From Natrinema versiforme JCM 10478 (GTDB lineage Archaea; Halobacteriota; Halobacteria; Halobacteriales; Natrialbaceae), in the NCBI RefSeq assembly GCF_000337195.1, contig NZ_AOID01000033.1, positions 1 through 64,000 on the forward strand: 64,000 nt of DNA, in the 5' to 3' direction. The translations under genes were made by a program, and so were the position numbers. The notes beneath the pieces are model-generated. The model was not told where the DNA came from, made no database searches, and saw only the letters and a program-made list of their open reading frames with translations. Shown here one piece after another: positions 1 to 64,000 of this stretch. Positions within the stretch are counted from its first letter, which is position 1. Every line of letters starts with the position of its first letter.

Positions 1-13
1 GTATAAGAGACAG
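1..13. other. Tn5/Nextera mosaic-end remnant (probable adapter)
   Basis: GTATAAGAGACAG is identical to the last 13 bases of the 19-bp Tn5 mosaic end used in tagmentation libraries. It lies at the very edge of the window, so it is most simply untrimmed adapter at a contig end. Genuine genomic sequence probably starts at base 14. Confidence 0.85.
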
Positions 14-502
14 CATCTGGAGGGTGCCACCGGGGTCGTTGCGCAGCTTGAAGGTGGCGACGGCGCTGAACAGACACCAGATTGCCGGCAAGAGTCCGAG
101 CAGGTAGATCGCGGAGACCTCGAGCGTGAGTTGGTCGCCGCCGTAGCGCCAGTGTTGGGGGTAGGCGTGCCAGAAGAGCGCGACCCCGAGCAGACAGAGG
201 CTCGCGCTGATCGCGGCCGTCGCTTGGACGCGGCGGCTGGCCGGCAGTACGACGAAGACGCCGACGAGGGCGGTCGGGACGCTGAGCCCGGCCAGCACGC
301 CCGCGGCGCGGACGGTCGCGAACTGGGCGGCCATCTCCCCCGAGAGCGCGACCGCGTACCCGCCGAAGAGATCGGTCGTCGCCACGAGTACGGCCACGAC
401 GGCGAGGACTGCGCCGAGTAACACGAGCGCCGTCCCCGCGTACAGTCGGCGACTCGTCACCCCCGGTGCCGTCCCGTCGTAGGCCTCCGTCAGGCTTGTC
501 AT
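2..502 (-). CDS. Haloarchaeal four-helix membrane protein, 3' end missing
   Basis: The ATG is at 502 and the frame stays open to the window edge, so the gene is partial. The visible part starts MTSLTEAYDG and has about four hydrophobic helices, with an LPASRR loop after the second and a KLRNDPGG motif near the last residues. It resembles small haloarchaeal membrane proteins that I recall as DUF7139; the role is unknown. The last few apparent codons (bases 2-13) come from the adapter remnant and are not real protein. The family match is from memory, so I am moderately sure of it. Confidence 0.65.
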   Translation of the reverse strand, partial: MTSLTEAYDGTAPGVTSRRLYAGTALVLLGAVLAVVAVLVATTDLFGGYAVALSGEMAAQFATVRAAGVLAGLSVPTALVGVFVVLPASRRVQATAAISASLCLLGVALFWHAYPQHWRYGGDQLTLEVSAIYLLGLLPAIWCLFSAVATFKLRNDPGGTLQMLSLI

Positions 503-636
503 AGCCAGTCGTTCGGCGTCCCATCACAAAACGATACGTCAGACACACCTCGGTTGTCGGAGAGGTAACCGGCGCGTGACTCAATGGGACCCGCGGAAAC
601 GAAAGCTTGAATCGCCGCCCTCGCAAACGACTCCCT

Positions 637-924
637 ATGAGCGACGAGGACGAGGAAGCCGAGCCGGCAGTCTCGCTCGGAGAGAGAACCCCGGTCGAGG
701 GCGCGCCGCTCGCCCGCGTCAGTTCGCGACTGGCGTGGCCGAAGGAGAAAAGCGAAATCGATCGGCTCGAGGGCGACGCCGTTATTCGAACGCCCGACGG
801 TCCCCGCGAGCTGTCGACCGTCCTCGAGTCGGTCGACGAGACGTACTTCCAGCGCCATCAGGAGTTCGAGGGCCACGTTCGAGACGTGATCGGGACCGGG
901 CCGGTGCCGACCGCAGACGAGTAA
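637..924 (+). CDS. DUF5789 family small acidic protein
   Basis: This 95-residue protein matches the haloarchaeal DUF5789 pattern: an acidic start (MSDEDEEAEP), a basic middle segment (ARVSSRLAWPKEKSEIDR), then a V-I-R-T-P-D-G-P-R-E-L core and the C-terminal G-T-G-P-V-P-T-A-D-E. The function is unknown. The ATG at 637 is preferred over one 30 bp upstream because the family starts with the acidic stretch. The stop lies 4 bp before the next gene, which suggests co-transcription with the CPBP protein. It may be a small regulatory or nucleic-acid-associated protein, but that is a guess. Confidence 0.85.
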   Translation: MSDEDEEAEPAVSLGERTPVEGAPLARVSSRLAWPKEKSEIDRLEGDAVIRTPDGPRELSTVLESVDETYFQRHQEFEGHVRDVIGTGPVPTADE

Positions 925-928
925 CACC

Positions 929-1624
929 GTGTCCTCCGAGCCGGGGCAACGCGACGATCACTGGCTCCGTAAGCGCATGCGCCTCTCGTGGATCCAGCGG
1001 GCGTTACTGGTCGGTGCCGTGGTGACGGTGCTGTGGATGCGGCTGGTTCCCAGCGATCTCGACCAGCGGGTCGTCGTCGACGCGATCCTCCTGATCGGGG
1101 GGCCGCTCGCGCTCGGGCTGGCCCACGGAAACCGCATCGGCTGGCGCATCGATCGGACCGCGGTGCGCAATACGATCCTTCTCGGGCTGTTCGTCGTCCC
1201 GTTCTACGTCGTCGGCTCGGCGCTGCCGACGATCCGGGCGTTCTACCCGATCTGGGAGACCTCGGCCGCGCCAGGGTCGTTCGTCCCGCACGCGATCAAA
1301 CTGTTCGTCCTCGCGCTGGCCGCCGAGACCTACTACCGCGGCTTGCTCTGTGTCGGCGTCAGAGAGCTCGGGTTCGTCGCCGTCTTCATCAGCCCCGTCG
1401 TCTACATGCTCCACCACGCCTCGAAGCCGCCTATCGAGTTTCTGCTGTCGGGGCCGACGGATATCCTGTTCGGTGCCGTCGACTACAAATCGAACTCGAT
1501 CCTCCCGTCGGTCGTCGCCCACGGCGGCGGCCTCGTCCTGCTCGACTGGCTCGTCCTGCACGATCCGCTGTTCGATCCGGCGGTCGTGATTCGGTTCCTC
1601 GAGTGGCTGCCGGTCCCGCTGTAG
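929..1624 (+). CDS. CPBP-family intramembrane metalloprotease-like protein
   Basis: The 231-residue membrane protein starts at GTG and has about six hydrophobic segments. It shows the three CPBP (Abi/Rce1-like) motifs: E133-x3-R137 in A-E-T-Y-Y-R-G, H162/H163 in Y-M-L-H-H, and H198 in V-V-A-H-G-G-G. Members are membrane glutamic proteases that cleave prenylated or other membrane proteins, and in bacteria some act in bacteriocin self-protection. The first motif has one Glu where many relatives have two, so activity is not certain. It is tightly coupled to the DUF5789 gene upstream. The substrate is unknown. Confidence 0.78.
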   Translation: MSSEPGQRDDHWLRKRMRLSWIQRALLVGAVVTVLWMRLVPSDLDQRVVVDAILLIGGPLALGLAHGNRIGWRIDRTAVRNTILLGLFVVPFYVVGSALPTIRAFYPIWETSAAPGSFVPHAIKLFVLALAAETYYRGLLCVGVRELGFVAVFISPVVYMLHHASKPPIEFLLSGPTDILFGAVDYKSNSILPSVVAHGGGLVLLDWLVLHDPLFDPAVVIRFLEWLPVPL

Positions 1625-1687
1625 CGGGGACCCGATGGTCGCCGCCCGACGGGACCGATTAAGGGCCGGGACGACGAATCGTCACCT

Positions 1688-2125
1688 ATGGCACTTCCCA
1701 TCGACCCGACGCAGATCGAGCCGGACGACTACGGCGAACACCGCGCGATACTCGAGATGGACCACGAGGCGGCCATCGAGCACACTCGCGAGGTGTTCAC
1801 CGAAGCGGGATTCGGCGTCCCGGCCGAGTTCTCGCCCTCGGAACTGCTCAACGAGAAGGTCGACGCGGACCGCGATCCGTACTACGTGCTCGGGGCCTGT
1901 AACCCCGAGATGGCGGATCAGGTCTTGGACGTGACCGAACGGATGGGGGCGCTGTTCCCCTGTAACGTCGTCGTCTGGGAGGAGGAACCGGGCCGACAGG
2001 TCGTCTACCACGTCTCGATCATGAAGATCGCGCGACTGCTCGGCATCGCTCCCGACGACGAGAACTGGCAGGAGATCGTCGACACGACCAGCGAGATGGT
2101 CGACGAGGCCTACGCGAACCTTTAG
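1688..2125 (+). CDS. DUF302 domain-containing protein
   Basis: This 145-residue soluble protein has the DUF302 fold signature. An N-terminal helix (D-H-E-A-A-I-E-H-T-R-E-V-F-T-E-A-G-F-G-V) is followed by Y-Y-V-L-G-A-C-N-P and then F-P-C-N-V-V-V-W-E-E. The family is a small alpha/beta dimer, sometimes fused to heavy-metal or redox proteins; no reaction is established. The two Cys residues (in A-C-N-P and P-C-N-V) are typical of the family. The gene stands alone, with a clear gap on each side. Confidence 0.85.
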   Translation: MALPIDPTQIEPDDYGEHRAILEMDHEAAIEHTREVFTEAGFGVPAEFSPSELLNEKVDADRDPYYVLGACNPEMADQVLDVTERMGALFPCNVVVWEEEPGRQVVYHVSIMKIARLLGIAPDDENWQEIVDTTSEMVDEAYANL

Positions 2126-2232
2126 AACTGGACCACAACTGTCTCGTCTCCTCCTCGCGGAACCGGCGTCCCGAGCGCGACGGTTCCGTCCCGATCGAGT
2201 TCTTCTTGCCGAACCGTACAGTCACGAACGCC

Positions 2233-2242
2233 AATATTTATG
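2233..2242 (+). promoter_or_regulatory. TATA box for the AI-2E-type permease
   Basis: The AT-rich run AATATTTATG sits in GC-rich DNA about 28 nt before the ATG at 2266. That is the haloarchaeal spacing for a leaderless or near-leaderless mRNA. Confidence 0.5.
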
Positions 2243-2265
2243 TTTTCCGTTCAAGAGATTGAAAT

Positions 2266-3348
2266 ATGGACGCCCGAACGGCGTTTTTCGCCCTCCTCGT
2301 CGCCGCCCTCTGTGGCCTCGCCGCCCTGCTGGTCCTCCCGCTCGTGGAGTACGTGCTGGCGGCCTGTCTGCTCGCGGTCGTTCTCCGCCCGGCCTACGAG
2401 CGACTGGAACCGCGCGTCGGCCCGCGAATCGCCGGCCTCGCGCTCACCGGTGTTGCCGTCGTCGCCGGCGTCGTCCCGTTGGTTCTCGTCTCCTTGGTTG
2501 TTCTCCGCACCGCCCTGTCGACCCTCGAGTCGCTCGAGCCGGATCGAATGCTCGACTACGGTCGCGAGGTCGCTCGAGACGACCTCGGACTGGCCGACGA
2601 GACGGTCACCACACTCGAGATCGCGGTGCGCTCGGAACTCGAGGGGTCGATCGCGGGTGCAGCGGAGTTAACGCTGGGCCGACTCATCGATATCGTGACG
2701 ACGGGGATCGACGTGGCGGTCGGACTAGTCGTCCTCGTCTTCCTGTTGTACTACCTGCTGGTCGACGGCGCGGCCTTCGTCGACTGGCTCCGCGAGACTG
2801 CGCCGCTCGAGGCGCGCGTGCTCGACGAACTATTCGCGGAAATCGAGGATGTTACGTGGGCAGTCCTCCGCAGTCACGTCCTCGTCGCGATCGTACAGGG
2901 ACTACTCGGCGGGCTGGGGCTCGCAATCCTCGGCGTGCCGTACGCGACCACGCTGGGGGCGATCCTCGTTCTCGCCTCGTTTCTCCCGACGGTCGGCGTC
3001 TGGCTCGTCTGGGGGCCGGTCACAGTTGCCCACGCGGCCTCGAGCGATCCCGTGCACGCTGGCGTCCTCTTGGGCTACGGCGTCGCCGTCCTCGCCGTCA
3101 CGGACAACTACCTGCGCGCGTCCCTCGTCGACCGCGGCTCGAGTCTGCATCCCGCGACCGCGCTGGTGGGCGTCGTCGGCGGTATCTCCCTCTTCGGTAT
3201 CGTCGGCGTCTTCGTCGGCCCCGTGATACTCGCGGCGTTCAAAGCCTGCGTGTCCGTCGCCGACCGGCTCGAGCGGGCCGATTCGGCGAACAGCGACTCC
3301 GCGACTGGAACCGATCGAGAGCAATCCTTCGTCGAAGCAAAACAGTAG
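2266..3348 (+). CDS. AI-2E family transporter
   Basis: The 360-residue protein has two N-terminal hydrophobic helices, a third near residues 60-85, a long amphipathic stretch (about 90-145), and a helical C-terminal bundle. The late motif F-L-P-T-V-G-V-W-L-V-W-G-P is characteristic of PF01594. The family contains the TqsA exporter and Na+/H+ antiporter-like members, and in haloarchaea the substrate is unknown. The start is set by the TATA box 28 nt upstream. The last ~25 residues are hydrophilic and acidic. It faces the convergent nhaC gene with a short gap. Confidence 0.85.
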   Translation: MDARTAFFALLVAALCGLAALLVLPLVEYVLAACLLAVVLRPAYERLEPRVGPRIAGLALTGVAVVAGVVPLVLVSLVVLRTALSTLESLEPDRMLDYGREVARDDLGLADETVTTLEIAVRSELEGSIAGAAELTLGRLIDIVTTGIDVAVGLVVLVFLLYYLLVDGAAFVDWLRETAPLEARVLDELFAEIEDVTWAVLRSHVLVAIVQGLLGGLGLAILGVPYATTLGAILVLASFLPTVGVWLVWGPVTVAHAASSDPVHAGVLLGYGVAVLAVTDNYLRASLVDRGSSLHPATALVGVVGGISLFGIVGVFVGPVILAAFKACVSVADRLERADSANSDSATGTDREQSFVEAKQ

Positions 3349-3372
3349 TGTCTGTGACGGCCGGTACGTAGC

Positions 3373-4809
3373 TCAGTCCGCGGTATGGGCCCGCTCGGCC
3401 CGGCTGGTCGTCGGAATCCCGCGACCGGTCAGGGCCATCGCGAACAGCACGAGCGGCGAGAGGAATCCGAACAGGTAGAACGGCGCGTACTCGAGGGTCG
3501 GGACGCCGGTCGCCGAGGCCATGAAGACGCCGCCGGCGTGCCACGGCAGGAGCGCGCCGGTGGGGGTCCCGGCGGCCTCGACGGCCCGCGAGAGTTCCTC
3601 GCTGTCGAGGCCGAACTCCTCGTAGAGGTTTCGCAGCGTCAGTCCCGGGAGGACGATGCTCATGTACTGCTGGGCGGTGAGCGCGTTGATGAGGATCGCG
3701 GAGAGCCCGGTGCCGGCGATCAGGCTGCCGGAACTGCCCACGCCCTGCGAGAGCCGATGGGCGAGGACGGCCAGCACGCCGATGTGCTCGAGGAGGCCGC
3801 CGAGGGACAGCGCGGCGACGACGACGGTGATCGTCCACGCGGAGCCGGTGAGGCCACCGGTCGCGAGGAGTTCGTTCACGAGGTCGGTTCCGGTCTCGGG
3901 GGCGGTGCCGCTCATGAAGACTTCCCACGCGGCGACGAAGCCGGTGCCCTGGACCAGAATCGTGGTGAAGACGCCGGCGAAAACGCCGGTCACGAGCGTC
4001 GGGAGCGCGGGGTAGCCGTAGAGCGCGAGGCCGAAGGTGACCACGAGCGGCAGGAAGGCGAGTACGGAGAGATCGTACGTGCCCGCGAGTGCGGTCTGAA
4101 TCTCGACGATGCGACCGGCCGGGATCTCGCCGCCGGCCCGCAGGCCGAGCGCGGCGAATCCCAGTACCGAGAGGCCGAACGCGATGGCCGTCCCCGTTCG
4201 CATCCGGCGGATGTGGTCGTACAGCGGCGTGTTCGTCACGCCGGCCGCCAGGTTAGTCGTGTCCGACAGGGGGGACTGCTTGTCGCCCGCGTAGGCACCC
4301 GAGATGACCGCACCGACGGTCAGCGGCCCGGACACGCCGAGCCCCGCACCGATCCCGACGAACGCGACGCCGAGGGTCCCGACCGTCGTCCACGAGGACC
4401 CGATCGAGAACGCGACGATGGCGGCCAAGATCGCGGCGACGGGCAGGAACACCGTCGGGGTTAGCAACTCGAGGCCGTAGTACATCATCGCCGGGATCGT
4501 CCCGGCGTCGACCCACGTGGCGATCAGCGCGTAGATCGTAAAGATGATCAACAGCGCCTGTAACCCCATCAGGAGCCCGCTCGAGATTCCGTCGGAGAGT
4601 TCGGGCCAACTGTAGCCCAGATAGCGACCGAACGCGCCGACGAAGACGATACTCCAGAGCAGCGGGACGTGCGGATCGAGGCCGAGAACGGCCGATCCGA
4701 CGCCGAGGAAGGCGACGACCGCGAGCACCGGAACGAGCGCGAGAGCGAACGACGGCCGCCGTTCGGGGTCGAGGTCGTCGACCGTTGTCGGTGTGAAATC
4801 GGCTGACAT
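3373..4809 (-). CDS. NhaC-family Na+/H+ antiporter
   Basis: This 478-residue polytopic membrane protein has roughly 11-12 hydrophobic segments. It carries the NhaC-family motif G-D-K-Q-S-P-L-S-D-T-T-N-L-A-A-G in the middle and a related T-P-T-G-A-L-L-P-W-H motif near the C terminus. Members exchange cytoplasmic Na+ for H+ and help export Na+ or regulate pH. Haloarchaea usually have several copies. It is monocistronic, with its ATG at 4809 and an AT-rich stretch (aataaaaata) just upstream. The exact ions cannot be told from sequence. Confidence 0.9.
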   Translation of the reverse strand: MSADFTPTTVDDLDPERRPSFALALVPVLAVVAFLGVGSAVLGLDPHVPLLWSIVFVGAFGRYLGYSWPELSDGISSGLLMGLQALLIIFTIYALIATWVDAGTIPAMMYYGLELLTPTVFLPVAAILAAIVAFSIGSSWTTVGTLGVAFVGIGAGLGVSGPLTVGAVISGAYAGDKQSPLSDTTNLAAGVTNTPLYDHIRRMRTGTAIAFGLSVLGFAALGLRAGGEIPAGRIVEIQTALAGTYDLSVLAFLPLVVTFGLALYGYPALPTLVTGVFAGVFTTILVQGTGFVAAWEVFMSGTAPETGTDLVNELLATGGLTGSAWTITVVVAALSLGGLLEHIGVLAVLAHRLSQGVGSSGSLIAGTGLSAILINALTAQQYMSIVLPGLTLRNLYEEFGLDSEELSRAVEAAGTPTGALLPWHAGGVFMASATGVPTLEYAPFYLFGFLSPLVLFAMALTGRGIPTTSRAERAHTAD

Positions 4810-4971
4810 CGGCTGTGGTATGCACTTGGGGAATAAAAATAGAGCGGTTTATTACCCGAAGATATGCTTCGCGATACCAGTGGTCACATTATCGCTGAAT
4901 GAACAGTCTCTCAGCAGTCGGCTCGCTGGTCCGCACTCGATAGACTGCGGCGAAAATAGCGGGCGACCGGC

Positions 4972-6273
4972 TTACTCCGAAGTCGAGAACGCGCTCAGGT
5001 TGGCCTGCAGTCCGGCCGCGAGTTCCGACTTGCGCCGCAATCGCGCGTAGGACACCGGTAGTCGGGTCGCGACCTCCGAAACCGCCTCGTGGAACGTCTC
5101 CGCCTCGCCGTACTCGCCCTCGAAGGCGTTGCGGACGCTCTCGCGGACCTGCCAGACGCCGACAGGTGCCCAGTAGTCGTCGGAGACCTCGCGCAAGACG
5201 AGACACTTCGCCTGTCGACCGATCGACTCGAGGTACTCCAAGACGCCCAGTCGGGCGGCGTAGTAGGCCCCCGCGGTTTCCTCGACGTAGCTCGAGCGGC
5301 CTTCGTACCCCTCCGAGGCGCTGGCGAGCCAGATGTCGTCGTGTGGGTCGGGGTTCCAGATGCTGCCCGGGGCCTTCATCTCGACGAGTTCGAACTCCCA
5401 GTTGCCGGGCGCGAGCACGATCCAGTAGCGGTTGCCGACGTACTCGTTGGCCCAGACCTGCACCTCGTCGATGCTCGGCGCGTTGCGGATGCGCCCGCGC
5501 AGGTACTGTCCCACGGTGTCGTCGACGGCCGTGATCGACCACCGCGTGGGGACCAGCCGGCGCTGTTTGGTCTGCCCGAGCGCGCCGGCAGAAAGGATCG
5601 AGTTGATCTCGTAGACGTCGAACCCGCGCCGGTAGAGGTAGGTCATCGCGCCCTGGGCCTGCCAGTCGTCGTCCTCGAGGGTCTTCTTGACCGGTTTCGG
5701 GACGTAGGGGTTCTCCCGCAGTTCGGCGTTGGTCGCGTTGGCTCGCGGCCCGCGTGGGGTCGCCACGTCGGTACCCGCGTCGAGTCCGAGGTCGGGCTTG
5801 TCGTCCAGGCCGATCTCGAGATCGACCGGCCGGTCGGCGATGGCGACCTCCCGTTGGACGCCGACGAAGCCGTCCCAGACATCGTCGACGCTCGGCGTCA
5901 GCCGGCTCGCGATGCTCGGGGAGTCGACGTTCGCGCGCTTGCTCGAGTTCAGGAGCCCGGTCCGGCGCTGGAGCACGTCGTCGATGGCGTACCCCTGCTG
6001 GTACCAGTCGCCGTCGGTGACGTACTCCGCGGCGTCGCCCTCGTCGCCGACCGGCGAGAGCAGTCCGACGGGAATGTCCGGGTAGTTCGACCGCCCGACG
6101 AAGATCGACGGCGAGGTCGACCCGACGAGTGTGTCGCCGCTCAGGGCGTCGTCGAACTTCCGTTCGAACTCCTCGAGATGATCCGTGATCGCGTAGGACT
6201 TCTCCTTGGCGAGGCGGCGACGTTCGGCCTCCTCATCGGGCTCTAAGTCCTCGATATAGTCGCCGAGGCGCAT
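4972..6273 (-). CDS. nreA: DNA repair protein NreA
   Basis: The 433-residue protein matches the archaeal Nre family (N- and C-terminal Nre domains), with motifs such as S-P-S-I-F-V-G-R-S-N-Y-P near the start and the S-I-L-S-A-G-A-L-G-Q-T-K-Q-R-R-L-V-P-T-R-W segment. NreA takes part in repair of DNA damage such as mitomycin C lesions and binds the sliding clamp PCNA. The C terminus ends Q423-A-N-L426-S-A-F429, a PIP-box-like motif consistent with clamp binding. No N-terminal CxxC zinc motif is present. It is single-gene and divergent from the zinc-protein/aEF1B pair. Confidence 0.85.
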   Translation of the reverse strand: MRLGDYIEDLEPDEEAERRRLAKEKSYAITDHLEEFERKFDDALSGDTLVGSTSPSIFVGRSNYPDIPVGLLSPVGDEGDAAEYVTDGDWYQQGYAIDDVLQRRTGLLNSSKRANVDSPSIASRLTPSVDDVWDGFVGVQREVAIADRPVDLEIGLDDKPDLGLDAGTDVATPRGPRANATNAELRENPYVPKPVKKTLEDDDWQAQGAMTYLYRRGFDVYEINSILSAGALGQTKQRRLVPTRWSITAVDDTVGQYLRGRIRNAPSIDEVQVWANEYVGNRYWIVLAPGNWEFELVEMKAPGSIWNPDPHDDIWLASASEGYEGRSSYVEETAGAYYAARLGVLEYLESIGRQAKCLVLREVSDDYWAPVGVWQVRESVRNAFEGEYGEAETFHEAVSEVATRLPVSYARLRRKSELAAGLQANLSAFSTSE

Positions 6274-6452
6274 TCACTCGAGCTAGGGCGGGGACGGTGT
6301 TGAATGTTGAGTTTCGGACGGCCGAGTGCGTTCGGGATCCCGAGCGATCACGCTATCCGTGAGACTCCTCGCCCGGTTTCGGTCGGCAGAAGTGTCAGAG
6401 GCAGAGGTCCAGTCGCGTCTGCAACCGAACCTCACTCACTGCTTCGAGCCGG

Positions 6453-6495
6453 GGTATAAAGTAGTCGCCAGTGCGTTTTCTGGGTCTGAAAACGC
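6453..6495. other. TATA-like box plus 8-bp inverted repeat in the 320-bp nreA upstream gap
   Basis: The gap 6274-6593 has no convincing gene. It holds a TATA-like GTATAAAG at 6454-6461 and, 12 bases on, a perfect inverted repeat GCGTTTTC (6473-6480) / GAAAACGC (6488-6495) with a 7-nt loop. This could be an operator, a small-RNA promoter with stem, or chance. Nothing else stands out in the gap except the TATA box at 6564. Confidence 0.3.
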
Positions 6496-6563
6496 GCGGT
6501 CGATACGACATCCCCGACCGCACTCGAGGGCGAGCGGCGGCGCGGCAGTCCGCTATCGAGTAG

Positions 6564-6570
6564 TTTAAAA
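6564..6570 (+). promoter_or_regulatory. TATA box of the zinc-protein/aEF1B operon
   Basis: TTTAAAA is centred 27 nt before the ATG at 6594, the spacing expected for a leaderless haloarchaeal transcript. Confidence 0.55.
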
Positions 6571-6593
6571 ACGCCGGGCGGGAAAGGACATGT

Positions 6594-6773
6594 ATGAGTA
6601 CGACCGACGACCGAGAGACGCGTTCCTGCGTCTCCTGTGGGCTCAACATCGCGGGCACCAACGCAGCCGCGTTCAAGTGTCCCGACTGCGGCCAGCAGAT
6701 CTACCGCTGTGCCAAGTGTCGCAAGCAGAGCAACCTCTACGAGTGCCCCGACTGCGGATTCACCGGCCCATAA
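6594..6773 (+). CDS. HVO_2753-type two-zinc-finger micro-protein
   Basis: This 59-residue protein has four CxxC pairs: C-V-S-C, C-P-D-C, C-A-K-C and C-P-D-C. They form two zinc fingers, as in the conserved euryarchaeal micro-protein typified by Haloferax HVO_2753. That protein was reported to be needed for swarming and biofilm formation. The gene sits 9 bp upstream of aEF1B, the usual arrangement, so it is probably co-transcribed with a translation factor. The C terminus ends G-F-T-G-P directly before the TAA. Whether it acts on RNA, ribosomes or another partner is unknown. Confidence 0.9.
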
Positions 6774-6782
6774 GGTTTCACA

Positions 6783-7049
6783 ATGGGAAAAGTTGCTGCC
6801 AAAATCAAGGTCATGCCGGACAGCCCCGAAATCGACCTCGACGCGCTCCAGGAGCGCCTCGAGAGCACCCTCCCCGAGGGCGCGAAGATCAACGGCGTCG
6901 AACGCGAAGAGGTCGCGTTCGGGCTCGTCGCGCTCTACCCGACCGTGATCGTCCCCGACGGCTCGGGCGGCACGGAAGCCGTCGAGGAGAGCTTCACTGA
7001 AGTCGACGGCGTCGAAAGCGTCGGCGTCGAGAACGTCGGCCGCATCTAA
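6783..7049 (+). CDS. ef1b: Translation elongation factor 1-beta (aEF1B)
   Basis: The 88-residue protein is the archaeal nucleotide exchange factor for aEF1A. It corresponds to the C-terminal catalytic domain of eukaryotic eEF1B-alpha and restores GTP-bound aEF1A for aminoacyl-tRNA delivery. It starts [12 protein letters not shown], includes the central P-E-G-A-K-I-N-G-V segment, and ends [13 protein letters not shown]. Length and motifs are normal for the family. It is the second gene of the pair with the zinc micro-protein. Confidence 0.95.
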
Positions 7050-7346
7050 CGCACGGCGTCCGTTTTCGCCGTTTCGACTCGAATCTCCGTGAGCGATGCG
7101 TTTTCCGCTCGAGTACTCGTTCCAACGGCGGAGCCGCCGGTATCGCTCGAAAAGCGTCGTCAACCGGTTCTCGAGCGATCGAAGCGCGCGAGGAGAGTGG
7201 GAGATCGGCAGGTCGAGAGCGGAACGCCAGACCGTGCTCTCGCAACCGCGATCGCGGGCGGGCCAGTCCGGCCTACCTAAAACAGCGAGAGAGTCCGCCG
7301 TTCACGGAGGGCGTGAATCGCGTCACTCGGCTACGCAGTCCACCGG

Positions 7347-7490
7347 TTACTCCCCGGCCGGAGTCTCTACGGTGTCGAGTCCAGCGTTCAAGAGTTGTTC
7401 GTATGCCTCGGTGAGCGTGATGTCTCGTTCTTCGGCAAAGTCTTTCACACGGCCATGCGTTGCGTGGGAGAGGTCTATATTTGGACGCAT
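7347..7490 (-). CDS. Small ribbon-helix-helix-like protein carried by the tnpB element
   Basis: The 47-residue ORF starts M-R-P-N-I-D-L-S-H-A and continues R-V-K-D-F-A-E-E-R-D-I-T-L-T-E-A-Y-E-Q-L-L. A short beta strand followed by two helices suggests a ribbon-helix-helix (antitoxin-like) DNA-binding protein; this is an inference from pattern only. It is divergent from tnpB with starts 29 bp apart, so the two share a promoter region, and it occupies the place tnpA holds in full IS605 elements. It may regulate tnpB. Codon use is ordinary for the genome. Confidence 0.6.
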   Translation of the reverse strand: MRPNIDLSHATHGRVKDFAEERDITLTEAYEQLLNAGLDTVETPAGE

Positions 7491-7519
7491 AAGACTTAAT
7501 AGACGTAAGGACGTGTTGA

Positions 7520-8887
7520 GTGTTACGGCGAATGAAGCGCACCAACGAGTTCGAAGTAGTTCCCCAGTCCGACGCGGACGAGGAGTTGCTTCGGCGTCTG
7601 TTGGACGCTTCAGCCGCACTCTGGAACGAGATCAATTATCAGCGCCGAACTAACTTCGAAGACCCAGACGGCGACGTTTGGGAAATCGACGAGTACCGCG
7701 GCCGGTACGGCGGGACGCTCGGCGCTTCGACGGTACAACAGATCGAACGCAAGAACCGCGAAGCGTGGCGCTCGTTCTTCGTACTCCGAGAGAAGGGCGA
7801 AGCCAACGGCAAGCCCGGCTTCTGGGGCAACCAAGACGACGGCCGCGAACTGCGGACGTACATCCGAAACACGTCGTACTCGGTCGAGTGGGGCGAATAC
7901 TCCCGACTCGAGGTACTCGTCGGTCAAGATCTGAAAGAGGAGTACGGTCTTGGATACCAAGAACGACTCCGGCTCGAAGTTCGGGGTGAACCGAACTGGG
8001 ACGAGTACGACAAGCAGGGCCGGTTGGAACTGTATTACGACGACGTGAGCGAGACGTTCAGGGCCTTTCAGCCAGTCACAATCGACAATTCTCGACTGGC
8101 ACAACCACTGGCGGACGAAACCGCCGCTCTGGACATTGGCGCGAACAACATCGTCGCCTGCACGACCACAACCGGCGAGCAGTACCTGTACGAAGGCCGC
8201 GACCTGTTCGAACGGTTCCGCGAAACCACGCAACGAATTGCCGAACTCCAGTCGAAACTCGAGGATGGCCGGTACAGTTCGAAGCGGATCGACTCACTGT
8301 ACCGTCGTCGAACGCGGTGGCGCGACCACGCGATGGACGCACTCTGTCGCGACTTGATCGAACGGCTGCACGACGAGGGTGTTTCGACGGTGTACGTCGG
8401 CGACTTAACCGACGTGCTCGAGACACACTGGTCGGTTCGGACGAACGCCAAACTGCACAACTTCTGGGCGTTCCGGCGGTTCGTCGGACGCCTCGCCGAT
8501 ACCGCCGAGGAGTTCGGAATCACCGTCGAAGTGCGAACAGAAGCGTGGACCTCCCAGACGTGTCCGAACTGCGGTTCGACCGAGAACACGACTCGGCACC
8601 GGGACACGCTGACGTGTTCCTGCGGCTTCGAGGGCCACGCGGACCTCGCCGCAAGCGAGACGTTCCTGAGACGTCATCAGAACTCTTCGAGTTCTGATTG
8701 GCGAACGAGACACGAAGTGTCTCGTCAGCGGCACGAAGAGATAGCACGGCCGATGGCACGGCCCGTGTGCCTCAAGTGGGACAGCCACGACTGGCTGGAG
8801 TCACCACGCTCCCCCCGTCCCAACGAGGAGCACACGAACCCGCAAGTTGCCTCCGTGGTCGTTCGAGACGACGAAGTCGTCTCGTGA
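7520..8887 (+). CDS. tnpB: TnpB-family RNA-guided nuclease-like protein (455 aa)
   Basis: The frame runs from GTG 7520 (or ATG 7532) to 8887. RuvC-like motifs are visible: D205 in A-L-D-I-G-A-N-N, the second motif V-Y-V-G294-D-L-T-D-V-L, and the third D375 in G-H-A-D-L-A-A-S. Zinc-finger cysteines are C348/C351 and C366/C368. TnpB proteins use an omega RNA from the element's right end to cut DNA next to a short target motif, which keeps the element in place after excision. The usual catalytic Glu of the second motif is Gly here, so cleavage is not assured. The last ~70 residues are low-complexity because the codons also form the hairpin chain. It is probably leaderless from the TATA-like TTAATAG at 7497-7503. 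Confidence 0.85.
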
Positions 8888-8978
8888 TGACGAGAGAGCT
8901 GGCTCTCTCGAACCAACTCGGTGTAGCCGAGACTCCCAGCGCGAGGAAACCCCGGCGTTCACGCCGGGGAGGATGTCA
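8678..8978 (+). ncRNA. Candidate omega RNA / sotRNA region at the 3' end of tnpB copy 1
   Basis: A chain of perfect short hairpins runs through the end of tnpB and beyond. Stems are 8678-8685/8689-8696 (loop TTC), 8707-8713/8717-8723 (loop GAA), 8864-8872/8876-8884 (loop GAA), 8891-8899/8902-8910, and 8950-8957/8962-8969 (loop TTCA), then GAGGATGTCA. An imperfect stem lies at 8755-8771. In known TnpB systems and in haloarchaeal IS1341 elements, sense transcripts from this place act as the guide scaffold. The guide would be the flanking sequence from base 8979. RNA ends cannot be seen from DNA. Confidence 0.6.
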
Positions 8979-9404
8979 TTGCTCGCGGTTCGCACCGAGG
9001 TCGGCCTCTGAGACGATCTCCGCGCCGATGGCCGAGAGGTCGACGGTCACGTCTGCGGTGACGGCTTTGCTGATCTCGTCTAAGTTGCCGGCGAGAACCG
9101 TCAGTACGTCGTCAGGGCTGGTGTAGACCAGCATGTTGCCGTCTTTGCCCTCCGCGACGAGCTGTGTATCGTTCAGGACGACCTGATCCTTCTGAATCGT
9201 CGCCGAGACGACCGGCAGCGCCGCCGGCTTCCCCGGCTCGTCGTCTCTGACTTTGCGGATGTGGACCTCGTCGAGGTCGATGACTTCCTTGTACTCCCGT
9301 ATCTGTTCGGCGCAGTCGACCATGTCGTTGAGCAGGGCGGTCCGCTTCTCGTTGCCGTGGTCACCGTCGAGACAGTGCTGACAGACGCGGAGTTCGAGTC
9401 GCAT
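8976..9404 (-). CDS. Conserved haloarchaeal protein, unknown function
   Basis: This 142-residue acidic soluble protein begins M-R-L-E-L-R-V-C-Q-H-C with C8/C11 and H16 that could bind a metal. The middle has the pattern V-I-D-L-D-E-V-H-I-R-K-V-R-D-D-E. I do not recognise the family. Its stop codon TGA (8978-8976) lies in the last three bases of the tnpB element's right end, so its last residues were probably altered or trimmed when the element arrived. It is convergent with tnpB. Confidence 0.6.
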   Translation of the reverse strand: MRLELRVCQHCLDGDHGNEKRTALLNDMVDCAEQIREYKEVIDLDEVHIRKVRDDEPGKPAALPVVSATIQKDQVVLNDTQLVAEGKDGNMLVYTSPDDVLTVLAGNLDEISKAVTADVTVDLSAIGAEIVSEADLGANREQ

Positions 9405-9465
9405 TACGTGCCGATTGGGGCTGGATACCGATGAGAATTCCGTTTCTGTCCGTCGCCGCTCGCGC

Positions 9466-10155
9466 TCAGTCCTCTAGCTGCTCGTGGATCTCTCGAATCC
9501 GTTCGGTCCCCCGGTCGACGTATCCGCCGTGATAGCACACAGTATGGTCGATCTCGAGGCCTGCCAGCGTCCCGACGGACTCGATCGCGCGATCCATATC
9601 GGGCGTGAAGTGGGGTTTCGGTCCGGCAAGGGGGTCGTCGCCGTCGCCGACCAGTGCGTCGCCGGCCACGAGCAGGTTCCCCGTCGGGAAGTACAACGAG
9701 ATGTGTCCGGGCGCGTGGCCGGGCGTGGCGACGACCGCCATCGGCCCCGCGAGCGTCGGGAGCCGGACGCCGTCTGCCAGTTCGATGTCGACGTCGACGG
9801 GCGGATACCGGTCGCCGTCGTCCGCTCCCTTGATCGGGTCGCGCTCGCCCGACACGTACGGTGCTTCGTCGCGGTGGGTCGCGACGATCGCGTCGACTCG
9901 CTCGAGCAGTTCCGCGAGCCCGCCCGCGTGATCCGCGTCGTGGTGGGTCAAGACAACGAGCCAAATGTCCGTGAGTTCGAACCCCATTCCGGCCAGATGG
10001 GTCTCGAGTTGGCCGACTGCGCCGGCGGGGCCGGCATCGAGCAACACCAGTCCGCGGTCCGTCTCGACTGCCGTCGGGGTAAACGTGTGTTCGCTGCCGC
10101 CGTACTCGAGGGTCAGTGGGAGTGCGTACACGCCGGGATCGTCGCGGTCGGTCAT
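9466..10155 (-). CDS. MBL-fold metallo-hydrolase (glyoxalase II-like)
   Basis: The 229-residue protein has the metallo-beta-lactamase metal motif T-H-H-D-A-D-H-A-G, a His in T-P-G-H-A-P-G-H, and a G-D-A-L-V-G-D segment; a further His lies in Y-H-G-G near the C terminus. These mark a di-zinc hydrolase of the glyoxalase II-like branch, though the substrate cannot be told. The ATG at 10155 is chosen over the in-frame upstream ATG at 10182 because M-T-D-R-D-D starts the conserved region. It is cytoplasmic, with no signal peptide. Both neighbours are on the same strand but spaced, so operon linkage is uncertain. Confidence 0.82.
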   Translation of the reverse strand: MTDRDDPGVYALPLTLEYGGSEHTFTPTAVETDRGLVLLDAGPAGAVGQLETHLAGMGFELTDIWLVVLTHHDADHAGGLAELLERVDAIVATHRDEAPYVSGERDPIKGADDGDRYPPVDVDIELADGVRLPTLAGPMAVVATPGHAPGHISLYFPTGNLLVAGDALVGDGDDPLAGPKPHFTPDMDRAIESVGTLAGLEIDHTVCYHGGYVDRGTERIREIHEQLED

Positions 10156-10237
10156 GCGGGCCGATTGGCGGGCCGACCCCAAAGGCGTAGCCCTCGAGTC
10201 GGGTGGACCGAGTCGAAAGCAGCCGCCGCCCGACGAG

Positions 10238-11404
10238 TCAGGAGAGAACGCCGTCGATGGCTCCCTCGAGGTCGGCGATCAGGTCGTCGACGTGTTCGAT
10301 CCCCACCGAGACGCGGATCAGGCTGTCCGAGAGCCCCGCCTCGATGCGCTCCTCGCGGGGAATCGCGGCGTGGGTCATCGGCGCGGGCTGTTCGATCAGG
10401 CTCTCGACGCCGCCGAGGCTCTCTGCGAGGGTGAAGACCTCGGTGTTCGAAACGACCTCGCTGGCCTCTTCTAAGCTCGCGTCGAGTTCGAAACTCAGCA
10501 TGCCGCCGAAGTCGTCCATCTGCTCGGCGGCGATCTCGTGGCCCGGATGGGACTCGAGGCCGGGGTAGTAGACGCGGTCGACATCGGCGTGGTCGTCGAG
10601 GAAGTCGGCGATCGCGCGGGCGTTCTCGCAGTGGCGGTCCATACGGACGGGCAGCGTTTTGGTGCCCCGGAGGACGAGGAAGGACTCGAAGGGGCCGGGC
10701 GTCGCACCGACGGAGTTCTGATAGAAGCCGAGTTGTTCGTCTATGTCCTCGTCGTTGGTCAGCAGTGCGCCGCCAACCACGTCGGAGTGGCCGCCGAGGT
10801 ACTTGGTCAGCGAGTGCGAGACGATGTCCGCACCGAGATCGAGCGGTCGCTGGAGGTACGGCGTCGCGAACGTGTTGTCGATGGCACACAGCGCGTCGTG
10901 GTCGTGGGCGATCTCGGCTGCGCCCTCGATATCCACGATCGACATGAGCGGGTTCGTCGGTGTCTCGAGCCACAGCAGCGCCGTCTCCTCCCGGAACGCG
11001 GCCTCGATCTCATCGAGATCGGTCATATCGACGAAGGAGAACTCGAGGTCGTAGTCCTCGTAGACCTGCGTGAAGATGCGGTGGGTCCCGCCGTAGACGT
11101 CGTTGCCCGTCACCACGTGATCGCCGGCCTCGAGCAGGTTCAGAACGGTATTGATCGAGGCCATCCCGCTGGCGAACGCGCGACCGTAGTCGGCGTTCTC
11201 GAGGCTCGCGAGGTTCGCCTCGAGGTCGGTGCGCGTGGGGTTCCCCGTGCGGGAGTACTCGTAGCCGCGGTGGTCGCCCGGCGCGTCCTGCTTGTAGGTG
11301 GAGTTGGCGTGAATCGGCGTCATCAGTGCGCCGGTCTCCTCGTCTGGTTCCTGGCCGGCGTGAATCGAGCGGGTCTCGATCCGGCGGTCGTTGTCGTCGT
11401 CCAT
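10238..11404 (-). CDS. Cystathionine gamma-synthase/lyase-type PLP enzyme
   Basis: The 388-residue protein belongs to the Cys/Met metabolism PLP family. It has T-R-S-I-H-A-G-Q at the start, [12 protein letters not shown]176 in [10 protein letters not shown], and the Schiff-base K201 in [13 protein letters not shown]. Such enzymes make or break cystathionine in transsulfuration, or use O-acylhomoserine for direct sulfhydrylation; haloarchaeal ones are usually annotated as cystathionine synthase. The ATG at 11404 fits the family start. The methionine synthase pair at 18.9-21 kb would use the homocysteine this route can supply. Confidence 0.88.
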
Positions 11405-11485
11405 ATTGAGATAGGGGATTCGCGGTCGGATCACTGTTGTGGACGATATTAGCGCGACGGATGCGGTCGACCGCAAGCAGTCGTA

Positions 11486-11576
11486 CCGCGCGAGCGGAGC
11501 GAGCGCGGCCTTTTTGGTGCAGATTTTTGCTCCGAGTGGTGCGCGAACGAAGTGAGCGCATCCCGAGGAGCAAAAA
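11486..11576. repeat. Stacked-hairpin intergenic element, copy A
   Basis: Between the PLP enzyme and L21e lie an imperfect palindrome (CCGCGC 11486-11491 / GCGCGG 11503-11508 around GAGCGGAGCGA), the segment GGCCTTTTTGG, and a hairpin with arms TTTTTGCTCC (11524-11533) and GGAGCAAAAA (11567-11576) enclosing TGCGC/GCGCA. The order and several words resemble the block at 58780-58908. It looks like a dispersed haloarchaeal intergenic repeat. Its role is unknown; terminator, structured RNA or nucleoid site are all possible. Confidence 0.6.
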
Positions 11577-11596
11577 GGTGCGTGGGAATACGTGTG

Positions 11597-11603
11597 TTTT
11601 ATA
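11597..11603 (+). promoter_or_regulatory. TATA box for the L21e-rpoF operon
   Basis: TTTTATA lies about 34 nt before the ATG at 11634, giving a short leader of roughly 5-10 nt. Confidence 0.5.
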
Positions 11604-11633
11604 ACCGTCACCGGACAAAGCGGTCGTACGACT

Positions 11634-11942
11634 ATGCCGAAATCTAATGGCCCTCGTCAGGGAACCCGACGAAAGCTCGCGAACGATCCTCGAGACCGCG
11701 GCGGTTCGCCGCCACAGCGTGCGATTCAGGAGTACGAGGAGGGTGAGAAAGTCCACCTGAAGATCGACCCAAGCGTTCCAGACGGTCGCTTCCACCCGCG
11801 GTTCGACGGACACACCGGCGAAGTCGTCGGGAAACAGGGCAGTGCCTTCAAAGTCGAGATCAACGACGGCGGCAAGGACAAGACCCTGCTCGTGACCGCG
11901 GCCCACATGCGCGCACAGAATCAGGACAAGAACCGGATCTAA
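11634..11942 (+). CDS. rpl21e: 50S ribosomal protein L21e
   Basis: The 102-residue protein begins [15 protein letters not shown] and has the L21e core [22 protein letters not shown]. It is a large-subunit protein shared by archaea and eukaryotes. The ATG at 11634 gives the normal family start. The stop is 6 bp before rpoF, so the two are co-transcribed, which is the common archaeal arrangement. Confidence 0.95.
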
Positions 11943-11948
11943 TCAGGG

Positions 11949-12305
11949 ATGACGATCTTCAAAGAGATCGTCGACGAGGAGTTCCTGACGGTCTCGGAGA
12001 CGAAGGAGCTGCTCGCCGACATCGAAGCCGAACGCGCGATGGACGAGGAGCGCGAGCTGCGCTACGAGCTCGCGCGAGCGATCGAACACGCGAACCGATT
12101 TGCGGTCCTCGAGCCCAAGGAGGCCCAAGCGCTGGTCGACGACCTGCAGGACATCGAGAAGGTCGACGAGCCGACGGCCTACAAGATCGCCAATCTCCTG
12201 CCACAGGACCGGGACGAACTCCGGTCGGTGTACGCACAGCAGCGGTACTCGCTGTCGGGGGATGAACTCGACGAAATTCTCAACATCGTCGCACAATACG
12301 CCTGA
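11949..12305 (+). CDS. rpoF: RNA polymerase subunit F (Rpb4 family)
   Basis: The 118-residue protein is archaeal RpoF, which pairs with RpoE (Rpb7) to form the polymerase stalk that binds nascent RNA and aids open-complex formation. Sequence marks are the N-terminal V-S-E-T-K-E-L-L, the long acidic helix E-A-E-R-A-M-D-E-E-R-E-L-R-Y-E, and the C-terminal HRDC-like bundle with N-L-L-P-Q-D-R-D-E-L-R-S-V-Y. Length is normal. It follows L21e closely; the next gene in most relatives is DUF655, but here a permease gene intervenes. Confidence 0.93.
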   Translation: MTIFKEIVDEEFLTVSETKELLADIEAERAMDEERELRYELARAIEHANRFAVLEPKEAQALVDDLQDIEKVDEPTAYKIANLLPQDRDELRSVYAQQRYSLSGDELDEILNIVAQYA

Positions 12306-12449
12306 ACGCGGTCCCTTCGTGGCGTTGCGACGCGGCTTCGTCACTCGCCGCTACGTGAGTAGCAGCGGCGCTCGAGGCCCTGTCCCGGGCCGTTTTCAAT
12401 GTGTCCGTAACCGCCACTGACTGGCAGGTAGCGGTGCGTTCCTTGTACT

Positions 12450-13937
12450 GTGGACGAAAGAGCCGTCCGGGATACGGTCGTGGACGCTACCGAGACGGAG
12501 ACCGAACCGAGTGACATGCAGGGAGGCGACTCGCTAGAACGGGACATCGGGCTCCTCGGGGCCACGGCGATCGGAGCGGGGACGATGATTGCCGGCGGTA
12601 TCTTCGTCCTCTCGGGGCTCGCCGTCGCCAACGTGGGCGCGGCAGCGATCGTTTCGTTCGCGCTGGCGGCGGTCGTGGCCTCGTTTACCGCACTGACCTA
12701 CGCCGAGTTCGCGACCATCTATACCGTCGACGGCGGCGGCTACGCTTACGTGGCCGAGGTGTTCGACTCCGACTGGTCGTATCTCGTCGGGTGGCTGCTC
12801 ATCCTCGGCTATCCCGCGAGCGCGGCCTTCTACCTCGCGAGCTTTGCCGATTGGTTCGCCCGGTTCGTCCGGCCCGCGATCGCACTCCCCGAGGCGCTCC
12901 CCTACTGGATTCCCGGGGTCGTCGTCCTCGCGGTGCTGGTCGGGATCAACCTCGCCGGTGCCGAGGAGACGGGTCGATTCCAGATCGTCGTCACGGGGCT
13001 CAAAATCGCGCTGATCGGCCTGTTCTTGCTCGGTGGTCTCCGCGCGTTCAGCGCGGAGATCGTCGTATCGTCGCTCGAGACCCACATCACGCAGTTCGGG
13101 GACATCGCACTCACCTCGGCGCTCGTGTTCATCACGTTCTTCGGGTTCGAGGCGATCGCCACGAGCGAAGGCGAGATCGACGCGCCCGAGCGGACGGTTC
13201 CCCGGGCGATCTTTCTGAGCATCGCTATCGTGTCCGTCCTGTACGGACTGGTCGTCATCGTCGTGGTGCTCGCGATCAACGACGGTGCCTTCCTCTCGTT
13301 TCTGGCCGATCGAGGGGGTCTTTCGTCGCCCGATGTCGCGACGACGTTCGTCGCCGAGCACGGCGAAGTCGCGATGGCCCGAGCGGCCCAATACTATCTC
13401 GGCGGGACCGGGTTCTACGTCTTCGTCGTCGGTGCGTTACTCTCGATGATCTCGGCCGCCAACGCGACGGTGCTGGCCGGTTCCCGGGTGAAGCTGGCGA
13501 TGGCCAGACGCGGTCACCTCCCCGAACGGGTCCAGCGAATCGATCCCCAGTCCGGCGTCCCGACGGTCGCGGTTGTGGGTACCGGTGGACTGATCCTCTT
13601 TTTCTTCCTGGTTTTCGGCGTCGCCTTCGGGACCTCTCCGGGAACGCCCGGCGGCGATGGGGGTCTGGTGCTCGGATTCGAGTCGCTGGCTCACTTCGCG
13701 GACGCCATGCTCCTCGGCGGACTGGTGTTCGTCAACGTCGCGCTGATTCAGTCCCGTCGGAAGGACCCCGATCGCGAGCGGCGATTTCGGGTCCCGGCCG
13801 TTCCGTGGATCCCGCTGATCGCGATCGGATCGAACCTCGCGCTCTTGGTGAGCATCGAACTGACGAGCCTCGCTCTCGCCGGGGTGGCCGTCATCGCCGG
13901 CGTCGTATTCTGGTTCACCGTCATCGAGGGTGGGTAG
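12450..13937 (+). CDS. APC-superfamily amino acid permease
   Basis: The 495-residue protein has a hydrophilic N terminus and about 12 membrane helices. The first helix carries the APC motif G-L-L-G-A-T-A-I-G-A-G-T-M-I-A-G-G-I-F, and helix 6 has F-F-G-F-E-A-I-A-T-S-E-G-E-I. It imports or exchanges amino acids or related amines. The start may be GTG 12450 or ATG 12516; the latter gives a shorter tail. It ends right after the last helix with no UspA domain. It separates rpoF from DUF655, so it is probably an insertion into an old gene block. Confidence 0.85.
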   Translation: MDERAVRDTVVDATETETEPSDMQGGDSLERDIGLLGATAIGAGTMIAGGIFVLSGLAVANVGAAAIVSFALAAVVASFTALTYAEFATIYTVDGGGYAYVAEVFDSDWSYLVGWLLILGYPASAAFYLASFADWFARFVRPAIALPEALPYWIPGVVVLAVLVGINLAGAEETGRFQIVVTGLKIALIGLFLLGGLRAFSAEIVVSSLETHITQFGDIALTSALVFITFFGFEAIATSEGEIDAPERTVPRAIFLSIAIVSVLYGLVVIVVVLAINDGAFLSFLADRGGLSSPDVATTFVAEHGEVAMARAAQYYLGGTGFYVFVVGALLSMISAANATVLAGSRVKLAMARRGHLPERVQRIDPQSGVPTVAVVGTGGLILFFFLVFGVAFGTSPGTPGGDGGLVLGFESLAHFADAMLLGGLVFVNVALIQSRRKDPDRERRFRVPAVPWIPLIAIGSNLALLVSIELTSLALAGVAVIAGVVFWFTVIEGG

Positions 13938-13967
13938 CTGACACAGCCTCCTGCAAGCGAGCCGACT

Positions 13968-13974
13968 CTTTAAG
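13968..13974 (+). promoter_or_regulatory. TATA box for the DUF655 gene
   Basis: CTTTAAG is 29 nt before the ATG at 14000. It gives DUF655 and ksgA their own promoter, independent of the L21e-rpoF unit. Confidence 0.45.
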
Positions 13975-13999
13975 TACGGCGTCGTCGTACTGTAAACCA

Positions 14000-14596
14000 A
14001 TGAGCGAAGCTGATCGCGATGAGATGGACGTTCGTCGTGCGGTCGTGTTGGATTATCTCGCACACGGGCTGTCGGACGACGGCCGACCGCAGTACGCGAA
14101 GTCGCCGGCAGGCTACGCCGTCGGCATCGAGGACTTTCAGCTCTATCAAGTCGCCTTCGACGAGGACGAACGCCTGACCATCGGGAGCGAGGTCGTCGTC
14201 GAACCGCCCGCCGAACGAGACATCGTCACCGAATGTCACCGCGTCGAGTACGAGGATCTCTCCTCGGGTGCGCAGTCGGAACTCGAGTACGTCGTCGCCG
14301 ACCTCGTCGAGGAGAACGAAGAGCGATTCGTTGACTTCTACAACGATGCCCAGCCGATCACGCTGCGGCTCCACCAGCTGAACCTGCTGCCGGGCATCGG
14401 GAAAAAGCTCCGCAACGGCATTCTCGACGAGCGAAAGCGCAAGCCCTTCGAGAGCTTCGAGGAACTGTCCGAGCGCGTGTCCGGCCTCCACGACCCCGAC
14501 GAGATCCTCGTCGAGCGCATCCTCGAGGAACTCCGCGATGACGATCTCAAGTATCAGACGTTCGTGGGCCGGCGCGAACAGGAACAGAACCAGTAA
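14000..14596 (+). CDS. DUF655 archaeal protein with helix-hairpin-helix
   Basis: This 198-residue protein belongs to the archaeal DUF655 family. The N-terminal part (Y-L-A-H-G-L-S-D-D-G-R-P-Q-Y) is an OB-like region, and the C-terminal half has a helix-hairpin-helix motif L-L-P-G-I-G-K-K-L-R-N-G-I-L typical of nucleic-acid binding. It is usually found between rpoF and ksgA, which suggests a role in RNA or ribosome processing, but none is proven. The ATG at 14000 follows a TATA-like box. It sits 92 bp before ksgA. Confidence 0.88.
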   Translation: MSEADRDEMDVRRAVVLDYLAHGLSDDGRPQYAKSPAGYAVGIEDFQLYQVAFDEDERLTIGSEVVVEPPAERDIVTECHRVEYEDLSSGAQSELEYVVADLVEENEERFVDFYNDAQPITLRLHQLNLLPGIGKKLRNGILDERKRKPFESFEELSERVSGLHDPDEILVERILEELRDDDLKYQTFVGRREQEQNQ

Positions 14597-14688
14597 CTGC
14601 TTAGCAGGGCTCGAGCGGGCGCTGCCGCCGGGATGGTTCCTGAGCCCGAGACGGTGCGTTTACACCCACCCCAGCCATAGCGCCGGCA

Positions 14689-15528
14689 ATGAGAGACCCA
14701 GACGGACTGATCGCCCGGGCGGGCGTCCGTGGCGATCCGGATCGCGACCAGCACTTCCTCGTGGACGATCGCGTCCTCGATCGATTGCCGTCCTACCTTA
14801 CTGAGAGCGACGCCGACACGAGTCACCTCCTCGAGATCGGCGGCGGAACGGGCGTGCTGACCGATCGGCTACTCGCAGTCGGCGACGAGGTGACGGTGGT
14901 CGAACGCGACCGCGAACTCGCCGAATTCCTCCGCGAGGAGTTCGCCGACGAGATCGCTGCCGGGGAGCTGACCGTCGTTCAGGGCGACGCGCTCGAGGTC
15001 GATCTCCCCGAGTTCACCGCGTCGGTCTCGAATCTGCCCTACGGCGTCTCGAGCGAGATTGCCTTTCGGCTCTTTCCCGAGAAGAAGCCGCTCGTCTTGA
15101 TGTTTCAACAGGAGTTCGCCGAGCGGATGGTCGCCGAGCCGAACACCGCGGAGTACGGTCGGCTCTCGGTCTCGAGCCAGCACTACGCGGACATCGAACT
15201 CGTCGAGTCAATTCCGAAGGAGGCGTTCTCGCCGCCGCCCGCGGTCCAGAGCGCGGTGGTTCGCGCGATCCCGCGCGAGCCCGACTACGAGATCGACGAC
15301 GAGGACTTCTTCCTGCGGTTCGTCAAGGCCCTGTTCACGCAGCGCCGGAAGACGATTCGGAACGCGATTCGGAACACGGGCCACATCTCCGGGCTCGCTG
15401 AACCGGAGGCGGTCGTCGAGGCGGCCGACGAGGACGTGCTCCGAAAGCGGGCCGGCGCGATGGCACCGGCCGAGTTCGCCGCGCTCGCCCAACTCGCGAG
15501 GGACGTGGGTGAGCCGATCGACGACTGA
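14689..15528 (+). CDS. ksgA: 16S rRNA dimethyladenosine transferase KsgA/Dim1
   Basis: The 279-residue enzyme transfers methyl groups from S-adenosylmethionine to two adjacent adenines near the 3' end of 16S rRNA, a late check in small-subunit assembly. It has the SAM-binding motif E49-I-G-G-G-T-G, the acidic V-V-E-R-D at the end of strand 2, and the catalytic N115-L-P-Y. The N terminus includes D-Q-H-F-L-V-D, the archaeal/eukaryal form of the family motif. Length is normal. It follows DUF655, as in other haloarchaea. Confidence 0.95.
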   Translation: MRDPDGLIARAGVRGDPDRDQHFLVDDRVLDRLPSYLTESDADTSHLLEIGGGTGVLTDRLLAVGDEVTVVERDRELAEFLREEFADEIAAGELTVVQGDALEVDLPEFTASVSNLPYGVSSEIAFRLFPEKKPLVLMFQQEFAERMVAEPNTAEYGRLSVSSQHYADIELVESIPKEAFSPPPAVQSAVVRAIPREPDYEIDDEDFFLRFVKALFTQRRKTIRNAIRNTGHISGLAEPEAVVEAADEDVLRKRAGAMAPAEFAALAQLARDVGEPIDD

Positions 15529-15642
15529 TCTCGATCCCCGGCTCGAGGGGGTCGTTCGGCTCGGGTCGCAGTTGAGCGACCGGAGCAGTCCGACCAACGG
15601 ATACTCAAAGCTACGCGACCGACAGGCTCGAGAGACGAACGC

Positions 15643-16812
15643 ATGTCCGAACTACTGACGGAGTTCGACCGGCTCTCGGAGCTGTTTCCGACGACGCCGC
15701 TGAAATTCGCGGTGTCGATTGTCGCGCTCGGACTCGTCGTCGGCGTCCTCCTCGCCTACCGGCGGCTCCACGCCTGGGTGGCCGAGCGGGCGCGGCCGCT
15801 GTACGCCGACATCGCTTCGATGGCCCTGCTCATCGCCACCTGTGCGGTGAGCCTCGCCGTCGTGCTCGGCGTCTGGGGGCAGACGGCGGAACTCAGTCGG
15901 CTCTACGACGATTTCGGGCTCGGGGGCGACGGCGTCGCACGCGCGATCTTCTCGTTTCTCCTGCTCGTCGTGACGGTTATCGCTACCCGGTTCGTCCGCC
16001 GGGTGATCGAGGAGGTACTCGGCTCGTCCTCGGCCGTGACGGCCCACCAGCGAAAGGTCACGCATCGCCTCTCACAGGTCATTATCTGGTCGGTCTCGCT
16101 GGTCGTCGTGCTCGGTATCTGGATCGAAGATCTCGGGAGCCTGCTCGTCGGGGCCGGCTTCCTCGGGATCGTCCTCGGGATGGCCGCCCGTCAGACCCTC
16201 GGCACGATGCTCGCCGGTTTCGTCCTGATGTTCGCCCGCCCCTTCGAGATCGGCGACTGGATCGCGGTCGATGACAACGAGGGGATCGTCACCGACATCT
16301 CGATCGTCAACACCCGCGTCCGGTCGTTTGACGGCGAGTACGTCATGATCCCCAACGACGTCATCGCCTCGAGCATGGTCACGAACCGCTCGAAGCGGGG
16401 GCGACTGCGACTCGAGGTCGAGGTCGGCGTGGACTACAGAACCGATATCGACCGCGCCGCGGACCTCGCGAAGGCCGCGATCGAAGATATCGACGAGGCG
16501 CTGGCCGCACCGTCGCCACAGATCGTGGCGAAGTCCTTCGGCGACTCGGCGGTGATACTCGGTGTGCGGTTCTGGATCGATAAACCGAGCGCCAGACGCT
16601 ACTGGACGGCCCGAACCGCCGCGATCAGCGCCGTCAAGGCGGCCTTCGAGGACGAGGACATCAAGATCCCGTACCCGCAGCGCGAACTGTCCGGGCGGGC
16701 CGAGACCGGCGGCTTCCGGATCGCCGACGACGGCGAGACGACGCCGGCCGGCAGCCCGAGTGACGACGGCAAATCGACGGAACACCGCATGACGACACCG
16801 GAGGATCGATAG
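15643..16812 (+). CDS. MscS-family mechanosensitive channel
   Basis: The 389-residue membrane protein has four to five N-terminal helices. The pore helix reads A-G-F-L-G-I-V-L-G-M-A-A-R-Q-T-L-G-T-M, followed by the beta-domain start F-E-I-G-D-W-I-A-V, both hallmarks of MscS. Such channels open under membrane tension and release osmolytes during hypo-osmotic shock, a real hazard for halophiles. The C-terminal ~45 residues are hydrophilic and acidic. Its TAG stop directly abuts the ATG of the next gene, so the two share a transcript. Confidence 0.9.
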   Translation: MSELLTEFDRLSELFPTTPLKFAVSIVALGLVVGVLLAYRRLHAWVAERARPLYADIASMALLIATCAVSLAVVLGVWGQTAELSRLYDDFGLGGDGVARAIFSFLLLVVTVIATRFVRRVIEEVLGSSSAVTAHQRKVTHRLSQVIIWSVSLVVVLGIWIEDLGSLLVGAGFLGIVLGMAARQTLGTMLAGFVLMFARPFEIGDWIAVDDNEGIVTDISIVNTRVRSFDGEYVMIPNDVIASSMVTNRSKRGRLRLEVEVGVDYRTDIDRAADLAKAAIEDIDEALAAPSPQIVAKSFGDSAVILGVRFWIDKPSARRYWTARTAAISAVKAAFEDEDIKIPYPQRELSGRAETGGFRIADDGETTPAGSPSDDGKSTEHRMTTPEDR

Positions 16813-17385
16813 ATGACGCTCGAGGACCGACGCGACGAGGAACCGGACGTGTACCAACCCGCTGAAGACTCCCACCTGTTGGCCGAGGCGGCCTGTGACC
16901 GACTCGAGGGAACCGAAGTCGTCCTCGAGGTGGGAACCGGATCCGGCTACGTTGCCGAACAAATCGCCGACGAGACGGGTGCTCGCGTCGTCGCATCGGA
17001 CCTGAACCCACACGCCGTGCGCCAGGCCCGCACCGAGGGCGTCGAGGCGGTGCGAGCGGATCTCGTCTCGCCGTTTCGGGACGGGTCCTTCGACGCGGTG
17101 GCGTTCAACCCGCCGTACCTGCCGACCGATCCCGAAAACGAGTGGGACGACTGGATGGAACACGCCCTATCGGGCGGCGAGGACGGTCGAGCCGTCATCG
17201 ATCCGTTCCTCGCGCACGTCGGCCGCGTGCTCGCCCCCGACGGCGTCGTCTATCTGCTCGTCAGTAGCCTCACCGGCGTTGACGAAGTGGTCGAAGAAGC
17301 CGGCGAGCACGGGTTCAGCGCCGTCGCCGTCGCCGACGAACCGTTCCCCTTCGAGACGCTGACAGTGCTCGAGTTGCTTCGCTAG
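16813..17385 (+). CDS. HemK2/MTQ2-type protein methyltransferase
   Basis: The 190-residue protein starts with the HemK2 hallmark V-Y-Q-P-A-E-D-S, then the SAM motif L-E-V-G-T-G-S-G, an acidic D-L-N-P, and the catalytic N99-P-P-Y. Homologues methylate the Gln of the GGQ motif in class I release factors, helping translation termination. Compared with bacterial PrmC it lacks the N-terminal helical domain, as expected for the archaeal/eukaryal form. The ATG directly abuts the mscS stop. Confidence 0.88.
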   Translation: MTLEDRRDEEPDVYQPAEDSHLLAEAACDRLEGTEVVLEVGTGSGYVAEQIADETGARVVASDLNPHAVRQARTEGVEAVRADLVSPFRDGSFDAVAFNPPYLPTDPENEWDDWMEHALSGGEDGRAVIDPFLAHVGRVLAPDGVVYLLVSSLTGVDEVVEEAGEHGFSAVAVADEPFPFETLTVLELLR

Positions 17386-17432
17386 CGGCTCTATTCGAGC
17401 GGCGAAGTACGTCATCCGAAGGTTCTTTTCGA

Positions 17433-18665
17433 ATGGCTGAGATGTTTCGGTCGATGCCTTCCACTCGACGAACGTTGCTGAGGAGCGTCGGCGCGACCGG
17501 TGCGAGCGTCGCGCTCGCTGGCTGTTCGCTGCTCTCGCGAGTCAGGGGACCCGACGACCCGCCGCCGTCCGGCGTCGACGATATGCCGGATCCCGGGAAC
17601 AGCGCTCGCGGAGCCACTGGCGAGTGGTCGACGTTCGGCTGCAATGCGGCCAACACCCGGGAGGTCGGTGACGGTGAGGCCCCGGTCGACGGTGTTTCCG
17701 AGCGCTGGCGGGTCGAGGTTCCACAATTGACCTATCAGGCACCCGTCGTCGCCGGCGGGCGCGTTTATCAACCCGACGAGGACACACTCCGGGTCCTCGA
17801 CGCCGCAGAGGGAACGGAACTGTGGACGGTCGAGGGCGTCGGAACAGTGCCGCTGATCTGGAACGATGTCGCCTACGTTTCGACCGGGTCTGCGATTCGC
17901 GCGCTCGAGACCGACACCGGCGAGCGACTGTGGGAACGGGAACTCGAGACACCGGGGCGAGTGACGGTGCCCGCGACGCGCGCCGGAGAGCAACTCGTCT
18001 GCGGCGCGGGGGAGCGAGTCGTCGCGCTCGATCTCGACGACGGGACGGTACAGTGGGACCGCGAGGTCTTCGGTCAGGTACAGGACCACCCTGCCGTCTT
18101 CAGGGCCCACTGGTTCGTCATCACCACTCGAGCCGGAATGGTGTATCTGCTGGACAGGGATGGAATGGGTGGACGACGGTGGCAACTCCCTGCCGAACCG
18201 GCGGCACCGCCCAGCGCGGACACTGACTCGGTCTACGTCAACTGTAGAGACGGAACCACGTACGCGCTGATGGACGAGGGAGTATCGGACCCGGCCCGGA
18301 ACTGGACGGCCGATTCCGGCTGGGCCGACCGCGGCATTGCCGTTGCCGACGGCCTCGTTCTCGTTGCGAACGGGCAGGAGCTTCACGCCGTCGATACCGA
18401 ATCCGGTGATCGCCACTGGAAACACGACATCGGCGACTGGCGACACACCGCGCCGGCGTACGGCCGCGACACCGTCTTCGTCGGCGGTGACCGCCTTCAC
18501 GCTCTGGACCCGACGCCGGATGACAGTCCGGGCTGGGGCCCTGCAGTCCGCTTCGAACGTGAGTTCGCGGGCCGCGTCGGCCCGGGGCCGGTCCTCGACG
18601 ACGGTACGATTTACGTCGTCGCACAGGTCGCCGACGAGACCTACGCGCTGCTGGCACTGGACTGA
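17433..18665 (+). CDS. Secreted lipoprotein with PQQ-like beta-propeller repeats
   Basis: The 410-residue protein has a Tat-type signal (S-T-R-R-T-L-L-R-S) and a lipobox L-A-G-C31, so it is probably exported folded and lipid-anchored. The body contains repeated blades of the PQQ-binding/BamB type, for example V-Y-Q-P-D-E-D-T-L-R-V-L-D-A-A-E-G-T-E-L-W-T and R-A-L-E-T-D-T-G-E-R-L-W-E-R-E. No quinoprotein catalytic residues are evident, so a scaffold or binding role is likelier. In-frame ATGs at 17433, 17442 and 17454 are all possible starts. Confidence 0.85.
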   Translation: MAEMFRSMPSTRRTLLRSVGATGASVALAGCSLLSRVRGPDDPPPSGVDDMPDPGNSARGATGEWSTFGCNAANTREVGDGEAPVDGVSERWRVEVPQLTYQAPVVAGGRVYQPDEDTLRVLDAAEGTELWTVEGVGTVPLIWNDVAYVSTGSAIRALETDTGERLWERELETPGRVTVPATRAGEQLVCGAGERVVALDLDDGTVQWDREVFGQVQDHPAVFRAHWFVITTRAGMVYLLDRDGMGGRRWQLPAEPAAPPSADTDSVYVNCRDGTTYALMDEGVSDPARNWTADSGWADRGIAVADGLVLVANGQELHAVDTESGDRHWKHDIGDWRHTAPAYGRDTVFVGGDRLHALDPTPDDSPGWGPAVRFEREFAGRVGPGPVLDDGTIYVVAQVADETYALLALD

Positions 18666-18860
18666 GACTGTGGGCACAGAACTCTGCGTCTCGCGACGAC
18701 TCGAGTAAACCCCTGATCGATCGCGGCCCGTCTCGGTTCCGTCCCGATAGCTGTGCGTGGCGTAGCTGCTCCATGATACGTGTTTTCACGCATCTCGAAA
18801 TCCAGCCCCGGAATCGGCCGAAACCTGCAAAAATTACTGTTGTGTATTAGATTGGATGGA

Positions 18861-18868
18861 AAATATTA
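18861..18868 (+). promoter_or_regulatory. TATA box of the methionine synthase gene pair
   Basis: AAATATTA lies about 33 nt before the ATG at 18898. It rules out the in-frame start at 18856, which would precede the TATA box. Confidence 0.5.
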
Positions 18869-18897
18869 AGCGTCGGTATAGCCTAGCCGGAACTACG

Positions 18898-19902
18898 ATG
18901 ACTGAGTATGTTTCGACCACGCCGGGGCTGTATCCGCTCCCGGACTGGGCGAAAGACGACCTTTCGGATCTGAAAGGACACCAGAAACACGACCTCATCA
19001 GCGGCGACGAGGGCGAGGCAATCACCGCGGCCTACGAGGAGGCCCGCGACGAAGTGATCGGCGTCCAGCAAGACGCCGGCCTCGACCGCGTCGTCGAGGG
19101 GCAACTGCGCTGGGACGACATGCTCGCCCACCCGCTCGCGGTCGCCGACGCCGTCGAAACGCGCGGGATCGTCCGCTACTACGACAACAACAACTTCTAT
19201 CGAGAGCCGGTCGTCCAGGACGACCTCGAGCCAACTGGCGACGTCGCCTCCGAACTCGAGGCGACCGCGGAGCTGGCCGCTGGCGACGACCTGCAGGCCG
19301 TCCTCCCCGGTCCGTACTCGCTTGCTGACCTCGCCACCGACGAACAGTACGGCGACGAGGCCGACTTCCTCGGCGCGATCGCCGACTTCCTCGAGGGCGA
19401 GGTCGACGCCTTCCCCGAGCACGAAACGCTGTTCCTGCTCGAGCCCTCGCTGGTTGAGAACGCACCCGAGGACGGCCAAGACGAGCGCGCGAGCGAGGCG
19501 ATCGATCAGGTCGCGAGCGCGACCGACGCCGATGTCGTCGTCCAACCGTACTGGGGCGCACTCGAGGAGAAGGTCTATGCGCACTTGCTCGACGCCGATA
19601 TCGACGCGGTCGGCTTCGACTTCGTCGCGAATCAGGACGACAACCTCTACAACATCCAGGAGTACGGCGCGCCCGACGACATCGCGCTGGGCCTCGCCGA
19701 CGGCCAGAACACGCTCGTCGAGGACCCCGAAGCGATCCGCGACCGGGTCGAGTGGGTCGAAGGCCAGCTCGGCGTCACCGAGTTCGAGACGGTCTATCTG
19801 ACGACGAACACCGAGACGTTCTACCTGCCCTACGGCAAGTACGTGGAGAAACTCGAGGTCCTTGCGGAGGCCGCGGACCTTGCGGAGGTGACCGCAGCAT
19901 GA
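18898..19902 (+). CDS. MetE-like barrel lacking the zinc site (partner of methionine synthase)
   Basis: The 334-residue protein is a UROD/MetE-like barrel homologous to its downstream neighbour: both share the P-G-P-Y-[ST]-L-A segment and the closing Y-G-K-[MY]-x-[EN] helix. Where the neighbour has zinc ligands H-x-C and a later C, this one has Q216-P-Y218 and T305, so it cannot bind the catalytic zinc. It therefore resembles the N-terminal barrel of bacterial MetE as a free-standing protein. It may bind the methyl donor or hold the complex together (inference). It overlaps the next start by 4 bp (ATGA), so translation is coupled. Confidence 0.82.
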   Translation: MTEYVSTTPGLYPLPDWAKDDLSDLKGHQKHDLISGDEGEAITAAYEEARDEVIGVQQDAGLDRVVEGQLRWDDMLAHPLAVADAVETRGIVRYYDNNNFYREPVVQDDLEPTGDVASELEATAELAAGDDLQAVLPGPYSLADLATDEQYGDEADFLGAIADFLEGEVDAFPEHETLFLLEPSLVENAPEDGQDERASEAIDQVASATDADVVVQPYWGALEEKVYAHLLDADIDAVGFDFVANQDDNLYNIQEYGAPDDIALGLADGQNTLVEDPEAIRDRVEWVEGQLGVTEFETVYLTTNTETFYLPYGKYVEKLEVLAEAADLAEVTAA

Positions 19903-20972
19903 CGAACGAGAACAAAGATCAGTTCCGACCGCCAGAGCACGATTCCGACCACTTCCTGCTGACGACCGTCGTCGGCTCCTACCCCAAGCCCAAGTGGCTC
20001 AACCGCGCGAAGGAGCTCTACGAGGACGACGACCACGGCTTCGACGCCGACGACTATCAGGAGGCCAAAGACGACGCCTCGCGGCTCATCACGAACGAAC
20101 ACGAGCGCGCCGGCCTCGACGTCGTCGTCGACGGCGAGATGCGGCGCAACGAGATGGTCGAGTTCTTCGCCCACCGCATCGACGGCTACGAGTTCAACGG
20201 CCCCGTCAAGGTCTGGGGACACAACTACTTCGACAAGCCGAGCGTCGTCAGCGAGGTCGAGTACGACGACAGTTGGCTCGTCGACGAGTACGAGTTCACC
20301 GCCGACGCCAGCGACCGACCAGTCAAGGTCCCAATCACGGGTCCCTACACGCTCGCGAACTGGTCCTTTAACGAGGCCTACGAGGACGACGACGAACTCA
20401 CCCTCGAGCTCGCCGACCTCGTCAACGAGGAGATCGAGAAGCTCGTCGACGCCGGCGCACGCTACATCCAGATCGACGAGCCCGCGCTCGCGACCACCCC
20501 CGACGACCACGCCATCGTCGGCGAGGCCTTAGAGCGCATCGTCGCCGACCTCCCCGAGGATGTCCGCATCGGCCTCCACGTCTGTTACGGCGACTACTCC
20601 CGAATCTACCCCGAGATCCTCGAGTTCCCGGTCGACGAGTTCGACCTCGAGCTCGCAAACGGCGACTACGACCAGCTCGACGTCTTCAAGGACCCCGAGT
20701 TCACCAAGGATCTCGCGCTTGGCGTCTGTGACGCCCACGTCGCGGAAGTCGAGTCCGTCGAGCAGATCGAGGAAAACATCAAGAAGGGCCTCGAGGTCGT
20801 GCCGCCGGAACAGCTCGTCGTCTCGCCGGACTGCGGCGTGAAGCTGCTGCCCCGCGAGGTCGCCTACGGCAAGATGGCGAACATGGTGCAGGCGGCCCGG
20901 AACGTCGAGGACGACCTCGACGCGGGTACCATCGATATCGAGCGCGGCGCGCCGACCCCGGCCGACGACTGA
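19899..20972 (+). CDS. Methionine synthase, zinc-binding MetE C-terminal type
   Basis: The 357-residue protein transfers a methyl group to homocysteine to make methionine. The zinc ligands are H227, C229, E251 and C312. Their spacing (2, 22 and 83 residues) equals that of E. coli MetE H641, C643, E665 and C726. The early G-S-Y-P-K-P motif and I-D-E-P-A-L are also conserved. It lacks the N-terminal barrel of MetE, as in archaeal and folate-independent core enzymes, so the methyl donor is uncertain (a corrinoid, a pterin, or methyl-folate via the partner). The ATG at 19899 overlaps the upstream stop. Confidence 0.9.
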   Translation: MTNENKDQFRPPEHDSDHFLLTTVVGSYPKPKWLNRAKELYEDDDHGFDADDYQEAKDDASRLITNEHERAGLDVVVDGEMRRNEMVEFFAHRIDGYEFNGPVKVWGHNYFDKPSVVSEVEYDDSWLVDEYEFTADASDRPVKVPITGPYTLANWSFNEAYEDDDELTLELADLVNEEIEKLVDAGARYIQIDEPALATTPDDHAIVGEALERIVADLPEDVRIGLHVCYGDYSRIYPEILEFPVDEFDLELANGDYDQLDVFKDPEFTKDLALGVCDAHVAEVESVEQIEENIKKGLEVVPPEQLVVSPDCGVKLLPREVAYGKMANMVQAARNVEDDLDAGTIDIERGAPTPADD

Positions 20973-21125
20973 GTTCGGCCGATCGCCCGTTCGCTTTTCC
21001 GCGTTCTCGCTCTCCGCCAGCACGTCCCTCGGCCGACGCCGCTCCGCGCGTTTCGGGGGAGACCCTCGCGCTCGAGCCCCTGTTCCAAGCTCAACGGCTT
21101 TTCGTCCGGCGGCTGAACGGCCGCT

Positions 21126-22153
21126 ATGGACGACCCGCTGTCGAGCGACACGCTCCGCGGGCGGACCGGCGGGAGTCGGGTCGCACACTGGTTCCTGCTC
21201 GATGCGAACCGCTGGCTGTTCGCGGGGTTACTCGCCGCCGCGGCATTCGCCGTCTTCGTCGGCCTCGGAACGGTCGCGCTGCCGCTCCGGACGGCGATGG
21301 AAAGCGGTACGCCGATCGAAACCGCGTTTCAGGTCCTGATCGCCGCGATTCTCACCGGCGTGACGCTCGTCGTTTCGATCAACCAGCTGGTGCTCTCCCA
21401 GGAACTCGGGCGGCTGGGGGACCAGCAGGCGTGAATGGACGAGGCGATGGAGTACCGACGCAGCGTCGAGGAACTGTTCGGATCGGTCGGTCCGCCCGAC
21501 CCCGCGCAGTTCCTGCAGGCGCTCGTGGGCACGAGCAGCGACCGGGCCGAAGCGCTGCGCGAAACCGTCGCCGATACCGACGACGATCGGCTCCGAGAAC
21601 GGACCGACCGCCTGGTCGAGAACGTCCGTCGCAACTCCGAGGAGATCACCTCTCAGCTCGAGACGTCGACGTTCGGCGAGTTCGGGGTCCTGCGGTCGGG
21701 GCTGAACTACAACTACTCGTGGAAGATCTACGCGGTTCGGCGGCTCCGCCACGAACACGAGGACAGCCTCGATGACGACGAACTGGCGGCGTTCGACGAG
21801 CTGGTCGACAGCCTGACGCTGTTCGGGCCGGCCCTCGAGCACTTCAAGTCGCTGTACTTCCAGTGGGAACTGGTCCACTCACGCGGTCGATCCTGTACGC
21901 CGGGTTGCCCGGCGTGGTGGCCGCGACGGCGACGGTGCTGTTCCTCGACGGGGAGTCGGTACCGGGGGCGACCCTCGGCGTGGATAACCTGGTGTGGGTC
22001 GTAAGCGCCAGCGCGACGCTCGCGCTCGTGCCGTTCTTCCTGCTCGCTGCGTACGTCCTGCGGATCGCGACGATTTCGAAGCGAACCGGCTCGCTCGGGC
22101 CGTTCATCCTTCGCCGTGCGGAACGGACCGACGCGATCGATTGGGACGAATAG
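21126..22153 (+). pseudogene. Broken haloarchaeal membrane protein gene (stop plus frameshift)
   Basis: Three pieces read as one protein. 21126-21434 has two membrane helices and ends S-Q-E-L-G-R-L-G-D-Q-Q-A before TGA. The same frame restarts at once with M-D-E-A-M-E-Y-R-R-S. Near 21875-21885 the frame shifts by one base, and the rest (S-I-L-Y-A-G-L-P-G-V to 22153) adds two more helices. A CGA-to-TGA change and loss of one base near GGTCCACTCACG would explain both lesions. No function is known for the family. Either this is a decaying gene or it carries sequencing errors, but two independent lesions favour decay. Confidence 0.75.
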
Positions 22154-22255
22154 GGCGGGCAACCCCACGATGTCCGTGCTCGAACGATCCGCGGCAGGGT
22201 CCGAGTCATCGATGGACGGTCGGACTCGCAGTCGAACCGGTCGATCCCACCGGTA

Positions 22256-22741
22256 TCAGAGAAGATCGATGCTTCCCGGGATCCTGCCACTCCCGACGAC
22301 GATCGAACCGTCGCGGCGAACGATGATCCCGTAACCGAGCAGGGAGCATTCGAACATCACGTCGTCGGCGCGTCCGCCGTCGCTCCGGACCGACTCCTCG
22401 ACGGCGAACGTCACTGACTCGAGACTCGAGGTGTCCGCCGGAAGCGCCGCAAATGTCTCGGAGGGCACGTTCCGGATCTCCCCCTCGACGGTAAACGAGA
22501 GCACGTCGGGCGGCGGATCGATCGACTCGGGGTCCCCGTCCGACGAGGGCCGGAGCGCGTCGACCCCGTCCGCGAGGTCCTCCCGGTCCGGCGTCGCGAC
22601 GCTGATGTCGACGGTCTCGAGCCGGGGGGTTGCCGGGCCGGTCAGATCGAGCGCGACGGCGTCTGTGTCGCCGCCCGAGACGGTCACGCGGGACGGATTC
22701 ATCGTCGTTCCCGCGAACTCGCCGAGCACCGCCTCGGTCAC
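22256..22741 (-). CDS. Hypothetical haloarchaeal protein, second of a pair
   Basis: This 161-residue acidic protein has no recognised domain. It has beta-rich segments (R-V-T-V-S-G-G-D-T-D-A-V-A-L-D-L) and ends with a hydrophobic G-Y-G-I-I-V-R-R-D-G-S-I-V-V-G. Its GTG start lies 2 bp after the stop of the 35-residue ORF upstream, so the two are translationally linked. A downstream ATG at 22702 is an alternative start. Nothing in the surroundings suggests a role. Confidence 0.6.
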   Translation of the reverse strand: MTEAVLGEFAGTTMNPSRVTVSGGDTDAVALDLTGPATPRLETVDISVATPDREDLADGVDALRPSSDGDPESIDPPPDVLSFTVEGEIRNVPSETFAALPADTSSLESVTFAVEESVRSDGGRADDVMFECSLLGYGIIVRRDGSIVVGSGRIPGSIDLL

Positions 22742-22743
22742 GC

Positions 22744-22851
22744 TCAGATTTCCTCCACCCTGAACTCGAGGCCGTCGGGTGGTCGCGTTTCCACGGTGGT
22801 GTCCGCCAGCCGAATGCTCTCTGCCTCGTCGAATCGGACTGTGTTGCTCAT
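22744..22851 (-). CDS. 35-residue hypothetical protein, first of a pair
   Basis: M-S-N-T-V-R-F-D-E-A-E-S-I-R-L-A is followed by a short strand-rich end (G-L-E-F-R-V-E-E-I). Support comes from the ATG and from tight coupling to the 161-residue gene downstream (2-bp gap). Haloarchaea encode many such small proteins, but I do not recognise this one. Confidence 0.45.
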   Translation of the reverse strand: MSNTVRFDEAESIRLADTTVETRPPDGLEFRVEEI

Positions 22852-23041
22852 CGCTGTCTCGGTGTGCCTACGGCCCGAGCGGGGGAAACTGTACCGCCGA
22901 GACCCGGCGTGTACGGCGTGACCTACCGCGTCCGAGCGGCTACCCGATGGCGAGGCATCGAGTGAGACTGCTGTGGGACCGCGACCGCGTCCCGCACCCG
23001 CTTCGACAACAACTAACTGTCGGCTCGGTGAACGGGCGTCC

Positions 23042-24166
23042 ATGACCCTCGAGATCGGCGTTCTCGGCTATCGGTTCATGGGGAAAGCACACGCGAACGC
23101 GATGGCGCGGCTGCCGATGTTCTTCCCGGACGCACCCGAGATCGAACGCATCGTGCTCGTCGGCCGCGACGAGGAAGCGCTATCGGACGCGGCCGATCGA
23201 CTCGGATTCAGTTCGGTATCGACGGACTGGACCGAGGTCGTCGACGAGGTGGATGTCTTCTACAACCTCGGCCCGAATCACGTCCACCGCGAGCCATCGA
23301 TCGCCGCCCTCGAGGCCGGAACGCCGGTCTTCTGCGAGAAACCGCTCGCGCCGACGCTCGAGGAGGCCGACGAGATGGCCGAGACGGCACGCGAAGCGGG
23401 CGACGACGTACCCGCCGGCTGTGCGTTCAACTACCGGTTCGTGCCCGCGATCCAGTACGCAAAGCGGTTGCTCGAGGCGGGCGAACTCGGCGAGATTCAG
23501 CAGGTTCGCGGCCGATATCTGCAGGACTGGCTGGTCGACCCCGAGGCCCCGTGGTCGTGGCGCAACGACGAGGAGATGGCCGGTTCGGGTGCGTTGGGCG
23601 ATCTCGGCTCGCACACGGTCGATCTCCTGCGATTCCTCGTCGGTTCCGACGACCTCGCCGGCGAGATCGAACGGGTCAGCGGCCACCTGCAGACGTTCGT
23701 CGACGAGCGCCCCGTAGAGGGCGGCGACGAAACCCGTTCCGTCACCGTCGACGACGCCTATACCGCGCAACTCGAGTTCGAAAACGGTGCCGTCGGATCC
23801 CTCGAGGGGACGCGGGTCGCGGCGGGTCACAAGAACGATCACACGATCGAAATCCACGGCTCCGAGGGGAGCCTGCAGTTCTCGCTCGAGCGGTTGAACG
23901 AACTCGAGGTGCTCCGTGATGGAAATCGGGGCTACGAGACGATTCTGGTCACCGACGAGGACGATCCCTACGTCGACCACTGGTGGCCACCGGGCCACGT
24001 GCTAGGCTGGGAGCACACGTTCATCCACGAGAATTACGAGTTCCTCAGCGCGGTTGCGAACGGTGATGCGTTCGAACCCAACTTCGACGACGGCCTCGCC
24101 GCCCAGCAGGTCCTCGACGCGATCGAACGGAGCGACGAACAGGGCGAGTGGGTCAGTCTCGAGTAA
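23042..24166 (+). CDS. Gfo/Idh/MocA-family oxidoreductase
   Basis: The 374-residue enzyme has an N-terminal NAD(P)-binding Rossmann fold (G-V-L-G-Y-R-F-M-G-K-A-H), the family motif C-E-K-P-L-A with its conserved Lys, and a C-terminal alpha/beta domain with G-A-L-G-D-L-G-S-H-T-V-D-L. Members oxidise or reduce sugars, inositols and related compounds. The exact substrate is not visible, although sugar dehydrogenases are common in haloarchaea. The ATG at 23042 fits the fold start. It is monocistronic. Confidence 0.9.
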   Translation: MTLEIGVLGYRFMGKAHANAMARLPMFFPDAPEIERIVLVGRDEEALSDAADRLGFSSVSTDWTEVVDEVDVFYNLGPNHVHREPSIAALEAGTPVFCEKPLAPTLEEADEMAETAREAGDDVPAGCAFNYRFVPAIQYAKRLLEAGELGEIQQVRGRYLQDWLVDPEAPWSWRNDEEMAGSGALGDLGSHTVDLLRFLVGSDDLAGEIERVSGHLQTFVDERPVEGGDETRSVTVDDAYTAQLEFENGAVGSLEGTRVAAGHKNDHTIEIHGSEGSLQFSLERLNELEVLRDGNRGYETILVTDEDDPYVDHWWPPGHVLGWEHTFIHENYEFLSAVANGDAFEPNFDDGLAAQQVLDAIERSDEQGEWVSLE

Positions 24167-24617
24167 CGCGGTTCCGATCTCGATCCGGAGCACTTGCTCT
24201 CCCTAGCAACGGGCTTCCGGGCCCGCCTCGAGCGGTCTCAGTCCGAGAAACGAGAGCCGATCGGCTGGGATGTGTCTACCCCCTTGCCAACAACAGCAGG
24301 AAGTAGACCGACGAAACGAGCCCGCTGCGTGTACTGGCAGCAGAGAATACCACGTCCTCCCCACCCGATTCGCTCGTTCCCTTCGGTCACTCACTCATCC
24401 CTCGCGCGAGTTCGTCCCGCGATTCACTGTCGTTCATCACGGGACAGCACGCGCCACTGCACTGGATCAACAGCCGGTCTGTAGCGGATACGGTGGAGCA
24501 TTCGTCGAGAGCCAGAACGACAGTGTGGCGGCACGCGTCCGATCCCTTCCGACGCGCGAGTAATGCTCGGCGCGTGACAGGATTTTTTGTAGCTCCGCTA
24601 AGAATAACTCCGTGGGA
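24167..24617. other. 450-bp gene-free stretch
   Basis: No ORF here has haloarchaeal codon character. On the minus strand, GGGTGGGGAGGACGTGG (around 24350) resembles the GGGGAGGATGTCA end of the tnpB elements, but it lacks the TTCA hairpin. The stretch may be decayed mobile DNA. An AT-rich GATTTTTTGTAG at 24581-24592 could be the TATA region for the next gene. Confidence 0.35.
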
Positions 24618-25052
24618 ATGGACGACAGGATTCGGGCATTCATCGCCAATGAGGGCTGGCTACTGGTGGCGATCCTGACGTTCGCACTGACGAGTATCGC
24701 CGGCATCGCCGGCCTCGGAGCGCTCGCGGGCGCGATCTCGGTTATCGGGTGGTTCCTGCTGACGCCAATTCTGCTGTTCTGGGGCGACGAGGTCGCGCTG
24801 TTGCTCGAGGACGCCGACGCGACGGGCGCGACGCAAACCACCGATACAGACACCGAATCGGACCCGCTCGAGGAACTGAAACGCCGCTACGCGGCGGGCG
24901 AGATCAACGAGACGGAGTTCGAATATCGACTCGAGCGGCTCGTGGCAGTCGACGATATCCCGGACGAGGCGGTCGATACCGAGTCGGTCGACGAGATTCG
25001 GACCGACTCGCTCGAGCGCGATCGCGAGCGGGAACGAGAGCCGGAGCGCTAG
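24618..25052 (+). CDS. Membrane protein with SHOCT domain
   Basis: The 144-residue protein has two N-terminal membrane helices (about 15-35 and 42-60), an acidic linker, and a SHOCT motif D-P-L-E-E-L-K-R-R-Y-A-A-G-E-I-N-E-T-E-F-E-Y-R. A charged tail rich in Arg/Glu follows. SHOCT is a short oligomerisation or DNA/protein-binding motif, and the role of these membrane versions is unknown. The ATG at 24618 or GTG at 24612 could start it. A second protein of the same design lies at 36834. Confidence 0.8.
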   Translation: MDDRIRAFIANEGWLLVAILTFALTSIAGIAGLGALAGAISVIGWFLLTPILLFWGDEVALLLEDADATGATQTTDTDTESDPLEELKRRYAAGEINETEFEYRLERLVAVDDIPDEAVDTESVDEIRTDSLERDREREREPER

Positions 25053-25138
25053 CTGCGGGTCCTCGGTTACGATAGCGCCGCTCGTCGATCGCCGGAGGCG
25101 TCGGATATTCCCGGCTGGCGACCCAACGACGATTCGCT

Positions 25139-26143
25139 ATGGCTGCGGAGATGACTGCCTACGTTATCGAGGAGTATGGCGACCCAGATGTCTTCACGGA
25201 GACGACCCGCGAGGTCCCCGACCCCGAGCCGAACGAGATCCGCGTCGAGGTCGCTGCGTCGAGTCTCAACCCCGTCGATTACAAGCTCCGGCAGGGTGCG
25301 CTTCCGGACTTCGCCCCCGAATTCCCGGCGACGCTTCACTGCGACGTGTCGGGCGTCGTCGACGCGGTCGGGGAAAACGTCGACCGGTTCGAGGAAGGCG
25401 ACGAGGTGTACGGCATGCCCGGCGGCGCGGGCCGGCAGGGGAGCCTCGCCGACTTCGTCGTCGGCCACGCCGGCACGTTCGCACACGCGCCGGACTCGAT
25501 CTCGCTCGAGGAGAGCGCCGCCCTCCCGGTCGTCGCGCTCACGGCGTGGGAGCTACTCGCCGACAAGACCAGCGTCGACATCGACGAGGAGGTGCTCGTC
25601 TACGGCGGCAGCGGCGGCGTCGGCCACATCGCGGTCCAACTGGCCCGCTGGTTCGGCGCGGACATCACCGCGACGGGCTCGAGCGCCGAGAAACGCGACC
25701 TCGCGGAGCGACTCGGTGCCGACGCGACCGTCGACTACACCGAGACCGACGTTGAGGCGTACGTCGACGAACACGCCTCCGGTGCCGGCTTCGATACCGT
25801 CGTCGACCCGATCGGGGACGACCACCTCGAGACGGCCTTCGAGGCGGTCCGGCCCTACGGTACCGTTGTGACGACCGAGTCGAGCGCGGCCCAAGAATTG
25901 GACCTCGGCCCGATGCACGCGAACTCCCTCGAGCTCGGCGTCGTGCTCGTTATTCTGCCCGTGTTGCTCGGCGACCGGCAGGAGCGCATCGGCGAGGAGC
26001 TCGCCGACATCGCAGCGCTTGTCGACGACGGGGCGATCGAACCCCACATCGACGAACGATTCGCCTTCGACGACGTCGCCGAGGCACACCGTCGCGGCGA
26101 GGCCGGTGACTTCCTCGGGAAGCTGCTGCTCGTCAACGAGTAA
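25139..26143 (+). CDS. NADPH:quinone reductase-like (zinc-free MDR) oxidoreductase
   Basis: The 334-residue protein belongs to the medium-chain dehydrogenase/reductase superfamily. It has the GroES-like N-terminal domain (A-A-S-S-L-N-P-V-D-Y-K-L-R-Q-G) and a Rossmann domain with Y-G-G-S-G-G-V-G-H-I-A-V-Q. It lacks the structural-zinc cysteines, as in quinone reductases/zeta-crystallin. It probably uses NADPH to reduce quinones or enones. The start may be ATG 25139 or ATG 25151, the latter (M-T-A-Y-V-I) matching the family better. Confidence 0.88.
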   Translation: MAAEMTAYVIEEYGDPDVFTETTREVPDPEPNEIRVEVAASSLNPVDYKLRQGALPDFAPEFPATLHCDVSGVVDAVGENVDRFEEGDEVYGMPGGAGRQGSLADFVVGHAGTFAHAPDSISLEESAALPVVALTAWELLADKTSVDIDEEVLVYGGSGGVGHIAVQLARWFGADITATGSSAEKRDLAERLGADATVDYTETDVEAYVDEHASGAGFDTVVDPIGDDHLETAFEAVRPYGTVVTTESSAAQELDLGPMHANSLELGVVLVILPVLLGDRQERIGEELADIAALVDDGAIEPHIDERFAFDDVAEAHRRGEAGDFLGKLLLVNE

Positions 26144-26242
26144 GCGGCGGCCGGAATCGCGACTCAGTGCGGTCAGCCGATCGACCATGTACCGGTGCGA
26201 GGTCGTGCGGTCGGCTCCGTTGGCTTGAGACCGTCCGCCCGA

Positions 26243-26491
26243 CTACGTCGATTCGATTTTCCCGACCGTGTGAATCTCGTCGTAGCGCACGCTGCCCTCG
26301 TCGAGCGGTTTGCCGTCAATCTCGAGGTAGCCGGGTTCGAAACTCGTCAGTTCGCCGGTGACATCTGTTTCGTGGTCTTCGGTCCGTTCGTCGCTGCGGA
26401 CCTCGACGATATCGCCGATCTCGAGGTGTTCTTGGACGAGCGCTCTCCGCCGGTCCGCGTCGGCGTCGGGTGGAATTTCTATATTGGTCAT
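26243..26491 (-). CDS. Hypothetical 82-residue protein, SH3-like pattern
   Basis: It starts M-T-N-I-E-I-P-P-D-A-D-A-D-R-R-R-A-L-V-Q-E-H and goes on with short strands (G-D-I-V-E-V-R-S, T-G-E-L-T-S-F-E-P-G-Y-L-E-I-D-G) that suggest a small beta-barrel. No family is recognised. Base composition and acidic content match core genes. It is divergent from the HD-domain gene, with starts 126 bp apart. Confidence 0.65.
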   Translation of the reverse strand: MTNIEIPPDADADRRRALVQEHLEIGDIVEVRSDERTEDHETDVTGELTSFEPGYLEIDGKPLDEGSVRYDEIHTVGKIEST

Positions 26492-26616
26492 CGTACGTCA
26501 ACGGTCCACGGCCACGCCGGTAGTAGTTGAGCCGGTATTCGCAACTCGCGGTCGTCGATCGGGGGACCGCCGCGCTCGGACGACCGTTTTTGTACGAACG
26601 GGCCGAAACGCGACCA

Positions 26617-27849
26617 ATGAAGATCGTCAAGGACAGCGTCCACGACCACATTCAGGTCGATGGCGTCGCCCGCGACCTCCTCGATACGCCGGAACTACAG
26701 CGGCTCCGGCGGATCAGCCAACTCGGGACCGTCTCGCTGGTCTACCCCTCGGCCAATCACACCCGCTTCGAGCACAGCCTCGGCGTCTACCACCTCGCCT
26801 GCGAGGCCCTCGAGCAACTCGGCGTCGAGGGGCGGCAGGCAGAGCGGGTCCACGCCGCGGCCATGCTCCACGACGTCGGCCACGGCCCGTTCAGTCACAA
26901 TCTCGAGGCGCTTACCCACCGCCGAACGGGTCGCTACCACGACGACGTCCACGACCTGCTCGCGAACGGGGCAGTCGGGGATGTGTTAGGAGAGCACGGC
27001 CTAGAGCCCGACACGGTCGCGGATCTGGTCGCCGGCGAGGGGCGGTTCGGCCAGCTCGTCTCGGGCGAACTCGACGTCGATCGGATGGACTATCTGGTGC
27101 GGGACGCCCACCACACCGGGGTTCCCTATGGGACGATCGATCACGGCCGACTCGTCCGCGAACTCACCTTCGCGGACGGCGAACTCGTCCTCGACGAGGG
27201 GAACGTCCAGACCGCCGAGAGCCTGCTGGTCGCACGGGCGCTCATGAACCCGACGGTCTACAGCCACAGCGTCGCCCGGATCAGCAAGGCGATGCTCCGG
27301 CGGGCGAGCGAACGGCTACTGGACGCGCCCACTACCGATATCGACGCCGAGACTCTCCAGCGGATGGACGACTACGATTTGATCGTGGCCCTACGCTCGT
27401 GCAACGAGACGGCGGCGTTCTGCCGCCGACTGGACCAGCGCGACCTGTTCAAGCGGGCCGTGTGGGCCGAGATCGACGACGTGCCGGGCGGAATCATTGA
27501 GTCGGACCACGAGACGATCCGCGAGTTCGAACGGGAGATCAGCGATCGAGCCGGCGTCGACCCGGACCGCGTCATCCTCGACGTGCCGAGTCGGCCGTCG
27601 ATGACGGAGTCCACGACGCGCGTGATGGTCAACGGCGAGATCCGCCAACTGGACCAGCAGTCGCCGCTGGTCGAGGCGCTGCGCGCCGCCCAGTACTCCC
27701 AGTGGCGGCTCGGGGTCTACTCGCCGCCGGAACTGCGTGACCGAGTCGGCCGGGCCGCGGTCGACGTGCTCGGGCTCGATATCGACGGTGCGCTGGTCAG
27801 CGAGGTTCGCGACGGAATGGACGCGACGCTGGATCAGTTCGTCGAATAG
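26617..27849 (+). CDS. HD-domain phosphohydrolase
   Basis: The 410-residue protein has an HD domain with H53 (F-E-H-S-L-G), H85-D86 (L-H-D-V-G-H) and H89/H94 (G-H-G-P-F-S-H), which bind the metal pair. It begins with K-D-S-V-H-D-H-I, typical of the dGTPase/SAMHD1-like branch. Members split dNTPs or other phosphate esters, but the substrate here is unproven. The ATG at 26617 is chosen because it starts the conserved region and a TATA-like GTTTTTGTA lies about 28 nt upstream; the longer frame would begin with a shadow extension. Confidence 0.9.
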   Translation: MKIVKDSVHDHIQVDGVARDLLDTPELQRLRRISQLGTVSLVYPSANHTRFEHSLGVYHLACEALEQLGVEGRQAERVHAAAMLHDVGHGPFSHNLEALTHRRTGRYHDDVHDLLANGAVGDVLGEHGLEPDTVADLVAGEGRFGQLVSGELDVDRMDYLVRDAHHTGVPYGTIDHGRLVRELTFADGELVLDEGNVQTAESLLVARALMNPTVYSHSVARISKAMLRRASERLLDAPTTDIDAETLQRMDDYDLIVALRSCNETAAFCRRLDQRDLFKRAVWAEIDDVPGGIIESDHETIREFEREISDRAGVDPDRVILDVPSRPSMTESTTRVMVNGEIRQLDQQSPLVEALRAAQYSQWRLGVYSPPELRDRVGRAAVDVLGLDIDGALVSEVRDGMDATLDQFVE

Positions 27850-27949
27850 CGACTTTCAGGGCTATAGCGGCCGATTCAGCCGGAGAAGTCGCTCGAGGTG
27901 GCCAATTCAGGCTCGCGCCTTATCCCCGCTGGGTGGAGAGAACTATGCG

Positions 27950-28159
27950 ATGAGTAAATTTGTGAGTCGGCTCTCGATCTTGCTCGTTGCAGCGACTGTA
28001 ATCGCCGTGGTACTGGTCGGCTGGGCGGGCGGATTCCTCACGATCGAATCGCTCAGCTGGTCCAATTCGGCCGTCGTCGCTGGACTCTCGCTGCTCGCCC
28101 TCTCCGGACTGATCGCCGTGCTGTACGAACCGCTCGAGATCGACGACGAGTCGAACTGA
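27950..28159 (+). CDS. Small two-helix membrane protein (69 aa)
   Basis: This 69-residue protein has two hydrophobic helices (about 8-30 and 40-58) and an acidic tail (E-P-L-E-I-D-D-E-S-N). A short signal-like start M-S-K-F-V-S-R puts the N terminus inside. No family is recognised. The ATG at 27950 sits after a gene-free gap of about 100 bp. It could be a small integral membrane regulator, but nothing links it to neighbours. Confidence 0.65.
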   Translation: MSKFVSRLSILLVAATVIAVVLVGWAGGFLTIESLSWSNSAVVAGLSLLALSGLIAVLYEPLEIDDESN

Positions 28160-28236
28160 TTCCGCCGGTCGCCGTCTGCTGTCCGACGCCGACGCCACCC
28201 CGAATCGTTGAAGGCGGTGACTGCAAACTACCTCGT

Positions 28237-29256
28237 ATGGAACGAACGGGAACGATCCTCCGCGGCCGCGAGTTCGAACCTGTCGAGGGACGGGTCGTCA
28301 TCGGCGACGACGGCCGCATCGAGGCCATCGAAGAAACGGCGGTCGAGAGCGACGACATCATCCTCCCGGCCTTCGTCAACGCCCACACCCACATCGGCGA
28401 CTCGATCGCCAAGGAGGCCGGCGGCGGCCTCTCGCTCGAGGAACTGGTCGCCCCGCCGGACGGGCTGAAACACCGACTTCTCAGGGACGCCTCCCGCGAC
28501 GAACTCGTGACCGCGATGGAGCAATCGCTGCGGTTCATGCAGCAGGCCGGCACCGCCGCCTGTCTGGATTTCCGCGAAGGCGATGTCGCGGGGGTTCGGA
28601 TGCTCGAGGACGCCGTGGACGGCCTCGAGATCGACGCGTTGTCGTTCGCCCGGGGCTCCGTCGACGCGATGCGCGCCGGCGACGGCTACGGCGCGAGCGG
28701 CGCGAACGACGACAGCTTCGACCGGGAGCGAGCGGCGACCCGCGAGGCGGGCAAACCCTTCGGCATCCACGCGGGCGAGGTCGACGAGACCGACATCGAC
28801 CCGGCCCTGGACCTCGAGCCGGACTTTCTGGTCCACATGGTCAACCCCGAACCGGACCACCTCGAGCGGGTGGCAGAACAGGACGTGCCGATCGTCGTCT
28901 GTCCGCGCTCGAACCTCGTCACCGACGTTGGGCTCTCGCCCTACGAAGACCTCCACGAGCGAACGACGCTCGCACTCGGGACGGACAACGTGATGCTCAA
29001 CTCGCCGTCGATGTTCCGCGAGATGGAGTTCCTCGCGAAGCTCTCCGATCTCTCCGCGGCCGATATCCTCCGCATGGCGACGATCAACGGGGCCGAGATC
29101 GCCGACCTCGAGTACGGCCTGCTCGAACCCGGCCGGGAGGCCCGACTGCTGGTGCTCGACGGCGATTCGGACAACCTCGTCGGCGCGCGGGACCCGGTCC
29201 GAGCCGTGGTCCGGCGGGCGGGTGTCGACGACGTTCAGGAAGTCATTTACGGGTGA
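28237..29256 (+). CDS. Amidohydrolase-family deaminase/hydrolase
   Basis: The 339-residue enzyme has the metal motif N-A-H50-T-H52 after strand 1, a later His in G-I-H-A-G-E, another in V-H-M-V-N, and the catalytic Asp in L-A-L-G-T-D-N. This pattern marks the cytosine deaminase/chlorohydrolase-like subgroup. It removes amino or similar groups from ring compounds, and the substrate is unknown. At 339 residues it is shorter than most relatives (400+). It is followed 36 bp later by the convergent gamma carbonic anhydrase gene. Confidence 0.88.
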   Translation: MERTGTILRGREFEPVEGRVVIGDDGRIEAIEETAVESDDIILPAFVNAHTHIGDSIAKEAGGGLSLEELVAPPDGLKHRLLRDASRDELVTAMEQSLRFMQQAGTAACLDFREGDVAGVRMLEDAVDGLEIDALSFARGSVDAMRAGDGYGASGANDDSFDRERAATREAGKPFGIHAGEVDETDIDPALDLEPDFLVHMVNPEPDHLERVAEQDVPIVVCPRSNLVTDVGLSPYEDLHERTTLALGTDNVMLNSPSMFREMEFLAKLSDLSAADILRMATINGAEIADLEYGLLEPGREARLLVLDGDSDNLVGARDPVRAVVRRAGVDDVQEVIYG

Positions 29257-29292
29257 CGCGACGCCGGCAAAACGAGCGAACTGCAGGCCGCG

Positions 29293-29793
29293 TCAGTCGA
29301 GTCGCTCGGACGTTTCCGCGTGCTCTCTCGCGAGTTCGACGTACCGATCCGCCGTCGCCTCGAGCCCCGGATCGTCGATCTCCGTTTTCGGCTCGGCGGG
29401 CGCGCCGGCGACGAGCGTCGATTCGGGGACCTCGGTGCCTTCGGTGACGACGCTGCCGGCGGCGACGACCGCGCCTTCGCCGACATGAGCGGCGTCGAGG
29501 ACGACCGCGTTCATCCCGACCAGCGCGCGCTCGGCGACGGTCGCGTCGTGGACGATGGCACTGTGGCCCACCGTCGAATAGGGCGCGAGTTCGGCGTCCT
29601 CGTGGAGGACGGCGTTGTCCTGGACGTTCGCTCCCTCGCCGACGACGATCGTGCCGTGATCGCCGCGCAGCGTGGTGTTGGGCCAGACGCTGGCCTCGTC
29701 TTCGATGACGACATCGCCGATGACGACCGCGGCGTCGTCGACGTACGCGGAGTCGGCGACTCGCGGTTCCGTCCCGTCGAACGATCGTAGCAT
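29293..29793 (-). CDS. Gamma-class carbonic anhydrase family protein
   Basis: The 166-residue protein is a left-handed beta-helix trimer of the gamma carbonic anhydrase/YrdA family, with hexapeptide repeats such as V-V-I-G-D-V-V-I-E-D. Zinc-ligand candidates are H64, H77 and H82; the H77-x4-H82 spacing equals that of the archaeal Cam enzyme. It lacks Cam's acidic loop, so carbonic anhydrase activity may be low. The ATG at 29793 fits the usual M-L-R-S-F-D-G start. Confidence 0.87.
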   Translation of the reverse strand: MLRSFDGTEPRVADSAYVDDAAVVIGDVVIEDEASVWPNTTLRGDHGTIVVGEGANVQDNAVLHEDAELAPYSTVGHSAIVHDATVAERALVGMNAVVLDAAHVGEGAVVAAGSVVTEGTEVPESTLVAGAPAEPKTEIDDPGLEATADRYVELAREHAETSERLD

Positions 29794-30062
29794 AGCCGTT
29801 CCTGTCTCGAGAATCGCCTTGAAGGTGCCCATCGGGACCGGCGGCGGTCGCGGGATCGACTGCCATATCGGCGGTCTCTTGGCCTGGACGAAAGCGTACG
29901 AACCGGTCGTTTCCGAAACCAATACAGTTTGGCATCACGGCTAATGCGCGATCCGTACAAAACGAGACGTGGCGGCATGCTGCCGTCCAGACGGATAGCG
30001 CCTGCCGCCGTGTCATCCCCCCGAACCACCCACGGTTCGGACTCCCCTTTCGTTTCGCTGCC

Positions 30063-30347
30063 CTACTCGTCCCGATCGGCGTCGGACAACCGCTCCGAGA
30101 GCCGGTCGAACCGCTCCCGCGTCGACTCCCGACGCTCCCGTTCGGCGTCCGCGCGATACGATGCCTCGAGTACCGTCTCCTCGTCGACGGTCACCTCGAA
30201 GACGGCCCCCTCGTGTCGGCCGTCCGCCGGCAGCTGCTCGACATCGACGAGGCGCTCGTCGACCGCCTCGCCGTCGTCCTCGAGCAGGAGGACCGCCGTC
30301 TCCCCGTCGACGATCCGATCGAGGACTGCGGTGTAGCGCTCGCTCAT
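30063..30347 (-). CDS. DUF3006 family protein
   Basis: The 94-residue protein starts M-S-E-R-Y-T-A-V-L-D-R-I-V-D-G-E-T-A-V-L-L-L-E-D-D and keeps the DUF3006 pattern of a small beta domain. The second half is a highly charged helix (E-R-E-R-R-E-S-T-R-E-R-F-D-R). The start lies 2 bp after the stop of the MBL lipoprotein gene, so they are co-translated. DUF3006 is also found beside ComEC-type MBL proteins in Firmicutes, which supports a functional pair. The role is unknown. Confidence 0.85.
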   Translation of the reverse strand: MSERYTAVLDRIVDGETAVLLLEDDGEAVDERLVDVEQLPADGRHEGAVFEVTVDEETVLEASYRADAERERRESTRERFDRLSERLSDADRDE

Positions 30348-30349
30348 GG

Positions 30350-31417
30350 TCAGTGCCCCGCGGTACGCGCGCCAGCGCCATCAATCGCCGGTCGATCCCC
30401 GCCGGTCACCGGGTGCACGCCGTTGCCCGCCGCTCGCGGTTCGATAGTCTGCGGTGGCTCGAGTGACGACTGCGCCTCCTGCTTTCGCTCGAGCAATGCT
30501 TCCGGATCGGTCGGCGCGTCGCGTTCCGTCTCGACCGACGCGTCGGTGCCGTCGCTCGTCAGGACGATATCGCCGTGGACGCCGGTCCAGTAGGTCTCGA
30601 CTCCGCGGTCAGCGAAGGCCTGCAGGACCTCGTCGTGGGGGTGGCCGTATTGGGAGTCGAGCGCGCTCGAGATGATCGCCGTCTCCGGATCGACCGCCTT
30701 GAGGAACGGGTCGCTCGAGGAGGTCGACGAGCCGTGGTGGCCCGCCTGATAGGCGTCGGCGGCGAGGGACTCGCCGTGGTCCTCGACCAACCGGCGTTCG
30801 GTGCTCGCCTCGATATCGCCGGTCGTCAGGTACGAGAACTCGCCGAACGAAAGCGAGAGGACGACGCCATTGGCATCGACGCTGTCGCCTTCTCCGCCCT
30901 CGGGCGGGTTGAGGACGGTTGCCTCGAGGTCGTCGTCCTCGAGCGGGAGGTCGTCGCCCGCCGCGACCTCGAACAGTCGGACATCGTACTCCTCGATCGC
31001 GTCGAGGTAGTTGTCGTAGGTCGCGGTCGTGTGGGGCACGCCGGAGTCGTAGGCCGCGCCGACGCCGTCGCCTTCCTCCTCGAGATATTCGATGACCTCG
31101 GGGTGGCCGCCGATGTGATCGGCGTGGCCGTGGGTCGCGACCAGATGATCGATGCGGTCGATATCGCGGGCCTCGAGGGAGTCGATGATCTCCTGCCCGT
31201 CGTCGCGGTAATCGCCCGTATCGATCAGGATCGTCTCGCCGGCGGGAGTGACGACGAGCGTCGAATCGGCCTGCCCGGCGTCGATGTGGTGGATCTCGAG
31301 GTCGCCGCTGACATCGCTCGCCGGCCCGTCGCCGCCGCCGATACTGTCGAGTCCGCTGCTACAACCCGCGAGGACGAGCAGTCCCGCGACCGCCACGACC
31401 AGTACGCCCCGTCGCAT
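30350..31417 (-). CDS. ComEC/Rec2-type MBL-fold lipoprotein
   Basis: The 355-residue protein has a lipobox (L-L-V-L-A-G-C) after an N-terminal helix, so it is probably anchored outside the cell. The MBL domain has T-H-G-H-A-D-H, T-G-D-I-E in the middle, and G-H-H-G-S, as in the metallo-hydrolase part of ComEC. In competence, such domains degrade or process DNA outside the membrane. The last ~70 residues form an extra tail. No ComEC membrane channel is encoded nearby. It is followed by DUF3006. Confidence 0.87.
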   Translation of the reverse strand: MRRGVLVVAVAGLLVLAGCSSGLDSIGGGDGPASDVSGDLEIHHIDAGQADSTLVVTPAGETILIDTGDYRDDGQEIIDSLEARDIDRIDHLVATHGHADHIGGHPEVIEYLEEEGDGVGAAYDSGVPHTTATYDNYLDAIEEYDVRLFEVAAGDDLPLEDDDLEATVLNPPEGGEGDSVDANGVVLSLSFGEFSYLTTGDIEASTERRLVEDHGESLAADAYQAGHHGSSTSSSDPFLKAVDPETAIISSALDSQYGHPHDEVLQAFADRGVETYWTGVHGDIVLTSDGTDASVETERDAPTDPEALLERKQEAQSSLEPPQTIEPRAAGNGVHPVTGGDRPAIDGAGARTAGH

Positions 31418-31579
31418 TCGTGGTCCGATCGACGGGCGCAGCGGATATGTGCGTTCGGACCCGCCAACGGCCGTGACTGTTCGGACAGGACCCATCACGG
31501 CTCTCGAGATCGAGCGCGAGAACCGAAAAGAGAGACACAAATCGCGAATCGCGAACTGAATCGACGGTGGCGGCCCCTC

Positions 31580-31975
31580 TCAGAACGCGTCGCCCTCGAA
31601 GCTCGTCTCCGCGTGCAGGCTGTCTTTCAGCGCGTCGTGGACCTTGCAGAGTTCGAAGGCGCGCTCGGTGATCTCCTCGCCGGTGTCGTCGTCGACATCG
31701 GCTTCGACGCGGATATCGAACTGGATCGACTCGAGTTTGTCGTCGTCGTTGAGGTCGCCGTTCGCCTCGATCTCGATCCGGCCGAGGTCGTCGGCCCCGC
31801 GCTGCTGGCCGCCGACCCGCAGCGCCGGCACGTAACAGGAGCCGTAGGCCGCGAGCAGGGTCTCGAGCGTGTCGGGGCCGTCCTCGCCGTTGGCGTCGAT
31901 CGTCGTCTCGAAGTCCCGGATCTCGTTCGTCGCGCTGTACCCCTCCTCGGAGACGGTGGTGACTGCTTTCGCCAT
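31580..31975 (-). CDS. OsmC/Ohr family protein
   Basis: The 131-residue protein belongs to the OsmC family of thiol peroxidases that reduce organic hydroperoxides. The two redox cysteines are C47 (in G-S-C-Y-V-P-A-L) and C110 (in E-L-C-K-V-H-D-A-L), as in active members. The protein is acidic and cytoplasmic, and about the normal length. It would guard against lipid or organic peroxides. The preceding gene on the same strand is distant, so it is probably monocistronic. Confidence 0.88.
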   Translation of the reverse strand: MAKAVTTVSEEGYSATNEIRDFETTIDANGEDGPDTLETLLAAYGSCYVPALRVGGQQRGADDLGRIEIEANGDLNDDDKLESIQFDIRVEADVDDDTGEEITERAFELCKVHDALKDSLHAETSFEGDAF

Positions 31976-32166
31976 GCGCTCGAGATGTCCACGGGCGGCG
32001 CTGTAAACGTTTGGTGCAGATCGCGACTCGCCATCAGCGGCTCAAGAAAACCTATCGAGGCCGTTTCCCGGCCGAATACGGCCTCCTACGTGCCGACTGC
32101 GTCGACACCCTGCGTCTGCAGCGTGGCCCGACTTGCCGGTCGCGACACAACGACTACGAACGGACG

Positions 32167-32361
32167 ATGGCACCTCTCAACAGGAACTCGGCGAAGAAGC
32201 TCAGCATCGTATCGACGGTACTCGACGCCGCGATGGCGTTCCGGCGCGGGCAGCGAAAGAGCGGGCTCCTCCTCCTCGTCGCGGCCGCGCTTTCCTCTCG
32301 CGTCCCCGGCATCGGGACGGCCGTCTCGCTGTTCCTCAGAATCGTTCGACGGCTCCGATAA
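32167..32361 (+). CDS. Small basic membrane-associated protein (64 aa)
   Basis: This 64-residue protein is unusual here for being basic (K-R-R clusters, pI clearly high) with a hydrophobic middle (S-G-L-L-L-L-V-A-A-A-L). It starts M-A-P-L-N-R-N-S-A-K-K-L and ends F-L-R-I-V-R-R-L-R. No family is recognised. It precedes the DUF457-type hydrolase by 11 bp on the same strand, suggesting a shared transcript. Confidence 0.6.
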   Translation: MAPLNRNSAKKLSIVSTVLDAAMAFRRGQRKSGLLLLVAAALSSRVPGIGTAVSLFLRIVRRLR

Positions 32362-32372
32362 CTCGAGCGACC

Positions 32373-32960
32373 ATGGTCGACGTTACCGGGCATCTCGGAA
32401 TGGCGCTGTTGTTCGCCGCGCCGGCGTGGGCGGTCTGGGGCCGACGCGGTTCGCTCGGGTTTACGGCCTTCGCGTTAGTGACGGCGATGCTCCCCGATAC
32501 CGATCTGGCGCTTCGACACGCGCTCCCGATAACCCACCACGGGATCACCCACACTGTCCTCTTCGTCGTCCTGGCGAGCGTTCTCGCTGGAACCGTCGCG
32601 GCCCGGTATCTCACTGGCTGGTTCAACGCCAATCGCCGGATCCGAAGCACCGAAATCGCGAGCGAGACGGTGTTCGTCTTCGCGACGGGCGGACTACTCA
32701 CCGGCGGGATCAGTCACCTGTTCGCGGACCTCCTCTCGGCACCGGACATCGCAGCGCCGCTCTCGCCGTTCTGGCCGGTCTATTCCGAACCGGTGATCAT
32801 CGACGTCATCTACTACGATTCGCCGGTGTGGAACTTCGGCCTGTTCGCCGTCGCTATCGGTCTCCACTTGGTACTCGTCCGATACGACCGCTACCCGCTC
32901 GAGACCCGCTACCGGATCGGTGCCACCGAGGACTCGCAGCATCGCGCGAGCGACGACTAA
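32373..32960 (+). CDS. Membrane-bound metal-dependent hydrolase (YdjM/DUF457-like)
   Basis: The 195-residue membrane protein has an early G-H-L-G-M-A-L-L motif, then L-P-D-T-D-L and H-H-G-I-T-H-T within helices. The His/Asp pairs are typical of membrane-bound metal-dependent hydrolases related to YdjM (DUF457). About four helices are visible. The substrate is unknown; relatives are linked to the membrane or stress. The ATG at 32373 gives the usual start. It follows the basic small protein closely. Confidence 0.82.
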   Translation: MVDVTGHLGMALLFAAPAWAVWGRRGSLGFTAFALVTAMLPDTDLALRHALPITHHGITHTVLFVVLASVLAGTVAARYLTGWFNANRRIRSTEIASETVFVFATGGLLTGGISHLFADLLSAPDIAAPLSPFWPVYSEPVIIDVIYYDSPVWNFGLFAVAIGLHLVLVRYDRYPLETRYRIGATEDSQHRASDD

Positions 32961-33040
32961 AACCGAGCGCCCGACTCGTCCGCGACGGCGAGAAAATAGT
33001 GCCGGCGATCGATCGCTCCCGTTGTGCGACAACGATTCCT

Positions 33041-33769
33041 TCAGCCCTCGAGTTCGAACGGCTCGTCGGCCTCGAGGACGTGAACGTCGGCGTCATTACC
33101 CGTGCCGCGGACTTCGCTGGCGAAGTCCTCGGGGTCCTGCTCGATCGGCGGGAAAGTGTCGTAGTGCTGCGGGAACGCGTGGTCGACGTCAAGCCAGTCG
33201 ACGGCGATGGCGGCCTGCTGGGGCCCCATCGTGAAGTGGTCGCCGATCGGGACGATCGCCGCGTCGGGCTCGAGGTAGGGACCGATCACGTCTTTCATCT
33301 CGCTCATCAGGCTGGTGTCGCCGGCGTTGTAGATCGTCGTCGACTCCTCGTCTACGATCTGGGTGGGCTTCGTGTCGGAGATGACGAACCCGGCCGGCAT
33401 GCCGGCGCTTTTGTCGTTTTCCGTCATGATCCCGTTCGTGTGGTCCGCACGGGTCATGGTGACGTAGGCGTCGCCGCACTCGACGGTGCCGCCGAGGTTC
33501 ATCCCCATCCCACCGACGGCGTCCTCGAAGCCGAACTCGTCCTCGCAATAGGAGACGAGTTCCGGCGTCGCGACCAGCGTCGCATCCGAGAACTCGCCCG
33601 CGTGTGCGATGTGGTCGGCATGGCCGTGTGTCAACAGGACGTAATCCGGCGTGTCGATGTCCGCCGGCTCGAGGTCGGTTTGCGGATTGTCGAAGAACGG
33701 GTCGATCAGCAGCTCGGTCTCCCCCACGGTGACGTGCCACGTCGAGTGGCCGTACCAAGTAAGTTCCAT
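33041..33769 (-). CDS. UPF0173/UlaG-like MBL-fold metal-dependent hydrolase
   Basis: The 242-residue protein starts [11 protein letters not shown] and has T-H-G-H-A-D-H for two metals, a G-D-T-S-L-M segment and a late P-Q-H-Y-D-T-F. This matches UPF0173 (UlaG-like) hydrolases, whose best-studied member opens an ascorbate lactone. The substrate here is unknown. It is soluble, with the ATG at 33769. It is monocistronic and convergent with the DUF457-type gene. Confidence 0.9.
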
Positions 33770-34149
33770 AGCACCTGCGTGGTTGGGGCGAATCCACCAT
33801 AAAAGTGGGCGGGGCAACCGTCCGCTCGTCTGCTCGCCGACCGCGTTCGACCGTCCCCGCTGTCCGTAACGGCTGCTTGACGGCCCTCGTCGGACATGTA
33901 CTATCACCAACGCTTATACGTCAGGTCCGGAAACGAGAAGATGCCGCAAGCGAACTGACACACCACGCATGCGGTCGGGAACCTCCCGTTTCGCCGCGAT
34001 GAATCGCTGTCGGTACTGTGATCGTCTCCGGACCCCCGTGACCACCACTTGGCAATCCACCACTGCGGGAATCCACGGCGTTCCGCCGGCAGCCACCGTC
34101 CGTGACGGCGATGCCGTGCCGTTTTTTACCCGGGGCCCGTACGCCGACT
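33770..34149. other. 380-bp gene-free stretch with promoter-like sites
   Basis: No convincing gene is seen. A TATA-like CTTATACG is at 33914-33921, about 26 nt before the five-codon ORF at 33941, so a small RNA or leader could start there. A second one, TTTTTTA at 34122-34128, is 25 nt before the ATG at 34150 and is probably that gene's promoter. Confidence 0.4.
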
Positions 34150-34413
34150 ATGCTCGCACTCACGCTCGAGGAGTTCATGGTAGAGCTAAACGACGGCGCG
34201 ATCAAGAACGTCGGCCCGAACAACAAGGCGGCGACGGTCAAGCTGTTCGATGTCGACAGCGCCGAGGCGCGGGAGTTCGGTGATAAACGCGTCAAACTCG
34301 TCTTCGAAGACGAGGACGACAACGAAATCCAAGTTTCGCTGTTCCCGGAGGACGTCCGGTCGCTCGTCGACGATATCGAGTCGCTCGAGGAAGACTCGCC
34401 CGTTTTCGAGTGA
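34150..34413 (+). CDS. Hypothetical acidic protein (87 aa)
   Basis: The 87-residue protein starts M-L-A-L-T-L-E-E-F-M-V-E-L-N-D-G and is followed by alternating strands and acidic loops (K-L-V-F-E-D-E-D-D-N-E-I-Q-V-S-L-F). It may be a small beta-rich protein. I do not recognise a family. The TATA box 25 nt upstream supports the ATG at 34150; the M-V-E-L start at 34177 is an alternative. It precedes the RecJ-like gene by 90 bp, and that gene has its own TATA-like site. Confidence 0.65.
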   Translation: MLALTLEEFMVELNDGAIKNVGPNNKAATVKLFDVDSAEAREFGDKRVKLVFEDEDDNEIQVSLFPEDVRSLVDDIESLEEDSPVFE

Positions 34414-34503
34414 CGGCGGCGCGATATCGCCGTTCCGATCCCGATTCGTTTCGCGGACGCATTTCGACAACCGTTTTAGGGCGAAACCGCTTGGTCCGAG
34501 TAG

Positions 34504-36714
34504 ATGGGTAACTGTATCATCTGCGGCACACCCGTTGACGGCGAGATCTGTCAGAGCCACGAGGAGGATGCCCTTTTCGAATTTCGCGGCACTGCCGCCT
34601 CACAGCTCACTCCCGGCCGCTACTACCGGGGGACCGTCGACGGTTACGCCGACTTCGGTGTCTTCGTCGACATCGGAGACCACGTCACCGGCCTGTTGCA
34701 TCGAAGCGAACTCGACCAACGACTCGAAAGTCTCGACTGGGAGCCGGGCGACGACGTCTACGTCCAAGTGCTCGACGTTCGGGACAACGGCAACGTCGAC
34801 CTCGGCTGGTCGATCCGCCAGCGCGAACGCGAGTTCCGCGGCAAACTGATCGAGACGGCAGACGACGAGTTCCGACCCGAGGAGTTCGGGGACGACGCCG
34901 ACGAGCGCTCCGCCGAGACGTCCGAGTCCTCCGAGCCCTCCGAGGAGTCGACGACCGACTCGGAGACTGAGAGCGAGCAGGAACTCACCGACGACCGGGC
35001 CACGAAAGCCGGCGAGTTGCAGGCGGCCGCCGAGGAGACCGAGCCCGACTCGGAGACGGACACCGTCGACGAGCAGCCCGCGGCCGCGGAAACCGCTGGC
35101 ACCGTCACGAGCAGCGGCTCCGTCGCGACCGAGTCCGCCGCCGCCTCGACGCCCGCGACCGACGACGCCGCCGACGCCGAGCCGGACGCCGAATCGGAGC
35201 CCGCGCTCAAACGAACGACCATCGAAGCCATCGAGAACCAGGTCGGCAGCGTCGTCCGCCTCGAGGGCGAGATCACCGGCGTCCGCCAGACCAGCGGCCC
35301 GACGGTCTTCGAACTGACCGACGAAACCGGCAGCGTCGAGTGTGCGGCCTTCGAGGAAGCCGGCGTTCGCGCCTACCCCGAAGTCGAGGTCGACGACGTT
35401 GTCGTCCTCGAGGGCGAGGTCGAACACCACCACGGCGACCTGCAGGTCGAGACCGAATCCCTCGAGATCCTCGAGGGTGAGGACCGTGAGACGGTCGTCG
35501 ACCGCCTCGAAAGCGCGATCGAACGCGAGGCTCGACCGGCCGACGTCGCGCCGCTTGCCGACCACGAAGCGGTGGCAGCTGTCGAGGACAACATCGCCGA
35601 CGCAGCGACCGCGATCCGCCGGGCCGTCATGGAAGCACGTCCTGTCGTCGTCCGCCACGGCGCGACCGCCGACGGCTACGTCGCCGGTGCGGCCATCGAG
35701 CGCGCCGTGCTCCCGCTGATCCGCGAGAAACACACCCGCGAGGACGCGGAGTACCACTACTTCGAGCGCCGCCCGCTCGACGGCCGCGTCTACGACATGG
35801 ACGCCGCCACCAGCGACGTCACCTCGATGCTCGAGGCCCGCGACCGACACGGCGAGCAACTGCCGCTCGTCGTCCTCGTCGACGCCGGCTCGACCGTCGA
35901 GTCCACCGACGGCTACGAGCTGCTCTCGCTGTACGACGCCGACGCGGTCGTCATCGACGACAGCCGAGCGGACGACGAGATCGCCGACGCGGTCGACGTC
36001 GCCGTCGCCCCGTCGCTCGCCGGTGCCGACGTCGCAGACATCACCTCGACCGCGCTGGCGACCAACGTCGCCGCCCACGTCAACGACGACGTCCGCGACG
36101 ACTTAGAGCACCTCCCCGCGGTCAGCTACTGGGAGAACACGCCCGCGGACTACCTCGAGCTCGCCACCGAGGCCGGCTACGACGAAACCGGCGTCTCCGA
36201 ACGGCGCGAAGCCGTCGCGCTCGAGGCCTACTACCAGTCATACAAGGACAAACGCGAACTCATCATCGACCTGCTGTTCGACGACAACGGCGATCTGGCC
36301 GCTCACGTCTCCGAACAGTTCCGCGACAAACTCGAGACCGAACTCGAGACAGCGCGGGAGAACCTCTCCGTCCGCGGCGTCGACGGCGTCACCGTCTCCG
36401 TGCTCGACACGGACGCCTTCACGCACCGGTACAACTTCCCGACGACGATCCTGCTGCTGGACGCGCTCCACCGGAGCGAGCGCGACCGAGCGGACCCGCC
36501 GTTCGTCACGCTCGGCGTCGGCGACGACGAACTCCACGTCCGCGCGACCGACCCCGTCAACGTCCGCGATCTCGGCGACGCGATCGCCGAAGCGGTTCCG
36601 AACGGCGGCGTCAGCGTCGTCGGCGGCCGCGACGGTCACGTCGAGTTCCTGCCCGGCGAACGCGACGCAGTTCGTGAAGCCGCACTCGAGGCGCTCGGCG
36701 AGACGCTCGCGTAA
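34504..36714 (+). CDS. RecJ-like protein with zinc finger, S1, OB-fold and DHH domains
   Basis: The 736-residue protein starts with a zinc-finger motif (C4-x2-C7 and C16-x2-H19), then an S1 RNA-binding domain (about 38-105: G-R-Y-Y-R-G-T-V-D-G-Y-A-D-F-G-V-F), a long acidic/Ser linker (about 120-235), an OB-fold (about 238-320) and a DHH-phosphoesterase region. The first DHH motif reads R-H-G-A-T-A-D-G-Y and the place of the DHH triad reads D-D-S, so catalytic residues are altered. It is probably a nucleic-acid binding protein of the archaeal RecJ family rather than a nuclease. A TATA-like GTTTTAGG is about 27 nt upstream. Confidence 0.85.
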   Translation: MGNCIICGTPVDGEICQSHEEDALFEFRGTAASQLTPGRYYRGTVDGYADFGVFVDIGDHVTGLLHRSELDQRLESLDWEPGDDVYVQVLDVRDNGNVDLGWSIRQREREFRGKLIETADDEFRPEEFGDDADERSAETSESSEPSEESTTDSETESEQELTDDRATKAGELQAAAEETEPDSETDTVDEQPAAAETAGTVTSSGSVATESAAASTPATDDAADAEPDAESEPALKRTTIEAIENQVGSVVRLEGEITGVRQTSGPTVFELTDETGSVECAAFEEAGVRAYPEVEVDDVVVLEGEVEHHHGDLQVETESLEILEGEDRETVVDRLESAIEREARPADVAPLADHEAVAAVEDNIADAATAIRRAVMEARPVVVRHGATADGYVAGAAIERAVLPLIREKHTREDAEYHYFERRPLDGRVYDMDAATSDVTSMLEARDRHGEQLPLVVLVDAGSTVESTDGYELLSLYDADAVVIDDSRADDEIADAVDVAVAPSLAGADVADITSTALATNVAAHVNDDVRDDLEHLPAVSYWENTPADYLELATEAGYDETGVSERREAVALEAYYQSYKDKRELIIDLLFDDNGDLAAHVSEQFRDKLETELETARENLSVRGVDGVTVSVLDTDAFTHRYNFPTTILLLDALHRSERDRADPPFVTLGVGDDELHVRATDPVNVRDLGDAIAEAVPNGGVSVVGGRDGHVEFLPGERDAVREAALEALGETLA

Positions 36715-36833
36715 GACTCGCTCTTCCTCCGTCGTCCGTAGACTGCGTAGCGGCAGCGCCGTCACGTCTGCCCCGGTTGCTCGGGGTCCTCGACCGATAA
36801 GGTATATCTGATATCCGATCGACAGTTCCGACT

Positions 36834-37340
36834 ATGGATACGACCGGGGAGGACGACCGTCACCGTGATGACGGCCCGTGGACTCGGCTTCGCGAGAACG
36901 CGACCGGGATCGCGTCACTGCTCGTGACCGGGCTTTGGCTCGGCGGTTTGCTCGCCGATCAATCGTGGTGGCTCCCGGTGTTGGTCGTCGGGTACGCCGC
37001 TGTCCTACCGCTGGTCGCGATCCTCTTCGGCGACGAGGACGATCGCCGGCAGTGGGCCGGCGACGCCGCGGATACCGACGAGTCGGCGACAAAGTCGGAC
37101 GCCGAGACCGCCGCCGAACCCGCTTCCGACACACGCGACGCACTCGAGACCCTTCGCGAACGCTACGCCGCCGGCGAGTTGACCGACGAGCAGTTCGAGC
37201 GCAAACTCGAGCGACTGCTGGACACGGAGACGCTCGAGGACGCCGAAGAGTGGACTCGAGCGCGAAAGGGGGATCGCGAATGGGATCGGGGCCGAGACCG
37301 CGACCGAGACGGGACTCGAGAGCCGGAGTTCGAACGCTGA
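36834..37340 (+). CDS. Membrane protein with SHOCT domain, second copy
   Basis: The 168-residue protein has two hydrophobic helices (about 28-45 and 49-65), an acidic linker, and the SHOCT motif L-E-T-L-R-E-R-Y-A-A-G-E-L-T-D-E-Q-F-E-R-K-L-E-R. The tail is rich in R/D/E. It shares design with the protein at 24618. It is convergent with mrpG and abuts it (0-bp gap). Function is unknown. Confidence 0.8.
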   Translation: MDTTGEDDRHRDDGPWTRLRENATGIASLLVTGLWLGGLLADQSWWLPVLVVGYAAVLPLVAILFGDEDDRRQWAGDAADTDESATKSDAETAAEPASDTRDALETLRERYAAGELTDEQFERKLERLLDTETLEDAEEWTRARKGDREWDRGRDRDRDGTREPEFER

Positions 37341-37715
37341 TCAGTCGTCGGTCGGCTCGGCCTCGTCCGATCGCTCGGCGCGGTCGGGGCGCTCGACTGC
37401 CGACGGGTCGGGCCACGTGACGCTCCCGAGGAAGGGAATCCCGATCCGCTCGGCGGCGCGGGCGATCATGTGTGCGCCGGTCGGGACCGTCAGGAAGAGG
37501 AAGACGATCCCGATGAGCGCGGTCAGGCCCTCGGAACCGGGGCCGAACTCGACGAAGCCGGCGAGGAAGATCGCGGCGGTGCCGAGCGTCGTCGGCTTGC
37601 TCGTGGCGTGCATCCGGTTGTAGACGTTCGGCAGCCGCAACAGGCCGACCGTGCCGACGGTCAGGAAGAAGACGCCGACGACGATCAGCGCGATGATGAC
37701 GACGGTCTGGATCAT
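37341..37715 (-). CDS. mrpG: Mrp antiporter subunit G
   Basis: The 124-residue protein has about three membrane helices and the MnhG motif L-P-N-V-Y-N-R-M-H-A-T-S-K. It is the last subunit of the Mrp complex, which swaps Na+ for H+. The end of mrpF overlaps its start by 4 bp. The C-terminal ~30 residues are acidic and hydrophilic. It is the seventh gene of the operon. Confidence 0.93.
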   Translation of the reverse strand: MIQTVVIIALIVVGVFFLTVGTVGLLRLPNVYNRMHATSKPTTLGTAAIFLAGFVEFGPGSEGLTALIGIVFLFLTVPTGAHMIARAAERIGIPFLGSVTWPDPSAVERPDRAERSDEAEPTDD

Positions 37716-38002
37716 TCGATCACCTCGCCGTCGGTGACGAACTTGGCGACGGCGACGGTGGCGATAAAGCCGATGATCGCGAGCACGAGGCTCACGGTGA
37801 TAAAGAGGCCGCGATCGGTCAGAAGCGCGAACAGGACCGCGATCGCGACGACGTTCGTGGCGATGGCGTCCAGCGCGACCACGCGGTCGGGGTTCGTCGG
37901 CCCGCGGATCACGCGGTAGCCACAGAGGACACAGAGGCCGCTGACGAGAACCAACGCGGCCCGGATCGCCGTCTCGAGGACGGCGGGATCGCTCTCAGTC
38001 AT
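37712..38002 (-). CDS. mrpF: Mrp antiporter subunit F
   Basis: The 96-residue protein has three membrane helices and the MrpF signature R-V-I-R-G-P-T-N-P-D-R-V-V-A-L-D. It is part of the small-subunit group of the Mrp complex. Its start overlaps the end of mrpE by 8 bp and its stop overlaps mrpG, so all are translated from one message. Confidence 0.93.
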   Translation of the reverse strand: MTESDPAVLETAIRAALVLVSGLCVLCGYRVIRGPTNPDRVVALDAIATNVVAIAVLFALLTDRGLFITVSLVLAIIGFIATVAVAKFVTDGEVIE

Positions 38003-38600
38003 CGTCGTTACCTCCGCGTTGGCCGCCCGTGGTACTGTCTCTTTCCCCGCCGGAGACGACGATTTCCGGCGGCGGGTCCGCGGGCGAGGCGTCCTCGTTG
38101 AACAGCTCGAGGGCGTAATCTTCCCACGTGCGGATCGGTTCGGCGATCGCCTCGGGGTCGCGGCCGTTGACGCCGTGGACGTACAGCGCGTTCGTCTCGT
38201 CGTCGTAGTCGAGCGTCACCGTCCCGGGCGTGATCGTGATGCTATTGGCGATGACGGTGATCGCGATATCGGATTCGACCCGGAGCGGGACCAGAATCAC
38301 TTCGGGTTCGATCGGCATCCCCGGCGAGAGCACGCGGTAGGCGACATCGAGGTTGGCCCGCAGGAGTTCCCAGATGAACGCGCCGAGGTAGAGCCCGGCG
38401 TAGGGAAGCGCCCGAACCCCGCGCCCGATGTCGACGTACTTGCCGTACAGCCGCCGGAAGACGAACGCGACCGGCAGGCCGACGAGCAGCCCCGCGAGCA
38501 GGCCCCGGACGAGCGAGATCGGCGTCAGCGGCATGCCGCGGACGAACACCCATAGAACCGCGAAGATGACGCCGACGACCGGCCACGTGCGCACCCGCAT
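37995..38600 (-). CDS. mrpE: Mrp antiporter subunit E
   Basis: The 201-residue protein begins M-R-V-R-T-W-P-V-V-G and has two N-terminal helices, then the MrpE core (L-L-R-A-N-L-D-V-A-Y-R-V-L, P-G-T-V-T-L-D). The C-terminal ~45 residues are acidic, longer than in bacterial MrpE. Start and stop of neighbours overlap (mrpD by one base in TGATG). Confidence 0.92.
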   Translation of the reverse strand: MRVRTWPVVGVIFAVLWVFVRGMPLTPISLVRGLLAGLLVGLPVAFVFRRLYGKYVDIGRGVRALPYAGLYLGAFIWELLRANLDVAYRVLSPGMPIEPEVILVPLRVESDIAITVIANSITITPGTVTLDYDDETNALYVHGVNGRDPEAIAEPIRTWEDYALELFNEDASPADPPPEIVVSGGERDSTTGGQRGGNDDD

Positions 38601-40249
38601 CAGTGCTCACCCCCGCTCGAGCCGAGCAGATCGTCGGCGGCCTGCGGATCGACGGCGTCGACGTAGCCCTCAGAGTCGAGCGCCGCCTCCGCAGCGGTTT
38701 GCGCGAACTCGTAGACGGGCTCGAAGCCGACGCCGACGCCGACGATCGCCGTCGCGAGGACGACGAGGACGGCCACCTGTACGGGATCGACCGTCGCCGC
38801 CTCCACGGCGGGGGTCCGGGCACCCCAGAAGCTCCGATTCCACAGGCGGGTCGCGTAGGCGATGGTCAACAGCGACCCGGCGAGCAGGAGGACGATCGCG
38901 GGGCCGTTCCCCGCTCGAGCGGCGGCGTCGAAGACGAGGAACTTGCCGAAAAAGCCCGAGAGCGGCGGGATACCGACGAGCGCGAGCGAGGCGATGAAGA
39001 CCGCGATCGCCAGCGGTGGCGACCGGCTCGCGAGCCCGCCGAGGTCGTTGAGGCGGCTCGTCCCTGTCGCGGCCCTGACCGTCCCGACCGCGAGGAAGAG
39101 CAGCCCCTTCGCCAGCGTGTGGTTGAGCGCGAACACCAACGCGGCGATGATGGCGAACCGGCGCAGCTCCGGGCTGGCCGTCGTCGCCGCGATCGCGACC
39201 GGGATCGCGATGAACCCGACCTGCCCGATGCTCGAGTAGGCGAAGACGCCCTCCATGGAGTCGCGGCCGACGGCCCCGATGCCGCCGAGGAGGATGCTGG
39301 CGGTGCCCATGACGAACAGCGCCGCGCCGACGAACGGCAGCGGCGAGTCGCCCGCGATCGCGGCGTCGATGACCGGCAGCGGGAGGTCGACGGCGACCTC
39401 CGCGCCGGCGAAGACGGTAAAGGAGAGTCGGATGATGGCGTAGATCCCGACCTTTTTCGTCGCGCCGGCCAGCAGGGCGGTGATCTGGGGCGGCGCGGCC
39501 CGGTAGGCGGTCGGGATCCAGAACTGGAAGGGGACCAGCCCGGCCTTGATCGCGAACACCGACAGGAGCAGGCCGAGCAGGCCGACGACGGGCACGGGCT
39601 CGAGGCCGTAGGCAGCCGGGTCGGCGAGGCGCTGGGCCAGATCGGCCATGTTGAGCGTGCCGGTCGTCGCGTAGATGCCGCCGACGCCCAGCAGGAAGAC
39701 GGCGCTGGCGAGCAGGTTGAGCGCCACGTACCAGAACGCCGCGCGGGTGTGCTGGGGGCCGCCGCTGTAGGCGACGAAGACGTAACTTGCCATCAACATT
39801 ACTTCGAACCAGACGAAGAGGTTGAAGAGGTCGCCGGTGAGGAACGCGCCGGTGACCCCCAGCGCGAGGAAGTGAAAGAGCGGGAAGTAGTAGCTGCGCC
39901 CCTCGCCGCCGGGGAGGTGTCTGGTCGAGAAGACCAGCGAGCAGACGCCGAGGATCGCGACCATGGTCAGCATGAACGCCGACAGCCCGTCGGCCACGAG
40001 CGTGATGCCGAAGGGGGCCGCCCAGTCGCCGACCTGATAGGTCGCGATTCCCGGCGCGTCCGGCGCGAGGACGACGTACCAGTCGATGGCGGCCACTGCC
40101 ACCGCGTAGGCCGCGCCGCCGGCGAGACTCACCGCCGCTCGAGCCCGGGGTCGATGGCCGAGCAGGAGCGAGCCGACGGCCGCGATCAGCACGACCAGCA
40201 TCGGCGCGATCACGAGCTGTGATTCCGTGCCGACGGGTGGTGCGGTCAT
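38600..40249 (-). CDS. mrpD: Mrp antiporter subunit D (NuoM/N-like)
   Basis: The 549-residue protein has about 14 helices and belongs to the antiporter-like family shared with complex I NuoL/M/N. Motifs such as W-F-E-V-M-L-M-A-S-Y in the fifth helix and K-A-G-L-V-P-F-Q-F-W-I-P carry the conserved Glu and Lys of the proton path. It is one of the two ion-translocating large subunits. The start lies 49 bp after the mrpC stop, the only real gap in the operon. Confidence 0.93.
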   Translation of the reverse strand: MTAPPVGTESQLVIAPMLVVLIAAVGSLLLGHRPRARAAVSLAGGAAYAVAVAAIDWYVVLAPDAPGIATYQVGDWAAPFGITLVADGLSAFMLTMVAILGVCSLVFSTRHLPGGEGRSYYFPLFHFLALGVTGAFLTGDLFNLFVWFEVMLMASYVFVAYSGGPQHTRAAFWYVALNLLASAVFLLGVGGIYATTGTLNMADLAQRLADPAAYGLEPVPVVGLLGLLLSVFAIKAGLVPFQFWIPTAYRAAPPQITALLAGATKKVGIYAIIRLSFTVFAGAEVAVDLPLPVIDAAIAGDSPLPFVGAALFVMGTASILLGGIGAVGRDSMEGVFAYSSIGQVGFIAIPVAIAATTASPELRRFAIIAALVFALNHTLAKGLLFLAVGTVRAATGTSRLNDLGGLASRSPPLAIAVFIASLALVGIPPLSGFFGKFLVFDAAARAGNGPAIVLLLAGSLLTIAYATRLWNRSFWGARTPAVEAATVDPVQVAVLVVLATAIVGVGVGFEPVYEFAQTAAEAALDSEGYVDAVDPQAADDLLGSSGGEH

Positions 40250-40298
40250 CGTCGATCACCCGATGCTACTCTCGTCGTCGCCGTCATTGGCTGCGAGT

Positions 40299-40655
40299 TC
40301 ATCGTTCGCGATCACCGAGTTCCGAAACGTCGAGCGTGCCGTGTTCCTCATAGACCCGATACGACAGGACGAGCGCGAACGCGGTCATCCCGAAGCCGAT
40401 GACGATGGCGGTCAACACGAGCGCCTGTACCAGCGGATCGGCGGTCGTCGGCACGTGATCGCCGTGGCCCGCCAGAACCGGCACCGAGTCGGCGGTCGCC
40501 GGCGCGATGCCGCCCATCGCCAGCAGGTAGACGTTCGCGGCCTGACTGATGATCGCCAGCCCCCAGACGACCCGGACCAGATCCCGCCGCAGGAGCAGGA
40601 AGGTGCCGAGGGCGAAGAGCGCGCCGACCGCGGCCGCGAGGACGACCGCGGTCAT
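40299..40655 (-). CDS. mrpC: Mrp antiporter subunit C (NuoK-like)
   Basis: The 118-residue protein has three helices and the NuoK-like pattern, with L-V-Q-A-L-V-L-T-A-I-V-I-G-F-G near the end. Its start overlaps the mrpB stop by 4 bp (ATGA). In Mrp, subunit C packs against D, as NuoK does beside NuoN. Length is normal. Confidence 0.93.
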   Translation of the reverse strand: MTAVVLAAAVGALFALGTFLLLRRDLVRVVWGLAIISQAANVYLLAMGGIAPATADSVPVLAGHGDHVPTTADPLVQALVLTAIVIGFGMTAFALVLSYRVYEEHGTLDVSELGDRER

Positions 40656-41116
40656 TCGGCTCCCACCACCGAGAGGATCGTGAGCAGGCCACCGACGACC
40701 ACGCAGTAGACGCCGAAGTCAAAGGCCAGCGCGCTCGCGACCTCGAGGTGGTCGTAGATCGGTACCCCCTCGAGCATGACGAACGACTGCGCGAGGAACG
40801 GTTCGCCGAACAGGAGCGGTCCGAGCCCGCTGGCGACCGCGATCGCGAAGCCGTAGGCGAACAGCCGGCGGTAGGCCACGACGACGCGGTCCCGCGAGTG
40901 CTCCTTGCCGGGGTCGACGTCGCGCCCGAGGACCCCCCGCTCGAGGAAGTCCAGCCCGAAGGCCATGTAGATGATCGCGAAGGCCGTCACCGTGAGGACT
41001 CCGCCGATGAACCCGCCGCCGGGGAGGTTGTGCCCTTCGAAGAACAGCGAGATCGCGACGACGAGGATGATCGGAACGACCGCTCGAGCGGTCGTGCGCA
41101 TGATGACGGTCGTCAT
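40652..41116 (-). CDS. mrpB: Mrp antiporter subunit B
   Basis: The 154-residue protein has four helices and the MnhB motif G-H-N-L-P-G-G-G-F-I-G-G. It starts M-T-T-V-I-M-R-T-T-A-R and overlaps mrpA by 4 bp. It is a core membrane subunit of the Mrp complex. It also has an extended central loop rich in charged residues (V-D-P-G-K-E-H-S-R-D-R), normal for haloarchaeal versions. Confidence 0.93.
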   Translation of the reverse strand: MTTVIMRTTARAVVPIILVVAISLFFEGHNLPGGGFIGGVLTVTAFAIIYMAFGLDFLERGVLGRDVDPGKEHSRDRVVVAYRRLFAYGFAIAVASGLGPLLFGEPFLAQSFVMLEGVPIYDHLEVASALAFDFGVYCVVVGGLLTILSVVGAE

Positions 41117-43590
41117 TCGTCTTCACCTCCGGCGGCTTGGCTATCGCGCTGTGTGTCGGTCGGTTCGTCGCTCCTCGAGTCGTCCGTAGGGGGCTCCTCG
41201 CCGGGGCTGCCGTCGTTGCCTCGAGCGGCGGGATAGCCGTCATCGCCGCGGCCGCGCATGACGATCAGCGTGAGGATCGAAATCGACGCGAGCGCGACCA
41301 CGGCGAGTTCGCCGAGCGTGTCGAAGCCGCGGAAGTCGACGAGGGTCACGTTGACGATATTCGTTCCGCCGCCCTCCGGAACCGCTTGCTCGGCGTAGTA
41401 GCGGGCGATATCGGTCGGGCCGTCGGGGCGCGCGCTCGTCGTGACAAGTACCGTGACGAACGCGGTCGCGCCGACGCCGACGGAGAGGACGGCGTCGCGG
41501 ACGCTCCGACCGACCTCGATCTCGTCAGATTCGGGAATCTCCTCGATCACGAGCAGGAAGATCACGAGCACGAGCGTTTCGACGACCAGTTGGGTCAACG
41601 CGAGGTCGGGCGCGCTCGCGAGGATGTAGAAGATGGCGACCATGAAGCCCAGAATCGAGAGGGTGAGGACGCCCGCGATGTGGGAGTCGGACGTGACGAC
41701 GGCCAGGCCGCCGATCACCGCGACGAGCAACACGAGTCCGATCGCGAGCGTGACCTCGAGGCCGAACTCGGTCGGCGCGATGGCACCCGCCGCGACGAAC
41801 CCGGTGAGTGCGAGCGTACAGGTCGCCGCGAGCGTCCACGTCGCGTAGGTCCGCAGGAGGCCGTTGTGAACGTACTCGGCGAACTCCCGCCCCTCGTCGC
41901 TGAGGCCGTCAACGATCGTATCGTACCACCAGTTCGCGCCGATCGGCGGCACCGTCCGCGGGATTGCGCGGATGCCGTCGTGAAGCCGGCCGTAGGCCGG
42001 GAACGCGAGGAGGCCGACGCCGATCGTGACCGCGCTCATCCCCACCGCGGGCGAGAACGACGTCGGGATACCGACGTGCATCTCGTGGGGGTCGACCGCC
42101 GTCGCCTCGAGGCCGGACTGGACGATGACCTCGACGGCGAGTTCGGGGTCGACGCTGACGACGGCGGCCAGCAGCGCCAGCACGGCCGGCGGGATGAGCA
42201 GGGTGACGGGCGGCCGATGGACGTGCCCGAGGTCGGCAGGTCGCTCGCCGAAGAACAGCGAGAGGAACTTCAGCGAGTAGAGGACGGTGAAGATGCTGCC
42301 GAAGACGGCGACGGCGGGGTAGAGCCAGCCCAACAGCCCGATATCGTGATGGTGGCTCGCCTCGACGGCGGCCTCGAAGAGCAGTTCCTTGGAGTAGAAG
42401 CCGTTGAAGGGCGGAATGCCGGCCATGCTGAGCGCGACGACGGCGGTGATCGCCGCCGTCACCGGCAGGTCGTGCCGAAGTCCGCCGAGCTCGTCGATCT
42501 CTCGGGTCCCGGCCTCGTGGGCGACGATGCCGGCGACGAGGAACAGCGCGGCCTTGAACAGCGCGTGATTGAGAAGGTGGAAGACACCGGTTTCCGCGCC
42601 GTAGACGGAAGTAAATCCGAAGCCGGCGACCATCAGGCCGAGGTGGCTCGCCGTCGAGTAGGCGAGCAGTTCCTTGATGTCCGTCGCTGCGACGGCCATG
42701 ATCGCACAGACGGTCATCGTCGTCAGGCCGAGCGTCGCGAAGAGGAACAGCCACTCGGGGCCGACGAGCATCGGACGGACGCGGCCGATGAAGTAGACGC
42801 CGACTTTGACCATCGTGGCCGAGTGGAGAAACGCCGAGACCGGCGTCGGGGCCGCCATCGCGTTCGGCAGCCAGAAGTGCAGCGGGACCTGTGCGGACTT
42901 CGTCCCCGCGCCGATCGCGAGCAGCCCCAAGACGGGGAGGAACAGGCCCCGATCCCGAAGGGCCGCCGCCATCGCGTCGGGCTGTTCCAGCATCGCGGCC
43001 AGATCGAACGCCGAGGCGGGGCCGACCACGTCGCCGGCGACGATCGACAGCAAGAGGAGGCCGACGAGCAGGAAGAGCCCGCCGCCGACGGTGATGAGCA
43101 TGGCCATGCGGGCGGCGTACTGCGAGGAGTCGTCGGCGGTGTAGTGGCCGATCAGGACGAACGAGCAGAGGCTCGTGAGCTCCCAGAAGAGGAAAATCGC
43201 GATCAGATCGGCGGCGAGTGCGACGCCGACGATCGAGCCCATGAACGCGAGCAGGGCGGCGTAGAACCTGACCAGCCCCGATTCGCCGTGCATGTACGCG
43301 GGCGAGTAGGTGAAGATGAGCGTACCGATACCACACGCCAGCAACGCGAACAACAGCGCCCAGCCGTCCACGTGAAATCGGAGCGCGATATCCAGCGAGG
43401 GGATCCACTCGAGCGCGACGGTCCCCTCGTCGCCGTACTGGCTGGCGAGAAGCCCGAACGACGACAGTGCGACGAGGCTCCCCGCGAATCCCGTTCCCTC
43501 TCCGAGGACGCGAAAGAACAGCGGCGTCAGTGCTGCGGCGATAAACGGCAGCGCGACCGCGGCGACGACGATCGCCAGGTCGGGAGACAT
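41113..43590 (-). CDS. mrpA: Mrp antiporter subunit A (NuoL-like, with MBH-E part)
   Basis: The 825-residue protein is the first gene of the operon. The N-terminal ~500 residues are NuoL-like (F-W-E-L-T-S-L-C-S-F, K-S-A-Q-V-P-L-H-F-W-L-P-N-A-M), and the C-terminal part carries the DUF4040/MBH subunit E-type helices (S-A-P-D-L-A-L-T-Q-L-V-V-E-T). It is the main Na+/proton pathway subunit. The order A-B-C-D-E-F-G is the standard Mrp operon order, so a complete antiporter is encoded. Confidence 0.94.
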   Translation of the reverse strand: MSPDLAIVVAAVALPFIAAALTPLFFRVLGEGTGFAGSLVALSSFGLLASQYGDEGTVALEWIPSLDIALRFHVDGWALLFALLACGIGTLIFTYSPAYMHGESGLVRFYAALLAFMGSIVGVALAADLIAIFLFWELTSLCSFVLIGHYTADDSSQYAARMAMLITVGGGLFLLVGLLLLSIVAGDVVGPASAFDLAAMLEQPDAMAAALRDRGLFLPVLGLLAIGAGTKSAQVPLHFWLPNAMAAPTPVSAFLHSATMVKVGVYFIGRVRPMLVGPEWLFLFATLGLTTMTVCAIMAVAATDIKELLAYSTASHLGLMVAGFGFTSVYGAETGVFHLLNHALFKAALFLVAGIVAHEAGTREIDELGGLRHDLPVTAAITAVVALSMAGIPPFNGFYSKELLFEAAVEASHHHDIGLLGWLYPAVAVFGSIFTVLYSLKFLSLFFGERPADLGHVHRPPVTLLIPPAVLALLAAVVSVDPELAVEVIVQSGLEATAVDPHEMHVGIPTSFSPAVGMSAVTIGVGLLAFPAYGRLHDGIRAIPRTVPPIGANWWYDTIVDGLSDEGREFAEYVHNGLLRTYATWTLAATCTLALTGFVAAGAIAPTEFGLEVTLAIGLVLLVAVIGGLAVVTSDSHIAGVLTLSILGFMVAIFYILASAPDLALTQLVVETLVLVIFLLVIEEIPESDEIEVGRSVRDAVLSVGVGATAFVTVLVTTSARPDGPTDIARYYAEQAVPEGGGTNIVNVTLVDFRGFDTLGELAVVALASISILTLIVMRGRGDDGYPAARGNDGSPGEEPPTDDSRSDEPTDTQRDSQAAGGEDE

Positions 43591-43752
43591 TCAGTACGCC
43601 GAGAGTAGGGCGAGACCGCCCTTAAACGATCACCTTTCGGACGGTGCTGCCGTGTACGGAATCGAGGCCAGCGACCGCTCGTCGGCGGACGTTGTCGGCC
43701 CGCTGCCGGCCTCGGATCGATCGTGGCCAGTCGAATTGGCGAGTCCGACACG

Positions 43753-43759
43753 CTTATTC
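43753..43759 (+). promoter_or_regulatory. TATA box for elp3
   Basis: CTTATTC is about 28 nt before the GTG at 43784. It supports that GTG, because the longer in-frame start at 43652 lies upstream of the box. Confidence 0.45.
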
Positions 43760-43783
43760 ACGAACGGCCACGAATCACGTGTA

Positions 43784-45445
43784 GTGAGTACCGAGACGCC
43801 AGAACCGACCGAAACCGAAGCGTTCGAGCGGGTCTGTGAGACGCTCGTCGAACGGATTCTCGCCGGCGAGGTCGAGCGCGACGAGGTCGAAAAAGCCAAG
43901 CTCGAGGCCTGTTCGGAACACTCGGCACCCAAGGTGCCCAAAAACTCCGAACTGCTGGACTACGCGCCCGAGGAGCACCGCGAGGACTTAGAGACCGTGC
44001 TCCAGCGCAAACCGGTCCGGACGGCCTCCGGCGTCTCGCCGGTCGCGATCATGACCTCGCCCGAGCGGTGTCCCCACGGCAAGTGTCTCTACTGTCCCGG
44101 CGGCCCTGACTCCGAGTTCTCGTCCTCCCAGAGCTACACGGGCGAGGAGCCCGCCGCGGCCCGCGGGGTTCAAAACGACTACGACCCCTACGGGCAGGTG
44201 ACGCTGCGACTCGAGCAACTGCGCCAGATCGGCCACCCCGTCGACAAGGTCGAACTGATCCTGATGGGCGGGACGATGACCGCTCGCAGCCACGACTATC
44301 AGGAGTGGTTCGTCAAGCGCGCCCTCGAGGCGATGAACGACTACGATGTCGACAAGGAACCCGAACCGGCACAGGGAGTCAGCTTCGCCGAGGACCCCGA
44401 GGAGTACGAGTTCAAATATCTCGAGGACGTCATCGCGGAAAACGAGACGGCGGACATCCGCAACATCGGGACGACCTTCGAGACGAAGCCCGACTGGTGT
44501 GACCCCGAGCAGATCGACCGGATGCTCGACCTCGGCGGGACGAAAGTCGAGGTCGGCGTCCAGACCACCTACGAGCGGGTCAACCGCGACATGCACCGCG
44601 GCCACGGTGCTCAGGCGTCGATCGAGGCCAACCAGCGACTTCGGGACTCGGCCTTTAAGGTCGGCTTCCACATGATGCCCGGCCAGCCTGGCATGTCGAA
44701 GGAGATGTGTCTCGAGGACTTCCGCCGGCTCTTCGAGCAGGAGCAGTGGAAGCCCGATTACCTGAAGATATATCCCACGCTCGTGGTGCGGGGGACCGCG
44801 ACCTACGACTGGTGGCACAAAGACGAGTACGAACCGCTATCGAACGACGAGGCCGCCGAGCTGGTCGCGGAGATCAAGGACATGATCCCCCGGTACACCC
44901 GACTCCAGCGCGTCCAGCGAGACATCCCGGCGGACTTCATCGACGCCGGCGTCTGGAAGTCGAATCTGCGACAGCTCGCCCGCAAGCGCATGGACGAACA
45001 CGGCTGGACGTGTGACTGCATCCGCTGTCGCGAGGCCGGGATGCACGACGAGGAACCCGACGAGATCGAACTCGACGTGATGACCTACGAGGCCTGTGGC
45101 GGCACCGAGCACTTCATTTCCTTCGAGGACTTCGAGAAGGACCTGCTGGTCGGCTTCTGCCGGCTCCGGTTCCCGAACGATCCCGTCCGCCCGGAACTCG
45201 AAAACACGGCCCTGATCCGGGAACTGCACGTCTACGGATCGGAGGTCACGATGGGTGACGAAGGCGAAACGGACCAGCACCAACATCAGGGCTACGGCCG
45301 CCGGCTGATGGAACAGGCCGAGGCCCTCGCCGCCGACGCCGGCTACGACAAGGTAAGCGTCATCTCCGGCATCGGCGCTCGAGAGTACTACCGAAACAAG
45401 CTCGGTTACCATCAGGACGGCCCGTACGTCAGCAAGCGCTTGTAG
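43784..45445 (+). CDS. elp3: Elp3-type tRNA uridine modification enzyme
   Basis: The 553-residue protein joins a radical-SAM domain to a C-terminal GNAT acetyltransferase. The iron-sulfur motif is C96-x4-C101-x2-C104 (C-P-H-G-K-C-L-Y-C), followed by Q-P-G-M-S-K and, near the end, G-Y-G-R-R-L-M-E-Q-A for acetyl-CoA. Elp3 makes carboxymethyl-type modifications at wobble uridine 34 of tRNAs. GTG 43784 is the likely start, since it follows a TATA-like box and gives the usual N terminus; a longer frame begins at 43652. Confidence 0.93.
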   Translation: MSTETPEPTETEAFERVCETLVERILAGEVERDEVEKAKLEACSEHSAPKVPKNSELLDYAPEEHREDLETVLQRKPVRTASGVSPVAIMTSPERCPHGKCLYCPGGPDSEFSSSQSYTGEEPAAARGVQNDYDPYGQVTLRLEQLRQIGHPVDKVELILMGGTMTARSHDYQEWFVKRALEAMNDYDVDKEPEPAQGVSFAEDPEEYEFKYLEDVIAENETADIRNIGTTFETKPDWCDPEQIDRMLDLGGTKVEVGVQTTYERVNRDMHRGHGAQASIEANQRLRDSAFKVGFHMMPGQPGMSKEMCLEDFRRLFEQEQWKPDYLKIYPTLVVRGTATYDWWHKDEYEPLSNDEAAELVAEIKDMIPRYTRLQRVQRDIPADFIDAGVWKSNLRQLARKRMDEHGWTCDCIRCREAGMHDEEPDEIELDVMTYEACGGTEHFISFEDFEKDLLVGFCRLRFPNDPVRPELENTALIRELHVYGSEVTMGDEGETDQHQHQGYGRRLMEQAEALAADAGYDKVSVISGIGAREYYRNKLGYHQDGPYVSKRL

Positions 45446-45919
45446 CGAGCCAAACTCGCGGTGCGGACACCGGTCGACGAGCCGTCCCGCTCAATCGCCG
45501 CCATCGTTCTCTTCGATTCCTCTCTCGAGACGACGGAGTATCTCGACCGCCGACACACCGAAAATTCATATAGATAGAAACGGCAATTTCCGATGCCGAC
45601 ATCCGTCGGCACCGTTGTCGACAATCCCTCACTCCGACAGCGGCACACCGATTGCCTCTCGTCAGAGCGCGCCGACACCACCTATCGCTTGCTCCCCCGA
45701 CGCGACACCCTCGGCGCACTCGACACCCGAACCCTTGTGCCGGCTCTCAACCGCGTCGAAGCGGTTGCTCCGTCGCCCGTGACCGACTGTTCTGTCACCT
45801 CGAGTCGGTCGTGTCGCCCGAATGGCTCGATGATTCCCTCTAGCGCTGGGAGAGAGCACAGCAAGAACGGGTAGTGCCGACTTCGGCCGCGGAGCGAGTT
45901 CGGACCCGACGGTTCACGT
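45446..45919. other. 474-bp stretch, no secure gene
   Basis: A TATA-like TTCATATAG (45566-45574) lies upstream of an ATG at 45593 that opens a 93-residue frame, M-P-T-S-V-G-T-V-V-D-N. In a second frame the sequence continues with L-F-C-H-L-E-S-V-V-S-P-E-W-L-D-D and a stop at 45843. Together they could be one small gene with a one-base deletion, but codon quality is only moderate. I leave it unassigned. Confidence 0.3.
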
Positions 45920-46744
45920 TCAGACTGCGAGGACAGTGTCGACGAGCAGCATGATCGCGAATCCGAGCACGAACGTCGCCGTCGCGGTGTCGGCGTAGCC
46001 GTGGCCGTGACTCGAGGGGATGAGTTCGCGGAAGACGACGGCGATCATCGCGCCGGCGGCGAAGCCGGCGGCGACGGGGAACAGTCCGGAGACGAACGCG
46101 ACCAGCGAGAAACCGATGGCCGCGGCGATCGGTTCCGGAACGCCGCCCGAGAGGGTGGTGTAGAGGAGCGTCTTGGGGCCGGACACGCCGGCCCGAACCG
46201 CGGGGACTGCCATCGCGAACCCGTCGGGGACGTTCTGGACGGCGATCGCCGTCGCGATGGCGACTCCCAGCGCCGTCTCGCCGCTGGCGAACGCGATGCC
46301 GACCGCCAGCCCTTCGGGGACGTTGTGGATGGTGACGGCCCCGCCGACCAGCGCGGCTCGGCGCAAATCGTCGTCGACAGGGTCGATATCGGAGTTCGCT
46401 TCGGCCGACGGCAGGTCGCCGGCGGGATCGGGTCCCGACCTCGGGCCTTCGGCGCGCTCTTCGCTGAACAGGAGATGCAGATGCGGAAAGGCGGCGTTGG
46501 CCGCGAGCAGGAATCCGCCGCCGGTGAGGATTCCGATGACGACCTCGAGCGGCGAGCCGAGCTCGAGGCCGGGGAGGACGAGTGCGAAGACGGCAGCGCC
46601 GACCATGATGCCTGCGGCGAGGCCGAGCGAGCCGTCGTAGACGCGGTGGCTCACCCGGTCGGAAAACAGGAGCGGCAGCGCGCCGATCCCGGTCGTACAG
46701 CCCGCGATCGTGGCGACGACGACGACTTCACCGAAGGGCGACAT
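45920..46744 (-). CDS. ZIP-family metal transporter
   Basis: The 274-residue protein has about eight helices. A conserved ZIP motif sits in the fourth helix, H-N-V-P-E-G-L-A-V-G, and a partner in the fifth, V-Q-N-V-P-D-G-F-A-M. A His-containing acidic loop between helices (residues about 105-140) is typical. ZIP proteins move Zn2+, Fe2+ or Mn2+ into the cytoplasm. The ATG at 46744 is preferred; an upstream in-frame start at 46795 would add a doubtful tail. It is monocistronic. Confidence 0.9.
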   Translation of the reverse strand: MSPFGEVVVVATIAGCTTGIGALPLLFSDRVSHRVYDGSLGLAAGIMVGAAVFALVLPGLELGSPLEVVIGILTGGGFLLAANAAFPHLHLLFSEERAEGPRSGPDPAGDLPSAEANSDIDPVDDDLRRAALVGGAVTIHNVPEGLAVGIAFASGETALGVAIATAIAVQNVPDGFAMAVPAVRAGVSGPKTLLYTTLSGGVPEPIAAAIGFSLVAFVSGLFPVAAGFAAGAMIAVVFRELIPSSHGHGYADTATATFVLGFAIMLLVDTVLAV

Positions 46745-46861
46745 ATCGGTTCGGTTCGCCGCCGTCTCGAAAACGTTTGCGATCGGGAGACACACCGCCG
46801 GCCGCAGCGACCTCCACGTGCGTCGCTTCGAGTACGCTCGTCAGTTCGGGTCCGCGGCCGG

Positions 46862-47506
46862 TCAGTCGATCGTGACCTCGAGTTCGAGCAGGCCGAGGTG
46901 GGGCGGTGCGCCGCCGCCGTTCGTGCGGAAGTCCTCGGGCGTCGAGTTGACGACATTGTAGAAGTCGTTTTCGCTGGTCGGCACCAAGGTGCTGCCGTCG
47001 TCGCGCTGGAGGAACGCCGGCGTGTCGGTCCCCTCGATGAGGTCGCGTTGCTCCTGCCAGTCCTCGCCGGCGTAGATGAAGGTGCCAAAGGAGAACCGCC
47101 CCGCGGCGAGCGCGTCGTGTTTCGACATGAACATGCCGGCCTCTTCGGCGTTGTACTCCTCATCGCTCACCCACGCGATCGCCGCGACGCCCTCGGACTC
47201 GAGGAGGTAGAAGTCCCACGAGAGCGTCGCGTCGAACACCGCCCAGACGCTGCGCGGGCCGACAGTGTGGAGTTCGACGCTGAACGCGGGCCGCAGCCGC
47301 GACCCCTCCTGTTCCGGGACGAAGGTGGCGTCGTAGCCCGGCGACCGGATCCCGCGGTCGTGGTAGACGACGCCGTCCATATCGACGTCGGCCTCGATTC
47401 GATCGATGATCCCGCTGACGGTGGCTCCGCCCTGATTCTCGAGGTGCTCGAGGAAGTCGGGGAACTGGGAGACGTTCGCCCACGGTTGGTCGTCGCCCGC
47501 GCTCAT
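46862..47506 (-). CDS. Conserved hypothetical protein (214 aa)
   Basis: This soluble acidic protein begins M-S-A-G-D-D-Q-P-W-A-N-V-S-Q-F-P and includes W-D-F-Y-L-L-E-S-E-G-V-A-A-I-A-W-V and G-A-P-P-H-L-G-L-L-E-L-E-V. No domain is recognised. Its ATG overlaps by 4 bp the TGA of a 34-codon ORF upstream (47503-47607), which could be a coupled leader peptide. Codon use is normal. Confidence 0.65.
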   Translation of the reverse strand: MSAGDDQPWANVSQFPDFLEHLENQGGATVSGIIDRIEADVDMDGVVYHDRGIRSPGYDATFVPEQEGSRLRPAFSVELHTVGPRSVWAVFDATLSWDFYLLESEGVAAIAWVSDEEYNAEEAGMFMSKHDALAAGRFSFGTFIYAGEDWQEQRDLIEGTDTPAFLQRDDGSTLVPTSENDFYNVVNSTPEDFRTNGGGAPPHLGLLELEVTID

Positions 47507-47507
47507 A

Positions 47508-47871
47508 GGGCTCGCCCTCCGCGGGGCTCGGCTGCTCGGTCTCGATGCCCGCGACGCGGAGCCGTCCCAACTGGATCGTACGTGGTGTCGCCGACAGCGT
47601 CGTCCATATCCGATACTGGGGGACGGCGGGGATTAGGCTTTCCGACCTCCGACGGTGGCCGCTTCCCGAGCCAGCGCTGATCGCGTCGATCGATCCCGTT
47701 TGCCGATCCGCTTCGGACGACTATCGCGGTGAGTTTCAGAGGCTACGATACTAGCCAGCGGGTCGCGCTGAACACGGGACGTCTCTGCAAGCCGCTCTAG
47801 GTTCGATACCCGAATCGCCCGACCCAGGAGCGTACTCTTATGAGCGTTCGGCAGACAGAGAGCAGTAATTG
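47508..47871. other. 364-bp stretch ahead of the R-M gene
   Basis: It holds the minus-strand 34-codon ORF (47503-47607) coupled to the 214-residue gene, and a TATA-like CTCTTATG (47835-47842) about 33 nt before the R-M start. The rest shows no gene. Confidence 0.35.
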
Positions 47872-50800
47872 ATGAGCAGTCAGACGACGCTGGATTCGAC
47901 GCCGTTCGATAACTCCGGTCTCTTCTCGGATCACTATCTGAAGAACACGGTTTCCGAAACGGAGCAGTGGGACTGTGATGCGGAGGCGGAAGCGGCGTTC
48001 GACGCCCTGACGGAACTCTGGGAGGCGGAACGGGACGTCGTCGATTCGTATCTCGAGTCCGAGTTGCAGGATGTGTGGATTGACGAGGTCGTCTCGCTTC
48101 TCGGATACGACGCCGTCACTGAGACCCCGATTCCGAGCGATCGAGGGCACGTCGACTACGTCTTGTTTAGTTCGTCGAGCGTCCGGCGACGCGCCCGAAG
48201 TCTCGACGACTTGAACGAGACGTACGCGAAGTCGACCGGCATACTCGAGGCCAAACAGTGGGACGCCGATTTCGAGAGCGAATACGTCGATCGGCCGTAT
48301 CGAAACGCCTCGTCGCAGATTCGCCACTATCTCGATCGAACGCCGGAACCCATCCGGTGGGGGTTCCTCACAAACGGTCGCAAATGGCGGATCTACAGCA
48401 ATCGCGTCTATGAGACGCAAATCTATTACGAGGTCGACCTCGTGGACCTCATCGAGAACGGGAGACTCTCCGATTTCAAGTACTTCTATGCGTTCTTCCA
48501 CCGGGACGCGCTGACGGGCGCGATCGGCGAATCGTTCTTGGATACGGTCTACCGCGAGAGCGAGATCTACGCGGAGCAACTCGGTGAGGACTTGCAGGAC
48601 AACGTCTTCACGGCGCTTCGCGTCCTCGGTGAGGGGTTCGTCGACTGCAACGACCTCGACGTAACGGCTGAGGGCGAGGCCGCCCGTCGAGAGCTCAAAG
48701 AGCAATCCCTCGTCTATCTGTACCGATTGATGTTCGTCCTGTACGCCGAGGGCAAGGGGCTAATCCATCCTGAATCCGAGCGGGCAAAGCGGGATTACGA
48801 GAGCGAATTCTCGCTGGAACGCATCCGCGAGGATATCGTCGAAGAAGCCGGCAGCGGCGAATATTTCGACGATTTCAGCGCTCACTCGCGGAGTTACTGG
48901 GACCGTCTCGACCGGCTCTTCGAACTGATCGATACCGGCAACGACGATCTCGGAATCCCGGCGTACAACGGCGGTTTGTTCGCCGCCGAAGAGCATCAGT
49001 TCCTCGAGGAGAACTACGTTTCGAACGACTATCTCGCGCGGGCCATCTACTATCTGAGTACGACGACGAGCGATGACGGCGACCTGATCTATGCGAATTA
49101 CGGCGATCTCGACACCCGACACCTCGGGTCGGTCTATGAGGGCCTTCTCGAACACCGATTCGAGATCGCCGAGGAACAGTTGTGGGCAGTCGCTGCCGAC
49201 GACGGGCAGGTTTGGGTTACTGAAGAAGCGTTCGCCGAATACGATGACTACATCGACACCGTCGAAGAAGGGGGTCTCTACGTTGTCAACGACGAGGGGG
49301 AACGACGGTCCACGGGGTCGTACTATACTCCGGATTACATCGTCCAGTATATCGTTTCGCAGACGCTCGACCCCCTCATCGAAGACATCAGGGAATCGCT
49401 GGAAACAGACGGGTACGAGCCGGGAACCCACGAGTATGCCGGTGAATTCTACGCGCGGGTTCTCGAGCTCAATATCCTCGATCCGGCGATGGGAAGCGGT
49501 CACTTCCTGACCGCGGTAACGAGTTACCTCGCGGATCAGGTCCAGGCGGTAACGCTCGAGGCGGATATTTCCGGCGTGATGAACGAAGAGGAGATCCGCC
49601 GCGCCATCGCCAAGGAGTGTATTTTCGGCGTCGACCTGAACGAGATGGCGGTTGAGCTGGCGAAGCTCTCGATGTGGCTGGAGACGCTCGCGAGCAACAA
49701 GCCGCTCACGTTCCTCGACCATCACTTCAAGCAAGGGAACTCGCTACTCGGGGCCGACCTGGACGACATCGACGACCTCCCCGGTTCGGACACTCGAGCG
49801 GATGTCGCGGACGGGCAAGCGACGCTCGATCCGTTCCTGAACACTGTCCAAGACACGATCGATAGTTACCTCCGAGAATACGCCGCGTTCGCTCGGATGG
49901 ACGACGACACGGTCGAACAGATCGGCAAGAAGAAAGCGAAGTACGAGGAGGAAGTCGAGGGAGAGGAAAAGCGCGAGCGGTTGGACCAACTCGCGAACGT
50001 CTATCTGGCGACCCACTTCGGCGTCGCCGTTCCCGACGATGCCTACGAGAACCTGAAGCAGGCCCTTCGCGGCGACCACGAAACCCCGTGGGAGGCGTTC
50101 GAGGAGAAGCCGTGGTTCCAACGGGCACAGGACGCGGCCGACGAGCACGACTTCTTCCACTGGAAACTCGAGTTCGTCGAGGCCTTCTACACCGACGGGC
50201 AGACGAAATCCGAACGCGGGTTCGATGCGGTCGTCGGTAATCCGCCGTACTTCAACCTCGAAACCGTGGCCGACGAGGCGTTCACCGACTGCCTCGAGCG
50301 ACGGTATCCGGACGTTTACGCCGGGAAGGCGGACATCCACTACTTCTTTTGTGGCCTCGGATTCGAACTTCTCAGAGACGGGGGACAGCTCGGGTACATC
50401 GTCTCTCGATACTTCACTGAAGCACACTATGCACGAGGGCTTCGTGAATCGCTCAGCAGCAGCGCGGACATCCACGAAATCGTCGATCTCGGGAATAACC
50501 AGGTCTTCCCCGGTGTCGATACCTTGACCGTTATTATGCGCCTCGCAAAGGGGCGACCGGTCGACGAGACGACGATTACGTATCTCCGCGACGAACTGGA
50601 GTCCGATCCACGGAAGATTCAGCAAACGATCGAGAAGATCGTCTCGGCGGAGGAAACCGACCTCGGCGGACAGTACTCGATGGCCGAGTCCTCGTTCGGA
50701 GCGGATCGGTGGGGGATTTTGCCGAAATCCATCCTCGACATCAAAGAGACGATCCGGGACGCGGGGACGCCCCTCGGGGAGAATTACAGAACCGGTCAGG

Positions 50801-52107
50801 GACTGATGACTGGCCTGAACGAGGCGTTTACGGTCTCGCCGGAAGAGATCGACGAGTGGGGAATCGAGGACGACGTGGTGAAACCCCTCGTCAAAAACGG
50901 CGATCTCAGGAAGTACGAGTACAACCCGCGAGGGCTGGACGTGCTCTACTTCGAGGGGAAGCATATCGAGGACTACCCGAACGCGATGGACTACCTCTCC
51001 CAGTACCGGGAGCAACTGGACGATCGCGCCAAGGATTCCGTCGAATGGTACGAATACCTGAACCCGATCAACAAGGAGATCTTCGAAGACGAGACGAGAG
51101 AGAAGATCATCTGTCCGTTTACGGCGACCGAGAACCGCTTCTATCTCGACCAGACCGGGCTGTACAACGATGGCGGCGACATCGAGGTGATCGTTCCCGA
51201 GGCCGACGGCGTGCCGGAAAACGAGTACGTGGCCTGTTTACTCAACTCCACGCTGTTGGAGTTCTTCCACCTCAACCACGCGAAACTGAAACGAGACGGC
51301 TACTACGAGTACTTCGGCAACTCGCTTCAGGCAATTCCGCTTATCATGTCGCCGGCAGCGACCGATGCCGATACAGCGTCCATACCGGCGGACGCGTTCG
51401 ATGCTGGCGTCCCGGCTGACATCGAAGCAGCGCTCGTCGATGTCTATCACGAACTGGTCGAACTGCTCGAGGAGCGACGCGCTCTACGCGATGCACTCGA
51501 CCCGTTCAAGTATATCTCTCGTGACGCGCCGACTGAGGACTTCGAGGCCGTCCTCGCCGAGGAACTGAAATACGCGACTCGAGTCGACGATATCGCGTTC
51601 GAGTCGCGGCACGATATCGACCGGCTCACGCTCGCGAACTCAGAAGAGTCCGATGAGTGGCTCCTCCGCGCCCGGCTGAAACTCCGCGAGGCGACGGACG
51701 ACGGGGACTACGACTGGAAACGTAACGAGGAGGGCAACGGGATCGTGCGCCGGTGGGTCGATCTCTACGAGTTCCCCGCTGATCTCGTCGATGAAACGCG
51801 ACTCGAGACGTATGTAGTCGTGTTGGATCACTACGACGAGTTCGCGAACAAGAGTCCGAAGAGCGGGTACCCCGGCGGGAAAACACGAACGGTACAGGCG
51901 AAACTGGAACGGGCGGATCTCCCGGTCGTCGACAACGCCGATCTCACGCCACACTTCGAGTTACGGGACGAGATCGCGGCTCGAGAGGCCGAGATTCGGG
52001 AACTCTATCGTGCCGTCGACGATATCGTCTACGATATGTACGACCTGAGCGACGAGGAAATCGAGACCGTTGAATCGGAAATCGGCGTCGGGTTAACGTT
52101 GGAATAG
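47872..52107 (+). CDS. Type IIG restriction-methylation protein (Eco57I-like)
   Basis: The 1411-residue single protein has an N-terminal nuclease-like region with D95 and E126-A-K128 (PD-(D/E)xK pattern), a central helical part, and an N6-adenine methyltransferase domain with motif I L-D-P-A-M-G-S-G-H-F (about residue 537) and catalytic N-P-P-Y (about 789). A long target-recognition part follows. Such proteins cut and methylate without partner subunits; no separate methylase or specificity gene is nearby. PglX of BREX has a similar methylase but would need other BREX genes, which are absent. GC is below that of its upstream neighbours. Confidence 0.88.
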   Translation: MSSQTTLDSTPFDNSGLFSDHYLKNTVSETEQWDCDAEAEAAFDALTELWEAERDVVDSYLESELQDVWIDEVVSLLGYDAVTETPIPSDRGHVDYVLFSSSSVRRRARSLDDLNETYAKSTGILEAKQWDADFESEYVDRPYRNASSQIRHYLDRTPEPIRWGFLTNGRKWRIYSNRVYETQIYYEVDLVDLIENGRLSDFKYFYAFFHRDALTGAIGESFLDTVYRESEIYAEQLGEDLQDNVFTALRVLGEGFVDCNDLDVTAEGEAARRELKEQSLVYLYRLMFVLYAEGKGLIHPESERAKRDYESEFSLERIREDIVEEAGSGEYFDDFSAHSRSYWDRLDRLFELIDTGNDDLGIPAYNGGLFAAEEHQFLEENYVSNDYLARAIYYLSTTTSDDGDLIYANYGDLDTRHLGSVYEGLLEHRFEIAEEQLWAVAADDGQVWVTEEAFAEYDDYIDTVEEGGLYVVNDEGERRSTGSYYTPDYIVQYIVSQTLDPLIEDIRESLETDGYEPGTHEYAGEFYARVLELNILDPAMGSGHFLTAVTSYLADQVQAVTLEADISGVMNEEEIRRAIAKECIFGVDLNEMAVELAKLSMWLETLASNKPLTFLDHHFKQGNSLLGADLDDIDDLPGSDTRADVADGQATLDPFLNTVQDTIDSYLREYAAFARMDDDTVEQIGKKKAKYEEEVEGEEKRERLDQLANVYLATHFGVAVPDDAYENLKQALRGDHETPWEAFEEKPWFQRAQDAADEHDFFHWKLEFVEAFYTDGQTKSERGFDAVVGNPPYFNLETVADEAFTDCLERRYPDVYAGKADIHYFFCGLGFELLRDGGQLGYIVSRYFTEAHYARGLRESLSSSADIHEIVDLGNNQVFPGVDTLTVIMRLAKGRPVDETTITYLRDELESDPRKIQQTIEKIVSAEETDLGGQYSMAESSFGADRWGILPKSILDIKETIRDAGTPLGENYRTGQGLMTGLNEAFTVSPEEIDEWGIEDDVVKPLVKNGDLRKYEYNPRGLDVLYFEGKHIEDYPNAMDYLSQYREQLDDRAKDSVEWYEYLNPINKEIFEDETREKIICPFTATENRFYLDQTGLYNDGGDIEVIVPEADGVPENEYVACLLNSTLLEFFHLNHAKLKRDGYYEYFGNSLQAIPLIMSPAATDADTASIPADAFDAGVPADIEAALVDVYHELVELLEERRALRDALDPFKYISRDAPTEDFEAVLAEELKYATRVDDIAFESRHDIDRLTLANSEESDEWLLRARLKLREATDDGDYDWKRNEEGNGIVRRWVDLYEFPADLVDETRLETYVVVLDHYDEFANKSPKSGYPGGKTRTVQAKLERADLPVVDNADLTPHFELRDEIAAREAEIRELYRAVDDIVYDMYDLSDEEIETVESEIGVGLTLE

Positions 52108-52430
52108 CAGTAGGCAGGAGCGCGGCTTCTTTATTCAGAATTCTGCCTGAAACTGAGTCGGACGATTCGGTAACTACAGATGCGAACTGAACGAAATCTT
52201 CTTCCCTCTCTGCTGATTCTCATCGACTATCCTTCAGTGGGGTATAATCACCCTCCTTGGCGAGAATCCACATCGTCTCGAGTTCTTTCTCAGTCGCGAC
52301 CGATGGGTAAAGAATGCATTCATCGACGGAACTTGGATTATCTATTACAACAGCGTTCAATTCACCACGGCCAGATGCCCCTTCAACAGTAGGTGTCATG
52401 TTATAGTAGTATGGTATATTCAGAGGGGTG
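52108..52430. other. 323-bp AT-rich stretch, no secure gene
   Basis: An ORF of 70 codons (52180-52392) has no recognisable sequence pattern and poor codon quality. I see no other gene, repeat or RNA here. Confidence 0.4.
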
Positions 52431-52682
52431 TTACGTGGCCGGTGGAGGGTGCGTCTGAAGGGATTGGTCGAACCCGTCCAATAGTAGGTAAATTGCGTTC
52501 ATGTGGGCGTCTTTCTGGCGATGGATATGGAACGGTCGAGTTGATTGCGCATCGTAGGAATCAAATGCACCGTATGGCACGTTGCCCTCTCGTTCAAGGT
52601 ACTCACGTGTTTCGAGGAGCAACGAATGAAGGTGGATGAGTTCTTGGGTTTTCACGCTATAATGCACTGCTCCGGTATCCAT
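52431..52682 (-). CDS. UPF0058 family protein
   Basis: The 83-residue protein has the UPF0058 core V-K-T-Q-E-L-I-H-L-H-S-L-L, followed by H-I-H-R-Q-K-D-A-H-M-N-A-I-Y-L-L-L, which matches the family's S-I-H-x-S-K-T-D-H-x-x-A-V-F. The His residues may bind metal. No function is established; the family is archaeal. It differs from core versions at several usually conserved positions, so it may be a diverged accessory copy. Codon use is AT-richer than in the core. Confidence 0.75.
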   Translation of the reverse strand: MDTGAVHYSVKTQELIHLHSLLLETREYLEREGNVPYGAFDSYDAQSTRPFHIHRQKDAHMNAIYLLLDGFDQSLQTHPPPAT

Positions 52683-52904
52683 AAGCTATTTCACAATATA
52701 TCGTTGGTGTAATAATATTGGTGACACACCTAATCAGGCAGCAGACTTTGCGACTGGACTACTAATATTGATTCTTTCTTCGCTACCTGCTTGGCCTATA
52801 GTGCCCGGTTGTCACCATTTCGCGGCGGGTTCAAGAGTGGGATGTAGTTGGTAGAGAAACCGGAATGATGCGACCGGCAACCCGGTACATATATTGCATT
52901 AAAT

Positions 52905-53015
52905 ATGGATAACAGCAGTCAGGACATCAAGGTGTACGATACTCGCCGATCAGGTACAAAGTACCAGATTGAACTAATTGACAGAGCCCTTGATCCACTT
53001 CTCAATCGATATTAG
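52905..53015 (+). CDS. 36-codon ORF with a near promoter, doubtful
   Basis: The ATG at 52905 opens M-D-N-S-S-Q-D-I-K-V-Y-D-T-R-R-S-G-T-K-Y and ends with TAG at 53015. An AT-rich stretch (ATATATTGCATTAAAT, 52889-52904) precedes it. The end overlaps the end of the interrupted minus-strand gene by 14 bp. It may be a fragment of a larger gene; I cannot name it. Confidence 0.3.
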   Translation: MDNSSQDIKVYDTRRSGTKYQIELIDRALDPLLNRY

Positions 53016-53248
53016 CGATGAACTCATCTAGTGTGTCGGTGAGTTCATCGATTGATTCGCCGTCCTGCTTAGCCGAGTAGCGTATGATTATGGGATGACC
53101 AGGCGCAAAACCCCGCCTTCAGGGCGGGGATACGCGCCGTCACTGGATGACGCCCACCACCGATGACTGCACGGATGGATATTCCACAGTCGCAATCCAA
53201 ATTTTCATAATACAGGACAACATAACCTATTATGGAGACGTTTCACGA

Positions 53249-54565
53249 ATGCACGTCCATCGCACGTACCGGGCGAAAATCCGTAACCACTCACAGGTGG
53301 AGCAGATGCTCGACCTGCACGGGTGGAGTGCATCCAAACTGTGGAACGTTGCAAACTATCATTCCCGCCAAGTATGGGAGGAAACGGGCGAGATTCCCGA
53401 CGACTCGGACTTGAAGCGCGAGTTGAAAGGTCACGACAACTATAAAGGACTCCATTCTCAGTCCAGTCAGCGCGTTCTAGAGGAACTCGCTGAAGCCTTC
53501 AACTCGTGGTACGGCAAACGCAAGAACGACTCTCGTGCGAATCCACCCGGCTACCGCAAGAAAAACTACTACGACGACAACGGCAATCGTGTCCACGAAG
53601 AACACCCCCGTTCGACGGTGACGTGGAAACAGAAAGGTATCCGTCACGACCCAAAACACAACCGCGTTCGATTGTCGAAAGGTGCAAACCACAAAGAACA
53701 CCCAAGAGACTGGGACTATATCCTCGTCGAATACGAAACCCGGCCCGATGTCACCGTAGAAAACATCCAACAAGTCCGCGCCGTCTACGATACGGCGAAG
53801 GGCCGATGGGAACTCCACCTCGTCTGCAAACACGAAGTTGAAACACCTGACGCGCCCGGCACCGAAACGGCGGGCATCGACCTCGGTATCTGTAACTTCG
53901 CCGCCGTCGCGTACAGCACCGAAGAAGCCGACCTCTACCCCGGCAACCGTTTGAAACAGGACGGCTATTACTTCCCGAAGGAAATCGCCAAGTGCGACGA
54001 CTCGGGCGGTAAAGAAGCTACTCGTCTGCACGCGAAGTGGTCGGAGCGCCGCACCCACTTCTTCCACAGTCTCGCCAAACACATCGTGGAACGGTGTGTC
54101 GAACGAGGGGTGGGGCGCATCAATATCGGGAAGCTCAACGGCGTGCGTGAAGACGAGAACCGTGAGTCGAAGAACTGGGGTCGGCGCGGCAACCTTGACC
54201 TGCATGGGTGGGCGTTCGACCGATTCACGAAGATACTCACCTACAAAGCAAAAGTCGAGGGAATCGAGGTTATAGAAGTTTCAGAACGTGACACGAGCAA
54301 GACGTGTTGCGCCTGCGGTAGAGAAGACGACAGTCAGCGTGTTGAACGTGGCCTATACGTCTGCGAGGAATGTGACGCGGCGTTCAACGCTGATGTGAAC
54401 GGGGCGGAGAATATCCGCCTCGACATCAATCAACGTAACTCCGAGTCTGCCGGGCAGTTGTCCGGGGATAGGAGTACCGGCTGGTTGGCACAGCCGGGAG
54501 TCTACCTTCACGACTTGTCCCACGGATTCTCACCGAGGGAACAAGTGGTAGACTGCAAACCGTAA
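53249..54565 (+). CDS. tnpB: TnpB-family RNA-guided nuclease-like protein (438 aa)
   Basis: The ATG at 53249 (M-H-V-H-R-T-Y-R-A-K) gives the typical family start. RuvC-like residues are D211 (A-G-I-D-L-G-I), the second motif I-N-I-G294-K-L-N-G-V-R-E-D, and D382 (F-N-A-D-V-N-G-A-E-N). Zinc-finger cysteines are C353/C356 and C372/C375. It also has N-L-D-L-H-G-W-A-F-D-R-F, common in haloarchaeal IS1341 proteins. As in copy 1, the usual Glu of the second motif is Gly, although a Glu follows shortly (R-E-D). Relatives are omega-RNA-guided nucleases. Confidence 0.88.
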   Translation: MHVHRTYRAKIRNHSQVEQMLDLHGWSASKLWNVANYHSRQVWEETGEIPDDSDLKRELKGHDNYKGLHSQSSQRVLEELAEAFNSWYGKRKNDSRANPPGYRKKNYYDDNGNRVHEEHPRSTVTWKQKGIRHDPKHNRVRLSKGANHKEHPRDWDYILVEYETRPDVTVENIQQVRAVYDTAKGRWELHLVCKHEVETPDAPGTETAGIDLGICNFAAVAYSTEEADLYPGNRLKQDGYYFPKEIAKCDDSGGKEATRLHAKWSERRTHFFHSLAKHIVERCVERGVGRINIGKLNGVREDENRESKNWGRRGNLDLHGWAFDRFTKILTYKAKVEGIEVIEVSERDTSKTCCACGREDDSQRVERGLYVCEECDAAFNADVNGAENIRLDINQRNSESAGQLSGDRSTGWLAQPGVYLHDLSHGFSPREQVVDCKP

Positions 54566-54662
54566 TATCCCAACGCTGAGCGAACCGGCGGTTCGCAACG
54601 TACGCGAATCTTCGATTCGCTTGACTCGGGAATCCTCGCCCTTCAGGGCGGGGAGGATGTCA
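54499..54662 (+). ncRNA. Candidate omega RNA / sotRNA region at the 3' end of tnpB copy 2
   Basis: Nested stems AGTCTACC/GGTAGACT (54499-54506/54547-54554) and ACTTGT/ACAAGT (54513-54518/54541-54546) are followed by CGAACC/GGTTCG (54581-54586/54590-54595), GCGAATC/GATTCGC (54604-54610/54614-54620, loop TTC) and the TTCA hairpin at 54637-54650, then GAGGATGTCA. The guide would start near 54663. It overlaps the end of tnpB. Transcription is inferred from related haloarchaeal elements. Confidence 0.6.
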
Positions 54663-54906
54663 ACACGTCCTTTTGATCTGTATTCCGGGCAGTGTCAACC
54701 TGTTTGATACCCCTCCAGATACCTGTGACCTCAACGATTCCGTGTTCGTCGTGATCGTATGTTTTCTCCCGTTCAACGATGCGATCCGACTCGGGGCCGG
54801 GGCGGTCAACTGAGTCATCCATGTGAGTTCGTCATTCTATGAAACCGACAGGTGCGTTTGGCTGCGATACTCCTTGCTGGAATACGTATTGGCAAAGTTG
54901 TTATAC

Positions 54907-55224
54907 TTATTCGAGTGACAGAGCATCGTATCGTTTTCCTCGTGTTATCTCGTCCTGATGACGGTCAAACTGGATGATACCATCAGCTTCTAACTCGGGT
55001 AGTTCGACGTGATGTAGTTCGTAGAGGAGGGTGACGTAATCCTCAGTACAAAGGGATTCATCGCCCCGAAGAATTGGGGTTGTATCTATCGTTTTCTCCT
55101 CTACGAGTGCCAAAACCACCCGTCCCTTTTGCTTTCGAAGAGTTGTTACCAACTGCTCGCTATGCTCAGATGACTGTTCACTTACTGTCATTCTCCTTTC
55201 CTCTACCGAAGTTCGTTCTGACAT
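54907..55224 (-). CDS. Winged-helix (DUF7344-like) regulator
   Basis: The 105-residue protein has a Ser/Glu-rich N terminus and a C-terminal winged helix: V-V-L-A-L-V-E-E-K..., V-T-L-L-Y-E-L-H-H-V-E-L-P-E-L-E-A-D-G-I-I-Q-F-D. The L-x-H-V-x-L-P-x-L-x-x-x-G segment is the mark of the haloarchaeal small wHTH family I know as DUF7344. It probably binds DNA as a regulator. It is shorter in the middle than many relatives. It stands next to a HalOD1 protein and a Bat-type regulator. Confidence 0.7.
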   Translation of the reverse strand: MSERTSVEERRMTVSEQSSEHSEQLVTTLRKQKGRVVLALVEEKTIDTTPILRGDESLCTEDYVTLLYELHHVELPELEADGIIQFDRHQDEITRGKRYDALSLE

Positions 55225-55295
55225 TTTCGAGGCTCCTCTCTCGGACGATGTGACATCGAAATTGTCTGGACGTGTTCGGACTAAAGGGGTGCAGA

Positions 55296-55637
55296 CTACG
55301 CGTTCCCCTCAGGGCTGATCTCGACTGTTCCTTCACCGAATACGGTCACTTCAAACCCTTCATAGGAGAATGAGAGACAGCCGTTTCTCTGCCGTACGTT
55401 GCCTGTCGGGGAGAATAGGTCATTGAGCGCGCTTGTATTGATCGCCGAATGGAGAGGTGTCAGTTCCTCCGGTTCTGTATTGCTGACCCCAGCTACCGCA
55501 GCAACTACTGCTAGACTCGGCTGATCACGACTGCTATCGTACTCCCCTCGAAAGGTGTCCTCGTCCACGTCAAGCTCGACGTTATCCATTGAGGAAACGA
55601 TCTCGACGGCTTCGATTGCATTTTGGGAGGATTGCAT
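55296..55637 (-). CDS. HalOD1 output-domain protein
   Basis: The 113-residue protein matches the halobacterial output domain 1: S-L-A-V-V-A-A-V-A-G-V-S-N-T-E-P-E-E-L-T-P-L-H-S-A-I and the end E-G-F-E-V-T-V-F-G-E-G-T-V-E-I-S-P. HalOD1 is found alone or behind sensor and receiver domains; its partner is unknown. The start is ATG 55637, with a GTG just before it. It is placed between a wHTH regulator and a Bat-type regulator on the same strand. Confidence 0.85.
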   Translation of the reverse strand: MQSSQNAIEAVEIVSSMDNVELDVDEDTFRGEYDSSRDQPSLAVVAAVAGVSNTEPEELTPLHSAINTSALNDLFSPTGNVRQRNGCLSFSYEGFEVTVFGEGTVEISPEGNA

Positions 55638-55714
55638 CACCAGAATAGAGGGCCTCTACGGACTTGACGCTAGATTTTGCTCACGCAATATCCTTTTATA
55701 TACGTATATAATAG

Positions 55715-56365
55715 TCACTCGTCAGATGTTATCAGGGTACTCGCTACGAGCCGTCGAAGACCGCGGTGTAACCGTGATGAGACCGCTTGTCTGCTGATTT
55801 CGAGTTCGTCGGCGAGATCAGCTTGTGTGGCACCCCGCGGTGAGTCGAAGTAGCCTCGGGAATACGCCAGTACTAGTGCGCTGCGTTGTCCCTCTGTCAG
55901 ATCGTACTCTCGATCCGACTTGAGTGTTGAGAGAGCGTGGAGTTGAGTAAGTTCGATTGGAATGTCATTATCTTGGCAATATGATTGAAAGTCCGATATT
56001 TCCTGTTGCTCATCTGCACGGATTTCGAATGTCCATTGTTCATTGTTTCCAATACCTGAGATGAGATTAACATCAGTATTGACAACGGCCGTGAGAACGC
56101 TCTCATGAGCGAGGTTCCAATCAATCCGAACAAATATCTGCTTCTCCAACTCATCAATTATCTTCACCTGCTCAATCCCGAGATCGCTACTCAGGTCTGT
56201 TGAAAGGTTGGCGGTGTCCTCGGCATGAATCCAGAAGTAGGGGATAACAGCCTCACTCGTTGGGACAACCCGATCCAGTTCGATCGTGGCGTCAGGTAAT
56301 TGTTCAAAAACAGCACTGAGTGGGAAATCGGATTGATCGATAATGAACGAGGCTTCAATGGTCAT
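55715..56365 (-). CDS. Bat-type (HTH-10) transcriptional regulator
   Basis: The 216-residue protein has an N-terminal sensor-like region and a C-terminal HTH-10 domain: L-T-E-G-Q-R-S-A-L-V-L-A-Y-S-R-G-Y-F-D-S-P-R-G-A-T-Q-A-D-L-A-D-E-L-E-I-S-R-Q-A-V-S-S-R-L. This is the bacterio-opsin activator family, common in haloarchaea. The signal is unknown. Codon use is AT-rich. It is divergent from the Lrp/AsnC gene, with 93 bp between the two starts, so they share a control region. Confidence 0.87.
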   Translation of the reverse strand: MTIEASFIIDQSDFPLSAVFEQLPDATIELDRVVPTSEAVIPYFWIHAEDTANLSTDLSSDLGIEQVKIIDELEKQIFVRIDWNLAHESVLTAVVNTDVNLISGIGNNEQWTFEIRADEQQEISDFQSYCQDNDIPIELTQLHALSTLKSDREYDLTEGQRSALVLAYSRGYFDSPRGATQADLADELEISRQAVSSRLHRGLRRLVASTLITSDE

Positions 56366-56458
56366 AGATTCGATTAGCGGTGCTCCCTTTTGAGTCAGTC
56401 GCTGATGTGAGTAGTGTTACCCGGAAAGATTCTTTGATCAATCGCTACTACGAAGTCT

Positions 56459-56947
56459 ATGCCTGAAATAGAGCTTGATGAGGTAGATCGGTCAATCCTT
56501 TATGAACTCCAAGAAGATGCTCGAAGGACGACTGCCGAAGAGATGGGCGAGGCAGCAGGCGTCGCTGCCAGCACCGTCCGGAATCGGATCGAGAATTTAG
56601 AGAAATCAGGAGTGATTCAAGGGTACCATCCCCACATCAACTATGAAGCAGCGAATTACCAACTCCATCTGTTCATCATTTGTCGGGCTCCACCGGCCGA
56701 GCGTGCGGAACTCGCTGATGAGGCTTTAGAGATTGTTGGCACAGTTACTGTCCGGGAGATGTTGACTGGATCAAACAACCTTCATATCGAGGCTATCGCT
56801 GAGGATTCAGATGCAGTCGATACTGTTACTGAGAAGATTGATGATCTCGGTCTCGAAATTGTGAGTACCGAGGTTGTAAAGGATGAGAAAGTCCAGCCGT
56901 TCAATCATTTCGGCCCTGCTCCTAGTACCGACGAAGACGGGAAGTAG
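56459..56947 (+). CDS. Lrp/AsnC-family transcriptional regulator
   Basis: The 162-residue protein has an N-terminal HTH (D-E-V-D-R-S-I-L-Y-E-L-Q-E-D-A-R-R-T-T-A-E-E-M-G) and a ligand-binding half with V-R-E-M-L-T-G-S-N-N-L-H-I-E-A. Such regulators sense amino acids or act in stress. The ATG at 56459 is right. Codons are AT-rich, fitting the island. It is divergent from the Bat-type regulator. Confidence 0.9.
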   Translation: MPEIELDEVDRSILYELQEDARRTTAEEMGEAAGVAASTVRNRIENLEKSGVIQGYHPHINYEAANYQLHLFIICRAPPAERAELADEALEIVGTVTVREMLTGSNNLHIEAIAEDSDAVDTVTEKIDDLGLEIVSTEVVKDEKVQPFNHFGPAPSTDEDGK

Positions 56948-57096
56948 CTTCCCCTCTGGATCCAGACTGATGCTCTAAGCAGTATCTCATTGAACTGTTA
57001 AAACTACTCCGACTTCTACGATTTCCTGTGAAATCCCCAATCAGAGGGACAGTGGATCCCCCAATGCGCTTGTCCACTCAGGCCGTTATTCTCTAT

Positions 57097-57471
57097 ATGA
57101 CTACGGATTCCACAAATGACGGCAGTGAAATGGATCCCCGGTTAGACAGCCTGTCACTCGACACAGTCTATACTCTACTCTCTCACAATCGCCGTCGTGC
57201 AGTCCTCGATTTGCTCCTCACTCACGACCGGGCACTGACGCTCACTGATCTTCGGAACGAGGTTGTCGAATGGGAAGAGAATGCGGAAATCACGGATATT
57301 CCCGGGGAAAAGGTGAAGCAAGTTCATGCGGATCTCCACCACGTCCACATTCCAAAACTGACCGAGGCAGGAGTTGTTATCTATGATACTGACCGGAATG
57401 TCGTGGAACCAACGGAGGAACTCAGTCAGATAGAGCCTTTCCTTATGCCATCGTCGGCGGTTTCTCACTGA
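57097..57471 (+). CDS. DUF7344-type winged-helix regulator, second copy
   Basis: The 124-residue protein has S-L-D-T-V-Y-T-L-L-S-H-N-R-R-R-A-V-L-D-L-L-L, then V-K-Q-V-H-A-D-L-H-H-V-H-I-P-K-L-T-E-A-G-V-V-I-Y-D, which is the DUF7344 winged helix. It probably binds DNA. The start may be ATG 57097 or a GTG at 57028; a TATA-like GTTAAAACT at 56998-57006 favours the latter by spacing, but the family usually begins later. It ends in a short tail. Confidence 0.72.
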   Translation: MTTDSTNDGSEMDPRLDSLSLDTVYTLLSHNRRRAVLDLLLTHDRALTLTDLRNEVVEWEENAEITDIPGEKVKQVHADLHHVHIPKLTEAGVVIYDTDRNVVEPTEELSQIEPFLMPSSAVSH

Positions 57472-57670
57472 CATCTCTCACTTGGTCGGGGTATCCGCGA
57501 TCCCGGCAATCGGGGACACAACTGACCGAATCTATTGCGAGAGAGAGAGTCTGCTATCGACACTATTATATTTCATTCAGTTTGGATATATCCGTTTCTC
57601 CGAACTCACTGGAGTGTTTAACGCATCCGAGTAGAGAGACGATTTAGTATATCGACAGCAAGTCCTCCTA

Positions 57671-57719
57671 CTATACTGAGCACGAGAATCGCTCTGAGGT
57701 CGGTTACAACGAAGAGTAG
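57671..57719 (+). repeat. 49-bp direct repeat, left copy
   Basis: CTATACTGAGCACGAGAATC starts a 49-bp unit that recurs at 58681-58729 with three mismatches. The differences are two silent changes and one His-to-Arg change if read in the frame Y-T-E-H-E-N-R-S-E-V-G-Y-N-E-E-stop, so the unit may be the 3' end of an old coding gene. It flanks the membrane-protein gene. Confidence 0.8.
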
Positions 57720-57727
57720 GATGCTCT

Positions 57728-57770
57728 ACACACACACACACACATATATATATATATGTGTGTGTGTGTG
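57728..57770. repeat. AC/AT/GT microsatellite palindrome
   Basis: (AC)8 is followed by (AT)7 and (GT)6G, giving 43 bp of simple repeats, of which 57731-57770 is fully self-complementary. It is a rare feature in GC-rich haloarchaeal DNA and could extrude as a cruciform or take a left-handed form. It sits 8 bp after the left direct repeat and about 60 bp before the next gene. Confidence 0.9.
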
Positions 57771-57828
57771 CATACTGAACGTCTATGTTCCAGAAAGCAC
57801 TTATCCTCTATCAGATAATTTCGATTTA

Positions 57829-58605
57829 ATGAAGTCTCGAATCCTACTGGGTATATCATTTCTCGTTGTCTTTCTCCTTCTATGTGCTATTATCTATCCA
57901 GGCGCGCTCTCAAAACCATACGATGGCGATAGTAGGCATTATTCTGTAATCCCTGAATCGACAGAATCATTCAATGAAACTGCGAGTGTGGAGAATTTCA
58001 CCACAGAATCAGGTATACCGGTAGAGAAACTCTCTGAGAGCCAACAAAGAGCATTTCGAGACGCAAAAGAACAGCCACGAGAAAATGAGCATGGACCCTC
58101 TGGAAGACAGTCCAAGGATATACTCGTCTGTGACAGCACACTAGTATTCTGCGATGAATATAGAGAACTTCCCGACCCCTATAATGGAGATCATCAGTAT
58201 ACTTTCTCTCACGATGGCAATCAGTATACTCTTGTAGAAGATTCTGACGGTGAACAGTATTTAGTTCAGGCTGGTTTCCAAGAAGTAGGCCCAACTGTGA
58301 ATGGGATTGATGGAATAGTCGAAACTCTTGGTAAATTACTTCTCTTAGGTCCGTATATTATCTTCCTTGCTTATCGGGGTTGGACGACCAATCCACCCAA
58401 CCTGACACACTCTTCGGTGGGGTATGGGTTTGCTCTCGTTGGAATAGTATTTTTGTATCCGTATCTTCTGATGTTCACAGATATATCACTCCCATCGTGG
58501 CATCTCCCAGCCTTAGCAGTGATAACCTGGACTGTGATATTCATCGAGATACGGAGAGGACGTAGTAGAATCAAATCAGATATATGTCAAGGATCCAATT
58601 GGTAA
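57829..58605 (+). CDS. Island membrane protein, unknown family
   Basis: The 258-residue protein has an N-terminal helix (S-R-I-L-L-G-I-S-F-L-V-V-F-L-L), an outside part with V-E-K-L-S-E-S-Q-Q-R-A-F-R-D-A and a C-x-S-x-L-V-F-C pair, and about three more helices at the end. I do not recognise it with certainty; the L-S-x-x-Q-Q-x-x-F start occurs in some haloarchaeal surface proteins. The ATG at 57829 is chosen over 57721, which would translate the microsatellite; a TATA-like CTTATCC lies about 27 nt upstream. The gene lies between the two direct repeats. Confidence 0.65.
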   Translation: MKSRILLGISFLVVFLLLCAIIYPGALSKPYDGDSRHYSVIPESTESFNETASVENFTTESGIPVEKLSESQQRAFRDAKEQPRENEHGPSGRQSKDILVCDSTLVFCDEYRELPDPYNGDHQYTFSHDGNQYTLVEDSDGEQYLVQAGFQEVGPTVNGIDGIVETLGKLLLLGPYIIFLAYRGWTTNPPNLTHSSVGYGFALVGIVFLYPYLLMFTDISLPSWHLPALAVITWTVIFIEIRRGRSRIKSDICQGSNW

Positions 58606-58680
58606 TGGGGGTGAAATATCCTGTTTCAGGGCATGACACCACTCACACACTCAGTATCGTTTAGGTGCTAAGTGAACTGC

Positions 58681-58729
58681 CTATACTGAGCGCGAAAATC
58701 GATCTGAGGTCGGTTACAACGAAGAGTAG
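58681..58729 (+). repeat. 49-bp direct repeat, right copy
   Basis: It matches 57671-57719 at 46 of 49 positions and is in the same orientation. Similarity appears to go on a little (ATGCT, then TGTGC-TTA-TTGAACG against TGTGC-ATA-CTGAACG), so the left copy was enlarged by the microsatellite. It sits about 75 bp after the end of the membrane-protein gene. Confidence 0.8.
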
Positions 58730-58779
58730 TGATATGCTATGTATCTGTGCTTATTGAACGGTGGACGGTAAACAAGCAT

Positions 58780-58908
58780 CCGCGAGCGAAGCGAGCGGTT
58801 CACCGCCGGAGCGGGGTGAAACCCCGCGACGGCGGCCTTTTGGCATCAACGGGTTTTGCCGGGGGTTGAGGCGAGCGTCTGCGACGCTCGCCGATGCCCC
58901 CGGTAAAA
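58780..58908. repeat. Stacked-hairpin intergenic element, copy B
   Basis: Three structures follow each other: CCGC/GCGG around GAGCGAAGCGA (58780-58798); CCGCC/GGCGG (58803-58807/58831-58835) enclosing GCGGGGT/ACCCCGC; and a hairpin with inner stem GGCGAGCGTC/GACGCTCGCC (58870-58879/58883-58892) and outer stem TTTTGCCGGGGG/CCCCCGGTAAAA (58854-58865/58897-58908). Copy A is at 11486-11576. It marks the right edge of the island and lies 111 bp before the rqcH start. Confidence 0.65.
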
Positions 58909-59019
58909 GAGGTTGCTGTACTCACCGATGGTATCGGCCCGCTCACTACGCGGTCGTCCAGGAGCAGGCGCTGGCGTCGGAGCGACACGTCTTTTTGACC
59001 GGGACGGGCAATTTTGGGT

Positions 59020-61182
59020 ATGGATCCAAAGCGGGAACTCACCAGCGTCGACCTCGCCGCTCTCGTCGGGGAACTCGGGGCCTACGAGGGCGCGAAGGTC
59101 GACAAAGCGTACCTCTACGGCGACGACCTCGTCCGGCTCAAAATGCGGGACTTCGACCGCGGTCGCATGGAACTGATTCTCGAGGTCGGCGAGGTCAAGC
59201 GGGCCCACACGGTCGCCCCCGAACGGGTGCCAGACGCCCCCGGCCGGCCGCCGCAGTTCGCGATGATGCTCCGCAATCGCCTCTCGGGCGCGGACTTCGC
59301 CGGCGTCGAGCAGTACGAGTTCGACCGCATCCTCGAGTTCGTCTTCGAGCGCGACGACGGGACGACCCGGATCATCGTCGAACTGTTCGGGCAGGGCAAC
59401 GTCGCGGTCACCGACGGCGAGTACGAGGTGATCGACTGCCTCGAGACGGTGCGGCTCAAATCGCGAACGGTCGTGCCGGGCTCGCGCTACGAGTTCCCCG
59501 ACACCCGGACGAACCCGCTGACGGTCTCTCGAGAGGCGTTCGACCACGAAATGGACGACTCCGATACGGACGTGGTCCGCACGCTGGCGACGCAACTCAA
59601 CTTCGGCGGGCTCTACGCCGAGGAACTGTGTGTCCGCGCCGGCGTCGAGAAGGGGATGGACATCGACGACGCCGACGAGGACGTCTACGAGCGGCTCTAC
59701 GAGACGATCGAGCGGCTCGCGCTCGACATTCGGAACGGGAACTTCGATCCGCGGCTCTACCTCGAGCGCGACGACGAGGAAGCTGACGACGGAGAGGGCG
59801 AGAGTGAGGACGCCGACGCCAACGTCGTCGACGTGACGCCGTTCCCGCTCGAGGAGCACGACGACCTCGACGGAGAGGCCTACGACTCGTTCCTCTCGGC
59901 GCTGGACGACTACTTCTTCCGGCTCGAACTCGCCGAGGAAGAGGAGTCGGATCCGACCGATCAGCGGCCGGACTTCGAGTCCGAGATCGCCAAACAGGAG
60001 CGCATCATCGAGCAACAGCAGGGGGCGATCGAGGGCTTCGAGCAGGAGGCGGAGGAACTGCGCGAGCAGGCCGAACTGCTCTACGCGGAGTACGGGTTGG
60101 TCGACGACATCCTCTCGACGATTCAGGGGGCCCGCGAGCAGGACCGCTCGTGGGACGAGATTCGAGAGCGCTTCGAGGAGGGTGCCGAGCAGGGCATCGA
60201 CGCCGCCGAGGCCGTCGTCGACGTCGACGGCAGCGACGGGACAGTCACCGTCGACATCGACGGCGAACGGATCGGCCTCGTCGCCGGACGGGGCGTCGAG
60301 CAGAACGCCGACCGGCTCTACACCGAGGCAAAGCGCGTCGAGGAGAAAAAGGAGGGCGCGCTGGCCGCGATCGAGAACACTCGCGAGGACTTAGAAGAGG
60401 CCAAACGCCGCCGCGACGAGTGGGAGGCCGATGAGAGCGGACCCGCAGCGGAAACCGAGTCCGACGAGGACGAGGAAGAGACCCAACGCGACTGGCTCTC
60501 GGAGCCGTCCATTCCGATCCGCGAGAACGAACCGTGGTTCGACCGCTTCCGCTGGTTCCAGACCAGCGACGACTACCTCGTGATCGGCGGCCGCAACGCG
60601 GATCAGAACGAGGAACTCGTCAAGAAATACTTAGAGCCCGGCGACAAGGTCTTTCACACGCAGGCCCACGGCGGCCCCGTCACCGTGCTCAAGGCGACCG
60701 ATCCGAGCGAGGCGTCCTCGAGCGACATCGAACTGCCGGAGTCGAGCATCGAGGAGGCCGCCCAGTTCGCCGTCTCCTACGCCTCGGTCTGGAAGGACGG
60801 CCGCTACGCGGGCGACGTCTACGCCGTCGACTCCGATCAGGTCTCGAAGACCCCCGAGAGCGGCGAGTACTTAGAGAAGGGCGGGTTCGCGATCCGCGGC
60901 GACCGAACGTACTACCGGGATACGCCGGTCGGCGCGGCGGTCGGCATTCAGTGTGAGCCCTACACCCGCGTCATCGGCGGCCCGCCGTCGGCGATCGAAG
61001 CCCACGCGGTGACGACGATCGAACTCGAGCCCGGGCGGTACGCGCAGGCGGACGCGGCAAAGCGGCTCTACCGCCAGTTCCGCGAGCGCTTCGAGGACGA
61101 GACGTTCGTCCGCAAGATCGCCAGCCCCGACCGAATTCAACACTTCATGCCGCCGGGCGGCAGCCGGGTCGCGGACGACTGA
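59020..61182 (+). CDS. rqcH: Ribosome rescue factor RqcH (NEMF/Rqc2 family)
   Basis: The 720-residue protein binds stalled large ribosomal subunits and recruits tRNA to add C-terminal tails. It has an N-terminal NFACT-N domain with D102-R103 (the DR motif of B. subtilis RqcH), coiled coils (about 325-360 and 440-475), and the NFACT-R domain with D-D-Y-L-V-I-G-G-R-N-A-D-Q-N-E. The ATG at 59020 is the family start; a TATA-like TCTTTTTGA is about 28 nt upstream. The gene sits near pelota, also a rescue factor. Confidence 0.92.
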   Translation: MDPKRELTSVDLAALVGELGAYEGAKVDKAYLYGDDLVRLKMRDFDRGRMELILEVGEVKRAHTVAPERVPDAPGRPPQFAMMLRNRLSGADFAGVEQYEFDRILEFVFERDDGTTRIIVELFGQGNVAVTDGEYEVIDCLETVRLKSRTVVPGSRYEFPDTRTNPLTVSREAFDHEMDDSDTDVVRTLATQLNFGGLYAEELCVRAGVEKGMDIDDADEDVYERLYETIERLALDIRNGNFDPRLYLERDDEEADDGEGESEDADANVVDVTPFPLEEHDDLDGEAYDSFLSALDDYFFRLELAEEEESDPTDQRPDFESEIAKQERIIEQQQGAIEGFEQEAEELREQAELLYAEYGLVDDILSTIQGAREQDRSWDEIRERFEEGAEQGIDAAEAVVDVDGSDGTVTVDIDGERIGLVAGRGVEQNADRLYTEAKRVEEKKEGALAAIENTREDLEEAKRRRDEWEADESGPAAETESDEDEEETQRDWLSEPSIPIRENEPWFDRFRWFQTSDDYLVIGGRNADQNEELVKKYLEPGDKVFHTQAHGGPVTVLKATDPSEASSSDIELPESSIEEAAQFAVSYASVWKDGRYAGDVYAVDSDQVSKTPESGEYLEKGGFAIRGDRTYYRDTPVGAAVGIQCEPYTRVIGGPPSAIEAHAVTTIELEPGRYAQADAAKRLYRQFRERFEDETFVRKIASPDRIQHFMPPGGSRVADD

Positions 61183-61269
61183 GTCGCGAACCGGCCCCGA
61201 CTGGCTCGGTGCGCGAGACCGCGCGAGCAACCGCGTTTCGCCGTCACGTCGGCCGACCGCGACCCCGAT

Positions 61270-61572
61270 ATGTACGGCTCAACGCTCATTGGTGTCCCCG
61301 GACTAGCGCGTCCGATGATGCACCCACTCGAGGCGTTCGTCCCCGCGCAAGTCAGCGGTGGAATCGACGGGCCGATCATCGTCACCGCGGTCGTCCTCGT
61401 CGCGATGGTGGTCATGGTCGGTTTCGTGGTGTTTCTCGCGCTCGGTCCCGGTACGCAGCCGTATCAGGCGGAGCACGCGGAACCGACACCGACCGACGAT
61501 AGCGGCATCCGCGATACCGATGCGGAGGAGCCATCGGAGTCCCCGACGGAGTCCGGATCGGGCTCCGACTGA
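61270..61572 (+). CDS. Small single-helix membrane protein
   Basis: The 100-residue frame has one hydrophobic helix (I-I-V-T-A-V-V-L-V-A-M-V-V-M-V-G-F-V-V-F) and an acidic, Ser/Pro-rich tail. The true start may be ATG 61315 or 61318 (M-H-P-L-E-A-F-V-P), since the first ~15 residues are unlike the rest. No family is recognised. It lies between rqcH and pelota on the same strand. Confidence 0.6.
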   Translation: MYGSTLIGVPGLARPMMHPLEAFVPAQVSGGIDGPIIVTAVVLVAMVVMVGFVVFLALGPGTQPYQAEHAEPTPTDDSGIRDTDAEEPSESPTESGSGSD

Positions 61573-61686
61573 CGGGTGCGAGCCGGCTTCCCGCCGTCTC
61601 GGCTCTGCGGTCCCTATTTTGCCGTTCGAGGAGAGGCTGCACGTGCCGGGTCCACGACTACACGGCAGACCGTGGACGCGACTCGC

Positions 61687-61980
61687 ATGGCGGACATCGA
61701 TACCGACACCGACACGGAACCGGATCTCGGCACCGCGACCATCGTCTACGAGACGCCCGGCGAGACCGACGAGCGGGCCACCGTCGACAACGATCGAATC
61801 GCCTACTTTCAGGACCACTGGCTGTTCGCGTACGGCACCGACGAGAACGGCAACGACATCGTCCGTCGGGTCCCCAAAGAGCGCGTCCACTACGTCGAAC
61901 GCTCGGTCGACGAGATCGAGGAGACGTTCGAATCCGGCCTCGAGAAGGCCAAAGGAAAACTCGAGGCGTTGCGGGACTGA
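61687..61980 (+). CDS. Conserved hypothetical protein (97 aa)
   Basis: The protein starts with an Asp/Thr run (M-A-D-I-D-T-D-T-D-T-E), then R-I-A-Y-F-Q-D-H-W-L-F-A-Y and the helical end V-D-E-I-E-E-T-F-E-S-G-L-E-K-A-K-G-K-L-E. Haloarchaeal codon use and the ATG at 61687 support it. No function is known. It is convergent with the four-helix membrane protein gene. Confidence 0.65.
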   Translation: MADIDTDTDTEPDLGTATIVYETPGETDERATVDNDRIAYFQDHWLFAYGTDENGNDIVRRVPKERVHYVERSVDEIEETFESGLEKAKGKLEALRD

Positions 61981-62073
61981 GCGTCCCACCCGAACGCCGT
62001 CACCGACGAGGTCGAGCGTCCGGCCCGTGAGTTGCCGGCGCGCGCGAGCGATGGCGTCCGCTCGGCGATCAGT

Positions 62074-62685
62074 TCAGCGGTGTTTAGAAGCCGGTTCGTC
62101 GACGTGTGACTCCCGGATCGAGATACGGATGTCGGAGCCATCTTCGAGATCAGTCGTCGGCTGACCGGGGCTTCCCGGGTCGGACGAACCGCGTTCGACG
62201 GTTCGGAACCGATCGCGTTCGGCGGCGTCGTACGCCGAACTCATCGCGATCAGGAAGCCGACCATCGCCGTCACGAGCGCGACGACACCGATGGCGACGG
62301 CACCGATCGAGGCGACGACGCCGGAGAGGACTTCCCCGGAGACGAGCAGGGAGATAGCGGTGACGACCGCGATCAGAGTCAGGAGCCGGGCGAGCCGACC
62401 GGTGTCGAGGCCGCGGTAGGTCTTCTCGCCGGTCGTGTCGGCCAACACCGACAGGATCCCCTCGTAGGAGTCGTCGGTCCGGGCGTTCCCCAGCGAGTGG
62501 GTCGACTGTGCGATCCAGACGCCGGCGGTGAAGTTCAAGAACGCCACGAACGACACGAGGCCGACCTGTCCGTCGACGAACAGTCCCGTTGCGATCGCAC
62601 CCGTAAACGTCACCGCCATGATGGCGTGGGTCACGAGCGAGCGCGTGCCGAAGTCTTCCAATCGATCCATGTGTCCCATGTTCAT
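62074..62685 (-). CDS. Four-helix membrane protein, unknown function
   Basis: The 203-residue protein has four hydrophobic helices, two in the first third and two around 100-145. The charged N terminus M-D-R-L-E-D-F-G-T-R is conserved-looking, so ATG 62670 is another possible start. The C-terminal ~50 residues are hydrophilic. No family is recognised. It is divergent from pelota, with an AT-rich control region between them (ACAATAACCGTTATTTTC at 62742-62759). Confidence 0.65.
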   Translation of the reverse strand: MNMGHMDRLEDFGTRSLVTHAIMAVTFTGAIATGLFVDGQVGLVSFVAFLNFTAGVWIAQSTHSLGNARTDDSYEGILSVLADTTGEKTYRGLDTGRLARLLTLIAVVTAISLLVSGEVLSGVVASIGAVAIGVVALVTAMVGFLIAMSSAYDAAERDRFRTVERGSSDPGSPGQPTTDLEDGSDIRISIRESHVDEPASKHR

Positions 62686-62879
62686 ACCCAAACGAGGACC
62701 GTAACGCGGATAGCGTCGCGCCCTTACTATGTTGATTGGTGACAATAACCGTTATTTTCGACGGTCGCTGATAGGTTCCGCCGCTCGGCCGACCGCGACG
62801 AGGATCGACCGGGCGAGGTCGGAAACCCGCGGACACACCGATCGCAGCCCACTTACCGCCACCCCGTGAACGAACCCTC

Positions 62880-63947
62880 ATGCAGATCAAAGACCGGGAG
62901 CAGGTCGAGGGCGGCCGCGAGCGGATCACGGTCGTCCCCGAGAGCGTCGACGACCTCTGGCACCTGCAGTACGTCCTCGAGCCCGGCGACCGCGTCGCGG
63001 GCGATACGACCCGGCGGATCCAGCGCAACGACGACCAGATGCGGGATACGGGCGGTGAGCGCGAGCACATGTGGGTCGCTATCGCCGTCGAAGACATCGA
63101 ATTCCACAAGTTCGCCAACCGGCTGCGGATCGGCGGCGAGATCGTCGCCTGTTCGCGCGAGGACCAGCTGAACTTCCACCACACGCTCAACATCGAGGCC
63201 CGCGACGAGATCTCGATCGAGAAGCGGTTCAAACCCGATCAGGAGGCCCGCCTCGAGGAGGCCGAAGAAGCCACGGAGAACCCGGACGTGGCTATCGCCA
63301 CCGTCGAGGAGGGAGAGGCCCACGTGCACACGGTCGCTCAGTACGGCACCGAAGAGCGGGCGACGATCACTGGGACGACCGGGAAAGGCGAGTACGCCCG
63401 TGGCCGCTCGGAGCTATTCGAGGAGCTCGCGACGGTCCTCAAACGCCTCGAGGTCGACGCTATCATCCTCGCCGGGCCCGGCTTTACGAAACAGGACGCC
63501 TACAAGTACATTGAGCAGAACGAATCGGAACTCACCGAGTTGATCACGATGGTCGACACGGCGGCCGTCGGCGACCGGGGTGTCCACGAGGTGCTCAAGC
63601 GCGGTGCCGTCGCGGACGTCCAAGAGGAGACCCGCATCGAGAGCGAGGCCGAATACATCGACGAACTCACCCGCCGCATCGCCGACGGTGCCAAGGCGGC
63701 CTACGGCCCCGAACAGGTCAAAAAGGCCGCCGAGTTCGGCGCGATCGAACGCCTGCTCGTCCTCGACGATCGACTGCAGAAAGAGCGCGGTCCCGACGGC
63801 GAGTGGGCGATCAGCGTCGACGACATCGTCCGCACGACCGAACAGAAAGGCGGCGACGTGACCGTCTTCTCGAGCGAGTTCCCGCCCGGCCAGCAGCTGT
63901 CGAACCTCGGCGGGATCGCGGCCCTGCTTCGGTACCGACTCGAGTGA
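62880..63947 (+). CDS. pelA: mRNA surveillance protein Pelota (Dom34)
   Basis: The 355-residue protein has three domains. It starts [12 protein letters not shown], with domain A up to about residue 125, a central domain with [12 protein letters not shown] (about 200-215), and a C-terminal domain with [11 protein letters not shown]. It binds empty A sites of stalled ribosomes, working in archaea with aEF1A and ABCE1 to release subunits. It lacks the release-factor GGQ motif, as expected. It lies 1.7 kb after rqcH. Confidence 0.94.
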
Positions 63948-64000
63948 GCGACTGCGGGCGACGGCCGCGAGCGGAATCGCCTACTGGACCTGCATTTCGT

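Follow-up and report, generated by a model that had tools for sequence, protein, structure and literature searches.

A tnpB-only IS200/IS605-family element inserted in a small gene of Natrinema versiforme

Introduction

The window analysed here is a stretch of 64,000 nucleotides from Natrinema versiforme JCM 10478 (contig NZ_AOID01000033.1, positions 1 to 64,000). In this window, two pieces of a minus-strand ORF, which share one frame, sit on either side of a plus-strand tnpB gene. The question is whether the pieces are halves of one gene split by a mobile element and, if so, where the element ends and how it may have been moved and retained. The original prediction had proposed a recent insertion of a tnpB element, with the removal of about 1.57 kb restoring one protein of about 82 residues.

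Interrupted small gene and empty site

In silico removal of positions 53092-54663 left an open 82-codon frame, which reads MDDSVDRP...TDQKDV and continues directly with IIIRYSAK...FIANID. The exact values are 1,572 bp and 82 aa. The 5' part of the gene (codons 1-53, MDDSV...QKDV) lies at 54664-54822 of the minus strand. The 3' part (codons 54-82, IIIRYSAKQDGESIDELTDTLDEFIANID, and the stop codon) lies at 53002-53091 of the minus strand and was assigned by its membership of the same protein family as the 5' part and by the full-length orthologue. The insertion point follows nucleotide 159 of the small gene, i.e., the boundary of codons 53 and 54. Both halves are in one frame because the element length of 1,572 bp is 524 x 3. 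The disrupted gene now encodes a product of 59 aa, in which codon 53 is followed by the element-derived residues LTSSPP and a stop.

The joined protein was searched against 29 genomes of the genus, and a full-length homologue (82 aa, 94% identical) was found in one of them. It is encoded on the 400-kb plasmid NZ_CP084470.1 of Natrinema salinisoli as LDB05_RS22245, annotated as "hypothetical protein". The DNA of this locus matches the window at 93% identity along 287 bases of one flank and 1,658 bases of the other, and lacks the element. The uninterrupted homologue, which had been named as the check on the prediction, was found at the DNA level, and together with the frames it confirmed that the two same-frame pieces belong together. 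The small gene is present in 41 of the 125 genomes of the family, a count that includes the window's own two halves. No family in the Pfam and NCBIfam profile searches covers it. It adjoins haloarchaeal regulatory genes, i.e., HalOD1, HTH_10/BAT, and Lrp.

That two unrelated short ORFs flank tnpB by chance, with no gene interrupted, has a negligible probability: short reading frames are common in this GC-rich DNA, but the two halves align collinearly with members of a single protein family in about 40 genomes, which excludes halves of two different proteins, and the full-length orthologue of the uninterrupted locus already refutes it.

The N. salinisoli join reads GAGTAGCG-CACAATGAT-CACGTCC, and the window reads GAGTAGCG-TATGATTAT, the element, and CACGTCC. 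Nine N. salinisoli bases correspond to positions 53083-53091 of the window plus the element. The lengths match to the base, therefore nothing was duplicated or lost. Left of the junction, at 53083-53091, four of the nine bases differ from the orthologue, versus approximately 7% overall, and the relatives otherwise keep C-R-ATGA-W at these positions. Among the four differences, a silent GAT to TAT change creates the TTAT target. Synteny with the N. salinisoli plasmid ends at position 52796 of the window. Past this point comes a gene similar to a BREX PglX-like methyltransferase (47869-52107) in the window and a PAS-domain gene in the plasmid.

Extent, ends and class of the element

The left ends were compared among relatives in 23 of the 29 genus genomes and 80 related loci elsewhere. 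TTAT or TTAC precedes nearly all of the relatives, and conservation starts directly after it. In the right ends of 77 loci, conservation stops exactly at TCAA (TCAC in one case), with unrelated sequence beyond. By sequence comparison, the empty site and some 60 related elements fix the boundaries at 53092-54663 on the plus strand.

The insertion proposed in the original prediction stands; its exact ends, wrong by 1 to 4 bases, do not. The left flank had been given as TATGAT (53088), whereas the true flank ends in TATGATTAT (53091); the right end had been given as GATGTCA, whereas the true end is GATGTCAA (54663). Ends placed directly after TATGAT and GATGTCA were rejected, as one codon (isoleucine) is lost and the conserved boundary is missed. 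With the corrected ends, the joined protein reads DV-III-RYS and keeps all 82 residues.

The target tetranucleotide TTAT, which is the left cleavage site (CL) and the presumed TAM, lies in the left flank at 53088-53091 of the plus strand. The left end (53107-53129, plus strand) comprises the guide AAAA (53107-53110) and a subterminal hairpin, CCCCGCC-TTCAG-GGCGGGG (53111-53129), and is indicated by guide/target covariation. The right end (54630-54663, plus strand) comprises the guide GAAT (54630-54633), the hairpin CCTCGCCC-TTCA-GGGCGGGG, and the cleavage site TCAA (54660-54663). The element is without target duplication and without inverted repeats, and is inserted 3' of a short fixed target. 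It was assigned to the IS200/IS605 family, IS1341 type (tnpB-only), by its subterminal hairpins with 5' guide tetranucleotides that pair with the cleavage sites, and by a TnpB (OrfB_IS605 plus Zn-ribbon/TNB) that scored over the cut-off in Pfam and NCBIfam.

Misassembly could in principle have placed the tnpB element inside the gene, since the genome is a draft of 72 contigs. This is very improbable, as both junctions are internal to a contig of 86.7 kb, only one copy of the element is present in the genome, with the next matches about 65% identical, and relatives inserted at unrelated sites have exactly the same ends.

Cleavage-site/guide code and probable mobilization in trans

In IS608, the cleavage sites are TTAC (left) and TCAA (right), and the paired guides AAAG and GAAT lie 5' of the hairpins (PMC5934647). 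The right pair of the window element, TCAA/GAAT, is identical to that of IS608, and the left pair, TTAT/AAAA, obeys the same pairing rule. Among the distinct left ends of relatives, TTAT occurs with A-ending guides (58/58) and TTAC with G-ending guides (9/9). The exceptions are one TTAA/AAAG and three left ends without assignment. Base 4 of the guide thus covaries with base 4 of the target, although these counts are of related sequences and not of independent events; both states occur in several guide backgrounds. At the right ends, TCAA is found with GAAT or GATT, and TCAC with GAAG in two loci (L039 and L096). Compensated site/guide changes were seen in the haloarchaeal tnpB elements L045, L027, L033, L034, L048, L039, and L096. 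At the level of sequence, the covariation is the pattern expected from selection for recognition by Y1 TnpA. It argues that the tnpB-only relatives would still be substrates of a Y1 transposase in trans.

The window element has no gene for the Y1 HUH TnpA that an autonomous copy would carry, and is therefore not autonomous. The genome has three Y1_Tnp genes, all on other contigs. One of them belongs to a tnpA+tnpB IS200/IS605 element (contig C14, locus L154, 700-2760), whose right end matches that of the window element in 31 of 35 bases (89%). A Y1 TnpA acting in trans is the likely agent that mobilized the element. In a previous study, many tnpB genes of haloarchaea were noted to occur by themselves, which is hard to reconcile with movement by tnpA only (PMC3119063).

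Because the element sits between two codons and IS200/IS605 excision is precise, it is conceivable that the small gene is switched off by insertion and on again when TnpA excises the element, while TnpB would protect the "off" state. Such a switch is considered very improbable.

TnpB, predicted omega-RNA and proposed retention

The tnpB gene was assigned to 53249-54565 of the plus strand by Pfam, NCBIfam, and conservation, and encodes 438 aa from the ATG at 53249; an in-frame upstream ATG at 53147 would give 472 aa. The protein matched Pfam OrfB_IS605 (5.6e-28) and Cas12f1-like_TNB (1e-19) and NCBIfam guided_TnpB (1.2e-60), and has two C-x2-C pairs. The position of the canonical RuvC-II glutamate is a glycine (G294), as it is in 59 of 59 relatives. 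A glutamate, E346, is invariant in the same 59 relatives at the ExxxxxxCxxC position, six residues before the first CxxC. This position was described as the alternative glutamate (Ealt), in a clade that combines Ealt with D-Phi-G in RuvC-I (PMC10711439). The window TnpB has the features of this clade, i.e., D211-L-G, E346-RDTSKT-CCAC, and D382, all invariant in the 59 relatives. The TnpB of the C14 element likewise carries the ExxxxxxCxxC glutamate.

From these residues, the protein is expected to be an active nuclease that uses D211, E346 (as the alternative RuvC-II glutamate), and D382. The glycine at the canonical position, shared by all relatives, could instead point to a nuclease-dead TnpB, i.e., a TldR-like RNA-guided binder or repressor that does not serve retention. 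This is unlikely. A TldR has lost its RuvC catalytic residues, but D211 and D382 are invariant here and the conserved E346 stands at the position used by Fanzor and D-Phi-G/Ealt TnpB; moreover, the element around the gene has both ends intact and an omega-RNA match. A role of TnpB in retention is kept as the preferred reading.

The omega-RNA (reRNA/sotRNA) scaffold was predicted at 54433-54663 of the plus strand, overlapping the end of tnpB, from Rfam RF02656 and the fold. RF02656 (sot0042), a Halobacterium transcript and haloarchaeal omega-RNA, matched over the whole model with an E-value of 1e-19 and 78.7 bits, under the gathering score of 88. The fold of the region beat 200 shuffles (z-score -5.4). 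The Rfam family HgcC (RF00062) also weakly matches the right end (54578-54676, E 2.6e-4, under the curated cut-off), a hint that the HgcC RNAs could be right-end/omega-RNAs of IS605 elements.

The 16-nt right flank CACGTCCTTTTGATCT (54664-54679, plus strand) is the presumed guide segment of the omega-RNA, by its position relative to the right end and by analogy with the ISDra2 model (PMC8612924). It matches the element's own empty site beside TTAT, the single such site in the genome. In the N. salinisoli allele the guide match is present, but TGAT adjoins it where the window has TTAT; this allele should therefore escape cutting by TnpB.

The following explanation is proposed, as a whole with a probability of roughly 0.93. 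The sequence shows the ends, the empty site, an intact tnpB, the omega-RNA match, and end signals that follow the IS608 code. A Y1 transposase supplied in trans would have moved the tnpB-only element as single-stranded DNA. The element inserted 3' of TTAT, between codons 53 and 54, and truncated the protein. TnpB with the omega-RNA, guided by the right flank, would then cut empty sites flanked by TTAT, and repair of the cut would restore the element, which would result in its retention. Against this explanation stand the lack of tnpA in the element, the DNA identity of only 88% to the nearest elements, and the four differences among the nine bases left of the junction.

Age, origin and related copies

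Neither gene half has a frameshift or stop, and the 17 codons that differ from the N. salinisoli orthologue comprise 12 silent and 5 conservative changes. A search for the element's left end in the N. salinisoli genome gave no match. The prediction that the insertion is recent is supported indirectly, by the intact halves, the mostly silent differences, and the absence of the element from the orthologous locus.

The closest elements reach 88% DNA identity and occur in other haloarchaea, i.e., at one locus within the genus (L023), in Natronolimnohabitans, and in Natribaculum. The element is single-copy in its genome, where the other tnpB genes are about 65% identical. These identities are consistent with a recent acquisition from elsewhere. 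No donor copy was found among the related elements, the best of which has the 88% DNA identity given above, and the phage records searched gave no match.

Positions 54629-54665 of the window are identical over 37 bases to the right end of a tnpB element (loci L164 and L165, 3001-3037) that occurs on many conjugative plasmids of Klebsiella, and the left hairpin regions of the two elements share 93% identity over 30 bases. The TnpB of the Klebsiella element is only about 22% identical to the window TnpB and has the canonical glutamate. Matches in 827 Klebsiella records were rejected as shared tnpB DNA, as they trace to the 37-base identity of the right end. Judged from these alignments, conservation across domains seems to be far stronger in the end sequences than in the TnpB protein.

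Comparison with known systems

The element belongs to a known kind, the tnpB-only IS200/IS605 elements, and the original reading is right but ordinary. The haloarchaeal IS1341-type elements of Natronomonas, Haloquadratum, and Halobacterium (PMC3119063, PMC12558985) likewise have tnpB without tnpA. They share near-terminal palindromes, the lack of inverted repeats and target duplication, the occurrence as single divergent copies, and a sot/omega-RNA, predicted in the window element, over the 3' end. As a rule, it is difficult to place the boundaries of haloarchaeal tnpB-only elements (PMC3119063). The window element differs in that its ends are base-exact through the empty site and the relatives, and it thus provides a base-exact member of this group together with its empty site.

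IS608 (ISHp608) of Helicobacter pylori shares TCAA/GAAT, insertion 3' of TTA-N, and hairpins beside the guides (PMC5934647). The left pair is TTAT/AAAA in the window element and TTAC/AAAG in IS608, i.e., a compensated change. In contrast to IS608, the window element is without tnpA and its TnpB has the alternative glutamate.

The TnpB of ISDra2 from Deinococcus is likewise of RuvC type with a C-terminal Zn ribbon, and shares the expectation that the guide comes from the right flank and that the TAM equals the target sequence (PMC8612924). Its sequence similarity to the window TnpB is weak (8bf8, E 2.7e-5). ISDra2 TnpB has the TAM TTGAT and the canonical glutamate, whereas the window element has the presumed TAM TTAT and the alternative glutamate. 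The sequence thus provides a predicted TAM (TTAT/TTAC) and a predicted guide for a TnpB that is archaeal and has the alternative catalytic glutamate.
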